This document shows positions 1 through 64,000 of a DNA stretch of 64,000 nucleotides, one piece after another. Under the pieces are notes generated by a model that was not told where the DNA came from, did no database searches, and saw only the letters and a list, made by a program, of their open reading frames with translations. The position numbers were made by a program, and so were the translations under genes. The stretch is taken from contig NZ_FNKY01000001.1 in the NCBI RefSeq assembly GCF_900103165.1, positions 806,001 through 870,000 on the forward strand. The letters are read 5' to 3'. This DNA is from Nitrosospira multiformis. Lineage in GTDB: Bacteria; Pseudomonadota; Gammaproteobacteria; Burkholderiales; Nitrosomonadaceae. Numbering within the stretch: position 1 is the stretch's first letter; each line of letters starts with the position of its first letter.

Positions 1-223
1 TTCAATCTGGCATATGAATAACTATGCCACTCAATTGCAAAATATCATTACAAAACAATTTTTATTAAATTTTAGCGTGAATTTAAGAAAAATCCGGGAA
101 AGAAAGTTATGCGCCAATTTGACAATAATTGTTTATACTGCGCACCTTGAATTATTATGCTATGTTGCAAAAATGTTACTGCCCCGGGAGATTTACGATT
201 AACAAGGTTGGTTTACGCCTTAC
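1..223. other. AT-rich upstream region of mlaA, no gene recognised
   Basis: This leading stretch is AT-rich and holds only short chance reading frames. A TTGACA hexamer lies at 119-124 and a TATACT at 134-139, but only 9 bases separate them, too few for one sigma-70 promoter. The region probably carries the mlaA promoter, which I cannot place. Confidence 0.4.
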
Positions 224-229
224 TTGATT

Positions 230-1009
230 ATGACGCATACACCGGCAACCATTCTATTACTAGTATGTGCGGTGCTGTTTACCGGTTGCGCCACCGTGCG
301 TCCGAACGACACAGGCATGGATTCGATCGATCCCAACGAGAAAACCAATCGCAAGTTTTATGATTTCACCGATATGGTTGACCGGAACGTTCTGGCGCCG
401 GTTGCCGATGTTTATATCAAGTATATTCCCAATCCCATGCAACGTTCGATCGGAAATTTCTATGACAATCTTGCATACCCGAACGTTATTCTGAATGCTT
501 TTTTGCAGGGCAAGGGTCGCCAGGGACTCCAGGACAGTTTGCGTTTTGTGGTTAATACGACCATTGGACTGGGAGGACTTTTTGATATGGCAACGCCCAT
601 GGGTCTGGTGCAGCACGACGAAGATTTTGGGCAGACGCTCGGCGTGTGGGGGGTTAATACAGGATCTTATCTGTTTGTTCCCCTGATTGGGCCCAGCAGC
701 TATCGGGATGCGCCCGGCATTCCCGTAAGCGTTTTCAGCAATCTTTTATTTTATGCGGGGACTGTTGCCAGTACCGCCATTGTGGGGCCCGTCACCGTTC
801 TGGGTATTATTGACAAGCGGGCGAGATTATCCGGTCCCATGCGCGTACGCGACCAGGCGGCGCTTGATCCTTATCTATTTGTACGTGAGGGGTTTTTACA
901 ACAACGTAAGCATCTGATTTATGACGGTGATCCGCCACCGGAGGTCTACGATGACCCGATCGACGACGATCCCGCCCAGAATAAGCCTACGGTCAAGCCA
1001 TTACTCTGA
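230..1009 (+). CDS. mlaA: MlaA (VacJ) family outer-membrane lipoprotein
   Basis: The product matches MlaA/VacJ, the outer-membrane lipoprotein that removes phospholipids from the outer leaflet and passes them to the Mla retrograde pathway. It opens with a short hydrophobic signal peptide ending in a lipobox-like LFTGC, so the mature protein should start at that cysteine and be lipidated. The family hallmarks follow: an NRKFYDFTDMVDRNVLAPVAD-like stretch, an NFYDNL segment, the glycine-rich FDMATPMGL region and an FGQTLGVWG motif. The C-terminus is an acidic, proline-rich tail (DDPIDDDPA). The length of about 259 residues is normal. A TTG at 224 is in frame two codons upstream; I prefer the ATG at 230. 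No other mla genes are visible, although the locus could continue left of the window. The next genes are for hopanoids, another outer-membrane lipid. Confidence 0.93.
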   Translation: MTHTPATILLLVCAVLFTGCATVRPNDTGMDSIDPNEKTNRKFYDFTDMVDRNVLAPVADVYIKYIPNPMQRSIGNFYDNLAYPNVILNAFLQGKGRQGLQDSLRFVVNTTIGLGGLFDMATPMGLVQHDEDFGQTLGVWGVNTGSYLFVPLIGPSSYRDAPGIPVSVFSNLLFYAGTVASTAIVGPVTVLGIIDKRARLSGPMRVRDQAALDPYLFVREGFLQQRKHLIYDGDPPPEVYDDPIDDDPAQNKPTVKPLL

Positions 1010-1234
1010 AAATTAATTTCAAGCGAGTATAATAGAACATTAGATCGGCATCAGTTCTTTCTGCGATGTGGCAGGCATTCTGGAATGCCGGTTGTCGGCA
1101 GGTGGTAGCTCATGGTTCATTCGCAAGGGAAAACCGACCATGCAACCCACTTCCTGCATCGCCGGAGGTTACCATCGGGATTCAATGATGGATATGCCGA
1201 TGGATCCACGTAGTACGGTAATAGGTAAAAACGA
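1010..1234. other. Spacer between mlaA and shc with a small hairpin
   Basis: No gene is seen here. A perfect 7-bp inverted repeat, GGCATTC / GAATGCC, lies at 1074-1089 with only two bases between the arms. It has no following T-run, so it is not a convincing intrinsic terminator. The shc promoter is presumably in this stretch. Confidence 0.3.
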
Positions 1235-3172
1235 ATGAAAAGATTGGAGCGTACCGCCAGATTGTCTTCGCAAGATAGATTCCTGAGTTCAACGGCGCTG
1301 GAAGATGGATTGACCGCGGCGCGCGAGGCCATGCTTTCCCTGCAGAAAGAGGATGGCCACTGGTGTTTTCCGTTGGAGGCGGACTGTACAATTCCGGCGG
1401 AGTATGTGCTAATGATGCATTTCATGGATGATGTGGACAGGGATCTCGAAGTCAGGCTCGCCCGATTCATCCGTGAAAAACAGGATCCCGCGCATGATGG
1501 CTGGCCGTTATACTACGGCGGCCATTTCGATCAAAGCTGTACGGTCAAAGCCTACTACGCCCTGAAGCTTGTGGGCGACTCTCCCGACGCGCCGCACATG
1601 ATACGCGCACGCGCAGCTATTCTGGAACATGGAGGCGCGGCACGGGCAAACGTATTTACGCGGATACTGCTTGCCATGTATGGCCAGATTCCCTGGCGTG
1701 GTGTTCCGTTTGTGCCGGTCGAGATCATATTGTTGCCTCGCTGGTTTCCGTTCCATTTAAGCAAAATCGCGTACTGGTCACGTGCCGTCACGGTACCGTT
1801 ATCCATTCTTTGCAGCTTGAAAGCGCGTGCCGCGAATCCGCGCAATATCCATATTCAAGAGCTGTTTACAGTGTCTCCGGAAAATGAACGGGGTTACTTT
1901 CCGGTACGCACCCGGCTGAATTGGCTATTTCTGATGATTGAGCGTATTGCCTCGCCATTCGAGCGATTTATTCCGTCTTTTCTGCGGCGCATCGCATTAA
2001 AGCGGGCGGAGCGCTGGACAGTGGAGCGGCTTAACGGCGAGTGCGGACTGGGAGCGATTTTCCCGGCGATGGTAAATGCCAGCGAGGCGCTGGCATTGCT
2101 GGGCTACCCCTATGAGCATCCGTATCGAGAGCAGTGCCGCAACGCACTCAAGGGGTTGCTGGTGGACGAAGGCGAGCGTGTCTGGTGTCAGCCATGCACA
2201 TCGCCGGTATGGGATACCGTGCTGACAGGCCTTGCACTACAGGAGGGCGCGGGCAGAGATGAGAGGCCCATCCGCAAGGCCCTTGACTGGTTGATTCCCA
2301 ATCAGATACTTGACGCACCCGCCGACTGGCAGGAAGAGCACCCTGGCCTGGCGGGCGGTGGCTGGGCTTTTCAGTACGCTAATCCCCATTACCCGGATCT
2401 GGATGATACTGCCGCGGTGGGATGGGCATTGCATCAGGCGGATCCCGAGGGTTATCGCGAAAGCATTATACGCGCGGCGGACTGGCTCGCCGGCATGCAA
2501 TCCCGCAACGGCGGTTTTGCGGCTTTCGATAGCGATAATACCTATTACTACCTGAACGAAATTCCGTTTGCCGACCATGGTGCCTTGCTTGATCCCCCCA
2601 GCAGCGACGTCACTGCCCGCTGTACCGGTTTTCTGGCATTACACGGCGACCCCAGACATAAGAATGCGGTGGAACGGGGTTTGACTTACCTGTTTCGCGA
2701 GCAGGAACCCAGCGGAGCCTGGTTCGGACGCTGGGGGAGCAATTACATATATGGTACCTGGGCGGTATTGGAGGCTTTCCAGCTGGCGCGTGTGGATTAC
2801 GGTCATCTTGCTATTCGTCGCGCGGTACAGTGGTTAAAGTCCGTGCAGCGTGATGACGGAGGCTGGGGTGAGGGCAACGATTCTTACTCCGAACCACAAC
2901 AAGCGGGGCGTTTTGAGACGAGCACATCCTTCCAGACAGCGTGGGCGCTACTTGGTCTGATGGCGGCAGGTGAGGGGCAGAGCCATGAAGTATCCCGAGG
3001 TATAGCATACCTGCTGCATGAGCAGGATAGCGATGGCCTATGGCATGAGCCCTGGTTTACCGCGCCGGGCTTCCCGCGGGTTTTCTATCTTAAATATCAT
3101 GGGTACACGAGTTATTTTCCGCTGTGGGCTTTGGCTAGATTTCATGCGCTGACCCGGAAGACCTCTGCGTGA
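1235..3172 (+). CDS. shc: Squalene-hopene cyclase
   Basis: This enzyme cyclises squalene to the pentacyclic hopanoid hopene at the inner membrane. The 645-residue protein has the usual length and a two-domain alpha-barrel layout. The catalytic acid motif DxDDTA is present as DLDDTA at residues 388-393. Several QW repeats are visible, for example GGWAFQYANPHYPD just before the catalytic motif, then SRNGGFAAFDSDNTYY, PSGAWFGRWGSNYIYGTW and DDGGWGEGNDSY near the C-terminus. The N-terminal region carries the typical LQKEDGHWCFPLEADCTIPAEY. The stop codon overlaps the GTG start of hpnG by 4 bp, so the two are translationally coupled. Other hopanoid genes (hpnC/D/E for squalene synthesis, hpnH) are not in the window. 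Confidence 0.97.
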   Translation: MKRLERTARLSSQDRFLSSTALEDGLTAAREAMLSLQKEDGHWCFPLEADCTIPAEYVLMMHFMDDVDRDLEVRLARFIREKQDPAHDGWPLYYGGHFDQSCTVKAYYALKLVGDSPDAPHMIRARAAILEHGGAARANVFTRILLAMYGQIPWRGVPFVPVEIILLPRWFPFHLSKIAYWSRAVTVPLSILCSLKARAANPRNIHIQELFTVSPENERGYFPVRTRLNWLFLMIERIASPFERFIPSFLRRIALKRAERWTVERLNGECGLGAIFPAMVNASEALALLGYPYEHPYREQCRNALKGLLVDEGERVWCQPCTSPVWDTVLTGLALQEGAGRDERPIRKALDWLIPNQILDAPADWQEEHPGLAGGGWAFQYANPHYPDLDDTAAVGWALHQADPEGYRESIIRAADWLAGMQSRNGGFAAFDSDNTYYYLNEIPFADHGALLDPPSSDVTARCTGFLALHGDPRHKNAVERGLTYLFREQEPSGAWFGRWGSNYIYGTWAVLEAFQLARVDYGHLAIRRAVQWLKSVQRDDGGWGEGNDSYSEPQQAGRFETSTSFQTAWALLGLMAAGEGQSHEVSRGIAYLLHEQDSDGLWHEPWFTAPGFPRVFYLKYHGYTSYFPLWALARFHALTRKTSA

Positions 3173-3900
3173 GGGGGGTGGGTATCGTCACCGCAATGCG
3201 GGTGGAAGCTCGCTGCGTTACCCCACTTCGCTTGCCGTTTAACAAAAGAATCAGCCTGGGGGAGAGCGCGGCGATATGGCTCTGCGGGATAGGCGCGGAG
3301 GCGGCTCGCGAAGCGGCGGAAGGCCTGAAAGCCGGCGGGGCTACCGCTCTGATGAGTTTCGGGCTCGCCGGCGCATTGGACTCCAGCCTGCGGCCGGGCG
3401 ATCTGGTGTTGCCGGAGTCGATTTACGGCGGTCGCTTGTTGCCAATTGATTTGGGCTGGCGTGCCCGGCTGCGACAGCTTCTTCCTGCCCGCTTACGGGT
3501 GGCGGGTGGCATGTTGGCGGCGAGTACGCAGGTGCTGACTTCAGCAACCGCAAAGCGCGAGTTGGCGCAGGCTACCGGAGCTTGCGCAGTGGATATGGAA
3601 AGCGGCGCGGTGGCGGAGGCCGCCGCCCATGCCGGGTTGCCATTCCTGACGGTGCGGGCAATCTCGGACCCGGTGGAGTTTTCACCCCCCTCGATTCTGC
3701 TTAGCGCGATACGCCGCGACGGCAGTCCCGACATGATGCGTCTGCTGCCATTATTGCTGCGGCGATCCGTGCCGCTCGGCACGCTACTGCGTCTCGGAGT
3801 GGACTCCCGTGCTGCGTGCTCCACGTTATCCGCAGTGGTACGCCACGCGGACAGGGAAATGGGGCTTGTCTCGACGCATTCCGCCCATGAAGCGGATTAG
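3169..3900 (+). CDS. hpnG: Hopanoid-associated nucleoside phosphorylase HpnG
   Basis: The 243-residue protein belongs to the purine nucleoside phosphorylase / MTA-SAH nucleosidase fold. In hopanoid producers HpnG removes adenine from adenosylhopane to give the ribosylhopane intermediate of side-chain synthesis. Seen here are the glycine-rich GLAGAL loop after LMSFG, and the purine-site signature with AVDMESGAVAEAAAHAGLPFLTVRAISDP, which contains the conserved Met-Glu and the catalytic Asp. Translation starts at a GTG overlapping the shc stop codon (GTGA), so the pair should be one operon. Context separates it from a housekeeping SAH nucleosidase, which would be less likely next to shc and when AhcY is encoded elsewhere in this window. 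The last 30 or so residues are poorly conserved in appearance. Confidence 0.9.
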   Translation: MRGVGIVTAMRVEARCVTPLRLPFNKRISLGESAAIWLCGIGAEAAREAAEGLKAGGATALMSFGLAGALDSSLRPGDLVLPESIYGGRLLPIDLGWRARLRQLLPARLRVAGGMLAASTQVLTSATAKRELAQATGACAVDMESGAVAEAAAHAGLPFLTVRAISDPVEFSPPSILLSAIRRDGSPDMMRLLPLLLRRSVPLGTLLRLGVDSRAACSTLSAVVRHADREMGLVSTHSAHEAD

Positions 3901-4116
3901 TAGCATGGATAAAGATATTGAAATCCCAGGTGGCTTCCTGGCTGCGCAAGTGGGTGATATTTGTACCAAAGAAGATTTTCGTCATGGAAGATCAATAGGC
4001 ACCAGTTGTTCAAGTCACATCAGCGATAAAATAAAGTCATCATATTACTTGAGAATTCACGCTGTTAAAGAGTAAAATACCGGCCTTTCGTATCAAGCAT
4101 TTAATGGAGAGCACGC
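3901..4116. other. Spacer between hpnG and rpsO
   Basis: This gap holds a short open frame from ATG 3905 to 4075 that has no recognisable homology features and is probably chance. The 3' part carries the likely rpsO promoter, listed separately. Confidence 0.4.
4049..4078 (+). promoter_or_regulatory. Putative sigma-70 promoter of rpsO-pnp
   Basis: A TTGAGA hexamer at 4049-4054 and TAAAAT at 4073-4078 are separated by 18 bases. This is an acceptable match to -35/-10 spacing about 40 bases before the rpsO start. It rests on pattern only. Confidence 0.45.
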
Positions 4117-4386
4117 ATGCCAATCACAACCGATCAAAAAGCACAAGTGGTGCGCGAGTATCAGCGTGCCACTGGAGATACGGGTTCTCCCGAAGTGCAG
4201 GTGGCATTATTGACCACTCGTATCAATGATCTGGCAAATCATTTCAAAGCGCACGTCAAGGATCATCACTCCCGCCGTGGGTTATTGCGTATGGTCAGCC
4301 GCCGTCGCAAGCTGCTCGATTATCTCAAGCGCAGCAGCGCTGATAGCTATCGTACGTTGATCGAGCGTCTTGGCTTGCGCAAATAG
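4117..4386 (+). CDS. rpsO: 30S ribosomal protein S15
   Basis: S15 is a primary 16S rRNA-binding protein of the small-subunit platform. The 89-residue length is exactly standard. The signature is clear: an N-terminal [21 protein letters not shown] helix-turn, [26 protein letters not shown] across the rRNA-binding surface, and the basic [11 protein letters not shown] segment before the terminal [10 protein letters not shown] purine-rich AATGGAGAGC precedes the ATG. It lies directly before pnp, the conserved bacterial rpsO-pnp order, where S15 often represses its own translation and processing by RNase III affects pnp. Confidence 0.99.
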
Positions 4387-4529
4387 ACTATCGATCCGTA
4401 ATTACGACGGAAATCTGCGGAGCACATGAAAATTCTTGTCTCTTGCGATAAACGATAGTACGCGTCTCATGCTGGAACGGGTTGATCGCAAATGGACGGG
4501 AACGTTTTTTTGAAAAAAAGGGCAGTTAA

Positions 4530-6638
4530 TTGAAATCAATCAAGAAAAGTATTAGCTACGGGCGTCATCAACTAACGCTGGAAACCGGGGAGATAGCAAG
4601 ACAAGCGCACGGGGCGGTGATGGTTACCATGGACGACACCGTGGTTCTGGTGACTGTGGTGGGTGCAAAAAATGCCAAGCAGGGTCAGGATTTTTTTCCG
4701 TTGACGGTGGATTATCAGGAAAGAAGCTATGCCGCCGGTAGAATACCCGGCAGCTTCTTCAAGCGTGAGGGTCGCCCTTCCGAAAAAGAGATCCTTACTT
4801 CCCGTCTGATTGATCGTCCTATCCGTCCTCTGTTTCCAGAACGTTTTTACAATGAAGTACAGATCGTGGCCACCGTCCTGTCGTCCGATAATGAAGTGGA
4901 TGCGGATATACCCGCACTGGTAGGTGCCTCGGCTGCGCTTGTGCTTTCCGGTATCCCCTTCGATGGTCCTGTTGGTGCTGCGCGGGTGGGCTACATCAAC
5001 GGGGAGTATATCCTGAATCCCACCACGACCGAACTGAAACAAACCCAGTTGAATCTGGTGGTGGCGGGTACTCAGCAAGCTGTGCTGATGGTGGAATCCG
5101 AGGCATTGGAATTGTCCGAAGACATCATGCTGGGCGCGGTTATGTACGGTCATCAGCAAATGCAAGCGGTAATCAACGCCATCAATGAATTGGCCGACGA
5201 AGCAGGCGTTACTGCATGGGACTGGACACCAGCGGAAACGGATATCGCGCTGACTGAGAAAATCGCCGGTCTGGCGGAAACGGATTTGCGCGATGCATTC
5301 CAATTGAGGCAGAAGCAGACTCGATCCGAGGCTATCGACAACATCTGGAGAAAAGTTTTTGCTGAAGTCGGTGTCGACACAGAGGGTGGGCCGGATGGGC
5401 AAGTTGTAAAGGAGGTTTGTTTTGCTCTCGAGTCAAAAATAGTACGTTCCCAGATTCTCGATGGCGAGCCTCGCATAGACGGACGTGATACGCGTACCGT
5501 TCGTCCCATTACAATCCGCAACGGCTTGTTGCCGCGTACTCACGGCTCCGCCTTGTTTACTCGGGGGGAAACCCAGGCGCTGGTGATTGCAACCCTGGGC
5601 ACGGGGCGAGACGAACAGAAAATCGATGCCTTGCAGGGAGATTATTCCGAGCGCTTCATGCTCCACTACAATATGCCGCCCTACGCCACCGGCGAAACCG
5701 GCCGTGTAGGCACGCCCAAGCGCCGCGAAATCGGACATGGACGTCTGGCCAAAAGGGCTTTGGTTGCGGTATTGCCTTCCGCCGAAGAATTTGGGTATTC
5801 GCTAAGGGTCGTATCGGAGATTACCGAATCGAATGGTTCGAGTTCCATGGCCTCGGTCTGTGGCGGCTGCCTTGCATTAATGGATGCGGGCGTACCATTG
5901 AAAGCGCATGTGGCGGGTATTGCCATGGGGCTCATTAAAGAGGGCAACCGGTTTGCCGTGCTGACCGATATTCTCGGGGATGAAGATCACTTGGGCGACA
6001 TGGACTTCAAGGTAGCGGGCACCGAGAAGGGCATTACCGCGCTGCAGATGGATATCAAGATTCAGGGCATCACCAAAGATATTCTGCATGCCGCACTGAT
6101 ACAGGCCAAGGAAGGCCGCATGCACATTCTTCAAATTATGAAGCAGGCGCTGCCTTCAACACGCGAAGATATTTCCGAACATGCGCCGCGCATCATCAAA
6201 ATTAAAATCAATCCCGAAAAAATTCGTGACGTAATTGGCAAAGGTGGTGCGGTAATCCGTGCACTGACTGAAGAAACCGGGACCACCATCGATATCGCCG
6301 ACGATGGTACCGTTATGATAGCCTGTATTAACGCCGAAGGCGGCGAAGTGGCGAAAAAACGGATCGAAGACATCACCGCTGAGGTGGAGGTGGGCAGAAT
6401 ATACGACGGGACCGTATTGAAACTTCTGGATTTCGGCGCGATTGTTAGCGTTCTTCCAGGCAAAGATGGTTTGTTGCATATCTCGCAAATCGCCAACGAG
6501 CGCGTCAATAGTGTCGCCGATCATCTCAAGGAAGGTCAGGCAGTGCGGGTCAAGGTCCTGGAGGCGGACGACAAGGGACGGCTACGTCTAAGTATGAAAG
6601 CCGTTACCGTGGAGGGTGTTGACAACACTGTTTCATAA
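4530..6638 (+). CDS. pnp: Polyribonucleotide nucleotidyltransferase (PNPase)
   Basis: PNPase degrades RNA phosphorolytically from the 3' end and is a degradosome component. The 702-residue protein has the full layout: two RNase PH-like cores joined by an alpha-helical domain, then a KH domain (about residues 555-615, with [15 protein letters not shown]) and an S1 domain (about 620-690, with [18 protein letters not shown]). The second core has the [16 protein letters not shown] segment and the acidic [14 protein letters not shown] active-site region near residues 488-498. The start is the TTG at 4530, because no better ATG precedes the conserved [22 protein letters not shown]-like N-terminus. 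It is followed by a strong intrinsic terminator. Confidence 0.98.
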
Positions 6639-6691
6639 GCTTTAGCCGAGAAAATACGACTTTATGTTGTCATTTCTTTACGGTTGATTAT

Positions 6692-6725
6692 AAAAAAGCC
6701 CCTATCGCGCGATAGGGGCTTTTTT
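6692..6725. terminator. Intrinsic terminator between convergent pnp and dksA
   Basis: A perfect stem, AGCCCCTATCG / CGATAGGGGCT, is preceded by an A-run and followed by TTTTTT. It should therefore terminate both pnp (plus) and dksA (minus) transcripts. It sits 54 bases after the pnp stop. Confidence 0.9.
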
Positions 6726-6789
6726 ACGGGAAGAAACAAGTTTGCGACAACAGGCAGATGCAAATAGGCCTGCGGAAAACACATCAATT

Positions 6790-7212
6790 TCACTTAGCTA
6801 CCTGTTTTTCCCTTATCTCGTCAAGAGTCTTGCAGTCTATGCAGAGAGTGGCAGTGGGCCGGGCTTCAAGGCGCTTCAGGCCAATTTCAATGCCGCAACT
6901 ATCGCAATAACCATAATCGCCAGTGTCTATTTTGGCAATGGTCTCATCAATTTTCTTGATTAATTTACGCTCGCGGTCACGATTGCGTAATTCCAGCGCC
7001 ATGTCTGACTCCTGGCTGGCACGATCGTTAGGATCGGCGAAAATCGTCGCTTCATCCTGCATGGTATGCACCGTGCGATCGATATCCTGCCCTAATTCAA
7101 TTTTAATACCTTCCAGTATGTTGCGAAAATGCATAAGCTGCCTGGAACTCATGTAGCTTTCCCCCTTCTTCAGCTTATAAGGGGTCGCTGGTTTACGCAG
7201 TTCTTGCGGCAT
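6790..7212 (-). CDS. dksA: RNA polymerase-binding transcription factor DksA
   Basis: DksA binds the RNA polymerase secondary channel and works with ppGpp to reset rRNA and amino-acid promoters. The 140-residue protein has the N-terminal coiled coil with the [26 protein letters not shown]-type tip, including the functional Asp-x-x-Asp region. It ends in a four-cysteine zinc finger (CDSCG ... CIDC) and a helical tail. A second in-frame methionine (MSSRQLMHF) is 20 residues in, but the first start keeps the usual length. It faces pnp and shares its terminator. Confidence 0.96.
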
Positions 7213-7755
7213 TTTTAATATCCCTTTTATATTTCAGGTGACGTATAAAGGTACTTTTACAGAAAAGAATATTATACAGCAATACGCTTGCTATTCGTCC
7301 GCCGCGACATGCGGCTAAAGTCAATTCTAACCCATATAAGAGTTTGTAGATAACTTCGGAGTCAGTCAGTTTGCATGAACCCCACCCGCACGAAAGCACG
7401 AATTTTTGCAGAATTCCTATTGCTTGGATACCCCTGGAATAAAATAAATGCCACATTTCTCAAAATCGTCCATAAACGATGACCATCGCTATGAGTATTC
7501 TTCTCGTGGTTACCGCGCCGTGACCGGCCAGGTGCGACAATTTGTCGCACCTGGCCGAAAATTGTGCTATGTTACTTATGGCCATTATTTGCTCTGCCGG
7601 GTGCTTCAATAATGGTTGAGATTGTTTAGGGTATCCGCGCGCGTCGAGACCTGGTTGCAGAAGAAAGAGAGCAAGTTTGTGGGTTGCTACGACAAGTGCG
7701 GTTTTCTATCAGAGTGCAACGCAACATCCCCCTATATATACAGGAGAAGAAAATC
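7213..7755. other. Long regulatory gap between dksA and the RiPP cluster
   Basis: This 543-bp divergent gap holds no convincing gene; the small frames seen in it lack a ribosome-binding site or any family features. It contains the perfect 15-bp inverted repeat listed at 7526-7556, and the ribosome-binding site AGGAGA just before the first precursor. The 3' 200 bases probably carry the promoter of the precursor genes. I could not place a clear -35/-10 pair or a full sigma-54 site: TGGC...TTGC near 7577-7592 has GG-N9-GC instead of the required N10. Confidence 0.5.
7526..7556. promoter_or_regulatory. Perfect 15-bp inverted repeat, possible operator
   Basis: GGCCAGGTGCGACAA at 7526-7540 is matched exactly by its reverse complement at 7542-7556, with one central T. 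The inner core is TGCGACAA-T-TTGTCGCA. There is no T-run after it in either direction, so an intrinsic terminator is unlikely. Its place about 200 bp before the first RiPP precursor and about 315 bp before dksA suggests a binding site for a dimeric regulator or an RNA hairpin. The cognate protein is unknown. Confidence 0.5.
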
Positions 7756-8136
7756 ATGTCTAACAGAAAATCCGTTATTTCCATAGCCGTTGGTTCTGCT
7801 TTCGTTGCTAGCCTTGGTGGTGCACCGGTCGTTTCCGCGGCTGACAGCCCCTTTGCCGTGCAATCTCTCGACAGGGGCTACATGGTAGCCGATGCGCATA
7901 AATATGGCGAAAAGAAGGGTGGAGAAGGTAAATGCGGTGGTCAGGGTGCATGTGGCGAAGGGAGGTGTGGCGCGGCTATGGCGGATGCAAACAATGATGG
8001 TAAGATCAGCAAAGAAGAATGGACCACGCATCACAACGCCATGTTCGAAAATATGGATGCCAATAAAGACGGCTTTGTCAGCAAAGATGAGATAAAGGGG
8101 AAAACGAAAGACGGCAAGTGTGGAGGCAGCAAGTAA
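7756..8136 (+). CDS. hvfA: Exported HvfA-like RiPP precursor with EF-hands (4 Cys)
   Basis: A 126-residue exported protein that I read as a metal-binding RiPP precursor of the HvfA/bufferin type. Residues 1-28 form a signal peptide ending near VSA. A leader-like PFAVQSLDRGYMVA segment follows (residues 32-45). Next comes a glycine-rich core with EGKCG (57-61), GACG (64-67) and EGRCG (68-72), plus DGKCG near the end (119-123); the cysteines are 60, 66, 71 and 122. Between them are two canonical EF-hand loops, residues 77-88 and 101-112, each with Asp at 1, Asn at 3, Asp at 5, Gly at 6 and Glu at 12. The start is the ATG at 7756 with AGGAGA upstream; the frame is open to 7684 but that extension has no ribosome-binding site and would spoil the signal peptide. 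In the related HvfA proteins, cysteines of EGKCG motifs are converted by the DUF692 enzyme. Modification here is inferred. Confidence 0.85.
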   Translation: MSNRKSVISIAVGSAFVASLGGAPVVSAADSPFAVQSLDRGYMVADAHKYGEKKGGEGKCGGQGACGEGRCGAAMADANNDGKISKEEWTTHHNAMFENMDANKDGFVSKDEIKGKTKDGKCGGSK

Positions 8137-8279
8137 GAGATAATTTTTCGAGCTGGGGGCGATTTTTCTGAGCGCGGTTTTCACACGGGAAGTCGACCCC
8201 TAGCTAAGCCCGTCCTCCAATCTCCAATTCCTCTTGAATTGTGACATAATATTTCATCCAAAATTTAGGAGAAAATATC

Positions 8280-8687
8280 ATGCGCAATAAGAAAACCATG
8301 ATTTCCCTGGCTGTGGGTTCCGCTTTTGCAGCTACGCTCGGTGCGGCGCCACTCGCCTCGGCGACTGATAATCCTTTCATCGCGCAATCCCTGGATAAAG
8401 GCATCATGCTCGCGTATGCCGATAAAGTGGATCCCAATAAATATGGGGGTGGAGCAAAATCCGGTGAAGGCCGATGCGGCATGTCGATGGTGGACACCAA
8501 CAAGGATGGCAAAGTCACGAAGCAGGAATTCCTGAAACATCACGAGGTCATATTTGACAGGATGGATACCAACAAGGATGGCGCTGTCGATCAGCCTGAG
8601 GCTGACAGCTATGGAGGAGCCAAACCCGCCGCACCCCATGCGCCCGGCGCACCCAGTACAGCGCCCCATGGCGGGATGAAGAAGTAA
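8280..8687 (+). CDS. hvfA: Exported HvfA-like RiPP precursor with EF-hands (1 Cys)
   Basis: A 135-residue paralogue of the preceding gene. The signal peptide (residues 1-28, ending LASA) and the leader segment NPFIAQSLDKGIMLAYA match the first copy. Only one cysteine remains, Cys66 in EGRCG (63-67). Two perfect EF-hand loops follow at residues 72-83 and 96-107. The C-terminus differs: a Pro/Ala/His-rich tail (about 114-135, with APHAPGAP and APHGG) replaces the second Cys motif. AGGAG lies 9 bases before the ATG. It is 143 bp after the first copy and 10 bp before the maturase gene, so it should be co-transcribed with the enzymes. A simple EF-hand calcium-binding protein is the alternative, but the EGRCG motif and the next two genes argue for a RiPP substrate. 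Confidence 0.85.
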   Translation: MRNKKTMISLAVGSAFAATLGAAPLASATDNPFIAQSLDKGIMLAYADKVDPNKYGGGAKSGEGRCGMSMVDTNKDGKVTKQEFLKHHEVIFDRMDTNKDGAVDQPEADSYGGAKPAAPHAPGAPSTAPHGGMKK

Positions 8688-8697
8688 TTCCCGATCC

Positions 8698-9552
8698 GTG
8701 GTGGAATCCCTGTGCCGTGCCAGCGTAGGGCTGGGCTTTCGGCGGGAATTAATTCCTGAGCTAGAAAAGTGTGTTCCCGCCGCTATCGACTTCTTTGAAA
8801 TCGCGCCGGAAAACTGGATCGATTTCGGTGGTGTGACGGGGCGGGATTTGCGCCGCTTCACGGAGCGTTACCCCTTTGTCTGTCATGGACTCTCACTCTC
8901 CATTGGTAGCCCGGCGCCGTTGGATGAGGAGTTGCTGCACAAGATCCGGCAATTCCTGGATCAGCATCAGATTTCCCTTTATACAGAACATCTCTCGTAC
9001 TGTTCCGATGATGGTCATCTCTATGATTTGCTTCCCATACCCTTTACCGAAGAAGCAGTGAAATATGTTGCCGCACGCATTCGCCGTGCTCAAGATATCC
9101 TGGGGCGTCGCATTGCGCTGGAAAATGCCTCGTTTTACGTGCGATCGCCTATTACCGAAATGAGTGAAGCAGACTTTATCCGCGCTGTATTAACCGAAGC
9201 GGATTGCGACCTGCATCTTGACATCAACAACGTGTACGTCAACAGCGTTAATCATGCTTATGATCCCATCGAATTTATCTGCGCGATGCCTACGGAACGC
9301 ATTGTCTACATGCATATGGCCGGACATTACCATGAAGCGGAAAATCTGATTATCGACACTCATGGCGCGGACGTAATCGATCCGGTATGGTCATTGCTGG
9401 ATCAAACTTACCGCATTCACGGCATAGCGCCCACGTTGCTGGAGCGTGACTTCAATATTCCCCCCCTGCATGAACTGATGCATGAGGTCGAGCGCATCGG
9501 TCTGGCTCAGACTCGATATGCGGGTGCGAACCATGTCCGCGCCGCTTCCTGA
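8698..9552 (+). CDS. hvfB: MNIO-type RiPP maturase (DUF692, HvfB/BufB family)
   Basis: The 284-residue protein is a DUF692 enzyme, now called a multinuclear non-heme iron-dependent oxidase. Family members fold as a TIM-like barrel with two or three iron ions and modify cysteines of ribosomal peptides, for example to oxazolone/thioamide groups in HvfA. Metal-ligand and signature motifs are visible in order: EIAPENW (start of barrel), CHGLSLSIG, TEHLSYCS, LLPIPFTEEA, LENASFY, LDINNVYVNSVNH, MHMAGH, DTHGADV and LLERDFNIP. Translation starts at a GTG (8698; a second GTG follows at once) 10 bp after the second precursor. The 3' end overlaps the DUF2063 partner gene by 20 bp, indicating coupling. 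Confidence 0.93.
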   Translation: MVESLCRASVGLGFRRELIPELEKCVPAAIDFFEIAPENWIDFGGVTGRDLRRFTERYPFVCHGLSLSIGSPAPLDEELLHKIRQFLDQHQISLYTEHLSYCSDDGHLYDLLPIPFTEEAVKYVAARIRRAQDILGRRIALENASFYVRSPITEMSEADFIRAVLTEADCDLHLDINNVYVNSVNHAYDPIEFICAMPTERIVYMHMAGHYHEAENLIIDTHGADVIDPVWSLLDQTYRIHGIAPTLLERDFNIPPLHELMHEVERIGLAQTRYAGANHVRAAS

Positions 9553-10288
9553 ATTTCAGCGCTTCCAGTACGCCTTTACCGCACATATCCGTGACCCTAA
9601 GGCGAACGCTTGTCCGCGTGGCGTTGAAGCAGCGCGTATGCGGATATATAGAAGGCTGGTTTACAACAACGTTGAGAGCTTCCTGTTGACCTGCTTTCCC
9701 GTACTCAGAAAAGTACTTGGAACGCGTCGTTGGAGGAGGCTCGTGCGTGCGTTCCTTGCCATGCATCGCAGCCGCTCGCCTTTTTTCAGGGAAATACCTG
9801 ATGAGTTTATTCAGTTCCTGCAAACGGAATGGACGTCACCGGCGGATTATCCGGAATTCATGCTGGAACTTGCGCATTATGAATGGGTGGAACTGGTGCT
9901 ATCCGTCTCAACGGATACTCCGGATTGGGACCGCATCGATCCCGGCGGCAGCCTGCTGGAACAATGTCCCGCTCTAAACCCGGCACTCGCCAATCTTTGT
10001 TACCGGTGGCCCGTGCATCGTATCAGCCCGCGCGCACGAACCATGCCAATAGAAACCTATTTACTGGTATTCCGCGATAACAGCGATCAGATTCGATTCA
10101 CCGAAATCAACGCATTTACCTCGCGGCTAATGAGCCTGTTAGAAACCGCCGAGCATACAGGTCAAACGGCACTCGAAATTGTTGCCACGGAAAGTCATCA
10201 TCCCTCGCCTGAAGTCGTGATTCAGGGAGGGCTGGCAATTATGCGTGATTTACAGGCGCGGGGCGCGCTGCTGGGTGTTCTGCGTTAG
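9533..10288 (+). CDS. hvfC: DUF2063 RiPP maturation partner (HvfC/BufC family)
   Basis: The 251-residue protein belongs to the DUF2063 family, the usual partner of DUF692 maturases; it is thought to recognise the precursor leader and present it to the oxidase. The N-terminal domain shows the family pattern PEFQRFQYAFTAHIRDP, then RRLVYNNVESFLLTCFPVLRKVLG and SPFFREIPDEFIQFL. The C-terminal half is a mixed fold with TYLLVFRD-like strands. The ATG at 9533 is chosen because the family begins with the LPEFQ segment; the frame is open to 9482 but that part only overlaps hvfB. No DoxX-like membrane gene, common in bufferin operons, follows. Confidence 0.9.
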   Translation: MSAPLPEFQRFQYAFTAHIRDPKANACPRGVEAARMRIYRRLVYNNVESFLLTCFPVLRKVLGTRRWRRLVRAFLAMHRSRSPFFREIPDEFIQFLQTEWTSPADYPEFMLELAHYEWVELVLSVSTDTPDWDRIDPGGSLLEQCPALNPALANLCYRWPVHRISPRARTMPIETYLLVFRDNSDQIRFTEINAFTSRLMSLLETAEHTGQTALEIVATESHHPSPEVVIQGGLAIMRDLQARGALLGVLR

Positions 10289-10500
10289 GGGACACAATGT
10301 AATGCGCCGGGTTTCTCCGTAACTCGAAGCGAGTTTCCCGCATTCCCGGGCAGTATGAATACCCCCAACGCGGAAATCAGAGACCTCCCGCCGAACACCG
10401 GAGTTTGCATCTCTGAGCATCGTATTTCTCTCGTTTCTGCAAATTGGGGTATGAGATATGACAAAAACTTGATCATTATGACGGCACATACGAACATCAC
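10289..10500. other. Spacer after the RiPP cluster, nothing recognised
   Basis: This 212-bp gap separates hvfC from an unrelated methyltransferase. I see no clear terminator hairpin, promoter or small gene in it. Confidence 0.3.
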
Positions 10501-11133
10501 ATGAAGCTCGACCCGCTGGACCTGAAGAATATTTCTTCCCTTACGCTCGCCCACTACAACGAGCACGCTGAGCATTTCTGGGAAGGAACGAAAGATCATG
10601 ACGTCGGCCAGAATATCGCGGCGTTGCTGAAATACATCGAGGGTAAATCACCTTATACCATACTGGATTTTGGCTGCGGACCGGGCCGTGATCTCAAGGT
10701 ATTTACCGAACTCGGCCATATCGCGATCGGACTTGAGGGTGCACCGCGCTTCGTTGAGATGGCTCGCAGTCATACCGGCTGTGAAGTGTGGCACCAGGAT
10801 TTTCTCGGACTCGATTTGCCGCATGAATACTTCGACGGCATATTCGCTAATGCTTCGCTGTTTCATGTTCCCGGCAGTGAGCTGCCACGTGTGCTGACGG
10901 AGTTGTGTAACACGCTGAAACCGGGCGGCGTGCTGTTCAGTTCCAACCCGCGCGGGAACGACGAAGAGGGCTGGACCCACGGGCGTTATGGCGTATATCA
11001 TGATATTGAAAGGTGGCGAGGCTATATGGCCGCTGCCGAATTCGTCGAAATTACCCACTATTACCGTCCCGTCGGCCGGCCGTGCGCGCAGCAGCCGTGG
11101 TTTGCCAGCGTATGGCGCAAGGTGGGGGAGTAG
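10501..11133 (+). CDS. Class I SAM-dependent methyltransferase
   Basis: A 210-residue Rossmann-fold methyltransferase of unknown substrate. SAM-binding motif I is ILDFGCGPGRDLKVF (about residues 55-69) and the acidic residue ending strand 2 is in IGLEGAPRFVEMA. Motif II/III regions are visible as YFDGIFANASLFHVP and LKPGGVLFSSNPRG. The C-terminus has the WRGYMAAAEFVEITHYYRP pattern common to UbiE/Tam-like stand-alone enzymes. It lies 30 bp upstream of the flavoprotein gene. Its position after the RiPP cluster is probably coincidental given the 212-bp gap, although a role in peptide modification cannot be excluded from sequence. Confidence 0.85.
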   Translation: MKLDPLDLKNISSLTLAHYNEHAEHFWEGTKDHDVGQNIAALLKYIEGKSPYTILDFGCGPGRDLKVFTELGHIAIGLEGAPRFVEMARSHTGCEVWHQDFLGLDLPHEYFDGIFANASLFHVPGSELPRVLTELCNTLKPGGVLFSSNPRGNDEEGWTHGRYGVYHDIERWRGYMAAAEFVEITHYYRPVGRPCAQQPWFASVWRKVGE

Positions 11134-11163
11134 CACCTGCCGGATCCAGTTCAGTTACATCGA

Positions 11164-12366
11164 ATGAAAATAAAAAAGGATGTAATAGTGATAGGCGCTG
11201 GAGCGGCCGGGATGATGTGCGCGATCGAGGCCGGTAAGCGCGGACGCTCGGTCATGCTGTTGGATCATGCATCGAAGCTTGCGGAAAAAATTCGTATTTC
11301 CGGTGGGGGACGGTGTAATTTCACCAATCGCCACACCAGGCCGGAAAATTTCCTGTCACACAATCCGCATTTCTGCCGATCCGCGTTGGCACGCTTCACC
11401 CCGCAAAACTTTATCACGCTGGTGGAGAAGCATGGCATCCATTATCACGAAAAGAAACTGGGGCAATTATTTTGCGACAGCAGCTCGCAGCAAATAATTG
11501 ACTTGTTGCGGCATGAGTGCGATGCGGCGGGCGTCGAATGGCAAATGCCATGTCGAGTGAACAACATAAGCCGCATCCATGCCGGTACAGCCCCCGGCAG
11601 ATTCATGCTGGAAACCGACCGCGGCATCTTGATGGCCGATTCATTGGTCATCGCAACAGGGGGCTTGTCCATCCCACAAATCGGTGCAAGCCCCTTTGGC
11701 TATCGTGTCGCCGGGCAATTTGGCATTACTGTTACGCCGCTGCAGCCAGCACTTGTTCCACTGACTTTCGCGCAGGGTCAGCTAGCCAGCAGCGTCGCAG
11801 GGCTTCCAGGTGTCGCAATTGACGCGGCGGTGAGTTGTAATGGGGCCTGCTTTCGGGAGAATCTATTACTCACACACCGCGGTTTGAGCGGTCCCGCAAT
11901 ATTGCAGATTTCTTCCTATTGGCAACCGGGAATCCCAATTCATATCAATCTGCTGCCGGATCTCGACGCGGCGGCGTGGCTGCTCGATCACAGGCACAGC
12001 ACGGGACTGCTATCCAAGCTGATAACGCAATATCTACCCAGACGCTTTGCACAGGCCTGGTGCGACGATATTATGCGGGATCAGCCTGCCCAGCCGATAA
12101 ACCGGTACAGTGAAACCGGATTGAGGCAGATTGCCGCGCAATTGCATAATTGGCAAATCACACCCAGCGGCACCGCGGGATATAAAAAAGCGGAAGTGAC
12201 ACTGGGCGGGGTGGACACCCGTGAATTGTCATCCAAGACGATGGAAGCAAGAAAAATACCCGGATTATATTTTATCGGCGAAGTCGTGGATGTGACGGGA
12301 CATCTGGGTGGATTCAATTTTCAGTGGGCTTGGGCGTCTGGTCATGCGGCGGGTCAGTTCGTGTAA
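11164..12366 (+). CDS. HI0933/YhiN-family NAD(P)/FAD-dependent oxidoreductase
   Basis: This 400-residue flavoprotein belongs to the HI0933 (YhiN, BaiN-like) family, whose physiological substrate is mostly unknown. The N-terminus has the dinucleotide-binding VIVIGAGAAGMMCAIEAGKRG motif. The family hallmark KIRISGGGRCNFTN follows at about residue 42-55. A second glycine-rich stretch, VIATGGLSIPQIGASPFGY, sits mid-protein. The C-terminal FAD contacts are GLYFIGEVVDVTGHLGGFNFQWAWASG. It is convergent with rhlE. Confidence 0.93.
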   Translation: MKIKKDVIVIGAGAAGMMCAIEAGKRGRSVMLLDHASKLAEKIRISGGGRCNFTNRHTRPENFLSHNPHFCRSALARFTPQNFITLVEKHGIHYHEKKLGQLFCDSSSQQIIDLLRHECDAAGVEWQMPCRVNNISRIHAGTAPGRFMLETDRGILMADSLVIATGGLSIPQIGASPFGYRVAGQFGITVTPLQPALVPLTFAQGQLASSVAGLPGVAIDAAVSCNGACFRENLLLTHRGLSGPAILQISSYWQPGIPIHINLLPDLDAAAWLLDHRHSTGLLSKLITQYLPRRFAQAWCDDIMRDQPAQPINRYSETGLRQIAAQLHNWQITPSGTAGYKKAEVTLGGVDTRELSSKTMEARKIPGLYFIGEVVDVTGHLGGFNFQWAWASGHAAGQFV

Positions 12367-12422
12367 TTCAGACGCTGGCTGCCATCGTGCCTTGCATCAC
12401 ATTGTAACGAGAACAAATCGGA

Positions 12423-13763
12423 TTAACGGCCACGCCCGCCCGAACGATGCAGCGTGGGTATGCGACCCGCAGCGGGTTTTGCGGGTATCCTGACTGCTGG
12501 TGGTTTGGTACCTGGCTGGCTCTTTCGTTGGGTACGGCCATGCCGTCCCGGTAGCCCGGGTGGTGTGCGGCGTTGCCCGCCGTTGCTCCCATTCATAATC
12601 GGTTCGGCTTTAATGCGCGGGTCGGGCTCGAAACCCGCGATGATCTGTTGAGATAATTCTCGCTTGATCAGCCTTTCAATGTCAGTCAACAGTTTAAATT
12701 CATCCACACAGACCAGCGACACGGCATCGCCGTCAGACCCGGCACGGCCGGTGCGTCCGATGCGATGGACGTAATCCTCCGGCACGTTAGGCAACTCGAA
12801 GTTGACCACATGGGGTAGTTCGGAAATATCTATTCCACGCGCCGCGATGTCGGTTGCCACCAGCACCTGCAGGCTACCCGTCTTGAATTCAGCCAGTGCG
12901 CGGGTGCGCGCCGATTGGCTTTTGTTGCCATGTATGGCAAGTGACGGGATACCGCTTTTGATCAGATACTCCGCCAGCTTGTTGGCGCCATGCTTGGTGC
13001 GGGTAAACACGAGCACCTGCGACCAATGGTGCTTCTTAATGAGGTAGGCAAGCAGATCACGCTTTCTTTCACGGTCTACCGGATGGACCGCATGCGTTAC
13101 ATTGTCGGCAGTGGCGTTGCGGCGCGCCGCTTCAATTTTCACCGGCTTGTTCAGCAAACTGGTAGCCAGCGTCTGGATTTCGTCGGAGAAAGTTGCCGAG
13201 AAAAGCAGACTCTGCCGCTGTTTAGGCAGTAGCGCGAGTATTTTTCTGATTTCGCGAATGAAGCCCATGTCGAGCATACGGTCCGCTTCATCCAGTACCA
13301 GGATTTCAACACGTGACAAGTCGACAGTTCGTTGCTGCACATGATCCAGCAAGCGCCCCGGAGTGGCTACAAGAATGTCCACACGGCTCTTCAGGCGAGT
13401 AATCTGGGGATTAATACTGACCCCGCCGATCATCGTCATCGAATTCAGCTTCAAGTATTTGCCGTACTCCCGGATGCTTTCCTCCACCTGTGCCGCCAGT
13501 TCGCGCGTGGGAACGAGAATGAGTGCACGTATCGGCGGACGGCCGCTGGATGGTCCTTTCACGCTTTTATCGGACAAACGATGCAGGATGGGCAAGGTGA
13601 AGCCGGCGGTTTTGCCAGTGCCGGTTTGAGCCCCGGCCATTAAGTCGCCGCCAGCGAGCACGGCGGGGATCGCTTGCAGCTGAATGGGTGTTGGGTCGGT
13701 ATAGCCGCATTCAGTCACGGCACGAATGATTTCATCGGACAGGCCGAAGATAGAGAAAGACAT
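12423..13763 (-). CDS. rhlE: DEAD-box ATP-dependent RNA helicase, RhlE type
   Basis: A 446-residue DEAD-box helicase that unwinds RNA duplexes; RhlE-type enzymes act in ribosome assembly and RNA decay. All motifs are seen in order: Q motif [11 protein letters not shown], motif [31 protein letters not shown], the IAARGIDI segment and [10 protein letters not shown]. After the helicase core (about residue 370) there is a basic Arg/Gly/Pro-rich tail, with [15 protein letters not shown] and a final GGRGR, typical of RhlE RNA-binding extensions. It is convergent with the flavoprotein gene and separated from hslU by 223 bp, so it is probably transcribed on its own. Confidence 0.93.
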
Positions 13764-13986
13764 AAAACTCCTGGGGTAACATCGGCCTGTCGCCCGGGTA
13801 ACGAGGCGCCAGTCTTAGGCAGACGGATATAGTTTGAAAAACAGAGTGGGCGGCGTGAAGACTTGGAGCAAACGCCGCAGGTTGGGATTGTAACAGATCA
13901 CACCCTGGCGCGCGCTGTTTGGCTGAGATGCGCGAAGCCAGGATCAAGAGCTACCGAATAAATCCCGAATTTATGAAACGTCCGGG

Positions 13987-15318
13987 TTAAAGTACGTAGC
14001 GGGCTAAATCTTCGCTTTGGGATAGGCTATTGAGTCGTACATCCACGTATGCGGCATCAATGACGACGGTATCGCCGCTATGTTTCTCGGCATCAAAGGA
14101 AACGTCTTCCAGAAGTTTTTCCATCACGGTGTAAAGACGTCTCGCGCCGATATTCTCGGTTTTTTCGTTAACCGCAAAAGCGATTTCCGCCAGGCGTTTA
14201 ACCGCATCGGGTGTAAATTCCAGCTTGATTCCCTCAGTTTCCAGCAGTGCCTCATATTGGCGTGTCAGACAGGCATCGGTATTGGTGAGGATTTGTACAA
14301 AGTCTTGAGCGCTAAGACTGGCCAGTTCGACGCGAATGGGGAAACGGCCCTGCAATTCGGGAATCAGATCGGAAGGCTTGGCGAGATGGAATGCGCCGCT
14401 GGCGATGAACAGGATATGATCAGTTTTGATCATGCCGTATTTCGTGGAAACCGTGGTGCCCTCCACCAGCGGCAACAGGTCCCGTTGTACGCCCTGGCGC
14501 GATACATCCGCTCCGGAAGTCTCCGAGCGGCTGGTGATCTTGTCGATTTCGTCGAGGAACACAATACCGTTCTGTTCAACATTCTGCACTGAGCGAAGTT
14601 TCAACTCCTCATCATTGACGAGTTTGGAGGCTTCTTCATCGGTAATAAGTTTCATTGCCTCACGGATTCTCAGCTTACGGGTTTTTTTTCTTTCCCCGCC
14701 CAGATTCTGGAACATACCTTGAATTTGCGTGGTCAGCTCTTCCATTCCCGGCGGCGCAAAAATTTCCATGTGGGCATGCGCCGCTGAAATTTCGATTTCA
14801 ATTTCTTTGTCGTTGAGTTCGCCTTCGCGCAGTTTCTTGCGGAATTTCTGCCGGGTGGTATTGTCGCCTTCATCCGCTTCCATTTGAGAACCCATCTCTC
14901 TCGCCGCTGGCAGCAACGCGTCGAGGATACGCTCTTCAGCATGGTCTTCCGCGCGAGCCCTCATCTTCTGGGTTTCCTGTTCGCGGGATTGCTTGATGGC
15001 GGATTCCACCAGATCGCGAATGATGGAGTCCACATCGCGCCCTACATAACCGACTTCAGTGAACTTGGTGGCTTCCACCTTGATGAATGGCGCATCGGCG
15101 AGTTTCGCGAGACGGCGTGCGATCTCGGTCTTGCCGACTCCAGTAGGACCGATCATCAAAATATTTTTCGGCGTGATTTCCTGCCGTAGAGGATCCATTA
15201 CCTGCTGCCTGCGCCAGCGATTTCTGAGCGCAATGGCCACCGAGCGCTTGGCGGCATCTTGGCCGATAATGTGCTTGTCCAGTTCATGGACGATTTCCTG
15301 CGGAGTCAGTTGGGACAT
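13987..15318 (-). CDS. hslU: HslU, ATPase subunit of the HslVU protease
   Basis: HslU is the AAA+ unfoldase that feeds substrates to the HslV peptidase in the cytoplasm. The 443-residue protein has the standard length and the Walker A motif GPTGVGKT at residues 57-64, a Walker B VFLDEIDK near residue 250, the GYVGRDVDS pore loop region at about 90, the inserted I domain (residues about 110-230, charged and helical) and the C-terminal arginine finger region ending in RYVL, the tail that docks into HslV. It follows hslV by 169 bp on the same strand, a slightly wider gap than usual. Confidence 0.98.
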
Positions 15319-15487
15319 GGTTTCAGGGTATCAGTGATAAAGTGGCGGGATAGGTGAAACCTAAGATGAGAAGCAGGTTTAAGCGGATATACGGGAGTAA
15401 AGGATGCTTCGCCGGAGGCGTTCGGTAAAAGATACCGTATCTACTCTTGTATTCACTACGTCTCACCGTTTGTGTTGAGCTTGCACA

Positions 15488-16024
15488 TTACTCCAGAACT
15501 TCGATTATATGGTTCTGATTAGTATAGATACACAAGTCGCCCGCTATGGTAAGCGACTTCTTGACGATTTCCAGCGGCATCAGGCTGGTGTTTTCCAGGA
15601 GCGCGCGCGCCGCGGAGTGAGCGTAAGAGCCTCCGCTGCCGATCGCAGCAAGCCCCAGTTCGGGCTCAATCACATCACCCGATCCCGTAATGATCAGTGT
15701 GGTTTCGGGATCCGCAACAACCAGCATTGCTTCCAGCCGGCGTAAAATGCGGTCAGTGCGCCAATCCTTCGCCAGTTCCACCGCCGAACGCATGAGATGT
15801 CCCTGATGTTTCTCAAGCTTGCCTTCAAACCGTTCGAACAAGGTAAAAGCGTCGGCTGTGCCACCCGCAAATCCCGCAAGAATTTTGTCATGGTAGAGTC
15901 TGCGCACCTTGCGAGCGCTGGCCTTGGCTACGATGGCGCCCAAGGTTACCTGGCCATCGCCTCCGAGCGCCACTTGCGTGCCGCGCCGCGCCGAAAGTAT
16001 GGTGGTACCGCGAAGTTCTGGCAT
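15488..16024 (-). CDS. hslV: HslV, peptidase subunit of the HslVU protease
   Basis: The 178-residue protein is the proteasome-like Ntn hydrolase of the HslVU complex. After a six-residue propeptide (MPELRG) comes TTILSARRG, so the catalytic N-terminal threonine of the mature subunit is Thr7. The [34 protein letters not shown] and [14 protein letters not shown] segments are characteristic. It lies between xerC and hslU in the dapF-DUF484-xerC-hslV-hslU arrangement found in many betaproteobacteria. Heat-shock control is likely from the family; I cannot identify a sigma-32 site. Confidence 0.98.
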
Positions 16025-16155
16025 GTATTAGCGCAATATGAGTGAGAGCGCAGATTATACCTAAATCCGGTGGTTGATCGCTCATTTTTAAGCCATTTCT
16101 CAGTTTAAGCGCTATGACTAGGTGGACTATCAGGATCCGCGCTACCTCTCCAGGT

Positions 16156-17076
16156 TCAACCTTTCTCTTTCTTCTTCCTGGCACGCGGATGCGCCGCATC
16201 GTAGACTTTCGCCAAATGCTGGAAATCAAGATGGGTATAAATTTGCGTGGTGCTGATACTGGCGTGTCCCAGCATCTCCTGCACTGCGCGCAAGTCGCCG
16301 CTGGATTGCAGCAGATGGGAGGCAAATGAATGCCGCAGAACGTGGGGATGAATATTGGTGCCGATTCCCTGCCGCGCCGCCTGAATTTTTAACCGCTGAC
16401 CGATGGATCGCGGACTGATGTTTCTTCCGTACCGCGACAAGAATAGCGCGGTCGCGCCGGGTTTGATCAGCACTTCGCGCAATTTCAGCCATTCGCGCAG
16501 GATGCGCGCCGCCTGGCTGCCTATGGGCACTATACGGATCTTGCCGCCTTTGCCGGTAACGCGCGCTGCGCCGTCGGAAAAACTCACATCCCTGGGCTGC
16601 AGGCCAGTAAGCTCCGCCAGCCGGAGTCCCGAGGAATAACACAGCTCAAACATGGCCTTGTCTCGTAATGCCATGGGGTCATTATCAACAGGGAAGTCCA
16701 GCAGCTTCGCGGCCTCGTCGGGTGAAAGCGTATGGGGCAAGCTTCGGGGCGATTTTGGGGCGTGGACCCCGGCGCACGGATTGCAAGCATAGCCGTAATC
16801 ACGTGCCAGGTAGCGGTAAAAGCCACGCCATGCTGATAGCATTCTGGCCAGACTTTTTCCGGAAAATCCTTTTCCATGGCGTTGCGCGACAAAGCGGCGA
16901 ATATGATGAATTCGCAATTGATCGAGCGATGTTTCATGCGCGAAGTTGAGCAGGACGGCAATATCACGCGCATAACTTTCGCAAGTGAGCGATGACAAGC
17001 GCCGTTCATTGACAAGATGGGAAAGATAGGCGGCGGCTAGCGCAGCCTGGTTATCTCCGGACGTCATAGTGGCCAT
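16156..17076 (-). CDS. xerC: Tyrosine recombinase XerC
   Basis: XerC with XerD resolves chromosome dimers at dif. The 306-residue protein has an N-terminal SAM-like core-binding domain (LAAAYLSHLVNERRLSSLT) and a C-terminal catalytic domain. The active-site residues are visible: Arg in SSGLRLAELTGL, Lys in the VTGKGGKIRIVPI hairpin, HVLRHSFASHLL (His and Arg), the GHASISTTQ histidine and the nucleophilic Tyr in IYTH. Its neighbours dapF and DUF484 match the dapF-yigA-xerC order known from Escherichia, supporting XerC over XerD or a phage integrase. There is no attachment site or phage gene nearby. Confidence 0.95.
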   Translation of the reverse strand: MATMTSGDNQAALAAAYLSHLVNERRLSSLTCESYARDIAVLLNFAHETSLDQLRIHHIRRFVAQRHGKGFSGKSLARMLSAWRGFYRYLARDYGYACNPCAGVHAPKSPRSLPHTLSPDEAAKLLDFPVDNDPMALRDKAMFELCYSSGLRLAELTGLQPRDVSFSDGAARVTGKGGKIRIVPIGSQAARILREWLKLREVLIKPGATALFLSRYGRNISPRSIGQRLKIQAARQGIGTNIHPHVLRHSFASHLLQSSGDLRAVQEMLGHASISTTQIYTHLDFQHLAKVYDAAHPRARKKKEKG

Positions 17077-17119
17077 TATGCCGGCGTTATTTTCGGATAT
17101 TCATACGTTTTTTCGATTT

Positions 17120-17788
17120 CTAGAATTGTCCAGCGGGTCTGTATCGGACCAATGCGGCGCTTACCAGTTCGCCAAGCTGTGTCAGATACAGAGTTCCCAT
17201 TTCCGGATAAAAGCGCTGGGGGTCTTCGCTTCCCATTACCAGCAGACCGATGGTTTGCTCCGCTCGCAGAGGCATCATCGCAAACGAACGCAGGCGAACA
17301 GCGCTTTCCCCGAACCAATCTTTGATTTCATCCAGTACATGGGGGCCGCAATAAGGATGCAGCAGACTCTCCACCACGATGTGAACATCAGCACTCGTTT
17401 GAGTAAATTCCGGAAGCGCCGGATCTTCGGCGGTTATATTCCATAATCTTAGCGCCATATGAGGTATGGAGAAATCCTCCCGCAGATTAAAATTCAGTCG
17501 ATGTAGTAAATCATTCAGACACGTGAAAGTAAGCAGCATGACGGCGAGACGATGCATTTTTTGATTGATGGCGCTATTTTCCTCGCCAAATCTGATCAAT
17601 TCACCTAACTTGCTCTGCAGGATGTGGTTTTTATCCCGTAGTGCGACGATTTGCCGCTCGCTGATGGGAATGGCTCTGCCATCATGCGCGTAAGGAACCT
17701 GAATATCCGCCAGCATGCCGGCATACTCGTCAAAAAATTGGGGGTATTCCCGTAGATATTGGGCGACTTCTTCCGAGCTGAGTTTCAT
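17120..17788 (-). CDS. DUF484 family protein (YigA-like)
   Basis: A 222-residue DUF484 protein. The N-terminus has the family's SSEEVAQYLREYPQFFDEYAGMLADIQVP segment, followed by a helical region (ISERQIVALRDKNHILQSKLGELI) and a GAF-like domain in the C-terminal half, ending with LLVMGSEDPQRFYPEMGTLYLTQLGELVSAAL. The function is not established; the gene is widely linked to dapF and xerC. It lies 43 bp before xerC and 57 bp after dapF, so it should be in the same operon. Confidence 0.9.
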   Translation of the reverse strand: MKLSSEEVAQYLREYPQFFDEYAGMLADIQVPYAHDGRAIPISERQIVALRDKNHILQSKLGELIRFGEENSAINQKMHRLAVMLLTFTCLNDLLHRLNFNLREDFSIPHMALRLWNITAEDPALPEFTQTSADVHIVVESLLHPYCGPHVLDEIKDWFGESAVRLRSFAMMPLRAEQTIGLLVMGSEDPQRFYPEMGTLYLTQLGELVSAALVRYRPAGQF

Positions 17789-17845
17789 GTTTTCCCCTGG
17801 TTAAACTTTAAGGAACCCCTATATATCCTCGCGCTTCCGGCGGAC

Positions 17846-18685
17846 TTATTCAGCGATCCCCAAATTGATCTCTCCGTCAAACACGGTAATAGCGGGACCC
17901 GTCATCCAGACCGGTTGATTCTCGCCTTCCCAGCGGATGAATAAATCGCCGCTGCGAAAACTGACTGTAACCGCTGATTCCAGTAACCCGCGTTGAATAC
18001 CCGTCACCACGGCGGCGCAAGCTCCTGTGCCGCAAGCCAGTGTTTCACCCGCACCGCGCTCATACACTCGTAACCGGATATGACCGCGATCTATCACCTG
18101 CATATATCCGGCGTTGACCCGCCTGGGGAAACGGGGATGGCGCTCAATCAGCACACCTTCAGTCAATACTGGAGCATGATCCACGTCTGCTACCCATTGC
18201 ACTGCGTGAGGGTTACCCATGGAAACGGCGCTGATTTCTATCTGCCTGCCGCCGATATCGAGTGGATAAGTCAGTGCGCGTTTTTCGGCGATAAAGGGAA
18301 TTTCCTCTGGTTCAAACCTCGGTGTGCCCATATTGACGGTAACTTCGCCGTTGGCCTCCAACCGGGGAACGATCAGGCCGCCATGTGTTTCCACGCGAAT
18401 TTCATTTTTATTTGTCAGCCCCCGGTCATGCACATAGCGAACGAAGCAGCGCGCGCCGTTACCGCATTGTTCCACCTCGCCGCCATCAGCATTGAAAATG
18501 CGATAGCGAAAATCAGCGTCGCCTTCAGCAGCCTCTATCAACAGAATCTGATCACAGCCGATGCCAAAATGACGATCGGCGAGCAGCCGCAATTGCTCCG
18601 GCTTCAGAAATGGGGATTGATTTATCCCGTCAATAACGACAAAATCATTGCCCAGCCCATGCATTTTAGTAAACTTGAGTTTCAT
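17846..18685 (-). CDS. dapF: Diaminopimelate epimerase
   Basis: DapF converts LL- to meso-diaminopimelate for lysine and peptidoglycan synthesis. The 279-residue protein has the two mirror-symmetric domains and both catalytic cysteines, in [11 protein letters not shown] (about residue 75) and [12 protein letters not shown] (about residue 220). The N-terminal [17 protein letters not shown] motif is exact for the family. It is the first gene of the minus-strand dapF-DUF484-xerC-hslVU set, and its promoter must lie in the divergent gap with metK. Confidence 0.98.
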
Positions 18686-19081
18686 TAATAAGCCGCCGGT
18701 TTCATTGGACGATTCATCGATTCTCAGCGGAAAGCCAACGAATATATATTCCCCAGCGTGAGTTTGTTACAGGAAGATACCCCTGTCAATCGGCTGCTGC
18801 GCTGGCACTATCAATTCCTTCGCTATAAATCCGGTTGAGGATGAAGTGCGGTCAGCGGAGTGGGTGTGTTGCGCGGCGGGGATGCGGAAAGAGAAAGATC
18901 GAGTATACAATTTAAGCTTGGCAAGGACCGTGGCTACCTATACTGTACGAAAGAGAAGTTCAACACTGCGCGGATATGCGGGAAGAGCAGCCCCGTGGGT
19001 TGTACTATAGTCTGTCTTCTTAATATGCACGTAATTTGGTATCCTACAGTCCCTTTATAAAACTATATGCGGCTGGACAAT
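18686..19081. other. Divergent gap between dapF and metK, no gene
   Basis: About 400 bp without a convincing gene. A 66-codon frame at 18860-19060 has no family features and is probably chance. I looked for a SAM riboswitch before metK and did not find the conserved core of the known SAM classes. Promoters for both flanking genes must be here; several TATA-like hexamers occur near 19004-19050, but none has a well-spaced -35 box. Confidence 0.4.
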
Positions 19082-20263
19082 ATGAGTGAATATCTTTTTA
19101 CCTCCGAATCCGTGTCTGAAGGTCATCCCGACAAGGTGGCCGATCAGATTTCCGACTCAATCCTGGATGCCATCCTGGCCCAGGATGCCAATGCCCGAGT
19201 AGCTTGCGAGACCCTGTGCAGCACGGGTCTGATCGTTATGTCGGGTGAAATTACCACTGAAGCCAACGTCGATTATATGCAAGTCGCGCGCGCGGCCGTC
19301 AAGCGTATCGGTTACAACAGCTCCGATATCGGATTTGACTATCATACTTGTGCTGTATTGACTGCCTTCAACAAACAGTCCGCTGATATTGCGCAAGGGG
19401 TAAATCGCACCAAAGAAGAAGAAATGGATCAGGGGGCGGGCGATCAGGGATTGATGTTTGGCTACGCATGCGACGAGACGCCGCAACTGATGCCGATGCC
19501 GATTTACTATGCTCATCGCCTGATGGAACGGCAAGCAGAACTGAGAAAAGATGGGCGTCTGCCATGGCTGCGTCCGGATGCCAAGTCGCAGGTGTCAGTG
19601 CGCTATCTGAACGGGAAGCCGCAACGCATCGAAACTGTGGTGATATCCACCCAGCACAATCCGGACATTCCCCACGCGGAACTGAGTGAAGCGGTCATCG
19701 AGGAAATCATTAAACCGGTACTTCCGAAAGATATGCTGAATAGCCAGACCCGTTACCTGGTCAACCCTACCGGCCGCTTCGTCGTGGGGGGACCGATGGG
19801 CGACTGCGGATTGACTGGCCGCAAGATTATCGTCGACAGCTATGGTGGGACAGCCCATCATGGCGGCGGCGCTTTCTCAGGTAAGGATCCCTCCAAGGTG
19901 GATCGCTCCGCGGCCTATGCCGGGCGTTATGTAGCCAAGAATATCGTTGCCGCAGGGATCGCCAGCAGGTGCGAAGTACAGATAGCCTATGCTATTGGTG
20001 TGGCGCGCCCGGTTTCGCTAATGGTTGATACTTACGGAACCGGCAAAATTTCCGACGATAAAATCGTCAAGCTGATCGAACGGCATTTCGATTTGCGTCC
20101 GCGTGCTATTATTCATACGCTCAATCTGCTGCGGCCAATTTACCAGAAAACAGCTGCCTATGGCCACTTTGGTCGGGATGAACCGGAATTCACCTGGGAG
20201 GCTACCGACAAAGCCGCGCAACTTCGCACCGATGCGGGGATCGAGATAGCGGTTGAAGCATAA
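19082..20263 (+). CDS. metK: S-adenosylmethionine synthetase
   Basis: MetK makes SAM from methionine and ATP. From the ATG at 19082 the protein is 393 residues, beginning with the canonical [21 protein letters not shown]. The ATP-binding [12 protein letters not shown] hexapeptide region (about residue 120) and the phosphate loop [19 protein letters not shown] (about 260-280) are both present. An in-frame ATG at 19067 would add five residues (MRLDN), which are not part of the conserved N-terminus. It opens the methyl-cycle block: metK, SAH riboswitch, ahcY, metF. Confidence 0.97.
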
Positions 20264-20288
20264 GCAATAGGTTCACGTCAGTTTAAAT

Positions 20289-20365
20289 CCCTCCCCGGTT
20301 GAGGAGCGCTGCAGCGGGCAGAGTCCCGTGAGGCTCGGCGGGGGAGGATCGCAATAACGGCGCTC
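20289..20365 (+). promoter_or_regulatory. SAH riboswitch upstream of ahcY
   Basis: The leader shows the conserved core of the S-adenosylhomocysteine riboswitch: GAGGAGCGCTGC at 20301-20312, AGGCTCGG at 20331-20338 and AACGGCGCTC at 20356-20365. GAGCGC (20304-20309) can pair exactly with GCGCTC (20360-20365), the known pseudoknot. An outer stem forms between CCTCCCC (20290-20296) and the GGGGGAGG around 20340-20347. The ahcY ribosome-binding site AGGAG (20377-20381) is just downstream. In the known family SAH binding raises ahcY expression; that sign is inferred here from the family. Confidence 0.92.
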
Positions 20366-20389
20366 GTTCATTTTTCAGGAGATTATTCC

Positions 20390-21859
20390 ATGAACGCTGT
20401 GCTCAGTCCATCTACACCTATACCCGCTTCTACGCTTACCAATAGCGAATTTACCGATTATAAAGTCGCCGATATGTCCCTGGCGGGATGGGGGCGCAAG
20501 GAAATAGCCATCGCCGAAACCGAAATGCCCGGTCTGATGGCGCTACGTGAAGAGTATGCCGATGCGAAACCTCTGGCAGGTGCGCGTATTGCCGGTTCCC
20601 TCCATATGACTATTCAGACGGCGGTACTGATCGAGACCCTGATCAGGTTGGGTGCGGAAGTGCGCTGGGCTTCGTGCAATATTTTTTCCACCCAGGATCA
20701 TGCAGCGGCGGCGATCGCAGCGGAAGGCATTCCGGTGTTTGCCTACAAGGGTGAGTCGCTGGATGACTATTGGGAATATACCCACCGTATCTTTGAATGG
20801 TCCGGTGACGGGAAATCGAGTGTGAACAGTACGCCCAATATGATTCTGGACGATGGTGGCGATGCAACGCTGCTGATCATTCTCGGCAGCAGGGCGGAAA
20901 AAGACCCGTCGGTCATCGCTAATCCCGCCAATGAAGAAGAACACGCATTGTTCGCGGCAATCCGGAAAAGGCTGGATACTCAGCCTGGCTGGTATTCCAG
21001 CAGACTCGCCAATATTCGTGGTGTGACGGAGGAAACCACTACTGGCGTTCACCGTTTGTACGAAATGCAAAAGAAAGGCGAACTGCCATTTCCGGCATTC
21101 AACGTCAACGATTCGGTCACCAAGTCCAAGTTCGATAATCTTTATGGTTGCCGTGAGTCGCTGGTGGACGGTATCAAGCGTGCTACCGATGTAATGATTG
21201 CCGGCAAGATTGCGCTGGTGTGTGGCTATGGGGATGTGGGTAAAGGCTGCGCTCAATCCCTGCGTGGTTTGGGGGCGACCGTGTGGATTACCGAGATTGA
21301 TCCGATTTGCGCGCTGCAAGCCGCCATGGAAGGTTATCGTGTCGTCACCATGGACGAAGTTTGCGATCAGGCTGACATTTTCGTTACTGCCACGGGCAAT
21401 CTGCGCGTCATTACCCATGATCACATGCTGAGAATGAAAGACCAGGCCATCGTTTGCAATATCGGCCATTTCGATTCTGAAATAGACATTGCCTCCGTCC
21501 AGAAATACCAATGGGAAAACATCAAGCCGCAAGTGGATCATGTCATTTTCCCAACAGGCCGGCGTATTATCGTGTTGGCGCAGGGACGTCTGGTGAATCT
21601 GGGTTGCGCCACCGGCCACCCCTCATTTGTCATGTCCAGTTCATTTACCAATCAAGTGCTCGCACAAATGGAGCTTTGGCAAAATGGCGCCAACTACCAA
21701 AAGAATGTCTATGTGCTGCCCAAGCACCTGGATGAAAAGGTGGCGCGACTGCACATCAAGAAGCTGGGAGTCAGACTTACCGAACTGACTGACGAACAGG
21801 CAAAATACTTGAATCTGGATAAAAACGGACCCTATAAGCCGGCAATGTACCGGTATTGA
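20390..21859 (+). CDS. ahcY: Adenosylhomocysteinase (SAH hydrolase)
   Basis: AhcY splits SAH, a potent methyltransferase inhibitor, into adenosine and homocysteine with a tightly bound NAD. The 489-residue protein is the long bacterial form with the roughly 40-residue insert (around residues 160-210: [20 protein letters not shown]). Seen motifs are [35 protein letters not shown], the catalytic [20 protein letters not shown], the NAD-binding [20 protein letters not shown] and the C-terminal [19 protein letters not shown] lies 8-9 bases before the ATG. Its expression should follow the SAH riboswitch. metF comes next, closing the homocysteine remethylation route. Confidence 0.98.
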
Positions 21860-21878
21860 TTTTAGGGCAAAATCGCGC

Positions 21879-21902
21879 GCCCCTGCTGGCAAGCAGGGGC
21901 TT
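21879..21902 (+). terminator. Hairpin after ahcY, probable weak terminator
   Basis: GCCCCTGCT and AGCAGGGGC form a perfect 9-bp stem with a GGCA loop, 20 bases after the ahcY stop. The following TTATCCGGTTTT is only partly T-rich, so termination may be incomplete and allow read-through into metF. Confidence 0.55.
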
Positions 21903-22010
21903 ATCCGGTTTTCTGGGTTATGAAGCGTACGGAGCTGATGAGGGATAGATAATCTCTATCTTTCACCTTTTATCATCTCTATGTCTTTGCATCGCCGCAA
22001 CTGACAAACA

Positions 22011-22856
22011 ATGGAATCACAAAAAAAATTCGCTCCCACTTTCAGTTTCGAGTTTTTCCCACCGCAAACGCGGGAGGGGATAGAGAAGCTGCGTGCTACG
22101 CGCAAACAATTGGCGCAACTTAACCCAAAGTTTTTTTCGGTGACATTTGGCGCGGGAGGTTCGACCCGGGACCGCACCCTTGAAACAGTGCTGGAAATTC
22201 AGGCGGAAGGATATGCGGCCGCCCCCCATCTTTCCTGCATCGGTTCGACCAGAGAGAATATTCGTACCATGTTGCAAAAATATCGAGACGGGGGTATTCG
22301 TCATATTGTCGCCTTGCGTGGCGACTTGCCCTCAGGCATGGCGCAGTGGGGAGAATTTCGCTACGCAGATGAACTGGTGAGCTTCATCCGTAAGGAATTT
22401 GGTAATGCGTTTCATATCGAAGTGGCTTCATATCCGGAATGTCATCCTCAGGCGGACTCGGCACAGGATGACTTGCTGAACTTCAAGCGCAAGGTGGAGG
22501 CAGGAGCGGATTCCGTTATCACCCAGTATTTCTACAATGCCGATGCCTACTTCAATTTCATTGAAGCGTGTGAAGAGATGGGTATCGGCGTTCCAATCGT
22601 GCCCGGTATCATGCCAATCAATAAATTTTCCCAGCTGGCGAGATTCTCGGATTCCTGCGGTGCGGAGATCCCGCGCTGGATCAGGAAAAAACTGGAAGGA
22701 TATGGAGATGACAGTGCATCAATACGCGCGTTCGGGCTGGATGTCGTGACCGACTTATGCGACAGGCTGCTTAGCGCAGGCGCGCCGGGATTGCACTTTT
22801 ATACGTTGAATTCAGCGGGGTTGACAACTACCATCTGGCAACGCTTGGGATTGTAA
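22011..22856 (+). CDS. metF: Methylenetetrahydrofolate reductase
   Basis: MetF reduces 5,10-methylene-THF to 5-methyl-THF, the methyl donor for methionine synthase. The 281-residue FAD-dependent TIM barrel shows TFSFEFFPPQTREGIEKL at the N-terminus, the FFSVTFGAGGSTRDRT motif, RHIVALRGDLPSG, EVASYPECHPQ and DSVITQYFYNADAYFNFIE, with PGIMPINKFSQLARFSDSCG toward the C-terminus. It lies 151 bp after ahcY in the methyl-cycle block and is convergent with the aminotransferase gene. Confidence 0.97.
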   Translation: MESQKKFAPTFSFEFFPPQTREGIEKLRATRKQLAQLNPKFFSVTFGAGGSTRDRTLETVLEIQAEGYAAAPHLSCIGSTRENIRTMLQKYRDGGIRHIVALRGDLPSGMAQWGEFRYADELVSFIRKEFGNAFHIEVASYPECHPQADSAQDDLLNFKRKVEAGADSVITQYFYNADAYFNFIEACEEMGIGVPIVPGIMPINKFSQLARFSDSCGAEIPRWIRKKLEGYGDDSASIRAFGLDVVTDLCDRLLSAGAPGLHFYTLNSAGLTTTIWQRLGL

Positions 22857-22879
22857 CGCCAAATTGAGCAGACAACATC

Positions 22880-22907
22880 TCTCCCTCTTATTGCGTAGGG
22901 AGGGAGA
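22880..22907. terminator. Stem-loop between convergent metF and aminotransferase
   Basis: TCTCCCTC (22880-22887) pairs exactly with GAGGGAGA (22900-22907) around a 12-base loop. It sits between two convergent genes, but no clear T-run follows, so a terminator role is only suggested by position. Confidence 0.35.
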
Positions 22908-22936
22908 AATGGGTCTGTCTGGCCTGGTATTATTAA

Positions 22937-24187
22937 TCAAGCCACCGCTACAGCTTTTACCGGAGCGGCCTGCCGAGGCAGGGGATTGGCCGCATAAGCG
23001 TAATGCGCCGCCGACTCGGCTGTACCGTATTCAATTTTCTTACCCATGTCAGAGAATACCGTTTCCAGCGCGTTCAGGCATAGCATCACGTTTTCCATTT
23101 TGCTCGAGTAGCCCATCAGACCGAAACGCCAGATCTTTCCGGCGAGGTCGCCCAGCCCCGCGCCGATTTCCAGACTATAATCTGCGAGCAACCGGCGGCG
23201 TACTTCCTTCTCATCGATGCCGTCCGGCACGTAGACCGAATTGAGCTGGGGCAGGCGGGATTTCTCTTCCACCAGATACTCGATACCGAGCGTTTCCAGC
23301 CCCGCTTTCAGCGCCGTGTGGTTACGCTGATGACGCGCCCAGGAATGTTCCAGCCCTTCCTCATACAGCATGACCAGAGCCTCATGCAATGCATAGAGCG
23401 CATTGGTGGGAGCGGTGTGATGGTAAGTGCGGGTGGTGCCCCAGTAACCGAGCAACAGGTTCAAATCCATAAACCAGCTTTGTACTTTACCCTTGCGATT
23501 CTTGACCAGTTCCACCACACGCTCCGAAAAGCTTACAGGCGATAAACCTGGCGGGCATGACAGGCATTTCTGGCTGCCGGAATAAATGGCGTCGATCTTC
23601 CATTCGTCAACCTTGAGGGGGGAACCGGCCAGCGAGGTGACGGTATCCACAATGGTGAGGCAATTATGGCGATGCGCAATTTCGCATAGTAATTTCGCAT
23701 CCGACAGCGCGCCGGTGGATGTTTCAGCATGAACGAAAGCAACGATCTTCGTATCGGGATTCTGTTTCAGTGCATCTTCCACTTTTTGCGGATCAACCGG
23801 GGCTCCCCACTTGTCTTCCACCACCACTGCGATACCGCCGCAGCGTTGCACGTTCTCGATCATGCGCCCGCCAAATACGCCGTTGCGGCACACAATCACC
23901 TTATCGCCGGGGTTGACCATGTTGACGAAACACATTTCCATCCCGACCGAGCCCGGACCGGAAACCGGAAAAGTCAGTAAATTAGAGGTCTGAAAGGTAT
24001 AACGCAGCAGGCTCTTCAATTCCTCCATCATATCCGTGAACACCGGATCAAGGTGACCCAGTGTCGGGCGGGCCATGGCGGATAATACGCGGGGATGGGT
24101 ATCCGACGGTCCCGGCCCCATCAAAACACGTTGGGGGGGATAGAACGTGCTAACTTTTTTGGCGGGATAAAAATGTTTGGCGGTCAT
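22937..24187 (-). CDS. Serine/alanine-glyoxylate aminotransferase (class V, PLP)
   Basis: A 416-residue fold-type I PLP enzyme of the AGXT / serine-glyoxylate aminotransferase group, which turns glyoxylate into glycine. Visible are RVLMGPGPSDTHPRVLSAM, FPVSGPGSVGMEMCFVN (cofactor phosphate loop), HAETSTGAL, the DTVTSLAGSPLKVDEW aspartate region, and the PLP lysine in YSGSQKCLSCPPGLSPV. The C-terminal domain has LPQLNSVYVPDGIDEKEVRRRLL and GAGLGDLAGKIWRFGLMG. The alanine-rich C-terminus (about 395-416) extends past the usual end. In an autotroph this would fit salvage of 2-phosphoglycolate carbon; that is inference. It is transcribed alone. Confidence 0.93.
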   Translation of the reverse strand: MTAKHFYPAKKVSTFYPPQRVLMGPGPSDTHPRVLSAMARPTLGHLDPVFTDMMEELKSLLRYTFQTSNLLTFPVSGPGSVGMEMCFVNMVNPGDKVIVCRNGVFGGRMIENVQRCGGIAVVVEDKWGAPVDPQKVEDALKQNPDTKIVAFVHAETSTGALSDAKLLCEIAHRHNCLTIVDTVTSLAGSPLKVDEWKIDAIYSGSQKCLSCPPGLSPVSFSERVVELVKNRKGKVQSWFMDLNLLLGYWGTTRTYHHTAPTNALYALHEALVMLYEEGLEHSWARHQRNHTALKAGLETLGIEYLVEEKSRLPQLNSVYVPDGIDEKEVRRRLLADYSLEIGAGLGDLAGKIWRFGLMGYSSKMENVMLCLNALETVFSDMGKKIEYGTAESAAHYAYAANPLPRQAAPVKAVAVA

Positions 24188-24651
24188 GAATGATCCTGAT
24201 GTAGTGGTGAGCTGAATTGGTTGGAGAAGAATCTTGATTTTATCAAGTGACGGGAGATTTTGCTATCGGCAAATGAAGCCAGACCGGCATCGGTTTTTTT
24301 CCTAAACACAAAGGTGCGGGTCCGTGATGTAAAAAATTATTACAGGACATAGTGTTAAACTGAAAGATGCACGGTTAACAGCCGGATTTAGGTCCAAGCT
24401 TTGGTACTGCCGGGTTAATAAAAGGAATCGGACGTGGCGCTACCGGCCAACGCATGAAACTTGGTGTTTCTCGGCCATTCTGTTTACGCAAGATTTCTGG
24501 ATATGAGCTATGCTTAAAATGAAAGGACGGCATATTCCTGATGATCGATCAGGATTATCAACTTTTTATCAAGAGAGCTATGATACGGTAGTCATGGAAC
24601 ATCTTTCAGTTTGGTGCGTATGGCATATAGTCGTCTTGCAGGAGTATTTCT
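24188..24651. other. Divergent gap with a palindrome, no gene
   Basis: About 460 bp separate the aminotransferase from the transporter. No coding frame here shows family features. A perfect 7-bp inverted repeat, TCCTGAT / ATCAGGA around GATCG, lies at 24536-24554, directly before a possible promoter at 24555-24584. A T-run with TTTTTTTCC occurs near 24294. Confidence 0.4.
24555..24584 (+). promoter_or_regulatory. Possible promoter of the AI-2E family transporter
   Basis: TTATCA at 24555-24560 and TATGAT at 24579-24584 are separated by 18 bases, a moderate sigma-70 match about 70 bases before the start codon. A palindrome abuts its -35 side, where a regulator could bind. Confidence 0.3.
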
Positions 24652-25737
24652 TTGATTAAGAGGCCCGACCTTACCAGTAATTTGCTCAGCGTGCTCGTCA
24701 TCAGCCTGCTAATCGCGGGTAGTCTGTGGGTGATGGAGCCATTTTTGCCCGCGGCGATCTGGGCGACCATGATAGTCGTGGCAACGTGGCCGATCATGAT
24801 TATGGTGCAGCGGCGTTTGGGTGGGCGGCGGGGTCCAGCGGTGGCGGTAATGGTATTGGCCATGACAGTGATTATTGGACTGCCTTTAGCCATGGCGATC
24901 AGCACGATCATTGATAATGCCGTCAACGTGGCCAATCTGGTAAAAAACTTGCCGAACTATCATTTGCCGGTTCCACCAGACTGGTTGCGTGGCATTCCGC
25001 TAGTGGGCGAGCGCCTCTGGAATGAATGGCAAGCCATCTCGAATGCGGGTGCCGCCAGCCTTACCGACAAAATCCAGCCTTATGCCAGCAGAATTGCCAA
25101 CTGGGCGCTAAGCCAGATGAATAGTGTGGCCATGCTGTTTATTCACCTGCTACTCACTTTAATAGTTTCTGCTATTTTTTATGCCCGCGGTGAAATAGCA
25201 GTTGCCGGTGTCGCCCGCTTTGCCAGGCGTCTGGCTGGTCCACGCGGTGAGGATGCGGTTCAACTCGCCGGTCAATCCATTCGCGCCGTCGCATTAGGTA
25301 TCGTTTTCACCGCCATTGCTCAGTCGGCGCTGGGCGGCCTTGGCCTATGGACTGCCGGGGTGCCGTTTGCCGGTGTGCTGACTGCCATTATGCTGTTCTT
25401 TTGTATTATCCAGGTAGGCCCGGGCATACCATTACTGGGCGGGGTTATCTGGCTGTTTTATCAAGGCGATCAAACATGGGGTTTCATACTGCTGGTGTGG
25501 GCCATTCTTGTCGGCTTGATGGACAATGTCTTGCGCCCTGTCTTGATCAGACGGGGTGCCAATTTGCCGATACTTCTGATTCTGATAGGCGTGCTGGGTG
25601 GCATCCTTACCTTCGGCATCATTGGTCTGTTTATTGGTCCGGTCATTCTTGCGGTAACTTACACGCTGACGAATGCCTGGATCGCTGATGGAGAGGCGAA
25701 GGAAGCGGAGGCGGAACTGCCGCCGAGTAGCCTATGA
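24652..25737 (+). CDS. AI-2E family transporter (PerM/YdiK-like)
   Basis: A 361-residue multi-pass inner-membrane protein of the AI-2E transporter superfamily. About seven to eight hydrophobic segments are visible: two at the N-terminus (LLSVLVISLLIAGSLW and AAIWATMIVVATWPIMIM), one at AVAVMVLAMTVIIGLPLAM, and a C-terminal cluster with the FCIIQVGPGIPLLGGVIWLF region and the DNVLRPVLIRRGANLPILLILIG motif typical of the family. The transported substrate is unknown; members include sodium/proton antiporters and the autoinducer-2 exporter. The start is a TTG with GCAGGAG ten bases upstream. Confidence 0.88.
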   Translation: MIKRPDLTSNLLSVLVISLLIAGSLWVMEPFLPAAIWATMIVVATWPIMIMVQRRLGGRRGPAVAVMVLAMTVIIGLPLAMAISTIIDNAVNVANLVKNLPNYHLPVPPDWLRGIPLVGERLWNEWQAISNAGAASLTDKIQPYASRIANWALSQMNSVAMLFIHLLLTLIVSAIFYARGEIAVAGVARFARRLAGPRGEDAVQLAGQSIRAVALGIVFTAIAQSALGGLGLWTAGVPFAGVLTAIMLFFCIIQVGPGIPLLGGVIWLFYQGDQTWGFILLVWAILVGLMDNVLRPVLIRRGANLPILLILIGVLGGILTFGIIGLFIGPVILAVTYTLTNAWIADGEAKEAEAELPPSSL

Positions 25738-25780
25738 CCACTGCTCAGCAGTACCCGGGGCGAACCAAATATAAATTTCC

Positions 25781-25837
25781 TGCCGCTGACATGATCATAC
25801 GTCAACGTTAAAGAACATGTCCTTAACGTGTGGCAGG
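25781..25837. terminator. Stem-loop between convergent genes, possible terminator
   Basis: ACGTTAA (25805-25811) pairs with TTAACGT (25823-25829), and an outer CCTGCC / GGCAGG pair can extend the structure. It lies between the transporter and the convergent small orphan. There is no T-run, so the role is suggested by position only. Confidence 0.3.
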
Positions 25838-25910
25838 TTGTGTTCCCAAGACCTCCGAGTCAAACAGGCGGCTTGGATTAATTGGATGGCAAGGCGGCGG
25901 GAAATTACAG

Positions 25911-26195
25911 TTAATCCCCCTTTGCCTTTTCGTTTTCCAGCGCCTTGGCGGTAATTTCATGGTACATGTGTATCACTTGACAAACCAGGGGTTCGTATTC
26001 CGGATGCTTGCCGACCATCGTCCTGATGTTGGCGAATTCTCTAAAAATCGTTTCAAGGAATGTAATATCGAACTCATCGAGTAATCCACCTTGATCAATT
26101 CTTTCTTTGATTGCAAGCGCTCGTGGAAGCCTTTGCGTTTGGAATCTCTCCAGCAGAGCCAGTACGACCCCCTTTTCTTCCGTCGATTCATCCAT
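25911..26195 (-). CDS. Small uncharacterised protein, 94 aa
   Basis: I do not recognise this family. The 94-residue product is predicted soluble, mostly helical and acidic at the start (MDESTEEKG). Charged stretches alternate with hydrophobic ones (VVLALLERFQTQRLPRALAIKERI, DEFDITFLETIFREFANIRTMVGKH). The N-terminal half carries a DGGLLDEFD-like loop and the C-terminus a KALENEKAKGD tail. It has no signal peptide, membrane segment or cysteine pair. GAGGAGGATTAG lies just upstream of its ATG, a good ribosome-binding site, which supports a real gene. It is followed on the same strand, after 59 bp of upstream sequence, by nothing related; the RND operon ends just downstream. Confidence 0.65.
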   Translation of the reverse strand: MDESTEEKGVVLALLERFQTQRLPRALAIKERIDQGGLLDEFDITFLETIFREFANIRTMVGKHPEYEPLVCQVIHMYHEITAKALENEKAKGD

Positions 26196-26254
26196 GGTCT
26201 AATCCTCCTCGGTTGAATGAATTATCCTGAATCCTGAACTTTCTGAAACGTTCT

Positions 26255-27706
26255 TCAATTTTTGACTGGCACCGCTTGCTTCGATACCTGGTCGGCCTCG
26301 GCTACCCATCCCCCGCCAAGTACCATGTAGAGATTGATGAGTGAACCGAATACCGTGCCCTGAATTTGCGCGAAGCTGGTTTCGGCCTCGAACAGGCTGC
26401 GCTCGGAATCAAGCACCTCGATATAACTGGTATAGCCTTCGTCGTAGCGTAACCGAGCCATCTCGTTATAATCACGTAGCGCGTCGACCCGGCGACCCTG
26501 AGGAGTGAGCTGCTCACGTGTTTTCTGCACGGATATGAGTGCATCCTCCACTTCTTTAAATGCAACCAGGATTGCTTGCTCATACTGCAACAGTGCTTGT
26601 TGATGCCGTCCTTCAGCTTGCTTTACCTGGCCGGCGATACCGCCAGCGGTAAAAATCGGTATCGAAGTCATTACGCCAAAAGCGGCAATGCGCGCAGGAC
26701 TGGAAAACATGCCTGAAAGATGGTTGCTCGCTACGCCGAGTAGACCTGTCAGGGAAATTCTCGGCAAGTATAGTGCGCGCGCCGCGCCAATTTCCGCGTT
26801 GGCTGCGATCAATTTCTGTTCTGCTTGCTGAAGGTCAGGGCGGCGCACGAGCAATTCGGAGGGCAACCCTGCCGACACCACCGGCAGACTGAGTTCCTTG
26901 AGCTCCCTTCCGCGCGGGATCGGGCCGGGAGGACGGCCGAGCAACACCGAGAGTGCGTTTTCCTGCTGCGCGATCTGGGATTCAAGCGGGGGAATCGCAG
27001 CTGCGGCCACTTCGTATTGCGACCGGATTTGTGAAAGCTCCATCTGCGAAATGACGCCACCGGCAAAACGCAGCTCGAACACCTCCACCGATTGCGCACG
27101 GCTCACCGCCGTCCTTTTTGCGATATCGAGCTGCCGATCCAGCGCCAGCAGATTGATATAAGACGACGCGACCGAAGAGACAAGCGTCAATATGGTCGCA
27201 CGGCGACCTTCTTCCGAAGCAAGCAGCTGCGCACGCGCAGCCTCGCTCAGCCGTCGTATGCGCCCCCAGATATCGAGTTCCCAGCTCGCGTTGATCGATA
27301 CGGTGTAAAGATTCCATGATCGAGTGATATCGGATGCGAGGGGGGGAGGCAGCGTAAGCGAGTTGATATTGTTGTGCCTCGCGCCAACTTGTCCGCCAAT
27401 CTGCGGAAACAGTTCCGAGCGTGTGGCGCCGTAGTGGCCCTGAAATTCCATGATGCGCGCGGCGGCGACCCCTACGTTCTTGTTTTCCGCAAGCGCTGCC
27501 TTGATCAGATCGTTCATGACGGGATCCTGGAATTGCTCCCACCACATGGTATCGGCAATATCCTGTGTTTGCTTGTTGTCGAAACGGAATGTCTTCGGTA
27601 TCTCAGTTTCGGGGCGCCGGTAGTCAGGCCCAAACATGCAACCGCCAAGCATGAGCATGAGTGTCAGGCAGAGCAGGCGTGTACGCGAAAAGACGGGAGT
27701 CGGCAT
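26255..27706 (-). CDS. RND efflux outer-membrane lipoprotein (OprM/NodT family)
   Basis: This 483-residue protein is the outer-membrane channel of a tripartite RND pump. It begins with a lipoprotein signal peptide ending MLGGCMFGPDYRRPE, so the mature N-terminus is a lipidated cysteine as in OprM. The TolC-like duplicated helical-barrel repeats are seen as WWEQFQDPVMNDLIKAALAENKNV and RRPDLQQAEQKLIAANAEIGAARALYLPRISLTG, with LDSERSLFEAE in the second half. The start codon directly abuts the stop codon of the RND permease gene, so the three pump genes form one operon (adaptor, permease, channel). Confidence 0.95.
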   Translation of the reverse strand: MPTPVFSRTRLLCLTLMLMLGGCMFGPDYRRPETEIPKTFRFDNKQTQDIADTMWWEQFQDPVMNDLIKAALAENKNVGVAAARIMEFQGHYGATRSELFPQIGGQVGARHNNINSLTLPPPLASDITRSWNLYTVSINASWELDIWGRIRRLSEAARAQLLASEEGRRATILTLVSSVASSYINLLALDRQLDIAKRTAVSRAQSVEVFELRFAGGVISQMELSQIRSQYEVAAAAIPPLESQIAQQENALSVLLGRPPGPIPRGRELKELSLPVVSAGLPSELLVRRPDLQQAEQKLIAANAEIGAARALYLPRISLTGLLGVASNHLSGMFSSPARIAAFGVMTSIPIFTAGGIAGQVKQAEGRHQQALLQYEQAILVAFKEVEDALISVQKTREQLTPQGRRVDALRDYNEMARLRYDEGYTSYIEVLDSERSLFEAETSFAQIQGTVFGSLINLYMVLGGGWVAEADQVSKQAVPVKN

Positions 27707-30700
27707 TCAGTCTCCCTCACTCGTATTCTTTGGAACGGCTTCAGGAGCCATTACAGGAGCTGGGCTGCCTGTAGCTGAGGCTTTCCGCTTGCTACCCATT
27801 TTTTCGGACAGCGTTTCAATCGCCCAGTAGAACATCGGGATGAAGAATACCGCGATCACCGTGGCACCCAGCATACCGCCAATGACCCCGGTCCCAATTG
27901 AATGCTTGCTGTTGGCGGAGACGCCCATTGAGATCGCCAGCGGCACGCAACCCAGGATGAAGGCGAGCGAGGTCATCACGATTGGCCGTAGCCGGTCCCG
28001 CGCCGAGTTGATGGCGGAATCATAGATTGATTGGCCCGCTTCGCGGTTCATCACCGCATATTCGAAGATCAGGATCGCATTCTTGGCCGCAAGCGCGACC
28101 AGCATCGTCAGCCCGATCTGGAAGTAGATGTCATTGTTAAGGCCGCGCAGCAGGATCGCAAGCAATGCTCCGAACAACGCGAAGGGGACCGCGGTCAGCA
28201 CACCCAGCGGCAACGACCATTTCTCGTATTGTGCCGCAAGGATCAGGAATACCATGATCAGGCCAAACACGAACACTATAGACGAGGCACCGCCAGATTT
28301 CTTTTCTTCATAGGTTTGGCCGCTCCACTCGCTACCAAATTCAAGGGGCAAGACCTCCGCCGCGGTTTCTTCCATTGCCGCAATAGCCTGTCCCGAACTG
28401 AAGCCTGGCGCGGGCTCGGCTGTAATTTTTACCGCTGGAAAGTTGTTGAAGCGCGTGACCATATCCGGTCCCGTGATGAAATGCGTGGTGGCGACCGCGC
28501 TGAGGGGCACCATGCTGCCATCTTTGCTGCGCACATAGATACGGTCGATATCCTTTGCCGTCAAGCGGTAAGCAGGCGCTCCCTGGATAATCACCTGAAA
28601 CAGGCGGCTGAATTTGGCGAATTGCGATACGTAGAGTGAGCCGAACATTGTCTGCATCGCGGTATAAACATCCTGTACCGGCACACCCAGCGTTTCTGCC
28701 TTTTCACGATCGACATCGACGCGCAACTGTTGCGCGAATGCGTTGTAAGTCGAGGCAACTTTGGTCAATTCCGGGCGCTCCTTGGCCTTGGCCAGGTATT
28801 TCTGTACGATCTCCGCGATCTGGGCGCTATTGGCATCGCCCTTGCTCAGGATATACATTTCCATGCCGCCGGTTGTGCCCAGCCCCGGGATCGAAGGCGG
28901 GTTGATCGGTAGGATAAGCCCCTCCTTGACGCCTGAGAAAGTTTTGAAAGCATCCATCATCACGGCACGCGCGTTCTGGGTGCGGATGTTATCGGACGAG
29001 TAACGTTCTTCAAAATCCTTGAAACCCACAAAAAATACCGCGGCGTTGCTTTTATTCTGACTATCGAGCAGGCTAAAGCCATCTATGACCACGATGGATT
29101 TGGTCGCCGGGCTCTTCATGAAGTAGTCGGTTGCGTGTCGACTGACGTTGCTGGTGCGGTCGAGGCCCGCGGCATCGGGCATGATAACCGCCCCGAGTAA
29201 GTACCCCTGATCCTCCGGCGGCAAAAACGAACCCGGAATGTGTTTTATCAGCCCGAAGGCAATGGCGAGCATGCCGGCGAACAGCATGAGTGCCAGGCTG
29301 ACGCGTTTAATCATAAAACGCACGCCGTGAACGTAGCCTTCAGTCATACGCGCGAATTTGGCATCGAACCATTTAAAAAAACGATTCTTTTCGCCGTGGC
29401 CAGGTTTGAGCAGCAGCGTCGCGAGGGCGGGCGACAGTGTCAGCGCCACGATGCCGGATAGCACCACTGAAATCGCGATCGTGATCGCGAACTGCTTGTA
29501 GAGTTGGCCGGTAATGCCGGGTATGAACGCAACAGGAATGAACACGGCACACAATACCAGCACGATTGCGATCAGCGCGCCACCGACTTCGTCCATCGCC
29601 TTTCTTGCCGCATCACGCGGAGACAAGCCATACTTGGCCATGTTGTGTTCGACCGCCTCGATGACCACGATCGCATCGTCGACGACAATACCGATTGCAA
29701 GCACCATGCCAAACAACGTAAGCATATTGATCGAAAAACCCAACGCGGTCATTCCGATCGCCGTGCCGATGATGGAGATCGGTACCGCGATAACCGGAAT
29801 CAGGGTGGCGCGCAGGTTTTGCAGGAACAGGAACACCACCATCACGACGAGTACCAGCGCTTCGAAGAAAGTATGGATCACGGATTCGATCGACGCGCGC
29901 GTGAACGCGGTAGTGTCCATGATGATTTCATACTCGATACCTTGAGGGAACGAGCTTTCCATCCCTTTCAGCGTCGCGCGTACCGCCTTTGAGACGTCGA
30001 GCGCGTTGGCGCCTGGCTGCTGGTAGACAGCAATCGCCGTTGCAGGCCTGCCCTGGCGAGTGGTGCGCAGGGAGTAATCTTTTTGGCCAAGCTCCGCGTG
30101 GCCGACATCTTTCAACCGCACAATCGCAGCGCCTCCACTGGCGGCACGGATGATGATATTGTCGAATTCGGCCGGCGTGCTCAAACGGCCTTCGGTGGTG
30201 ATGGCGAACGATTGCTCGACCGCACCCTTGGTCGGCGACTGGCCGATGCTGCCGACCGCGAATTGCTCGTTCTGATTGGCAACCGCCTGCTGTACATCGG
30301 TGGCGGTGACACCCAATGCGGCCATGCGGTCCGGCTTGAGCCAGATGCGCATCGCATAGTCGGGCATGCCGAAGATGGAAGCCTGACCAGCGCCGGGGAT
30401 GCGTTTTATGGCATCGAGCACATAAATACTTGCATAATTTGCGATGTAACCCGGATCGTAGCGCTCGTCGGGGGAGTAGACCGCAATCACCATCATGAAT
30501 GCAGAAGATTTCTTCTGCACCGAGACACCTTGAGCCTGCACCGAGGAGGGAAGCTGCGGCAATGCCAGGTTCACACGGTTTTGTACATCCACCTGCGCGA
30601 GCGATGGATCAACGTCAATCTCAAAAAAAGCGGACAACGTCATGAGGCCGGCCGACGAACTCGTCGACGACATGTACAGTAGTTTGTCTGCGCCATTGAC

Positions 30701-30910
30701 CTGCTGTTCGATCGGAGCCGCGACATTCTGTGCGGCTACTTCGGCTGATGCCCCAGGATAGGTAGCCGTCACTGAAATCTGTACCGGCGTGATGTCCGGA
30801 TACTGCGCAACCGGCAGGTTGTACAATGCCACCGCGCCCGCCAGTGTAATGACGATCGAAATGACCGATGCGAATATCGGCCGGTCGATGCAATAGTGCG
30901 AGATGCTCAT
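27707..30910 (-). CDS. RND multidrug efflux permease, HAE1 family (AcrB/MexB-like)
   Basis: A 1067-residue proton-driven inner-membrane pump of the HAE1 family. It shows the standard layout of 12 transmembrane segments and two large periplasmic porter loops. N-terminal signature: FIDRPIFA-like CIDRPIFASVISIVITLAG and VAQYPDITPVQISVTATYPGASAE. The proton-relay aspartates sit in the fourth transmembrane segment at GIVVDDAIVVIEAVEHN. The GxxxxxEP-type motif and TVIAVFFIPMFYWAIE at the end also match. The drug-pump (not heavy-metal) identity comes from resemblance to AcrB/MexB; the substrate is unknown. There is no adjacent TetR-type regulator. Confidence 0.96.
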   Translation of the reverse strand: MSISHYCIDRPIFASVISIVITLAGAVALYNLPVAQYPDITPVQISVTATYPGASAEVAAQNVAAPIEQQVNGADKLLYMSSTSSSAGLMTLSAFFEIDVDPSLAQVDVQNRVNLALPQLPSSVQAQGVSVQKKSSAFMMVIAVYSPDERYDPGYIANYASIYVLDAIKRIPGAGQASIFGMPDYAMRIWLKPDRMAALGVTATDVQQAVANQNEQFAVGSIGQSPTKGAVEQSFAITTEGRLSTPAEFDNIIIRAASGGAAIVRLKDVGHAELGQKDYSLRTTRQGRPATAIAVYQQPGANALDVSKAVRATLKGMESSFPQGIEYEIIMDTTAFTRASIESVIHTFFEALVLVVMVVFLFLQNLRATLIPVIAVPISIIGTAIGMTALGFSINMLTLFGMVLAIGIVVDDAIVVIEAVEHNMAKYGLSPRDAARKAMDEVGGALIAIVLVLCAVFIPVAFIPGITGQLYKQFAITIAISVVLSGIVALTLSPALATLLLKPGHGEKNRFFKWFDAKFARMTEGYVHGVRFMIKRVSLALMLFAGMLAIAFGLIKHIPGSFLPPEDQGYLLGAVIMPDAAGLDRTSNVSRHATDYFMKSPATKSIVVIDGFSLLDSQNKSNAAVFFVGFKDFEERYSSDNIRTQNARAVMMDAFKTFSGVKEGLILPINPPSIPGLGTTGGMEMYILSKGDANSAQIAEIVQKYLAKAKERPELTKVASTYNAFAQQLRVDVDREKAETLGVPVQDVYTAMQTMFGSLYVSQFAKFSRLFQVIIQGAPAYRLTAKDIDRIYVRSKDGSMVPLSAVATTHFITGPDMVTRFNNFPAVKITAEPAPGFSSGQAIAAMEETAAEVLPLEFGSEWSGQTYEEKKSGGASSIVFVFGLIMVFLILAAQYEKWSLPLGVLTAVPFALFGALLAILLRGLNNDIYFQIGLTMLVALAAKNAILIFEYAVMNREAGQSIYDSAINSARDRLRPIVMTSLAFILGCVPLAISMGVSANSKHSIGTGVIGGMLGATVIAVFFIPMFYWAIETLSEKMGSKRKASATGSPAPVMAPEAVPKNTSEGD

Positions 30911-30923
30911 CTAGTACGCTCGC

Positions 30924-32213
30924 TTATTCCGCCGGTTTCTCACTGGAGGACGGCGGTTTAGGTTGGGACTCTTCCTGTTCCGGCGATGAACTGAGCGTTT
31001 CATTGGGTGAGCTCTTTACCGCATCAGCGGGTATCGTGGCGCCCGTAGTGGCGGGCGTGACAACCACCTTGAGCGTGGCACCCGGTGAAACCCTGATCGC
31101 GCCGTCGACCACGATGCGCTCCCCAGCGTTCAGACCCTGACTGATGAACCAGTCATCTCCCTGCCAGTCCCCGGCCTCAACTTCACGTTTTTCAGCCTTG
31201 CCATCCTTGTCTATGATCCATACGTAATGGCCTTTCGCACCTTGCAGCACCGCGCGCTGCGGGATCAGAATGCCGTTGGGCCGTATCGCGCCTTTGACGT
31301 GAGCACGCACAAACTGTCCTGGACGTAATTCGCCCTTGGAATTGGCAAGCTCCGTGCGTACCAGGAAAGTACCCGTTTCCTTGGAAAACGATGGCTCGGC
31401 AAAACTGATGCGCCCGAGATTCGGAAACACCGAACCGTCGGCCAGAGTTACCTCAACTTCGAAAAGACTGCGAGGGGGAAACTTGAGCCGTCCTTTGGCG
31501 ATTTCATCACGCAACTTGAGCATTTCATTCTCGGAGATGCTGAAGTTGACCCATATTGGGTCGAGTTGCGCTACATACGTCAGCAACCCACCCTCACCGG
31601 GGGTCAAAAAGCTGCCTTCCTGTTTTTTGGTGAAGCTCGATAGTCCGGTGAGTGGAGAAGAGAGCGTGGTATAACTCAAATTCAGTTGTGCGGTTTGTAC
31701 TTCTCCCTGCGCCGCGAATACCGCCGCTTTTGCCTGTTGCTCGTTACCCACCGCGTCGTCAAGGTCCTTTTTACTGAGTGCGTTTTTCTCAGTCAACGGT
31801 CTTACCCGTGCGAGGGTTGCTTCAGCCACACTCAGCCGTGCCTGTTGTTGTGCCAGTTGACCTTTGGCCGACTGCAGCGCGGCCTCGAACGGTTTACGGT
31901 CCATCTGGAACATTTTCTGTCCCGCCTTCACCAGTTCGCCCTCAGTATACAGACGCTTTTCGAGGAAGCCCTCAACCCGGGCGCGAATCTCGACTTCGCG
32001 CGAACTCTGCGTTTGCGCCACGAATTCAAACTCGACCGGAGTATCCCGTGGCGCGACAGTGACGGCGGTTACCTCTACCGATGGCGGGCTGGCCGGGGGT
32101 GGCGGCTTGCTGCAACCCGTAAACAGCGTAAAAATCATGCCAGCCAGCAGTAGCGAAGTGCCGTGCGGCGAACATGGATGGAGAGTGCGTCGCTCTAACG
32201 GAAGGATGTTCAT
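30924..32213 (-). CDS. RND efflux periplasmic adaptor (membrane fusion lipoprotein)
   Basis: The 429-residue protein links the RND permease to the outer-membrane channel. Its signal peptide ends in FTLFTGCSKPPPP, a lipobox, so it should be anchored in the inner membrane by lipid. The fold is seen in order: beta-barrel start (PVEFEFVAQTQSSREVEIRARVEGFLEKR), lipoyl half-motif GELVKAGQKMFQMD, alpha-helical hairpin with AKGQLAQQQARLSVAEATLARV, the returning strand and the C-terminal domain ILIPQRAVLQGAKGHYVWIID. The tail (about 390-429) is low-complexity Ser/Pro/Glu, unusual in AcrA. It is the first gene of the operon, 13 bp before the permease. Confidence 0.94.
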   Translation of the reverse strand: MNILPLERRTLHPCSPHGTSLLLAGMIFTLFTGCSKPPPPASPPSVEVTAVTVAPRDTPVEFEFVAQTQSSREVEIRARVEGFLEKRLYTEGELVKAGQKMFQMDRKPFEAALQSAKGQLAQQQARLSVAEATLARVRPLTEKNALSKKDLDDAVGNEQQAKAAVFAAQGEVQTAQLNLSYTTLSSPLTGLSSFTKKQEGSFLTPGEGGLLTYVAQLDPIWVNFSISENEMLKLRDEIAKGRLKFPPRSLFEVEVTLADGSVFPNLGRISFAEPSFSKETGTFLVRTELANSKGELRPGQFVRAHVKGAIRPNGILIPQRAVLQGAKGHYVWIIDKDGKAEKREVEAGDWQGDDWFISQGLNAGERIVVDGAIRVSPGATLKVVVTPATTGATIPADAVKSSPNETLSSSPEQEESQPKPPSSSEKPAE

Positions 32214-32526
32214 AAAGTGGACCCCTCGATCAAGACAATATCAAGCCCAGTTTAAGAGGGAAACCGATCACGCGCAGCGGAATGGCGCTGCCCCGGTGTT
32301 GCTCTTTTCTTTTCTTCTCGCCTACCGAGACTTTACTGAATTCATAGGTTTCCGCCGCTTGCTGTCCATTACCTTCACTTCTTGCCGCCGAGCATGCCGC
32401 TAACGTTAAGCCATTATCAGAAAATGGGCTTACTATACTGATATTTTTATGAAGTAACAATGCATCAAGCTCAAGCATATCCGGACTTGGCTCTCCCCCC
32501 ATCGCCCCGCCCTGCTTGGAATCCCG
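32214..32526. other. Gap between PPK2 and the RND operon, no gene
   Basis: This 313-bp stretch holds a 90-codon frame on the minus strand (32230-32502) with no family features, biased composition and no ribosome-binding site; I do not call it. The RND operon promoter should lie here. Confidence 0.35.
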
Positions 32527-33369
32527 TCAGAATTTCTCAGGTATATAGCGATAAGGATGTTGCGAGGGCTGGTAACCATCCGATTTTTGTCGCGGCGGCA
32601 ATTTTACTTTCTTTTGCGGTAAATCCTTGTAGGGGATCAGGCTTAACAGATGAGAAATGCAATTAAGCCGTGCACGCCGCTTGTTGTCCGATTTAACTAC
32701 GTGCCAGGGAGCATGTTCACTGTCGGTGGCGGCAAACATCTCATCGCGTGCACGGGAAAAATCGTACCAGCGGCGGTGTGCCTCCAGATCCATCGGCGAC
32801 AGCTTCCACGGCTTGCGTGGATCCTCGATTCGTTGTTTGAAGCGCCGGGTCTGTTCTTCCATCCCCACCTCAAACCAGTACTTCACCAGGATGATACCAG
32901 CATCAACGATGTACTTTTCGAATGTGGGTACCAGTTCGAGAAAACGTTTGCACTTGGCTTCGCTGGTGAACCCCATGACGCGCTCGACGCCGGCCCGGTT
33001 GTACCAGCTGCGATCAAAGATCACTATCTCGCCTCCGGCGGGATAATGTGCAAGGTAGCGCTGCATGTACATCTGGGTCTTTTCGCGCTCGGTTGGCGCT
33101 GGCAGCGCTACCGTACGAAATATGCGCGGATTCACGCGTTCAGTGATTCGCTTGATAACTCCGCCCTTGCCGGCGGCATCGCGCCCCTCGAATATTACGA
33201 TCACCCGTGCGCCGGTTTCCTGTGCCCAGAATTGTAGTTTGACCAATTCGGCGTGAAGCTTGAACATCTCCTGCTCATATTCCTTGAGCTTGATCTTTTT
33301 GGTTGTGCCGCCGGGTCCACCGGTTACAGTTTGTGCTTGTTTTTTGTCCTTCTTCGTTTTCTTGTCCAT
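32527..33369 (-). CDS. ppk2: Polyphosphate kinase 2 (PPK2 family)
   Basis: PPK2 enzymes transfer phosphate between polyphosphate and nucleotides, most often to regenerate GTP or ATP. The 280-residue protein has Walker A in FEGRDAAGKGGVIKRI (residues 60-75), Walker B and lid motifs DRSWYNRAGVERVMGF and QRIEDPRKPWKLSPMD, and the conserved YMQRYLAHYPAGGEIV segment. An N-terminal lysine-rich stretch (KKTKKDKK) precedes the core. I start it at the ATG at 33369, which has AAAGGAAT upstream; an upstream ATG at 33384 directly follows the SulP stop. The gene is thus coupled to the SulP transporter. PPK2 class cannot be fixed from length alone, but a single-domain class I enzyme is likely. Confidence 0.93.
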   Translation of the reverse strand: MDKKTKKDKKQAQTVTGGPGGTTKKIKLKEYEQEMFKLHAELVKLQFWAQETGARVIVIFEGRDAAGKGGVIKRITERVNPRIFRTVALPAPTEREKTQMYMQRYLAHYPAGGEIVIFDRSWYNRAGVERVMGFTSEAKCKRFLELVPTFEKYIVDAGIILVKYWFEVGMEEQTRRFKQRIEDPRKPWKLSPMDLEAHRRWYDFSRARDEMFAATDSEHAPWHVVKSDNKRRARLNCISHLLSLIPYKDLPQKKVKLPPRQKSDGYQPSQHPYRYIPEKF

Positions 33370-33384
33370 GGCAATTCCTTTCAT

Positions 33385-35109
33385 TCAGGTTGATGATGAG
33401 GTGGAAGTAGGTGCTGCTGCAACGGGACTACTATTAAGAAAAGCTTGTACTGCGCTCCGGATTGAGGGAAAGATGTGATTGCTGCCGATCCGGTCAGCCA
33501 GGCCGGATCGTTTCAGCATGCTCAGGAATCGACCGCGCGGACGGGCGATAGCAAATGTAATCCCATGCTCAGCGAGTTCAGCGCGCAGCGATTCCAAGGA
33601 CTCCACGCCGGTCACATCAAGGAAATTCGCTGGCTCAGCCACATAAAGAAACCAGCGCAAATCCGGACCCGCTTCGGCCACCCGAGCGCGGACACGGCGC
33701 TTCAGGTAATCCGCGTTAAAGAAAAGCGGCGCCCCGTCGAACCGGTATATGAGAAGGCCAGGGATGGTTTCCGCACCCGCTTGCCCGGTGATTTCGTTAT
33801 AGCCATCGAGTCCCGGTACTCGGCCAATAATAGCTTCATTGGGGCGCGAAGCCGCCTGCAATAACTTTGCTATGGCCAGGCTGATTGCCAGCAGAATGCC
33901 CGGCACGATACCCAGCGCAATCACAGCTACAGTGGTCACGATGGAATGCCAGAATTCGAATCGGCTGAGAAAATAGACTTTCCGCAGGCTGCGGATATCC
34001 AGAAGCTTGAAGCCGGCAACGAGCAACACCGCACCCAGGGCCGCTACAGGAACAAAAGCCAGCGGCGCAGTAAGAAAAAGCAGCACCAATGCGGTGCATC
34101 CTGCTGCAACCAGGCTCGTTATCTGGGTCTTGCCACCCACCAGGTCATTTACCGCAGTGCGCGAGTCAGCGCCGCTGATGACAAATCCATGTGACAGGCC
34201 AGTCATGACATTGGCAGCGCCGAGCGCGACAAGGTCACGGTTGGCATCGATTACATAGTGGTTTTTGGCTGCAAAAATACGGGCTGTCAGCACTGCGCTA
34301 CAGAAGCTTACAACCGCTATACCGAGCGCCCCGCTCAGGAGTGCTTCGATTTCGTCTAGACCGGCTGCTGGCAGTGATAAGGATGGCAATCCAGCAGGCA
34401 CTGATCCTACTAGTTTCAAGTCGTACGCACCAAGGTTCAGCAGATAAACCGCCAGTCCGCCGAAAACAATACCTGCAAGCGGTCCCGGTACCCGCGGCGC
34501 CTTCTTCCCCAGTAACAGAATCAGCGCCAGGACTCCACCGCCGAGCGCCAGCGTCGGTAAGTGCGTTTCCCGCAAGCGGGACGCAAACTCCAGAATGATA
34601 AGAGAAAATCGGTGTGCCTCTGCGGAGAACCCCAGAACCTTTCCCAGTTGGCCTACGATAATACTTAAAGCGATTCCGTTCATTAAGCCGGTCAGAACCG
34701 GCCGAGATAGGAAGTCCGCAAGAAAACCCAGCCGTGTTATGCCCCCCAGAATGCAGAGCCCGCCTACAAGTAGTCCTAAAATAGCAGAGAAGACAGCATA
34801 TTTTTCCGGATCGCCTGCGGCGAGCGGCACCAGTACCGCTGCTACGATGGCGCAAGTCGCGGCATCCGGACCGACGATCAGTTGCCGCGAGCTGCCAAAC
34901 AATGCGTAGGCGACTAACGGCAGCATACTTGCGTACAGTCCTACCTCAGGCCCGAAACCAGCAAGCTGGGCGTAGGCGATAGCGGTAGGTATCTGAATTG
35001 CTGCCACCGACATTCCCGCTACAAAGTCATTACGCAGCCATTCAACGCGATAAGTACGAACAGTATGAAGGAGTGGCACCCAGTATTCGAGCTTTGCTAA
35101 TAACATCAA
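33385..35109 (-). CDS. SulP family anion transporter with STAS domain
   Basis: This 574-residue inner-membrane protein belongs to the SulP (SLC26-like) family of sulfate/bicarbonate transporters. The membrane part (about residues 20-430) opens with VAGMSVAAIQIPTAIAYAQLAGFGPEVGLYASMLP, the family signature. The C-terminal STAS domain (about 440-560) includes LIYRFDGAPLFFNADYLKRRV and a DVTGVESLESLRAELAEHG segment. The substrate cannot be decided: sulfate is traditional, but bicarbonate-specific BicA-type members occur in autotrophs. The stop codon abuts the start of the ppk2 reading frame. Confidence 0.93.
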   Translation of the reverse strand: MMLLAKLEYWVPLLHTVRTYRVEWLRNDFVAGMSVAAIQIPTAIAYAQLAGFGPEVGLYASMLPLVAYALFGSSRQLIVGPDAATCAIVAAVLVPLAAGDPEKYAVFSAILGLLVGGLCILGGITRLGFLADFLSRPVLTGLMNGIALSIIVGQLGKVLGFSAEAHRFSLIILEFASRLRETHLPTLALGGGVLALILLLGKKAPRVPGPLAGIVFGGLAVYLLNLGAYDLKLVGSVPAGLPSLSLPAAGLDEIEALLSGALGIAVVSFCSAVLTARIFAAKNHYVIDANRDLVALGAANVMTGLSHGFVISGADSRTAVNDLVGGKTQITSLVAAGCTALVLLFLTAPLAFVPVAALGAVLLVAGFKLLDIRSLRKVYFLSRFEFWHSIVTTVAVIALGIVPGILLAISLAIAKLLQAASRPNEAIIGRVPGLDGYNEITGQAGAETIPGLLIYRFDGAPLFFNADYLKRRVRARVAEAGPDLRWFLYVAEPANFLDVTGVESLESLRAELAEHGITFAIARPRGRFLSMLKRSGLADRIGSNHIFPSIRSAVQAFLNSSPVAAAPTSTSSST

Positions 35110-35538
35110 GCTACCCCGCTACAGGTTCTACCTGGATCTTGACGGAATCTGCTTTTATATCAAATTCAATGCAACATCAATTACACCCTGCTATTCGTTG
35201 GCAGGAACTGATGAGCGGATAGCTATTATTAAAGAAGACTTCTTTCGAAAAATCAAGGTTGGTGCAAATTCTATCGTTTCATCCATCGCATAAATTCCTG
35301 GTGCCGATAACGGGGAGAACTGCCTCCTTCGAGCCCATCATGATTATGTCGTGCAGGCCAATAGACCGGAGCGATCTTAGTTCGGGGTGTTGTCTATAGT
35401 CGGGGTGAGTCCCTATCCAACCCAGTTGACTATATTCGAGCGGCTCAGGGTAGTGCAGGCTGAATGATGCGAAGAATGTATGGCGGATAGATTATGTTTC
35501 CGGGTGACTCATGAAATAGATGAGTCACACATGGGAAT
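35110..35538. other. Gap between SulP and rlpA, no gene
   Basis: About 430 bp with no recognised gene in either strand. It should hold the SulP promoter. A short hairpin at 35504-35528 lies just past the rlpA stop codon. Confidence 0.35.
35504..35528 (-). terminator. Inverted repeat just past rlpA
   Basis: GTGACTCAT (35504-35512) and ATGAGTCAC (35520-35528) form a perfect 9-bp stem around a 7-base loop, 10 bases beyond the rlpA stop. There is no T-run, so it could be a weak terminator or mRNA-end hairpin. Confidence 0.35.
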
Positions 35539-36594
35539 TTATCGTACCAGCAACATCGGTTTGATGGAGAGCGTCTGGGCAATTTTATCGGCCGCCTGCC
35601 TGGCTAGCAGTCGATCGGAATAAGGGCCGGCATGGACTTTGAACAAGCCATCTTTCGCAATGATGCCCAGGATGTTGGTCAAGGAAGGAAGCTCTGCGCG
35701 CATGTGCGTGAGGAAATTATCCGCATTGTCGTAGGCGCTGAATGCGCCCAATTGCAGGTAGATCCCGCTTACATCGTTAGCGGTAGCGACGGGAGAAGTA
35801 TCGGAAGCAGCTGCATCCGCATAGGCGGGTACGGGGATTGCTCTCGGCAAGTCTGGTTTGGCTTCGCTATTTCGTTTCTCTGTAACAAACGAAAGTTGAG
35901 GAGATACTTTCTCACGAGCAGTGACCGGCGCCAGCGCATCAACGGGAGCCGGAGTAATCCGCGCAATTGATTCCGTGTTAGGAAGGATGCTTTCCACTTC
36001 CACCCAGGCGCTACCACCATCCAGCACGCCGAGTTTGTGAGCCGCAGTATAGGAAAGATCGATCAGGCGATCAGAATGAAACGGTCCACGGTCATTGATG
36101 CGCACGATCACGGATTTTCCGCTCTGGATGTTGGTGACGCGGGCGTAGCTGGGTAACGGCAACGTGGGGTGAGCGGCAGTCATGGTGTACATATCGTAGA
36201 CTTCGCCGGATGCTGTTTTCTGTCCGTGGTAACGGCGGCCATACCAGGACGCCACCCCGCGTTTCCGGTACGATTCCCGGGTGGTCATCGGCGTGTAGGA
36301 TTTCCCTAGCGCCACGTAAGGCCGCATGTTGGCTGGGCGCAGAGGCTCATCCCGCGGCACGGCGTCGGGAATGGAAGCAAGGTCGGCTGGTGGATTGTCG
36401 CCGGGGCCGTCATCCAGATAATAGCCGCCCTTTCTCGCCGCAACACTCGATTTTGCCGAGGTGGCGGAAGGTGTTTTTTCCACGGTATCACGTTTCAAGG
36501 CACTGCTGCAGCCCGCAATGAAAACGATCATGGCTACCGCGATAATCCTCAAAATCTGTTCTTGACCCGTCATTTTTTCGCTTTGATTCTTCAA
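35539..36594 (-). CDS. rlpA: Septal ring lytic transglycosylase RlpA family lipoprotein
   Basis: RlpA cleaves peptidoglycan strands that lack stem peptides. The 351-residue protein has a lipoprotein signal peptide ending VFIAGCSS, a linker rich in Ser/Lys/Ala, the double-psi beta-barrel domain (about residues 105-215) with RKRGVASWYGRRYHGQKTASGEVYD, MTAAHPTLPLPSYARVTN and SGKSVIVRINDRGPFHSDRLIDLSYTAAHKLG, and a C-terminal SPOR domain (about 275-350: YLQLGAFSAYDNADNFL). It closes the mreB-mreC-mreD-mrdA-mrdB-rlpA operon, 58 bp after mrdB. A second methionine at residue 8 is a possible start. Confidence 0.94.
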   Translation of the reverse strand: MKNQSEKMTGQEQILRIIAVAMIVFIAGCSSALKRDTVEKTPSATSAKSSVAARKGGYYLDDGPGDNPPADLASIPDAVPRDEPLRPANMRPYVALGKSYTPMTTRESYRKRGVASWYGRRYHGQKTASGEVYDMYTMTAAHPTLPLPSYARVTNIQSGKSVIVRINDRGPFHSDRLIDLSYTAAHKLGVLDGGSAWVEVESILPNTESIARITPAPVDALAPVTAREKVSPQLSFVTEKRNSEAKPDLPRAIPVPAYADAAASDTSPVATANDVSGIYLQLGAFSAYDNADNFLTHMRAELPSLTNILGIIAKDGLFKVHAGPYSDRLLARQAADKIAQTLSIKPMLLVR

Positions 36595-36652
36595 GTCCGG
36601 CGGACTGCCAGAATAGTGAACGACACGCTTCTTGATCCCGAATCGCTATTCC

Positions 36653-37753
36653 TCACGTTTTCACCAGCTTAGGATGCGTCTGTATGCTCATCAAAATACC
36701 AAATCCCAGTAACATTGTCACCATTGACGTGCCGCCGTAGCTGATCAGCGGCAGCGGTACGCCCACCACGGGCAGAATACCGATAACCATCCCGATATTG
36801 ACGAAAATATACGTGAAGAAAGTCAGCGTGATCGAGCCGGCGATAAGACGCGTAAACTGGGTCGGGGCATTGGCGGCAATAATCATGCCGCGCCCTATTA
36901 CCAATAGATATAGCAGCAACAGCAATGAATTACCGATCAGGCCGAATTCCTCCGAGAATACCGCGAAGATGAAATCGGTACTTTTCTCGGGGAGAAAATC
37001 GAGATGGGTCTGAGTTCCGTTCTGCCAGCCTTTGCCAAGGACACCCCCGGATCCTATGGCAATGGTGGACTGGATGGTATGGTAGCCGGCTCCCAGCGCA
37101 TCCTGCGTCGGATCGAGCAGTGTCATGACACGCCGGCGCTGGTAATCGTGCATCATTGACCACAGGATTGGCAGACTCCCGGCGCCGGCGATCACCAGGG
37201 CGGCCATAATGCGCCACGACAACCCGGTCAGGAACAGAACGTAGAAACCGCTGGAGGCGATCAGCAATGCGGTACCCAGATCTGGTTGACGCATGATCAT
37301 CACGACCGGGATCAGCAGCAGCAACGTAGCGACCGCGTAATCCCTCAGCCGCAGGGTGGCTTCATGTTTGTCAAAATACCACGCCATCATCAGCGGCACC
37401 GCTATTTTCATCAATTCGGAAGGCTGGATACGCGTCACACCAATGTTCAGCCAGCGCCGCGCACCGTTGTTGATTTCACCGAATAGCGCCACGCCAAGCA
37501 ACAGGAAAAGACCGGCTATGTATATCGGGAGAGCGATACGCATGATATGCTGCAACGGAATATTCGCGATCAGCCACATGATGCCAAGCGCCACCAGCAT
37601 GTTGATCGCCTGATTAGTGACGCGACTCAGGTTTGCGTCGGTGGCGCTATACAGCGTGGCGAGGCCAGTCAGCATCAGCAGCAGAATCCCGCTCAGCAAG
37701 AAACCATCTACATAGCGCGTGAGGTAGTGCCATAAGCGCAATGGCTTAATCAT
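36653..37753 (-). CDS. mrdB: Rod-shape SEDS glycosyltransferase RodA
   Basis: RodA polymerises glycan strands during lateral wall growth together with PBP2. The 366-residue protein has about ten membrane segments and the SEDS signatures GARRWLNIGVTRIQPSELMKIAVPLMMAWYF, PDLGTALLI, GKGWQNGTQTHLDFLPEKSTDFIFAVFSEEFGLIG and GVPLPLISYGGTS. I start it at the ATG at 37753, preceded by GAGGAAGG; an ATG at 37768 would only lengthen the overlap with mrdA. The chosen start overlaps the mrdA stop by 8 bp. Confidence 0.97.
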   Translation of the reverse strand: MIKPLRLWHYLTRYVDGFLLSGILLLMLTGLATLYSATDANLSRVTNQAINMLVALGIMWLIANIPLQHIMRIALPIYIAGLFLLLGVALFGEINNGARRWLNIGVTRIQPSELMKIAVPLMMAWYFDKHEATLRLRDYAVATLLLLIPVVMIMRQPDLGTALLIASSGFYVLFLTGLSWRIMAALVIAGAGSLPILWSMMHDYQRRRVMTLLDPTQDALGAGYHTIQSTIAIGSGGVLGKGWQNGTQTHLDFLPEKSTDFIFAVFSEEFGLIGNSLLLLLYLLVIGRGMIIAANAPTQFTRLIAGSITLTFFTYIFVNIGMVIGILPVVGVPLPLISYGGTSMVTMLLGFGILMSIQTHPKLVKT

Positions 37754-39653
37754 GCGCGCCTTCCTCATCTTCGGGAATGGTCTTTGCCGCGGCTTCTTCC
37801 GGCAACTTGCCGAGCAGATGGTAATCCATTACCAGCCTGGCGACGGGTGCGGCGGTAGCGCCGCCGTGACCGCCGTTTTCCACCAGCACCGCCAGCGCTA
37901 TTCTGGGGTTTTCCGTGGGGGCGTAGGCAACGAACAGCGCATGGTCGCGATGGCGTTCCTGAACCTTGCTTTCCACATATTTCTCCCCTTGCTTCATGCC
38001 GACCACTTGCGATGTACCCGTCTTCCCCGCAAAGGTATAGGCGGCATCCGCGCCGGCGAGTGCCGCGGTGCCACCGGGCCGGGTCACCGCTATCAGCGCG
38101 TTTTGAACGTGCGTCAGATTAGCGGGATTGAGGTTGAGGGTGTATAGAGGTTGCGTGACGATTTCCCGGACCTCTCCATTCTTGTTATTGTGAACCTGCT
38201 TTACCAGATGCGGACGGAAGGCGGTACCCTTGCTGGCGAGGATCGCAGTCGCGAAAGCCAGCTGCAGGGGGGTGGTCAGATTGTAGCCTTGGCCGATACC
38301 CACGGAAATAGTGTCACCCGCGTACCATTTCTGCTTGTATCGTTTCATTTTCCATTCTTGCGAGGGCAATAATCCACTGGCTTCGCCGTCGATATCGATC
38401 CCGGTTTTCTTCCCCAACCCGAACTGACCGGTAAAATTGAAAATGTTGTCTATACCGAGGTCATTGGCAAGCCCGTAATAATAGGTGTCACACGACACGA
38501 CCAGGGATTTGTGCAGATCCACATAGCCATGGCCACCCGCCTTCCAGTCACGGAAGCGGTGGGTGCTGCCAGGCAGGCTGAAGTATCCGGGATCACTGAT
38601 TCCTTGCTGGGGAGTGCGTTTCTTCAGCTCCAGGCCGGCCAGCGCCATGAAGGGCTTGAACGTGGAACCTGGGGGATACAATCCGCGCAAAGCCCGGTTG
38701 TTCAGCGGCCTGTCGATGGAGTTATTCAGTAAATCCCAGTTCTCGGAGTCGATACCATCGACAAACAGATTGGGATCGAAGCCCGGCTTGCTGACGAACG
38801 CCAGTACATCGCCCGTGGCGGGATCAATCGCTACCAGCGCGCCGCGCCGGTTTCCAAATGCTTTTTCCGCAACCTCCTGCAACTTGATATCGAGCGATAA
38901 CGTCAGATTATTGCCCGAGATTGGCGGGGTACGGGATATGACCCTTATTACCCGGCCAGCCGCGTCGGTTTCCATTTCCTCGAAGCCGGTAATACCGTGC
39001 AGTTCCTTCTCGTAGCTTTGTTCGATGCCGATTTTGCCCATATACAGCGAGCCGCGATAGTTGGCCAGATTTTCGTTAGCCTCCAGCTGCTCCAGATTTT
39101 TGTCGTTGATGCGGCCAATATAACCCACCACATGTGACGCAATTTCCCCTTTTGGATACTGGCGGAACAAGCGCGCTTTAATTTCCACTCCCGGAAAACG
39201 ATAGCGGTTGGCGGCGAAGCGCGCGACTTCCACATCCGATAAACGAGTCCGAATGGGCAGGCTTTCAAACCGCTTGCTTTCGTCCATCAGTTTCTTGAAC
39301 CGCTTGCGGTCTCTCGCTGCTATCTCGATTACGGTGGACAGCTCATTGATGAGAGCTTCCAGATCGGTCACCTTGCTTGGCACGATCTCGAGCGTATAGG
39401 CTGAGTAGTTATGTGCTAATACCTCGCCATTACGGTCGAAAATCAACCCCCTGTTAGGGACGATAGGTGCGATGGATATCCGGTTGGCTTCCGCCAGAGT
39501 GTGATAGTGGTCGCGCTGCGATACCTGCAAGTAAAAGAATCGGGAAAATAGCAGAAGGAACAGCAGCAGCACGAACACGGCGCCAATGGCAAGCCGTACC
39601 CGGAAATGATGCAGTTCACGGGGGTGATTACGAAGCTCTACCGTTCGCTTCAT
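37746..39653 (-). CDS. mrdA: Penicillin-binding protein 2 (elongation transpeptidase)
   Basis: PBP2 cross-links peptidoglycan in the elongasome. The 635-residue class B PBP has one membrane anchor (LAIGAVFVLLLFLLLFSRFFYLQ), a dimerisation/pedestal domain, and the transpeptidase domain with catalytic Ser in PGSTFKPFMALAGLE, the second motif SCDTYYYGLAND, and KTG in FAGKTGTSQV. A catalytic loop AGKTGTSQVVGMKQGEKYVES follows. It overlaps mreD by 4 bp (ATGA) and mrdB by 8 bp, so the block is translationally coupled. Confidence 0.97.
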   Translation of the reverse strand: MKRTVELRNHPRELHHFRVRLAIGAVFVLLLFLLLFSRFFYLQVSQRDHYHTLAEANRISIAPIVPNRGLIFDRNGEVLAHNYSAYTLEIVPSKVTDLEALINELSTVIEIAARDRKRFKKLMDESKRFESLPIRTRLSDVEVARFAANRYRFPGVEIKARLFRQYPKGEIASHVVGYIGRINDKNLEQLEANENLANYRGSLYMGKIGIEQSYEKELHGITGFEEMETDAAGRVIRVISRTPPISGNNLTLSLDIKLQEVAEKAFGNRRGALVAIDPATGDVLAFVSKPGFDPNLFVDGIDSENWDLLNNSIDRPLNNRALRGLYPPGSTFKPFMALAGLELKKRTPQQGISDPGYFSLPGSTHRFRDWKAGGHGYVDLHKSLVVSCDTYYYGLANDLGIDNIFNFTGQFGLGKKTGIDIDGEASGLLPSQEWKMKRYKQKWYAGDTISVGIGQGYNLTTPLQLAFATAILASKGTAFRPHLVKQVHNNKNGEVREIVTQPLYTLNLNPANLTHVQNALIAVTRPGGTAALAGADAAYTFAGKTGTSQVVGMKQGEKYVESKVQERHRDHALFVAYAPTENPRIALAVLVENGGHGGATAAPVARLVMDYHLLGKLPEEAAAKTIPEDEEGAHD

Positions 39654-40171
39654 AACATATTGGAATCAGACTTGGGCCTTTGGGGTATTCTCAATAACGA
39701 GGAGAGCAGCGGCCACAATGCGGTGCCGGTAGCGCTGGCAAGAAAGAAATTCCAACCGGGAAAATCCGCCCCATCCAGTAGCCAGGTCAGAAGCATGACA
39801 GATTGCCCCATGAGCAATATCAGGCCCATCTGGGGGGCCTGCTTCAGCAGACCAAAATTATATAAGCGCCGCTGGAATAGCAACGCGGCAAAAGCCATGA
39901 TGCTGTATGCCAGGGCATGCTGGCCGAGTGTCCCGGCATTGCCGATATCCATTAACAGGCCCATGCCAAAAGCGGTACTCATGCCAACCCGCTGCGGTTG
40001 ATTGATACACCAGTAAAGTATCGTCAGTGCGGTGAAATCAGGCCATAACGTCAGTAGTGCATCCTTGAGCGGCAACAGATTCAGCAGCAGCGCTGCCATC
40101 AAGCTGAGGAAGATGAATGAGCCTTTGACAGGCCGCAGAATTTCCTGCCTGGGATGGTCAGCGAATGCCAA
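39650..40171 (-). CDS. mreD: Rod-shape determining protein MreD
   Basis: A small inner-membrane protein of the elongasome, 173 residues with about five hydrophobic segments (FIFLSLMAALLLNLLPL, FTALTILYWCINQPQRVGMSTAFGMGLLMDIGNAGTLGQHALAY, GLILLMGQSVMLLTWLL). The NQPQRVG...G.GLL.D motif and placement after mreC are diagnostic. The start overlaps mreC by 14 bp and the stop overlaps the mrdA start by 4 bp. Confidence 0.93.
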   Translation of the reverse strand: MAFADHPRQEILRPVKGSFIFLSLMAALLLNLLPLKDALLTLWPDFTALTILYWCINQPQRVGMSTAFGMGLLMDIGNAGTLGQHALAYSIMAFAALLFQRRLYNFGLLKQAPQMGLILLMGQSVMLLTWLLDGADFPGWNFFLASATGTALWPLLSSLLRIPQRPKSDSNML

Positions 40172-41066
40172 CTTTTTCCCTCTTCTTGCTCTCGAGTTTG
40201 GGCTTGGTTTCGAATACGTCCACCGGATTTTCCATAGCGGGTGTCATCGCGGACAATATCAGCAGTTGCCGGTGACGGCCCACTCCAGCGGCGGGTGTGC
40301 AGATAACACGTGCAAAGATATAAGTCGGATTGCGCTCGATTTTCGATACTACCGCCACGGGAAGACCGGGCGGATAAACACCATCTATACCGGAAGTCAC
40401 CAGCATATCGCCCTCTTCGATATCGGTGTTGACCGCTACATAACGCAGTTCCAGCGTTCCATCCTTGCCTGTGCCGGATACCACCGAGCGTAAGCCGTTA
40501 CGGACGATCTGCACCGGCACTGAGTGATCCTTATCGGTAATGAGCGTGACTTCGGACAACCATGGAGAGTTGCGAGTAATCTGTCCCACCACGCCTGCAT
40601 CGTCCACCACTACCTGGCCTGGCTGAATACCGCTCTGACTGCCTTTATCAAGTATGACCTTGCGGTTGAATGGATCGCGCGGGACGTGCAGAATTTCGGC
40701 CATGACAGCTTTACTTTCCATACGTTGTGCGGCTTCCAGCAGTTTACGCAGCTGTGTGTTCTCGGCCTCCAGTGCCTGTAGCTGCTGGAGTTGTCCACGG
40801 TCGGCAAGGTACCGCTGCTTGAGATATTCGTTTTCGTCTGTCAGATGCTGACTGACGAAAAATTCCGTGCCCGTGTCATAGATTGTTGCGGGTACATTGG
40901 CCAGTTTTTGTAATGGATAAATCACTACGCTGAACGCCTGGCGAATTTCGGAGAGATATTTAAACCGGGTATCAGCCGCCATCAGCAGCAAGGACAGTAA
41001 TACAAAAAACCCCAGTCGAGCCAGCAAACTGGGGCCTTGCCTGAAAAACTGCGGGGCCGTTTCCAT
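40158..41066 (-). CDS. mreC: Rod-shape determining protein MreC
   Basis: MreC is a periplasmic scaffold that contacts PBP2 and organises the elongasome. The 302-residue protein has an N-terminal membrane anchor (LARLGFFVLLSLLLMAADTRF), a coiled-coil (ENEYLKQRYLADRGQLQQLQALEAENTQLRKLLE, about residues 77-113), then two beta-barrel domains with AEILHVPRDPFNRKVILDKGSQSGIQPGQVVVDDAGVVGQI and GDMLVTSGIDGVYPPGLPVAVV. It lies 72 bp after mreB. Confidence 0.96.
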   Translation of the reverse strand: METAPQFFRQGPSLLARLGFFVLLSLLLMAADTRFKYLSEIRQAFSVVIYPLQKLANVPATIYDTGTEFFVSQHLTDENEYLKQRYLADRGQLQQLQALEAENTQLRKLLEAAQRMESKAVMAEILHVPRDPFNRKVILDKGSQSGIQPGQVVVDDAGVVGQITRNSPWLSEVTLITDKDHSVPVQIVRNGLRSVVSGTGKDGTLELRYVAVNTDIEEGDMLVTSGIDGVYPPGLPVAVVSKIERNPTYIFARVICTPAAGVGRHRQLLILSAMTPAMENPVDVFETKPKLESKKREKVGIR

Positions 41067-41138
41067 TACGTCTCAGTTTCGGGGGTTCCCAATACAGAGT
41101 GCGTTCCGCCAGGGGTTGAAGGGGATGCGCCGACCCAT

Positions 41139-42281
<1,143 letters not shown>

Positions 42282-42309
42282 CTATTTGAATATAAGGGTT
42301 TTGGCGGTA

Positions 42310-42597
42310 ATGTCACTGTCTCTGGATGATGTAAAACGCGTCGCAAACTTGGCCCGCATTGAGGTGAGCGAGGATGAGGCACGCACTGTGCTGGCGCAAT
42401 TATCGGATATCTTCGGTCTGATCCAGGAAATGCAGGCAGTGAATACGTCTGCGATAAAACCTGTGTCTCATGCTCAGGATGTTATGCAGCGCCTCCGCGC
42501 GGATGTGGTGACCGAGATCGATCAGCGTGAATTGTTCCAGTCAATAGCGCCCAAGGTAGAGGCAGGGCTTTACCTGGTGCCGAAAGTCATCGAGTGA
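42310..42597 (+). CDS. gatC: Glutamyl/aspartyl-tRNA amidotransferase subunit C
   Basis: GatC stabilises the GatCAB complex that converts Glu-tRNA(Gln) and Asp-tRNA(Asn) to the amidated forms. The 95-residue product starts with SLSLDDVKRVANLARIEVSEDEA and contains LAQLSDIFGLIQEMQAVNT and PVSHAQDVMQRLRADVV, all standard. I use the ATG at 42310; an in-frame ATG at 42286 would add eight unconserved residues. gatA follows after 123 bp. Confidence 0.95.
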   Translation: MSLSLDDVKRVANLARIEVSEDEARTVLAQLSDIFGLIQEMQAVNTSAIKPVSHAQDVMQRLRADVVTEIDQRELFQSIAPKVEAGLYLVPKVIE

Positions 42598-42720
42598 TTC
42601 TGAACAAGTCTCCGGGATCGCCAGCGACGCGCTTCACGGAGGATTTATTCGGAGGCCCTTTTAGCATACCCCGGAACCCTCCTGTCATCTTTCCATGATC
42701 TGCTTCGTTCCAAAAATACC

Positions 42721-44175
42721 ATGTTGAACTTCGGTCTTACGCAACTTTCCGCCTTGCTTGCGGCAAAAAAAATTTCCAGCGCTGAACTGACCGCCGAGTT
42801 TCTTGGGCGCTCGAAGTCACTGAATCCGGACTACAACGCTTTCATTACAACCGATGAAGAAACAAGCCTTGCCCAGGCACGAGCCGCCGATGCCATGATC
42901 GCGGCCGGTCAGGCGCACCCATTGACCGGTATTCCTATCGCCCAGAAGGATATTTTCTGTACCAAGGGATGGGTTACCACCTGTGGATCGAGGATGCTGT
43001 CGAACTTCATTTCGCCTTACGATGCTCATGTGATCGAGCGTTTCAATGCGGCCGGGGCGGTGAATATCGGCAAAACCAATATGGATGAGTTCGCCATGGG
43101 GTCGAGCAACGAAACTTCCTTTTATGGGCCGGTAAAAAATCCATGGGACATTACGGCCGTACCGGGAGGCAGTTCGGGCGGCTCCGCCTGCGCGGTCGCT
43201 GCGCGCATGGCTCCCGCCGCGACCGGCACCGATACAGGCGGTTCAATCCGCCAGCCCGCAGCGCTATGCGGAATCTCAGGCATCAAGCCCACTTACGGAC
43301 TGGTATCGCGCTACGGCATGATCGCGTTTGCTTCCAGCCTCGACCAGGGTGGGCCAATGGCGAAATCAGCGGATGATCTGGCATTGATGCTGAACGTCAT
43401 GGCAGGATTCGATGCGCGTGATTCAACCAGTCTACAGCGTGAACCCGAAGACTACGCGCGCGATCTGGAAAAGCCGCTGGAGGGCCTGCGTATCGGTCTG
43501 CCGAAGGAATACTTCGTCAAGGAAATAAACGATGACGTGGCGCGTGCCGTGGAAGCGGCTATCGCGGAATACCGCAAGCTGGGTGCCAAAACGGTGGAAG
43601 TGTCGCTGCCCGCTACGAAACTTTCAGTGCCAGTTTATTACGTATTGGCCCCGGCGGAGGCGTCGAGTAACCTCTCTCGTTTCGACGGCGTGCGTTACGG
43701 TTACCGCGCTCCGGAATATATCGACCTCAACGACATGTACCGTAAAAGCCGCGCCCAGGGTTTCGGCGCGGAAGTGAAGCGCCGCATTCTGATTGGCACT
43801 TACGTGCTATCGCACGGGTACTACGACGCATACTACATCCAGGCACAGAAACTGCGCCGTCTGATCGCACAGGATTTTATCGAGGCATTCAAACAATGCG
43901 ACATTATCATGGGGCCGACTTCACCCACGGTTGCATTCAATCTGGGAGAGAAAAGCAGCGATCCGGTGCAGATGTATTTGTCCGATGCCTACACCATCGC
44001 GGTTAACCTCGCCGGGTTGCCGGCCATGTCCATTCCTGCGGGTTTTGGCAACAAAAACAGGCCGGTGGGATTGCATATTATCGGTAATTATTTTGCGGAA
44101 GCGCAAATGCTGAATGTGGCTCATCAATACCAGCGGGCAACTGACTGGCATATTCGGATGCCCATTCCGCTATAG
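42721..44175 (+). CDS. gatA: Glutamyl-tRNA(Gln) amidotransferase subunit A
   Basis: GatA is the amidase that frees ammonia from glutamine for tRNA amidation. The 484-residue protein has the amidase signature with the Lys-cisSer-Ser triad: Lys in [13 protein letters not shown] (about residue 79), and the two serines in [37 protein letters not shown] (about 150-185). Substrate-binding motifs [17 protein letters not shown] and [20 protein letters not shown] are also present. It sits in the gatC-gatA-gatB order and the C-terminus is intact. Confidence 0.98.
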
Positions 44176-44276
44176 GCTTGATCTGTCACCCCAGACCCCG
44201 CGAATAATCCGATGATTGTTCCAGTTTTCTCCGGGTGTCGGGGTTAGAGTTGTTGGATAAGAAAAGGATACTCGCA

Positions 44277-45758
44277 ATGCAATGGGAAATCGTTGTCGGT
44301 CTTGAAGTGCATACCCAGCTCTCGACCCAATCAAAAATATTCTCCGGCGCCTCGACCGCATTTGGCGCGGCGCCCAACACCGAGGCTTGCGCGGTCGATC
44401 TCGCGTTGCCGGGTGTGCTGCCGGTATTGAATCGCGGCGCGGTGGAGCGGGCGATCAAACTGGGTCTGGCGGTGGGTGGCAAAATCAGTTCACCCTCAAT
44501 TTTTGCCCGTAAGAATTATTTCTATCCCGATTTGCCCAAAGGTTACCAGATCAGCCAGTACGAATTACCGGTGGTTGAAGGCGGCAGCATCACGATTCAA
44601 TCTGGCGAGGTTGAAAGAGTCATTCGCCTCACCCGCGCACACCTGGAAGAGGATGCGGGCAAGTCACTCCATGAGGATTTTCATGGCATGACCGGCATCG
44701 ATCTGAACCGTGCCGGCACCCCCCTGCTGGAGATCGTTTCCGAGCCGGATATGCGCAGCAGCGCGGAAGCGGTGGTGTATGCCAAAACACTGCATTCGCT
44801 GGTGCGCTGGATCGGCATCTGCGACGGCAACATGCAGGAAGGATCGTTCCGGTGCGACGCCAATGTATCCGTTCGTCCCCAGGGATCGGACAAACTTGGC
44901 ACCCGCTGCGAGATAAAAAACCTCAACTCGTTCCGGTTTCTTGAGAAAGCGATTGATTACGAGGCCAGACGGCAGGTAGAAATCCTTGAAGATGGCGGAA
45001 CCATACAACAGCAAACCCGGCTCTACGATTCGGATAAGGATGAAACCCGTGCCATGCGCAGCAAAGAAGACGCGCAGGATTACCGCTACTTCCCTGATCC
45101 GGATTTGTTGCCACTGGAAATCGGGGAAGACTGGATTGCGGAAGTGCGGCGTGGGTTACCCGAATTGCCGCAGCAAATGCGAGCCCGCCTTGAACGCGAC
45201 CATGGGCTTTCCACCTATGACGCGGCGGCTCTGACCGGCGATCGGGAAATTGCAGAGTACTACGAAGCGGTTATCGAAAAGCTCCCTTCCGACCCCAAAC
45301 TTTGCGCAAACTGGGTAATGGGCGATATCTCCGCCTATCTGAATGACGAAGGAAAGTTTTTTGATAGTTGCCCGCTATCTCCGGAGCAACTTGCACAGCT
45401 TCTGGCGCGTATCAAGGATGGCACTATCTCCGGCAAGATTGCGAAGGAGGTATTCAAACAGATGTGGGTCAAGGTGAGCGCGCAGCCGGTGACCTGGAAG
45501 CGCCACGATCCGGGGTTGGGTACGAATCTCGCCGACCAGATCATCGAATCGCAGGGTTTGAAGCAGATCTCCGACTCAGGCGAACTGGAAAAATTGGTCG
45601 ACGAAGTGATCGCCGCGAATACGAAATCCGTCGAAGAATTTAAAGCCGGCAAGGAGAAAGCCTTTAATGCTCTGGTTGGCCAGATAATGAAGGCCGCCAA
45701 AGGCAAGGCCAACCCGGCGCAGGTGAATGAGATATTGAAGAAGAAGCTGATGGAATAA
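44277..45758 (+). CDS. gatB: Aspartyl/glutamyl-tRNA amidotransferase subunit B
   Basis: GatB binds the mischarged tRNA, activates it with ATP and accepts ammonia from GatA. From the ATG at 44277 (preceded by AGAAAAGGAT) the protein is 493 residues; the frame is open to 44235 but the family begins with [20 protein letters not shown]. Other signatures are [56 protein letters not shown] and [10 protein letters not shown]. The C-terminal YqeY-like domain ends [30 protein letters not shown] palindromic repeat follows at once. Confidence 0.97.
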
Positions 45759-45759
45759 G

Positions 45760-45842
45760 TGTAGGTTGGGGTAAGGCACGCACTCCAACATATCATGGCA
45801 TTGGAAATAAACGTTGGGGTTCCTTCGTCACCCCAACCTACA
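45760..45842. repeat. Interspersed palindromic repeat at the gatB 3' end
   Basis: TGTAGGTTGGGGT at 45760-45772 and its exact complement ACCCCAACCTACA at 45830-45842 bracket about 57 bases. The interior also holds ACTCCAACAT and AACGTTGGGGTTCCTTCGTCACCCC, giving nested stems. GTAGGTTGGGGT-type palindromes are scattered through many proteobacterial and cyanobacterial genomes and look like small non-autonomous mobile or REP-like units. It lies between convergent gatB and the SDR gene and may also terminate both. Confidence 0.65.
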
Positions 45843-45846
45843 TTTA

Positions 45847-46587
45847 TTACAGATTCACGCTGCGTCCACCATCCACCGCGATGATCTGACCGGTGATATA
45901 CGGTGCGTCGGCAATCAGGAAAGCCACCGTTCTGGCGATGTCATCCGGCTCACCCGTACGTTTCAGGAGCGTCCTCTCGATAATATGCTCGCGTGCTGCT
46001 TCCTCCTTCCATTCGCCATTTTCCGGCCACAGAATGGGACCGGGTGAGATGCCGTTTACGCGGATTTCCGGCCCCAGCTCCTGGGCCAGTGATCGGGTAA
46101 GCGCCGCCAGGCCGCCTTTGGCGGCGTTGTATACCACGTATCTTTTCAGCGGCCACTCTGCATGGATATCGACGATATTGACGATGCAGCCATGCTGTTT
46201 TCTGAGTTCTGGTGTTGCTGCCTGAGACAGGAATAGAGGGGCCTTCAGGTTGCTGCCGATGAGGTCGTCCCACATCTTTTCCGTGATTTCTCCCAGTGGT
46301 GTGGGGAAAAAGCTGGAGGCATTATTGACCAGGGCATCGAGTTTTCCAAAATGAGTCACGGTTTCGTCAATCAGGCCGGGTAGCTGTGCGATATCGAGCA
46401 GATCGGCTTGCACCAGTGCCACCGAGCCGGGACGGATTTGATTCAGTTCAGCCTGCAACGCCTGTGCTTCCCCCGCTGATGCCCGATAATGCACGATCAG
46501 ATCTGCGCCTCGCGCGTGCAGCCTGCGGCAGGTCGCAGCACCTACCCGCTTAGCTCCGCCGGTGATGAGTATCACTTTTCCTTGCAT
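45847..46587 (-). CDS. Short-chain dehydrogenase, pteridine reductase-like
   Basis: A 246-residue SDR enzyme. The cofactor motif ILITGGAKRVGAATCRRLHARGADL has the GGAKRVG form and basic residues typical of NADPH-dependent pteridine/dihydromonapterin reductases (PTR1/FolM). NNASSF and the catalytic YNAAKGGLAALTRSLAQEL (Tyr and Lys) are present, ending with GQIIAVDGGRSVNL. The frame extends 14 residues upstream to 46629, but the ATG at 46587 has GGGGAGAT upstream and matches the family. The true substrate is inferred; a generic oxidoreductase role is possible. It diverges from the MidA-type gene. Confidence 0.88.
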   Translation of the reverse strand: MQGKVILITGGAKRVGAATCRRLHARGADLIVHYRASAGEAQALQAELNQIRPGSVALVQADLLDIAQLPGLIDETVTHFGKLDALVNNASSFFPTPLGEITEKMWDDLIGSNLKAPLFLSQAATPELRKQHGCIVNIVDIHAEWPLKRYVVYNAAKGGLAALTRSLAQELGPEIRVNGISPGPILWPENGEWKEEAAREHIIERTLLKRTGEPDDIARTVAFLIADAPYITGQIIAVDGGRSVNL

Positions 46588-46651
46588 CGGTATCTCCCCT
46601 ACACTTGTCCCTGTACACTTGCGCAACAATCATTAATTTAACACAGCGCCA

Positions 46652-47878
46652 ATGCAGCCACTACCGCCACTACCTGTTCCGAGCGAAGCAGCCCTTCAGC
46701 ATAGCCGCGCCGTAAAGGAACTCATTGATGCTGAGCTCACTGCCGCTGGTGGCTGGATTTCGTTTGCACATTATATGAAGTTGGCGTTATACGCGCCGGG
46801 ATTGGGTTACTACAGCGGCGGTGCAGCTAAGTTCGGGCAGGAAGGAGATTTTGTCACCGCGCCGGAAATCTCACCGCTGTTCGGCCGGGCGGTGGCGCGA
46901 CAGGCGGTGCAAGTGCTGGAACTCACGGATGGCGCTGGCGATATTCTGGAATTCGGGGCAGGCACCGGCAAGCTCGCGTTCGATTTGCTGCTTGAACTGG
47001 AAAGACTCGGTCGCTTGCCAAGGCTGTATTTTATTCTTGAGGTCAGTGCGGAACTGCAACAGCGGCAACGTCAATTATTTGAACGATACGCACCACATCT
47101 CTTGTTGCGGGTTGTATGGCTGGAATGTTTGCCCGCCAAGTTTAATGGGCTGATACTGGCCAATGAGGTCCTTGATGCAATGCCGGTACATCTGGTAGCG
47201 TGGCGCAATGCCGGTCTATTCGAGCGCGGTGTGACGTCGAGTGTATCGAGTGGCGATGAATTCGAGTGGAGCGAACGCCCGCTCGGGGAAGGAGAACTTT
47301 TCGAGGCTGCGCGCGAATTGACTCCCAGGATTGCATCCGGCAACGGCAATATCGGCAACGGCAATATCGGCAACGATGTGGATGAATACGTCAGCGAAAT
47401 CAGTTTGGCCACACGGGGGTTTATGGCCAGCCTCGCGAATATTTTGGAGCGGGGAGCCATAGTGCTGATCGACTACGGTTTCGGGCGCGGGGAGTACTAC
47501 CATCCCCAGCGCAGCCATGGAACACTGATGTGCCATTATCGTCACCACGCGCATGACAATCCGTTTTATCTGCCGGGCTTGCAGGACATTACCAGTCATG
47601 TGGACTTCAGCGCCATTGCCGAAGCGGGTACAAACGCCGGATTGGATCTGCTGGGTTATACCACTCAGGCATATCTCCTTATCAACTGCGGGATAACTGA
47701 AATTCTGGCGCGAATGCCGGTGGAGAACGTAAAAGAATATTTGCCGCTGGCAAATCAGCTACAGAAGCTGGTGAGTCCCGCTGAAATGGGTGAACTTTTC
47801 AAGGCCATTGCTTTCGGCAAGAATATTTCTCAACCACTTTTCGGATTCACCAATGGCGATAAAAGCCGTCTTTTGTAA
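46652..47878 (+). CDS. MidA/DUF185-type SAM-dependent methyltransferase
   Basis: A 408-residue DUF185 protein, the bacterial relative of NDUFAF7/MidA, an arginine methyltransferase needed for complex I assembly in eukaryotes. The family segments are visible: GGWISFAHYMKLALYAPGLGYYSGGAAKFGQEGDFVTAPEISPLFG, the SAM motif ILEFGAGTGKLAFDLL, and LILANEVLDAMPVHLV. A 15-base tandem repeat inside the gene encodes GNGNIGNGNIGND (47339-47374), probably a flexible loop. The C-terminus has LLGYTTQAYLLINCGITEIL. The substrate in this organism is unknown. Confidence 0.9.
   Translation: MQPLPPLPVPSEAALQHSRAVKELIDAELTAAGGWISFAHYMKLALYAPGLGYYSGGAAKFGQEGDFVTAPEISPLFGRAVARQAVQVLELTDGAGDILEFGAGTGKLAFDLLLELERLGRLPRLYFILEVSAELQQRQRQLFERYAPHLLLRVVWLECLPAKFNGLILANEVLDAMPVHLVAWRNAGLFERGVTSSVSSGDEFEWSERPLGEGELFEAARELTPRIASGNGNIGNGNIGNDVDEYVSEISLATRGFMASLANILERGAIVLIDYGFGRGEYYHPQRSHGTLMCHYRHHAHDNPFYLPGLQDITSHVDFSAIAEAGTNAGLDLLGYTTQAYLLINCGITEILARMPVENVKEYLPLANQLQKLVSPAEMGELFKAIAFGKNISQPLFGFTNGDKSRLL
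47339..47374 (+). repeat. 15-bp tandem repeat inside the MidA-type gene
   Basis: GGCAACGGCAATATC occurs twice in a row (47339-47353 and 47354-47368) followed by a partial third copy, GGCAAC. It keeps the reading frame and adds GNGNI units to a surface loop. Copy number could vary between strains by slippage. Confidence 0.85.
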
Positions 47879-48026
47879 AAATGTGGCAGGTGCCGTGGCA
47901 ATGCTGCTTCCATAGACATACCTATGGGGACAAGCTGCCCAAGTTTTTTCTTTGCCGTGTTATGATTGAATGAGCTTGATCAGCAAGTTTTCGGATATTT
48001 TAAACTGAAGCGTGGGGAATGGTGCC

Positions 48027-48461
48027 ATGGCGACTGTAAGGCAATTACTGCAAGGCAAGGGATACGAAGTTGCGAGCGTCAAGCCGGATAAATCAGTGTA
48101 CGATGCGATGCAATTGATGGCCGCCAAGAACATTGGCGCACTGCTGGTGCTGGAGAATGGAAAATTGGCCGGTATTTTTACTGAAAGAGATTATTCGCGT
48201 AAGGCGTACCTGCTGGATAAATCCGCGAAGGACATTCAGGTAAAAGAACTGATGACCGCACAGGTAGCGTACGTAAGTCCCGACTATACAGCCGAGGATT
48301 GCATGGCATTGGTCACGGAGATGCGGGTACGCCACTTGCCGGTGCTTGAAAACAATGAAGTAGCCGGCATTATTTCCATCGGCGATCTGGTCAAGGACGC
48401 GATTTCCGGCCAGGAATTCATCATCAACCAACTCGAACGTTATATCCACGGCATCCGCTGA
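48027..48461 (+). CDS. CBS-domain protein
   Basis: A 144-residue protein made of two CBS modules, which usually bind adenosyl ligands and act as energy sensors. The first (about residues 10-65) has LQGKGYEVASVKPDKSVYDAMQLMAAKNIGALLVLENGKLAGIFTERDYSRKAYL; the second (about 75-130) has QVAYVSPDYTAEDCMALVTEMRVRHLPVLENNEVAGIISIGDLVKD. No enzyme or channel domain is attached. The ATG at 48027 is preceded by GGGGAATGG; an in-frame GTG at 48012 is less likely. The gap before it holds only a small CCATAG/CTATGG hairpin at 47910-47927. Confidence 0.93.
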   Translation: MATVRQLLQGKGYEVASVKPDKSVYDAMQLMAAKNIGALLVLENGKLAGIFTERDYSRKAYLLDKSAKDIQVKELMTAQVAYVSPDYTAEDCMALVTEMRVRHLPVLENNEVAGIISIGDLVKDAISGQEFIINQLERYIHGIR

Positions 48462-48509
48462 CTGAAATAAGCTCCGCTATCAGTGTTCGCGGCTCACGAT
48501 TTGGCGCTA

Positions 48510-49133
48510 TCAATAGGGCCCCGCGCCGCCAGACAGCGACCAGACGCCCATCAGCAAGAATGAGGCCGCCGCGAACCATCGTACCCACTTCATGTTGATA
48601 CGGTCAGCAAGTGCCTCGCCGATCCAGACAGCGGGCGCGTTGGCGAGCATCATGCCGAGTGTGGTTCCCAGTACGACCGCCGTCAGCGCATCATAGCGCG
48701 CTGCCAGTGCCACCGTCGCAAACTGTGTCTTGTCTCCCATTTCCGCCACGAAGAAAGCGATCAGCGTGGTTATGAACACACCGGCACTGAAAATGCGCGG
48801 ATTTTCATCGAGCGTGTCGGGCTTCAGCACCCACAAACCGAAACCGATGAACGACAGTCCGACGATCCAGTTGAGCGATTGCGGAGAGATCAGGCTTGCC
48901 AGCCAGGCGCCGACCGAAGCCGCCAACGCGTGATTAAGCAAAGTGGCAACGAAAATACCCGCCATGATGGGATAAGGCCGCCGTAGTTTGGCAGCCAGAA
49001 CAAATGAAAGAAGCTGGGTCTTGTCGCCGATTTCGGCAAGAGCAACCAGCAGGGTGGAGGTAAAAAAGGCTTCCAAGATTGAAGGTGTGGAGAGAAGAAC
49101 GGTCGGGGAATTGTAGCGCGATTCTGCTGTCAC
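48510..49133 (-). CDS. TMEM165/GDT1 family cation exporter
   Basis: A 207-residue inner-membrane protein of the UPF0016/GDT1 family, which transports Mn2+ or Ca2+ in exchange for protons. The two diagnostic acidic motifs, AEIGDKTQL and AEMGDKTQF, lie in the duplicated three-helix halves (about residues 33-41 and 130-138). Six hydrophobic segments are visible. A manganese-responsive riboswitch (yybP-ykoY type) often precedes such genes; I looked on the minus strand upstream and did not find its conserved core. Start choice is uncertain by about 15 residues. Confidence 0.93.
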   Translation of the reverse strand: MTAESRYNSPTVLLSTPSILEAFFTSTLLVALAEIGDKTQLLSFVLAAKLRRPYPIMAGIFVATLLNHALAASVGAWLASLISPQSLNWIVGLSFIGFGLWVLKPDTLDENPRIFSAGVFITTLIAFFVAEMGDKTQFATVALAARYDALTAVVLGTTLGMMLANAPAVWIGEALADRINMKWVRWFAAASFLLMGVWSLSGGAGPY

Positions 49134-49340
49134 ATATCGTTCCTTGATTCAATAAGTGATTCAAATGATCGATATTGCATGCCCATAAGTTGTCCGATGA
49201 TGATATCGGATCTATTCTGTACCTTGATTCCGCGATGCCGGTGAAGAGTCCCTTTGTCTTTGCAGGTGTTAGGGGGTAGACTCTTCGAATGTGCTGCGGT
49301 TCTAACAAAAGCGGGTCTACGATCGTTCTGTTCAGCGGAG

Positions 49341-50723
49341 ATGATCATCAAGCCTTCTGATCTTCCACCCGATTTTTCTGTCGATACACTCATCGCTGAA
49401 GCTAATCGCTGCGTCGCATGCGGGCTTTGTCTGCCGCATTGTCCGACGTACCGTATCACACAGTCTGAAGCTGACTCGCCCCGCGGACGCATTGCCCTGA
49501 TGAGCGGCGTCGCCAGCAATCGCATTCCGATGAATGCGCGCTTTGTTTTGCACATAGACCGCTGCCTTACCTGCCGCGCTTGCGAGGCAGTGTGCCCGAA
49601 CCACGTCAGCTACGGGAAACTGGTGGACGGAACCCGCGCCATGATTTCGTCATCATTCCTGGATCTTCCAAGCGAGAAAACAGCGACGCGAAAATCCCGG
49701 TTTCGGCGATGGGTGGAGAATGAAATACTCGCCAAATCCAGCCGTCTGGACGCATTACGCCCGCTCCTGCGTTTTTATGAAAGATCAGGCTTGCAAAAGA
49801 TCGTTCGAAGATCCGGCGTGCTTGGGAAAACAAGGCTCGCCGTGTTGGAGGGGCAATTGCCGCCCGTCGGCACACCTTGCTCCTTATCCGGTAGAGGCGG
49901 CGTGGCCAATACATGGCAAGCCGTTTATCCCGCAATCGGGAATCCGCGCGGCGAAGTCGGGCTGTTTCTCGGCTGTGTCGCGCGGTTGACGGATGTCGCA
50001 ACGCTCAATTCGACAATATTCGTGCTTAACCATCTGGGTTACACGGTACATGTGCCGTCCACGCAGACATGTTGCGGTGCCTTGCATCAACATGGCGGGG
50101 ACAGGCAAACGGCAACGCAACTGGCGCGACAGAATATGAGGGCTTTTGAGGGACTGGGACTGAATTTGCACGCAATCATCAGCACTGCGTCGGGTTGCGG
50201 CGTGCAATTGACGGAATACCCTTCTCATAATGTATCAGAAACGCCGCAACAGTCGATTCTTCAATCATTGCATGCGGAAGAGGAAGCCGGGAAATTTTCC
50301 GCTAAAATCATGGATATCAGTGCATTTCTGGCAAAGGCGGAGGGATGGGGCAACATAAAGCCCCAGCCATTGCCGCATAAAATCGCGGTGCATGAGCCAT
50401 GCAGTCTGCGCAATGTCTTGCGCGGTTCGGCACATCCCTATGCGTTGCTGGCGCGCATTCCGGACGCGCAGATTACTCCGCTGGCGGGAAACGATCAGTG
50501 CTGCGGTGCGGCGGGAACCTATTTTCTGGATCAAGCAGAGATGGCGCAGGTGTTGCTGCGTGATAAAATAACCATGCTGGATGCAAGCGGCGCGCGTTAC
50601 CTTGCCACATCCAATGTGGGTTGCGCCATGCACATTGCCGGCGCGTTGCGTGAGGCAGGCTCGCAGATCGAGGTGCTGCATCCGGTAACACTGCTGGCGC
50701 GGCAGATGGGTATGCCAACATAA
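49341..50723 (+). CDS. glcF: GlcF-like iron-sulfur oxidoreductase subunit
   Basis: A 460-residue protein with two 4Fe-4S motifs ([12 protein letters not shown] and [12 protein letters not shown], about residues 25-110) followed by two CCG (DUF224) domains, marked by [11 protein letters not shown] and [11 protein letters not shown]. This is the layout of GlcF, the electron-transfer subunit of glycolate oxidase, and of related lactate/heterodisulfide reductase subunits. It is about 50 residues longer than typical GlcF. No glcD or glcE gene is adjacent, so the partner flavoprotein must be elsewhere or the protein serves another dehydrogenase. The ATG at 49341 lacks a well-spaced ribosome-binding site; an in-frame TTG at 49254 is open, so the start is uncertain. 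Confidence 0.82.
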
Positions 50724-50743
50724 TCTACGTTTACTGGGAAATT

Positions 50744-51370
50744 ATGCCGAATCTGGATAAATTCATCATCGGTTTCGATCATGCACTGCGCACATTGTTG
50801 ACGCCTGCGCAAACATTGCGTCCGGTTCCAGGGACTGAGTTACCAGAGGTGGGGCTGAGCGATTCAGAGAAAAGTGAATCCACCGCACTGATGCGCGTCA
50901 ACCATGTCGGTGAAATTTGCGCACAAGCGCTATATCAGGGACAGGCGCTTACCGCGCGTAACGCGGAGGTGCAGCACACTCTGAAGCAATCAGCGCGTGA
51001 GGAAGTCGAGCATCTTGCCTGGACCGAGCGGCGCATCGCAGAACTGAATGGGCGCAAGAGTCTCCTGAATCCCCTGTGGTACAGCGGATCATTCGCCATT
51101 GGCGCATTTGCGGGCATGCTGGGTGACAAATGGAATCTGGGTTTTCTCGCGGAGACCGAACGCCAGGTAGAAGTCCATCTGGCAGGGCATTTGAAGCGCT
51201 TGCCGCATCACGACGAGAAAAGCCGTGCTATCGTCGCACAGATGCAGGTGGATGAAGCCGGGCATGCTACAGCCGCCATGTCCCATGGCGGCGTGGAATT
51301 ACCCATGCCCGTGAAGCTGGCGATGAAGCTGGGATCAAAAGTCATGACAAAAACCGCATATTGGGTTTGA
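50744..51370 (+). CDS. coq7: Demethoxyubiquinone hydroxylase Coq7
   Basis: Coq7 hydroxylates the ring of demethoxyubiquinone in ubiquinone synthesis. The 208-residue protein is a ferritin-like diiron enzyme with two EXXH metal-binding motifs: the region [18 protein letters not shown], then [16 protein letters not shown], and [11 protein letters not shown] near the C-terminus, with [22 protein letters not shown] between. The length is normal. It follows the GlcF-like gene by 20 bp, so co-transcription is likely, which fits because GlcF feeds electrons to the quinone pool. It is convergent with the OsmC-like gene. Confidence 0.95.
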
Positions 51371-51379
51371 CGAAAGATT

Positions 51380-51796
51380 TCATGCCTCCACGATTTTGAA
51401 GTCGTGGGTTAATTCTGCCGTTTTCCCCAGCATGATCGAGGCTGAGCAATATTTTTCCGCAGAGAGTTTGATTGCCCGTTCCACTTGTTCGGGCTTCAGT
51501 TGCTTTCCGGTCACGATAAAATGAAAATGAATGCGGGTGAATACCTTGGGCTCTTCCGGTGCCCGTTCCGCTTCGATTTCCACCACGCAATCGCTGATAT
51601 CCTGACGGCTTTTTTTAAGAATCAATACCACGTCAAAAGCTGCACAACCGCCGGTTCCCATCAGCAACATTTCCATAGGGCGTGGCCCCCGATTCTTACC
51701 GCCCGCTTCCGGCGGCCCGTCCATCAGCACACTGTGGCCGCTGCCGGACTCACCCAGAAAGCTCATTCCTTCCTTCCATTCGATGCGTGCTTTCAT
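51380..51796 (-). CDS. OsmC/Ohr-family protein
   Basis: A 138-residue OsmC-family protein, most like the YhfA group. The family reduces organic hydroperoxides with two cysteines; here one is seen in LLMGTGGCAAFDVVLIL and a second in LSAEKYCSASIMLGK, so the peroxidatic pair appears to be present. HSVLMDGPPEAGGKNRGPRPMEM precedes the first. I start it at the ATG at 51796, preceded by GAAAGGGA; the frame runs on to 51901 but that would overlap the next gene. It is the downstream neighbour of the YdcF-like gene. Confidence 0.88.
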   Translation of the reverse strand: MKARIEWKEGMSFLGESGSGHSVLMDGPPEAGGKNRGPRPMEMLLMGTGGCAAFDVVLILKKSRQDISDCVVEIEAERAPEEPKVFTRIHFHFIVTGKQLKPEQVERAIKLSAEKYCSASIMLGKTAELTHDFKIVEA

Positions 51797-51861
51797 GCGA
51801 TCCCTTTCCGAAGAGTCCAAAAATGTTATTTTAATCCGGTTCGGGCGGATAGAGAATGACA

Positions 51862-52620
51862 TCACGAAGTGGTGGGGGCCGGGCTCAGTCGATACCACCA
51901 CATTCCAATGACTTCATGCAAGAACAGCCAACTCTTTTGCAGTGCGCCAGCGGTGGGAATGAATGAGAAGACATCCGTCCTATATCGTGTGGTGTATGCA
52001 GTGGCAGCAGGAACAACCTTAAATCCGGCCTGTTCGAACTCTCTGAATGCTCTCGGCATGTGCCAGGCGTGAGTGACTAGCGCGATATGGCTGACCCCAT
52101 CCTTTTTGAGTATTGCAAAGCTCTTGTAAGCATTCTCACGGGTGTTGCGCGAGCCCTCTTCCATCCATTTAACCGGAACCTCAAATTCCTTTTCGAGCAC
52201 CGCCTTCATTTGCGTTGCCTCAGAAGAATTGCTCCCGAGGGGAAATCCGCCTGCCGCCAACATAGGCTTACCCGTGAGCCGATATAGTCGCGCGGCATAA
52301 CGGATGCGCTCCAGGCCGAGCCGGTTCACGGTGTTACCGTCATATTCTGGCGCGTTGAAATAGGTACCCGCACCCAGTACTACAATAGCCTGAATGCTAT
52401 CGAGGGAATGGAGTGTAGATGGAGTCTCCAGTTTTTGCAGTGCGGTTTCAGCGACAAATGGAGTGGATAGCAGATAAAGCAGAGTCAGCGCGAACATCAC
52501 CAAGAGCTTGCCTGTTCTCGGGTGGCGCTTGAGAAGGAAAACCCCTATCGCCCCCAACAGGATAAGATTTAATGGAGGAAGCAGAAATGCACTTACCAGG
52601 TTAGTCGTGAACCAGCCCAT
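51862..52620 (-). CDS. YdcF/ElyC family (DUF218) membrane protein
   Basis: A 252-residue DUF218 protein of the ElyC/SanA/YdcF group. Two N-terminal membrane segments (LLPPLNLILLGAIGVFLL and LLVMFALTLLYLLSTPF) are followed by the periplasmic DUF218 domain with QAIVVLGAGT, RYAARLYRLTGKPMLAAGG, EGSRNTRENAYKSFAIL and ALVTHAWHMPRAFREFEQAG. ElyC-type members act in envelope biogenesis at low temperature, others are unknown. The gene lies before the OsmC-like gene on the same strand. Confidence 0.9.
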   Translation of the reverse strand: MGWFTTNLVSAFLLPPLNLILLGAIGVFLLKRHPRTGKLLVMFALTLLYLLSTPFVAETALQKLETPSTLHSLDSIQAIVVLGAGTYFNAPEYDGNTVNRLGLERIRYAARLYRLTGKPMLAAGGFPLGSNSSEATQMKAVLEKEFEVPVKWMEEGSRNTRENAYKSFAILKKDGVSHIALVTHAWHMPRAFREFEQAGFKVVPAATAYTTRYRTDVFSFIPTAGALQKSWLFLHEVIGMWWYRLSPAPTTS

Positions 52621-52722
52621 GATTAATTGGTGAACAAGAGCTCAATCTCCAGTTATTGATGTAGCATAGGTACGCGCGATATTTACATTGCTCTTTCCCT
52701 AGACTACTCTGCGATGGAGAAA

Positions 52723-52756
52723 TAAAAAAGCCGGCGCATTGATGCGCCGGCTTTTT
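52723..52756. terminator. Bidirectional intrinsic terminator after cytochrome c
   Basis: AAAAAAGCCGGCGCAT / ATGCGCCGGCTTTTT forms a perfect 10-bp GC-rich stem flanked by A and T runs. It ends the minus-strand ilvD - DUF255 - cytochrome c transcript and would also stop readthrough on the plus strand. Confidence 0.9.
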
Positions 52757-52774
52757 CCATAAACAAAATCCGGT

Positions 52775-53086
52775 TTACTTGAGGGATAGAATAAACGATA
52801 CCAGGGTTTTGATATTGGCGTCACTGACATTGGAATTCGGTGGCATCGCAATCGGTCCCCATACGCCCGTGCTGCCTTTCTTCACTTTCTCTTCCAACTT
52901 GGCTTGGGCACCTGCGTCATCCTTATACTTGGCCGCGATATCCTTTAATGCGGGCCCGACCAGTTTTTTGTCAACTGTGTGACAGTTCATGCAACCGCTG
53001 GCTTTCGCCAAGTCCGCGTTCGCTTGCGCGGTACCCACCATCAGCAAGGCTGATGCCGCAACCACTCCCATCCAGGCAGCTTTCAT
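52775..53086 (-). CDS. Class I cytochrome c (c-551/c-552 type)
   Basis: A 103-residue periplasmic electron carrier. Residues 1-22 form a Sec signal peptide ending AQA. The haem-binding motif CMNCH is at residues 32-36 and the distal methionine ligand lies in the IAMPPN segment. The mature size of about 81 residues matches soluble cytochromes c-551/c-552 of ammonia oxidisers and pseudomonads, which pass electrons to terminal oxidases or nitrite reductases. It lies 11 bp after the DUF255 gene, on the same strand, and is followed by a strong terminator. Confidence 0.95.
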   Translation of the reverse strand: MKAAWMGVVAASALLMVGTAQANADLAKASGCMNCHTVDKKLVGPALKDIAAKYKDDAGAQAKLEEKVKKGSTGVWGPIAMPPNSNVSDANIKTLVSFILSLK

Positions 53087-53097
53087 GCTTACTCCTT

Positions 53098-55197
53098 TTA
53101 TCCGTTAATTATAGAAGAACCAATCTTACCTTGAATTTCACAGACGCGCAGCAATTCCTGCAAGTCGGAGATCTCCGGTAGGCATTTAACGCCTTGGCAG
53201 ACCCAGGCGTTGACGGTGTTATCCCTTGCCGCCGGTTTATTCAGACCCGGCGGCAGCCCAAGAAGTTCCAACGGTACAGCAAATACCAAGGTGTACGGGG
53301 ACCCGCACCCCAATGCTTTTTTCCATTCCGTCAAAGCAGGCGCCTGACCACGAAGTATAACAATTTGCGGGGGCGCGAGCGATTGTTCGAGGGTTACCAA
53401 CAAACTGCAGCAGGCGCTGGCGTAGCGGGATAAGGTGGGGTAGAACAACCCCAAAGCACGTTCGGCGGCCTGTAAATAGCGAAATTCCCCGAGCAGATGC
53501 CCCAGCCGCTGAAGTGCATAAGCCGCCACGCCGTTACCCGAAGGCGTGGCGTTATCAAGACCCGGCTTGGGGCGATGTATCAATCTTTCATGGTCGTGGC
53601 TGGTAAAGAAAAACCCCCCTGCCTGTTTGTCCTCGAATTGCTCCAGCAGCACATCGGCCAGTGCAACGGCAAAATCCAGATCAACTTGACGAAACTCCGC
53701 CTGCATCAGTTCCAGCAAACCATCCAGCAGGAAGGCATAATCGTCCAGATAGGCATTGAGATGCGCCTTGCCATCCTTGCAGGTTGCCAACAGGCGGTTA
53801 TTTTTCCATAGCGTGGAACGAATAAAATCCACCGCAAGGGCTGCCGATTGAACCCAGTCGCCGCGTTCGAAGACACGGCCAGCGCGTGCCATTCCCTTGA
53901 TCATGAGCCCGTTCCAGCTGGTAAGAATTTTCTCGTCGCGGCCCGGATGTACGCGTAATTCGCGTTCAATAAAAAGTTTTCTGCGTGCTGATGCAAGTTT
54001 TTGCTGTGCTTCCTCATGCTGGATGCCGATAGCCACAGCAGCTTCCGCAAGCGGCTGGGTGATCTCCAGATTCCAGTGTTTTTGCTCGAAGTTTGGAGTA
54101 CGCAGGAGTCCGTAATAGGGTGCAACCACGGCATATTCTTCGGGTGGCAGAATCTGTGCTATTTGAGCGCGATCCCATACATAGAACTTGCCTTCCTCCT
54201 CTTCGGAATCGGCATCCAGTGTCGAGTAATAACCGCCCCCGCCTCGCATGTCTGTGCTTGCACTCACCGATGGTTGCATTTCCCGCATCACCCATTCAGC
54301 CGTTTCCTCCACCACCCGTTTGAATAATGGGTCTTCGGTGGCAAGCCAGGCATCGGTGTAGAGTCGCAGCAACGGCCCGTTGTCATAAAGCATTTTTTCG
54401 AAATGTGGAATGCTCCAGTGCTGATCCGTGCTGTAGCGGCAGAAACCGCCGCCTAACTGATCGTAGATGCCGCCCTCTGCCATTTTCTTCAGGGTGTGCA
54501 CCACCATGTGCAACGTCTCCGCATTGCCTGTGGCAAAGTAGCGGCGCACACAGAACTCCAGTTCCGTGGGATGAAGGAATTTCGGCACATCGCCGAAACC
54601 GCCGTTTACGGAGTCAAACCGGTCCTCTAACTCGGTCAGTGCCTGATCAAGCGGCTGTTCCGAAAACGCCGGGGTTGCCAGGCTCGCCGACGGCAGCATA
54701 TTGGCGAATGATCGCAATAGTGAGGCGCTCTGCCGCTCGATTTCTTCACCGCGGGCATAATAAGCCTCGGCGACGCGTGGCAATAGATCCAGGAAACCCG
54801 GTAAACCGTGGCGGGGTGCTTTAGGAAAATATGTGCCGCCGAAAAATGGTTTCTGGTCAGGTGTCAGAAACAGCGTCAGCGGCCAGCCGCCATGGCGCTG
54901 GGTTAGCATGTGAAGTGCGGTTTGATAAATCTGATCGAGATCAGGGCGTTCTTCGCGATCCACCTTGATATTGATGAAATGCTGGTTCATCGCTGTGGCA
55001 ACTTCCGCATCTTCAAAAGATTCGTGTGCCATGACATGGCACCAGTGACAGGCCGAGTAACCAATGGAAAGCAATATCGGCTTATTCCCGGTGCGGGCCA
55101 GCGTCAGTGCCTCATCTCCCCAAGGATACCAGTCCACCGGGTTTTCCACATGTTGAAGCAGGTATGGACTGGTTTCGCCGGAGAGATGATTAGGCAT
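53098..55197 (-). CDS. DUF255 thioredoxin-fold protein (YyaL/SPATA20 family)
   Basis: A 699-residue protein with an N-terminal thioredoxin-like domain (DUF255) and a C-terminal (alpha/alpha)6 glycosidase-like barrel. Seen are [24 protein letters not shown], the active-site-like [34 protein letters not shown] and [23 protein letters not shown]. Barrel motifs include [29 protein letters not shown] and [13 protein letters not shown]. The function is unknown. I start at the ATG at 55197, preceded by AGGAACCC; the frame continues to 55317 across ilvD and is not used. It lies between ilvD and cytochrome c on one strand. Confidence 0.9.
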
Positions 55198-55223
55198 GGG
55201 TTCCTGGTCAAGATAGGTTGCGA

Positions 55224-56897
55224 TTAATCCGTCACCGCTCCCTGACTGGCTGTGGAAACCAATTTTGCGTATTTCGCCAGCACGCCCCGCGTATAACGCG
55301 GTTGGGGCTGCTTCCATTTGGCGCGGCGCTGCGCAATTTCTTCCTCTGAAACATTGAGTTGCAGCAGGCGCTGTTCGGCGTCTATGGTAACGGAATCTCC
55401 TTCCTGCACCAGCGCGATAGTTCCTCCCACAAACGCTTCGGGTGAGACATGGCCCACCACCATTCCGTAAGTGCCGCCCGAGAAGCGTCCGTCGGTGATA
55501 AGTCCCACCGAATCCCCGAGGCCTTCGCCGATGAGGGCGGAAGTGGGCGAAAGCATTTCACGCATGCCAGGGCCTCCCCTGGGTCCTTCATAGCGTATGA
55601 CAACCACGTCACCGGGCTGGATTTGCCGCGCAAGTATTGCCGCCATGCAGGTTTCTTCCGACTCGAATACGCGTGCCGGGCCAGTGATTTTAGGCGTTTT
55701 CACGCCGGTAATCTTGGCGACGCAACCCTCAGTTGAGAGATTGCCTTTGAGTATGGCGAGGTGACCCTGCGCATACATGGGATTTTCCCATTGCCGGATG
55801 ACATCCTGATCCTCGCGCGGCGTTGCGGGAATGTCATGCAATACTTCCGCCACAGTCTGGCCGCTGATGGTGATGCAATCGCCATGCAGCAGACCATGTT
55901 CAAGCAGCATCTTCATTACCTGGGGAACGCCTCCTGCCTTGTGCAGATCGGTAGCCACGTAGCGGCCCGATGGCTTTAAATCACACAACACCGGTACTTT
56001 GCCGCGCATCCGTTCAAAATCATCGATAGTAAGATCCACCTCCGCCGCGTGGGCGATGGCGAGGAAATGCAATACCGCATTGGTCGAACCGCCGACCGCC
56101 ATGATCACGGCAATCGCATTCTCAATGGATTTTCGGGTGATGACGTCACGCGGACGGATCTGCGCCCTGATCGCATCGACCAGTACTTCCGCGGAGCGAG
56201 CGGCACTCACACGCTTCTCGTCATCCTCCGCCGCCATGGTGGAAGAGTAAGGCAGACTCATCCCGATCGCTTCAAATGCCGACGACATGGTATTGGCGGT
56301 AAACATGCCGCCGCAAGAGCCAGCTCCCGGACAGGCATGGCGTTCTACCTCAAGTAATTCCTGTTCGTCGATCTTGTGCGCCGTATACTGACCGACCGCT
56401 TCGAAGGCACTGACAATGGTCAGATCTCTTCCCTTATAGCGGCCAGGCTTGATGGTGCCGCCGTAGACGAAAATGGCCGGGACATTCATTCGTGCCATCG
56501 CGATCATCGCACCCGGCATGTTCTTGTCACAGCCACCGATCGCAATGACCCCGTCCATACTTTCCCCTTGCACCGCGGTTTCAATCGAATCTGCAATCAC
56601 TTCGCGAGACACCAGCGAATACTTCATGCCTTCCGTACCCATCGAGATGCCGTCGGATATGGTGATGGTGCCAAACATCTGTGGCATTGCACCCGATTCC
56701 TTCAATGCGCTCTCGGCACTTATGGCCAGCTCATTCAATCCCTTATTGCAGGGTGTGATAGTGGAGAAACCATTGGCCACGCCGACGATGGGTTTGTCGA
56801 AATCCTTGTCACTGAAACCCACCGCCCGCAGCATGGCACGATTGGGGGAACGCTGCGCGCCCTGGGTGATGGCCTGGCTGCGTTTGTTGTCTGGCAT
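55224..56897 (-). CDS. ilvD: Dihydroxy-acid dehydratase
   Basis: IlvD dehydrates dihydroxy-acids in valine, isoleucine and pantothenate synthesis with an iron-sulfur cluster. The 557-residue protein has the cluster cysteines in [16 protein letters not shown] and [15 protein letters not shown], an N-terminal cysteine in [13 protein letters not shown], and the C-terminal [20 protein letters not shown]. It is the first gene of the ilvD - DUF255 - cytochrome c set (27 bp gap to the DUF255 start) and diverges from lgt. Confidence 0.97.
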
Positions 56898-57102
56898 GAA
56901 AACTCCTAGAGAAAGTTGAAAAACCGGAAAATCTTTAAATCACAGGGCACGCAGCGGCGCCTCGAGTTTTGAACCGTAATATCAGAAAGAAGGAAAGACG
57001 AGACTAGTGCAAATTATATCTTTGTTCGATTTTCTTACATGAACGGCATGAAGGAATCTCTCTGTCGAGCCCGCGTGGAACTTATTCAGAGGTTCCTTAA
57101 CG

Positions 57103-57108
57103 TATAAT
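57103..57108 (+). promoter_or_regulatory. Possible -10 element for lgt
   Basis: TATAAT matches the sigma-70 -10 consensus exactly, 32 bases before the lgt start. No good -35 hexamer lies 16-18 bases upstream, so the promoter is tentative. Confidence 0.35.
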
Positions 57109-57139
57109 CCATCATTTTACCGCAAAAAAGCCGAACCCT

Positions 57140-58027
57140 ATGCTCGTTCACCCGCAGTTCGACCCTGTCGCCATCTACCTTGGGCCCCTTGCCGTCCGAT
57201 GGTACGGGCTCATGTACCTCCTGGGATTTGCGCAGTTCATACTGCTGGGGCGTTATCGTATCAAGCGCCACCCTGAGAGGGCATTCACCAACAGCATGCT
57301 CGACGATATGCTGTTTTTTGGTGTCCTGGGCGTCATACTGGGCGGCCGCCTGGGGTATGTGATATTTTATCAGCCCAGCTACTTCCTGGCGCATCCGCTG
57401 GAAATCTTTGCTGTGTGGCAAGGGGGGATGTCGTTTCACGGCGGTTTTCTTGGCGTGATAACCGCGATGGCGCTGATAGCCAGAAAATATAAACTGCGCT
57501 GGCTGGCTGTCACCGATTTTATCGCGCCGCTGGTACCGTTGGGGCTGGGGGCGGGCCGTCTCGGTAATTTCATCAATGCGGAGTTGTGGGGACGCCCCAC
57601 CGACGTGCCCTGGGGCGTGATTTTTCCTCATGTGGACGAACTTTCCCGCCATCCTTCCCAGCTCTATGAGTTTGCGCTGGAAGGACTGGCATTCTTTGCA
57701 TTGATGTGGATTTATTCCGCCAAACCGCGGCCGGTAGCCGCAGTTTCCGGTATGTTCCTGATCGGATATGGAGTGTTTCGTTCGTTTGCAGAGTTTTATC
57801 GTGAACCGGATAATGGCTTTCTGGGTGTGCTGACGCTGGGTATCAGCATGGGGCAATGGCTGTCGCTACCGATGATTGTGGCAGGTGCCGGTATGCTGGT
57901 TTGGGCTTACCGGGCGCAGCGAAGCATGCCGCCCGGTTTGGAGCCGGCGGCTAAACCAGTTAGGCCAGATAAGCCGGATAAATCGAATAAGCTGGAGCGA
58001 AAGAAGGGCGGACGAAGCCTGAAGTAA
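57140..58027 (+). CDS. lgt: Prolipoprotein diacylglyceryl transferase
   Basis: Lgt transfers diacylglycerol to the lipobox cysteine of prolipoproteins at the inner membrane; its clients here would include MlaA, the RND adaptor and channel, RlpA and the DUF4156 lipoprotein. The 295-residue protein has seven hydrophobic segments and the signatures [39 protein letters not shown], the Lgt box [18 protein letters not shown] and HPSQLYE. The C-terminus (about 270-295) is a basic Lys/Asp-rich tail. It lies 7 bp before the methyltransferase gene. Confidence 0.98.
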
Positions 58028-58034
58028 GATTCTC

Positions 58035-58631
58035 ATGTCCCTGCGTCATTCCTACACGATTATTGCTCCACTTTATGACGCTTTGCTCGAGACGGCGGGT
58101 ACGGGAGTGCGCGCGGCAAGCCTCGGTCAACTGCCGCAACAAGGCGATCTCAATGTCCTCATCAGTGGCATCGGCTCCGGCCTGGATTTGCCTTATCTCC
58201 CCTCATGCCATCGTTATACAGGCCTGGATCTGACCGCCGCCATGTTGCGCCGCGCAAAATCCCGCACCGGAAGCCTGCGCATGAACCTGATTCAGGGCAA
58301 CAGTATGTCACTGCCGTTTGGGGACGGGTACTTCGATCACGTGGTGCTGCATCTGATTCTCGCCATCGTTCCCGATGCATCTGCCTGTTTGCGCGAAAGC
58401 GCCCGTGTGCTGAAACCCGGCGGAAGCGTACTGATACTCGACAAATTCCTCAAGCCGGGTGAAACCGCGTGGATCAGACGAACATTGAATCTGCTGTCAC
58501 AGCATATCGTTACCCGGCTGGATGTGGTGTTCGAGGAGGTGCTGGCGGGCGTTCCGGAGCTGAAAGTGGAAGCGGATATGCCGGTGCTGGCCGGTGGATG
58601 GTTCCGTAATATCCGCTTGATCAAAAACTGA
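58035..58631 (+). CDS. Class I SAM-dependent methyltransferase
   Basis: A 198-residue methyltransferase of the UbiE/PmtA-like group. Visible are the N-terminal YTIIAPLYDALLETAG, motif I as VLISGIGSGLDLPYLPSCHRYTGLDLTAAMLRRAK, motif II DGYFDHVVLHLILAIVPD and motif III RVLKPGGSVLILDKFLKPGE. The YAPLYD-type N-terminus and the RVLKPGGS segment resemble phospholipid or quinone methyltransferases, but the substrate is not fixed by sequence. It starts 7 bp after lgt and is probably in the same operon. Confidence 0.88.
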   Translation: MSLRHSYTIIAPLYDALLETAGTGVRAASLGQLPQQGDLNVLISGIGSGLDLPYLPSCHRYTGLDLTAAMLRRAKSRTGSLRMNLIQGNSMSLPFGDGYFDHVVLHLILAIVPDASACLRESARVLKPGGSVLILDKFLKPGETAWIRRTLNLLSQHIVTRLDVVFEEVLAGVPELKVEADMPVLAGGWFRNIRLIKN

Positions 58632-58705
58632 TCTGGAATGCAGAATAGAAGTAGAATTCTTAACCCGGTGTTAAAATCATCAACCAGATATTTATCGAAA
58701 ATCCC

Positions 58706-59347
58706 ATGCGTTTCCTCGCCATTTCCGTTATCGTTGCCCTATTTGCTGCTTCATCCGTGCAGGCACTTGACATGAAAAGCCCTGGAGCGGATTGGACCGA
58801 AGCCTATCGCAAGGGCGAGCTTGTCATCTTTACCAAGGATGTGGAAGCGGGACGCAGAATTGTGGCAATTGCGGAAGTGAGTGCTCCGCCAGAGGTTGTT
58901 TTCAACGTCCTCACCGACTTTGATCACTACCCGGATTTCATGCCTTACGTGAAGGAATCAAAGGTGCTAAGCCGCATGGGGGATAGCGAGGTTGTCACTT
59001 ACGCACGCATTGCACCGCCGTTCGTGAGCGAGCGCGACTACCCCCTCAAGGTCAGGATGACGCGTGGCACACCGATGAATGGGGGTATGTTCAAGGTCGA
59101 ATGGACTGCGAGTCCCGAAGCCCGGCCAGAAGTCGAGGGTGTCGTGCGCGTCAAACTCAACGAAGGCTCGTGGTTGGTTGAACCGCTTCAGGATGGCAAG
59201 TATACGCGGCTCACCTACACGTTGCTCACGAATCCTGGGGGCCTGATTCCGGCCGTTGTCGTGAATATGTCAAATACAATCGCAATCCCGGAGCTCTTTA
59301 AGGCTGTGGCAATACGCTCGGCCGAAAAAGCGGCTGCGGAGAAGTAA
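58706..59347 (+). CDS. Exported START/SRPBCC-fold protein
   Basis: A 213-residue protein with a Sec signal peptide (residues 1-20, cleavage near VQA) and a START/polyketide-cyclase-like ligand-binding fold: FTKDVEAGRRIVAIAEVSAPPEVVFNVLTDFDHYPDFMPYVKESKVLSRMGDSEVV, followed by FVSERDYPLKVRMT and GLIPAVVVNMSNTIAIPELFKAV. The helix-grip fold suggests binding of a hydrophobic ligand in the periplasm. No partner is evident from the neighbours. Confidence 0.85.
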   Translation: MRFLAISVIVALFAASSVQALDMKSPGADWTEAYRKGELVIFTKDVEAGRRIVAIAEVSAPPEVVFNVLTDFDHYPDFMPYVKESKVLSRMGDSEVVTYARIAPPFVSERDYPLKVRMTRGTPMNGGMFKVEWTASPEARPEVEGVVRVKLNEGSWLVEPLQDGKYTRLTYTLLTNPGGLIPAVVVNMSNTIAIPELFKAVAIRSAEKAAAEK

Positions 59348-59433
59348 ACGACTGTGCCAATTGGCGTTAGGTATTGCCTACGTTTCAGAGAGCCTGCAAT
59401 TCCTGTGTATGGGTCATTAATAAGAGGTGATTC

Positions 59434-59745
59434 ATGGCAAATAATACAGTGAAAGTCGTAGCAAGAATAACCGCACAGCCTGATAAGATTGAGGAAGTAA
59501 AATCCCTCCTGCTGGGTCTGGTGGGAGACACACGCAAGGAAAATGGCTGTATCAGCTATCAGCTTCTCCAAAATAAAGCTGACCCCGGCGATTTTACCTT
59601 CGTGGAAGAATGGGAAAGCGATTCCGCTATCGATACTCATTTTATAACACCGCATATGCGAAATGCTTTTTTAAAGGCTGAGCCACTGCTCGCAAAAGAG
59701 CCCGATATACGCAGGTATCTTGTTATAAGCAGCGTGGAAAGCTGA
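59434..59745 (+). CDS. Antibiotic biosynthesis monooxygenase (ABM) domain protein
   Basis: A 103-residue ferredoxin-like dimeric alpha/beta-barrel protein of the ABM family, close to the YgiN quinol monooxygenases. VKVVARITAQPDKIEEVKSLLLGLVGDTRKENGCISYQLLQN, FTFVEEWESDSAIDTHFITPHM and the LKAEPLL region are typical. Reported members act on quinols or as monooxygenases without cofactor; substrate unknown. GAGGTGATT lies just before the ATG. It precedes the YnfA-like gene by 9 bp. Confidence 0.92.
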   Translation: MANNTVKVVARITAQPDKIEEVKSLLLGLVGDTRKENGCISYQLLQNKADPGDFTFVEEWESDSAIDTHFITPHMRNAFLKAEPLLAKEPDIRRYLVISSVES

Positions 59746-59754
59746 CAAAGAAAC

Positions 59755-60087
59755 GTGTTTGAGTTAAAAACCCTTTTTCTTTTCATGGCTACCGCGATCG
59801 CCGAAATCGTCGGTTGCTATTTGCCTTATCTCTGGCTCAAGCAGGGCCAGAGCGCGTGGCTTCTTATCCCTGCTGCCGCGAGTCTCGCGTTGTTTGCATG
59901 GCTGCTCACACTCCATCCCACAGCCGCGGGCCGGACTTACGCCGCGTACGGGGGTGTCTACATTTTCGTGGCGGTGCTCTGGCTCTGGTCCGTCGAGGGT
60001 GTTAGGCCCACGGCGTGGGATTTGGCGGGTTCTCTGGTTGCGCTGGTGGGGATGGCCATTATCATGTTTGGTCCAAGACATGCATAG
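59755..60087 (+). CDS. YnfA family (UPF0060) small membrane protein
   Basis: A 110-residue inner-membrane protein of the YnfA (UPF0060) family with four membrane segments. Signatures are [59 protein letters not shown] and [21 protein letters not shown]. The family resembles small multidrug-resistance proteins, and a transport role is suspected but not settled. Translation starts at a GTG (59755) 9 bp after the ABM gene. Confidence 0.95.
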
Positions 60088-60289
60088 GGGAGTAAGCGAG
60101 TGCATTAATGTATTTGCCACCCCATAGATGTCGTAGTAGTCTGGCTGGGACCATCCATTTTGCCAAGCCTGTCTTATGACAATTGGCTGACATGGTTGAC
60201 ATGATTGACTTGAGCGCTTGAAACCGTAGAGTCCTCTTGGCATCCACCTTTTAAACGAAACATGGAAGGTTTTCATAGGAGAGAGATAG
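60088..60289. other. Spacer between YnfA and DUF4156 genes
   Basis: No gene is seen. The sequence has several TTGACA/TGACATG words between 60188 and 60220, one of which could be a -35 box, but no good -10 hexamer is placed at the right distance. A ribosome-binding site AGGAGAGAG precedes the lipoprotein start. Confidence 0.3.
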
Positions 60290-60631
60290 ATGGTCGCGAA
60301 AATGACTGCTGCATTGTCAGTACTTCTTCTTGTTGGCTGTTCGGCGACTTCAACAACGCGGGAAGGAAAAGCCGTTGAACTTGTGACTGTGAAACCCTCC
60401 GGTAACTGCAAGCCGCTTGGCGACGTCGTTGGCTCCCAGGGTAATTGGATTACAGGCGACTACACGTCCAATAAAAATCTGCTCATCGGAGCCAGAAACG
60501 ACCTGCGCAACCAGGCGGCCGAAATGGGAGGAAACTTCGTGTGGGTACAAGATTCGAATAATACCAACGCATGGGGTAGTACAGGCACTACAAACACCAC
60601 CGTCCTGGGTGTTGTCTATCGCTGTGAGTAA
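60290..60631 (+). CDS. DUF4156 family lipoprotein
   Basis: A 113-residue small lipoprotein. The signal peptide ends in LLLVGCSAT, a good lipobox. The body matches DUF4156: KAVELVTVKPSGNCKPLGDVVGSQGNW, then RNDLRNQAAEMGGNFVWVQDSNNTN and a C-terminal GVVYRCE, with cysteines that may form a disulfide. Function unknown. A strong AGGAGAGAG precedes the ATG. Confidence 0.85.
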   Translation: MVAKMTAALSVLLLVGCSATSTTREGKAVELVTVKPSGNCKPLGDVVGSQGNWITGDYTSNKNLLIGARNDLRNQAAEMGGNFVWVQDSNNTNAWGSTGTTNTTVLGVVYRCE

Positions 60632-60706
60632 ATATCTGCCTGAGACTTGCGTTTAAACCATTTAGGTTTATGGTTCCATCTGAATTGAATATGCGAGAAC
60701 CGCAAT

Positions 60707-61075
60707 ATGTCCAGCAAGGTTTACTACAACAGCGCATGCCCGGTTTGCAATGCGGGAATCAAAGATCAGCGCCAACGCATGGAAGCGTGCGGCATTAAGG
60801 ATATCGAGTGGGTCGATGTGGACGCGCATCCAGAGGCCGTGTCGGAGGTAGGCGCTTCCTTGGAACAAGTACGGGAGCGGTTGTATGTCAAAGACGCCGA
60901 TGGCGAGCTCAATATCGGAGTGGATGCATTCACGCAGCTATGGTCAGAAACACCCAGCCAGCGCTGGCTGGCAAGCCTGTTGCGATTACCCGTCCTCAAG
61001 CAGCTTACGCATCTGGCGTACAACGTCTTTGCCCGGCTACTTTACCAGTGGAATCGCGCCAAGAGACACTGGTAA
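60707..61075 (+). CDS. DCC-family thiol-disulfide oxidoreductase (DUF393)
   Basis: A 122-residue DUF393 protein. The N-terminus has the diagnostic YYNSACPVCNAGIKDQRQRMEACG, a CxxC thioredoxin-like motif, followed by IEWVDVDAHPE, ERLYVKDADGELNIGVDAFTQLW and a C-terminal RLLYQWNRAKRHW tail, the usual end of the family. The redox partner is unknown. It is convergent with recQ. Confidence 0.92.
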   Translation: MSSKVYYNSACPVCNAGIKDQRQRMEACGIKDIEWVDVDAHPEAVSEVGASLEQVRERLYVKDADGELNIGVDAFTQLWSETPSQRWLASLLRLPVLKQLTHLAYNVFARLLYQWNRAKRHW

Positions 61076-61177
61076 CGTTTACACTTGATCAAGTGCTTCG
61101 CGAAGCGCGCGCTGTCAACGTGGCAAGAATCGTAGACGTAAATAACAGGACGGTGTGGCGCTTCCTGTTCACTCCTA

Positions 61178-62983
61178 TCAGGTGCAAAGAATCTCGAGCA
61201 GGTCGTCGCCGTAGCTCTCCAGTTTACGTACACCCATACCGGGTATCTGACGCAGTTCGTTTTTTGTCCGCGGATGCAGGCGCACCAGTTCCGCCAGCGT
61301 TGCATCATGAAACACGACATAAGCGGGAACGCCGTGCTTCTTTGCAACCTCAGTGCGCCATGCGCGCAGGCGTGCCCATAGTGCACGAGCCGCCGGATCA
61401 AGCATGGCAAGCTTGTCCTCGCGCGCGACCGTAGTCTTGGCTGTGGTCTTTTTGCGCTCCGGCTGCAGGCGCAGAGACACCGTTTGACTTCCGTTCAGTA
61501 CTGCGCGGCTGGCTGCGGTGAGGCACAGCGAACCATGACCCTCACTGTCCGCGGTGAGCAAGCCGAGCGCCGCCAGTTGGCGGAATACCGCGCGCCAGGC
61601 CTTATCGTCCAATTCCTTGCCAATACCGAAGGTACTGACCTTGGTGTGACCCCACTGCGTCACGCGCCCGGTCTCATTGCCGCGCAGCACGTCGATCAGA
61701 TGCCCGGCACCGAAGCGCTGACCAGTACGGAAGGCGCAAGACAACGCCTTTTGTGCCGCTACCGTGCCGTCCCACACTTGCGGCGGATTAAGACAGACAT
61801 CGCAATTACCGCAAGCGATACCGGCTGCGGCTTCGCCAAAATACTCCAGCAGGCGCGCGCGGCGGCAGGTGGTGGCCTCGCACAGCGCCAGCAGCGCATC
61901 GAGTTTGGTTGAGGCTACCCGTTTAAACTGCGCGTCCGCCTCGGAACCTTCAATCATGCGTCGTTGCTGTACCACATCACCCAAACCATAAGCCATCCAT
62001 GCGTTGGCCGCTTGACCGTCGCGGCCGGCGCGGCCGGTTTCCTGGTAATAGCCTTCCACACTTTTGGGCAGGTCGAGATGCGCGACGAAGCGTACGTCCG
62101 GCTTGTCTATGCCCATACCGAACGCGATAGTGGCGACCATTACAATGCCATCTTCGCGCAGAAATTTTTCCTGGTTACGGCTGCGATCTTCCGTGCTCAT
62201 GCCGGCGTGATACGCAAGCGCGCATACGCCTTTTTCGACCAGCCATGCCGCTGTTTCTTCGACTTTCTTGCGCGATAGACAATAAACAATACCGGCGTCG
62301 CCATCATGTTCCGCATGGATAAAAGTAAGCAATTGCACCTTTCCGTTCACCTTGTCCACGATCTGGTAACGAATATTGGGACGGTCGAAACTGGAAATGA
62401 AAATCTGCGCGCCATTGAGGCCAAGGCGCTCAACGATTTCCCTCCGCGTCACGCTATCCGCAGTCGCCGTCAATGCGATGCGCGGTACACGGGGAAATCG
62501 CTCATGCAGAATCGAGAGCTGGATGTATTCGGGGCGGAAGTCATGCCCCCATTGCGACACGCAGTGCGCCTCATCAATGGCGAACAGCGAAAGCGGTGTG
62601 CGCGCCAGAAGATCGAGAAAGCGCGGCGTCAGCAATCTCTCGGGTGCCACATACACCAGATCGTATGCACCCGAAAGCATGCCGCGTTCGACGGCCGTGG
62701 CTTCCATTTGTGACAAGGAAGAATTGAGAAATGCAGCGCGCACCCCGGCTTCATGTAACGCCGCGACCTGATTCTGCATGAGCGCAATCAGCGGCGAAAC
62801 CACCACTGCGACGCCGTCACGCAATAACGCCGGAATCTGGTAACACAACGATTTGCCACCCCCGGTCGGCATCAGCACCAGGCAATCGCCACCCCCGGCC
62901 ACATGCGTGATTACCTCAGCCTGCCGTCCGCGAAAAGCAGGATAGCCGAAGATGTCTTTGAGAAGAGCTAGAGCATGGGACAT
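61178..62983 (-). CDS. recQ: ATP-dependent DNA helicase RecQ
   Basis: RecQ is a 3'-5' helicase for recombination and replication repair. The 601-residue protein has the helicase core with [16 protein letters not shown] (motif I), [17 protein letters not shown] (motif II and aromatic-rich loop), [23 protein letters not shown] and [12 protein letters not shown]. Then comes the RQC zinc-binding set (CEATTCRR and CGNCDVC), the winged helix, and an HRDC domain near residues 530-600 ([32 protein letters not shown]). The length is normal. Confidence 0.97.
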
Positions 62984-63071
62984 CTCAAGGAATTTGAAAA
63001 ATTGTCACGCTAAATCCAGAATGAGTTGACAGAAAGGTTGAAGTTACCCTGCTCGGGTGTCATACGATACA

Positions 63072-64000
63072 TCAATCCATTATTTTCCAGGCCAGGCTTT
63101 CCCCCGCCCGTAATGGAATCAGTATGTCATCCGCAAATTCCAGATTTGCCGGTACGGACCAATTTTCTTTTTTCAGCGTAATGCGCTCCTTGTTGCGAGG
63201 CAGCTGATAGAAATCGGCACCATGAAAACTGGCAAAGGCTTCAAGTTTATCCAGTGCATCGGCTTGTTCAAAAGCTTCCGCATACAGTTCAATCGCCGCG
63301 TGTGCGGTATAAATGCCTGCGCAGCCGCAGGCCGTTTCCTTGGTGGATCGGGAATGCGGCGCGCTGTCGGTGCCGAGAAAAAATTTCGGGTTGCCGCTGG
63401 TGGCGGCCTCGAGCAACATACGGCGATGCGTTTCGCGCTTCAGTACCGGAAGGCAATAGTGGTGCGGCCGGATACCTCCCTGAAATAGCGCGTTGCGATT
63501 GAGCAGCAGGTGATGGGCAGTAATGGTGGCGGCAATATAACTTGAAGCGTCCCTGACGAATTCCACCGCTTCCCGCGTGGTGATGTGCTCGAATACGATC
63601 CGCAATCGCGGGAAGCGTTGCGTGAGGGGGATCAGCACCCGTTCCAGAAATATTTTTTCCTTGTCGAACACATCCACTTCAGGATCAGTGACTTCACCAT
63701 GCACCAGCAGCGGCATGCCCACCTGTTCCATCGTTTCAAGCGTAGTGTAGCACTTGGCAATATCGGTAACACCCGCCGCGGAATTTGTGGTGGCGCCAGC
63801 GGGATAATACTTTACGGCCTGTATTGCCCCGCTTCTCCTGGCCTCGATAATTTCCGCGGGCACGGTATTATCGGTAAGGTATAGCGTCATCAGCGGCTCG
63901 AAGCGCATTCCTTGAGGCAAAGCGGCAAGAATACGCTCACGGTATGCCAATGCCATATCGGTCGTCACTGCCGGTGGCTTGAGGTTTGGCATGACGATGG
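63072..64000 (-). CDS. pyrC: Dihydroorotase (class II), 5' part outside window
   Basis: PyrC cyclises carbamoyl aspartate to dihydroorotate in pyrimidine synthesis. The visible 309 codons cover all but roughly the first 35-40 residues: the metal-binding N-terminal HxH motif lies beyond the edge, since the frame is open through 64000 (codons read [12 protein letters not shown] at the edge). Present are [19 protein letters not shown] with the carboxylated lysine, the metal histidines in [17 protein letters not shown] and [41 protein letters not shown] with the catalytic Asp, and [17 protein letters not shown]. Class II (about 345 residues) is inferred from these motifs. Confidence 0.95.

Follow-up and report, generated by a model that had tools for sequence, protein, structure and literature searches.

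Tandem EF-hand genes ahead of MNIO and HvfC genes

The 64,000-nucleotide window (the whole stretch of DNA that was analysed) carries at positions 7756–10288 two tandem plus-strand genes for EF-hand proteins, P1 and P2, followed by the genes for an HvfB-type MNIO and an HvfC (Table 1). A sequence-only reading had described the same arrangement, with two EF-hand proteins in a row, bearing EGxCG motifs, ahead of DUF692 and DUF2063 genes. P2 gave an 88% match to Nitrosospira sp. NpAV, indicating that the host is a Nitrosospira relative, and this kinship together with three AMO genes (PF02461) in the genome backs the earlier description of the host as an ammonia oxidiser.

Table 1. Positions of the genes, motifs and predicted elements within the window
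Feature	Position	Strand	Sequence or basis
P1, exported precursor-like protein, 126 aa, four Cys, two EF-hand loops	7756..8136	+	
P1 leader-like segment	7846..7890	+	SPFAVQSLDRGYMVA; from sequence; its P and F do not vary in A1
P1 EGKCG (Cys60), then GACG (Cys66)	7924..7938	+	
P1 EGRCG (Cys71), four residues ahead of EF loop 1	7957..7971	+	
P1 EF-hand loop 1	7984..8019	+	DANNDGKISKEE
P1 EF-hand loop 2	8056..8091	+	DANKDGFVSKDE
P1 DGKCG (Cys122), beyond EF loop 2	8110..8124	+	
Probable P2 promoter element with extended -10-like TGACATAAT	8240..8253	+	TGTGACATAATATT; predicted function
P2, 135-aa exported precursor-like protein with one Cys and two EF-hand loops	8280..8687	+	
P2 leader-like segment	8370..8414	+	NPFIAQSLDKGIMLA; from sequence
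P2 EGRCG (Cys66), four residues ahead of EF loop 1	8466..8480	+	
P2 EF-hand loop 1	8493..8528	+	DTNKDGKVTKQE, then FLKHH
P2 EF-hand loop 2	8565..8600	+	DTNKDGAVDQPE
HvfB-type MNIO (DUF692) maturase, GTG start	8698..9552	+	Profile match
HvfC-type partner (DUF2063 + NGO1945_C)	9533..10288	+	Longest ORF from 9482

P1 and P2 share 51% identity (62 of 121 aligned residues), and both passed the cut-off of Pfam EF-hand_5 (25.9 bits) with 48.9 and 37.9 bits respectively. Shuffling the letters of each protein 20,000 times never yielded two EF-hand loops plus an EGxCG motif. The signal peptides ascribed to both correspond to a signal-peptide-like N-terminal stretch in each, as judged by eye. The common leader was recovered as [NS]PFxxQSLD[RK]GxMxA in both proteins, although P1 has SPF instead of the proposed NPF. 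Similarly, the claim of several EGKCG/EGRCG motifs held for P1, whose four cysteine contexts are EGKCG, GACG, EGRCG and DGKCG, but not for P2 with just one EGxCG.

The MNIO scored 436.7 bits against the HvfB equivalog (cut-off 360) and the DUF2063 gene product 279.8 bits against HvfC (cut-off 142). The proposal of an HvfBC-type MNIO operon with precursors that join EGxCG to an EF-hand pair is supported. The MNIO has R15–R16 and an Asp-Phe pair (251–252), which resemble those tied to EGKCG-type MNIOs in PMC13097082. A precursor gene lies directly upstream of the MNIO gene, with 10 bp from the P2 stop to the MNIO start, and the 20-bp overlap of the MNIO and HvfC genes noted earlier holds provided that ATG 9533 is the HvfC start.

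Judged by sequence, TGTGACATAATATT is a probable P2 promoter element. It lies 37–41 nt ahead of the start in 22/22 Nitrosospira P2 genes and has no second exact copy in the genome. In the extraction of upstream regions some starts are mis-set (e.g. G024; G005 L160). A sigma-70 consensus scan of 7213–10500 gave no promoter-like site (shuffles mean 3.5), the one terminator-like site in this interval falls within HvfC (shuffles mean 3.3), and Rfam gave no match over 7000–10600. A methyltransferase gene (10501–11133) follows HvfC at 20 of the 22 fetched Nitrosospira loci (L052–L073) and at none of 11 g2, g3 and g4 loci (L075–L085). We set it aside as a candidate tailoring gene, because the gene on the opposite flank (6790–7212), which we take to be DksA-like, is retained at 21 of these 22 loci and plain synteny may explain the linkage. 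Gap lengths taken from the loci are not reliable, as several HvfC stops were mis-set.

Maturase linkage, motif cysteine and register among relatives

PF05114 was present in all 23 sampled Nitrosospira genomes, with an EGxCG/EF-hand chimaera upstream in each. P2 is the commoner of the two precursors: it was found in 22 of the 23, as the sole precursor in the fetched stretch of 12, and the motif cysteine was present in every P2. The host genome contains a third EF-hand copy, which ~620 kb separate from the sole MNIO gene there, and one or more matches outside the operon occurred in every one of the 23 genomes; thus adjacency to the operon is dispensable. The sequence-only reading had named widespread EF-hand proteins without a nearby DUF692 gene as evidence against itself, and these unlinked copies partly conform to that picture; on the other side, all 11 genomes outside the Nitrosomonadaceae in which the chimaera was recognised had an MNIO gene somewhere. 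Among the 70 strongest A3 matches in the distant family f14, 67 lay directly upstream of an MNIO gene (37–303 bp), and an A3 match of that strength occurred in 66 of 118 MNIO-bearing genomes compared with 0 of 31 MNIO-less ones (Fisher p 6e-10, kinship ignored). The leader-like segment was also seen on Cys-free or motif-free LTXXQ-type proteins; since proteins without EGxCG have the same leader, it was dropped as a mark of maturation.

All seven P2 orthologues fetched from the sister genus g4 have tyrosine in place of the motif cysteine. Neither PF05114 nor HvfC occurs in six of these seven genomes, and the remaining one (G008) has a distant MNIO only, in a sample in which three of the seven are <90% complete. 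The g4 orthologues nested inside the Cys-bearing P2 clade (support 99/91), and according to the tree the tyrosine would reflect loss of the cysteine in about one event. Retention of the EF-hand protein in g4 without its cysteine implies some use even when unmodified. Against the link between maturase and cysteine, one Nitrosomonas genome (G063) has kept EGKCG and gave no PF05114 or HvfC match.

The EGxCG motif lies four residues ahead of EF loop 1 in 60 of the 61 fetched Cys-bearing Nitrosomonadaceae proteins. The same register was found in 28/39 f14 proteins and in 4/10 outside both families. Spacers of 6, 7, 8, 13, 14 and 17 occur in other lineages, showing that the register is not universal.

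Proposed working and alternatives

The best explanation, to which we give a probability of about 0.72, is that the locus belongs to the known EGKCG/EF-hand chimaera subclass of HvfABC-type (captophorin) operons, working as follows. In the cytosol, HvfC would deliver both precursors to HvfB, as judged from HvfBC and FonBC, and HvfB would turn the EGxCG cysteines into 5-thiooxazoles. The modified chains would then be exported by Sec, consistent with their signal-like N-termini. In the periplasm, the EF-hand pair would bind Ca2+ and fold, as suggested by the canonical loops and the published Ca2+ binding of EfhP, and the thiooxazole beside loop 1, plus others in P1, would bind copper. Most likely, P1 and P2 reside in the periplasm and combine thiooxazole(s) with Ca2+ loops in the same chain; P1 would be a multi-site and P2 a single-site copper binder. 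Copper chemistry of the kind named in the sequence-only reading is known from published relatives, which bear copper-binding 5-thiooxazoles (PMC13097082), and by analogy the same conversion and copper binding may take place here. As a hypothesis, copper binding could be coupled to calcium or to folding.

Alternatively, the EF-hands could be a folding device only, a possible but rather unlikely account, with low cytosolic Ca2+ preventing the chain from folding until HvfBC and Sec have acted on it, periplasmic Ca2+ folding it, and no crosstalk between calcium and copper. Such a device would suit the export of an enzyme-modified chain, and the AF2 model (mean pLDDT 52.4, low confidence) was confident in the EF pair only (blocks 70–79; residues 1–37 <50). 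However, it leaves unexplained why, in most members, the modified site stands at one and the same distance from loop 1.

Somewhat less likely still, the EF-hand pair may work first as a calcium sensor or buffer, as proposed for EfhP, with the modified cysteines merely tuning it, e.g. by sensing iron, copper or redox. Calcium regulation is mediated by EfhP, which binds Ca2+ at 13.7 uM (PMC9132961), dual Ca/Fe sensing has been proposed for its EGKCG cysteines (PMC11559002), and the HvfB-less g4 genomes retain the EF-hand protein minus the cysteine. Against this, an EF-less EGKCG peptide occupies the P1 position in three Nitrosospira genomes (G022, G048 and G058) and EF-less precursors are found at 36 Nitrosomonas loci (L002–L031, L086–L091), showing that the maturase can do without EF-hands.

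It is doubtful that EF-hand 1 itself includes the modified cysteine as part of a Ca2+-gated copper site. Here EGxCG would stand where the entering helix otherwise makes its first turns, its helical phase matching that of loop 1 (spacers of 4, then 7, then 10–11), and copper would be held by the thiooxazole and an exiting-helix histidine (loop +4/+5), in a geometry that shifts as Ca2+ opens the EF-hand. If true, this would be a calcium-gated copper site built with a post-translational heterocycle. A special role of the loop-1 histidine was weakened twice, since a histidine follows loop 1 also in relatives without EGxCG, and follows the second loop of f14 proteins at +4 in 19/39 and at +5 in 18/39; the latter counts led us to lower slightly the odds of the calcium-gated reading.

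Finally, FonBC modified a two-repeat peptide in vitro (8 Da lost from FonA for two sites) and left a one-repeat peptide unmodified (PMC13097082), so that P2, with its one cysteine, may be modified poorly. That P2 is an unmodified relic or decoy with one free cysteine, P1 being the sole real substrate, is nevertheless improbable given that P2, its motif cysteine intact, is the commoner precursor and the sole one in the fetched stretch of 12 Nitrosospira genomes, and that precisely this cysteine is tyrosine in HvfB-less g4.

Given the preferred register and the loss of the cysteine in a lineage that lacks the maturase, what was a loose 'fusion' becomes a two-metal module open to testing, for which P2 with its single cysteine is a simple test object. 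Copper enzymes are essential to ammonia oxidisers, and a periplasmic copper buffer in such a host would be of physiological interest.

Comparison with known systems

The EGxCG/EF-hand fusion is not new, the class having already been named by Antoine et al. 2025 (PMC12452194). A short EGKCG region, two C-terminal EF-hand_5 domains and a precursor gene upstream of the MNIO gene, as in that class, are all found here. Members of the class are also alike in their N-terminal membrane/signal segment, the absence of 17-residue repeats from the EGKCG region, and MNIO and DUF2063 neighbours; the present locus differs in its tandem paralogues, single-Cys member and Nitrosospira host. P1 (18.5 bits) and P2 (14.2 bits) were both below the KCGExKCG_twice cut-off of 19.5.

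Likened by description, EfhP (PA4107) of Pseudomonas aeruginosa is a predicted periplasmic protein with two canonical EF-hands and EGKCG, in a probable operon with the DUF692 and DUF2063 genes PA4106/PA4105, a neighbourhood noted in 2014 (PMC4053335). It is one gene rather than two, and has four EGKCG motifs, as noted in 2024 (PMC11559002). HvfABC/oxazolin, fontiphorin and gonophorin (captophorins; PMC13097082, PMC13419390) have the HvfB and HvfC families in common with this locus, as well as the EGKCG core motif. Their precursors are EGKCG repeat peptides, for which the available text of these papers holds no mention of EF-hands; P1 scored 10.4 bits against the HvfA equivalog (cut-off 95) and P2 gave no match.

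Bufferins Buf1/Buf2 are likewise Sec-exported MNIO substrates tied to copper (PMC12452194), but have DUF2282 or 6/12-Cys precursors, unlike P1 and P2. We rejected bufferin membership on the lack of a DUF2282 match and an MNIO score of 268.1 bits against the BufB cut-off of 310, lanmodulin on LanM equivalog scores of 22.7 and 21.6 bits (cut-off 135), and XopAW on scores far below the cut-offs.

MNIO-linked EF-hand proteins are thus named in the literature; in its available parts, Ca2+ binding is reported just for EfhP and no examined modification was found. The register and the cysteine loss in HvfB-less kin were not found mentioned in the available text of Antoine et al. (PMC12452194). The locus adds a case to an already described EGKCG/EF-hand class, and the register and the cysteine loss are what the comparison adds to it.

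The four-gene operon and its maturase

As the sequence-only reading had described, four genes stand together in the window: P1 and P2, tandem EF-hand proteins with EGxCG motifs, followed by the DUF692 gene (MNIO, an HvfB-type maturase) and its DUF2063 partner HvfC. P1 and P2 were 51% identical over 121 aligned residues and each contained two canonical EF-hand loops, a combination with EGxCG that was found in none of 20000 shuffles of P1, and likewise of P2. P2 ends 10 bp ahead of the MNIO GTG, and MNIO and HvfC overlap by 20 bp, provided that HvfC starts at 9533. The host genome, a Nitrosospira relative, had one PF05114 match in total and three AMO (PF02461) genes with identical scores (C1:556577, C1:3079119 and C1:3471628; C1 is its contig).

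Features of the operon and of its host genome
Feature	Position	Description
P1	7756-8136	Cys60 EGKCG, Cys66 GACG, Cys71 EGRCG, Cys122 DGKCG
TGTGACATAATATT	8240-8253	ahead of P2
P2	8280-8687	sole Cys is Cys66, in EGRCG
Class I methyltransferase	10501-11133	downstream of HvfC
Third chimaera (EGxCG/EF-hand fusion protein)	C1:1435463-1435942 (L122:4464-4943)	~620 kb from the MNIO gene, none nearby

MNIO scored above the HvfB equivalog cut-off and its partner above that for HvfC, with 3BWW and 3DEE respectively as the nearest solved structures. R15-R16 and the Asp-Phe pair 251-252 of MNIO match, by motif context and not by a FonB alignment, Arg15, Arg16, Asp249 and Phe250 of FonB, which the available text of PMC13097082 ties to EGKCG substrates. 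According to the accessible parts of PMC13097082 and PMC13419390, enzymes of the HvfB/HvfC type form 5-thiooxazoles, yielding products that bind copper.

The element TGTGACATAATATT precedes the P2 start by 37-41 nt in all 22 Nitrosospira P2 genes compared and is a single exact copy in the whole genome. No exact copy was found in the other upstream stretches of the compared list, where two genes of another Nitrosomonadaceae group (g2) had it with one change. It contains an extended −10-like TGACATAAT, suggesting that P2-HvfBC is probably transcribed from a promoter of its own within the operon. The methyltransferase gene, with a weak PADLOC mad2 match, has the same place in 20 of 22 Nitrosospira loci; its position beside HvfC is probably synteny only.

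Precursor types and linkage to the maturase

PF05114 was detected in 93 of the 120 Nitrosomonadaceae genomes searched, among them all 23 Nitrosospira, the present genome included. The Nitrosospira operons encoded P1 and P2 (7/23), an EF-less 74-residue EGKCG peptide and P2 (3/23; G022, G048 and G058), P2 alone within the fetched stretch (12/23) or a P1-type protein alone (1/23; G054). At loci L057, L067 and L071 the EF-less 74-residue peptide, with three EGKCG motifs, occupies the P1 position with the P2 chimaera adjoining, and one maturase pair stands with two precursor types. For Nitrosomonas, EF-less EGKCG precursors were present at the top 30 loci (L002-L031) and at a further six (L086-L091); a chimaera was seen upstream of a second MNIO in G086 (L085), directly after HvfC in G093, and without adjacent enzymes in the fetched stretch in G045, G063, G065, G077, G087 and G109. 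At all eight g2 loci fetched (L075-L082) the chimaera bore two or three motifs of the EGxCG type.

Each of the 23 Nitrosospira genomes also had at least one match to the chimaera profile A1 (E ≤ 1e-10) away from the operon, and EGRCG was four residues from loop 1 in 10/10 fetched unlinked copies (nine genomes). The third chimaera of the present genome has a single EGRCG in the same register as P1 and P2 and the tail end HMKPMGE, and similar copies occur in other Nitrosospira.

Some further proteins were noted. Next to the unlinked G060 copy, L175:2501-2917 encodes a protein that shares leader and tail with that copy but lacks EF-hands and has Ser in place of the motif Cys (EGRSG). The same signal and leader-like segment was also seen on LTXXQ-type (CpxP/Spy-like) proteins (L157:889-1557, L158:513-1181, L159:485-1153 and L230:491-1159; assignment checked with Pfam for L230 only), which carry a degenerate motif (DGKYGEGQRGEC, GQYGEGKGSG) and come from three MNIO-less Nitrosomonas and one g2 genome with MNIO. 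Nitrosomonas EF-hand relatives (L152, L154, L155, L156 and L181) had a His-rich N-terminus, HQC replacing EGxCG and a retained KHH after a loop, and are possibly another metal-binding version.

Among 369 genomes of the wider class, an A1 match (E ≤ 1e-4) was found in 134 and MNIO in 222. All 11 chimaera genomes outside the family, recognized by eye, had MNIO, with a probability of 0.004 at the base rate of 222/369 if independent; the two were in one fetched stretch in 7/11 and apart in 4/11 (G163, G199, G304 and G452). In a distant family (f14, 149 genomes), 138 had a match to a second profile, A3 (E ≤ 1e-8), and 118 had MNIO. Of its 70 best matches (66 genomes; about half fetched and read), 67 share the strand of MNIO and sit 37-303 bp upstream of it; the other three do not. 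The 31 f14 genomes lacking MNIO had no match as strong, and EGxCG was absent from the printed part of 4/4 best matches fetched from such genomes. The condition under which the sequence-only reading would fail, EF-hand proteins of this kind being widespread with no DUF692 gene close by, is partly borne out by the unlinked copies in 23/23 Nitrosospira, including the third chimaera of the present genome.

Cysteine loss in a sister genus

The P2 orthologue of a sister genus without HvfB (g4) had Tyr for Cys in 7/7 genomes (G004, G008, G012, G016, G024, G028 and G032; completeness 99, 87, 97, 92, 79, 72 and 99% respectively, with 8% contamination in G032), the motif being EDKYG, GGGYG or GGKYG. Neither PF05114 nor HvfC matches were found in six of them; in the seventh, G008, the MNIO is a distant one (32% to that of the window) and the HvfC-like match, at 44.9 bits, is far under the cut-off of 142. 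Both histidine residues were replaced (YN) in 6/7 proteins, and the leader NPF was kept, as judged by eye, by G004 only. In a tree of 84 rows and 124 columns, the seven proteins were nested in the P2 clade (support 99/91), the 22 other members of which have Cys, indicating that Cys was lost in g4; since the seven form one clade (93/75), there was about one loss event. A counter-case to a link between Cys and maturase is G063 (99% complete), which keeps EGKCG with no PF05114 or HvfC match in the genome and neither gene found in the 15 kb around the copy. Cys was also kept in G116 (80% complete, no PF05114 or HvfC match), one residue off register.

Motif register, histidine residues and the known class

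In the 16 proteins of A1 the motif residues E, G, C and G were invariant, as was the first Asp in loop 1. Between CG and loop 1 the spacer was four residues in 60/61 fetched Cys-bearing Nitrosomonadaceae proteins, the lone exception (five) being that of G116. For f14 (n=39: 37 proteins from 40 fetched stretches, picked from the best matches to represent each genus about once, with a few repeats, and two class-survey proteins), it was 4 in 28, 7 in 7, and 10, 11, 16 and 26 once each, after G503 (filler), G509 (no CG ahead of loop 1) and G613 (CG 34 residues away) were dropped. In the rest of the class (n=10) it was 4 in four proteins and 6, 7, 8, 13, 14 and 17 once each, G452 and G460 being without a proper EGxCG ahead of loop 1. 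These counts are not independent, because many rows are kin. The series 4, 7, 10-11 would suit a helix, a pattern noticed post hoc and with few longer spacers. An AF2 model built on ten sequences, of low overall confidence, placed one turn (MSMV) ahead of loop 1 and left EGRCG unstructured. A metal link between thiooxazole and EF-hand is possible. As in P1, an EGxCG-type motif followed the last EF loop in 32/38 f14 chimaeras.

After loop 1, His was found at +4 in 61/61 and at +5 in 50/61 Nitrosomonadaceae Cys proteins; 33/39 f14 proteins had it at +5, and 9/10 from the rest of the class at one or other of these positions. Among 12 EF-hand proteins located away from MNIO, two had His at +4 and none at +5; over all 46 loops of such proteins the counts were six and five respectively. 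Two results count against a special role of this residue: of 18 relatives without EGxCG in reach, 10 had His at +4 and 11 had it at +5, and the second loop of f14 had it at +4 in 19/39 and +5 in 18/39.

Taken together, the observation is real and the class is known. Our literature search, supplements aside, found no paper with Nitrosospira together with DUF692, and found EF-hand with thiooxazole, or with multinuclear, RiPP and copper, in PMC12452194 only, the accessible text of which gives two types of EGKCG precursor. The EGKCG/EF-hand class is already in print and the present locus is a member of it. Three points merit being taken further: the register, P2 with its lone Cys, and the Cys loss in g4. 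In the parts of the papers available, EfhP of P. aeruginosa has DUF692 and DUF2063 genes as neighbours (PMC4053335), contains four EGKCG (PMC11559002) and binds Ca2+ at 13.7 uM (PMC9132961).
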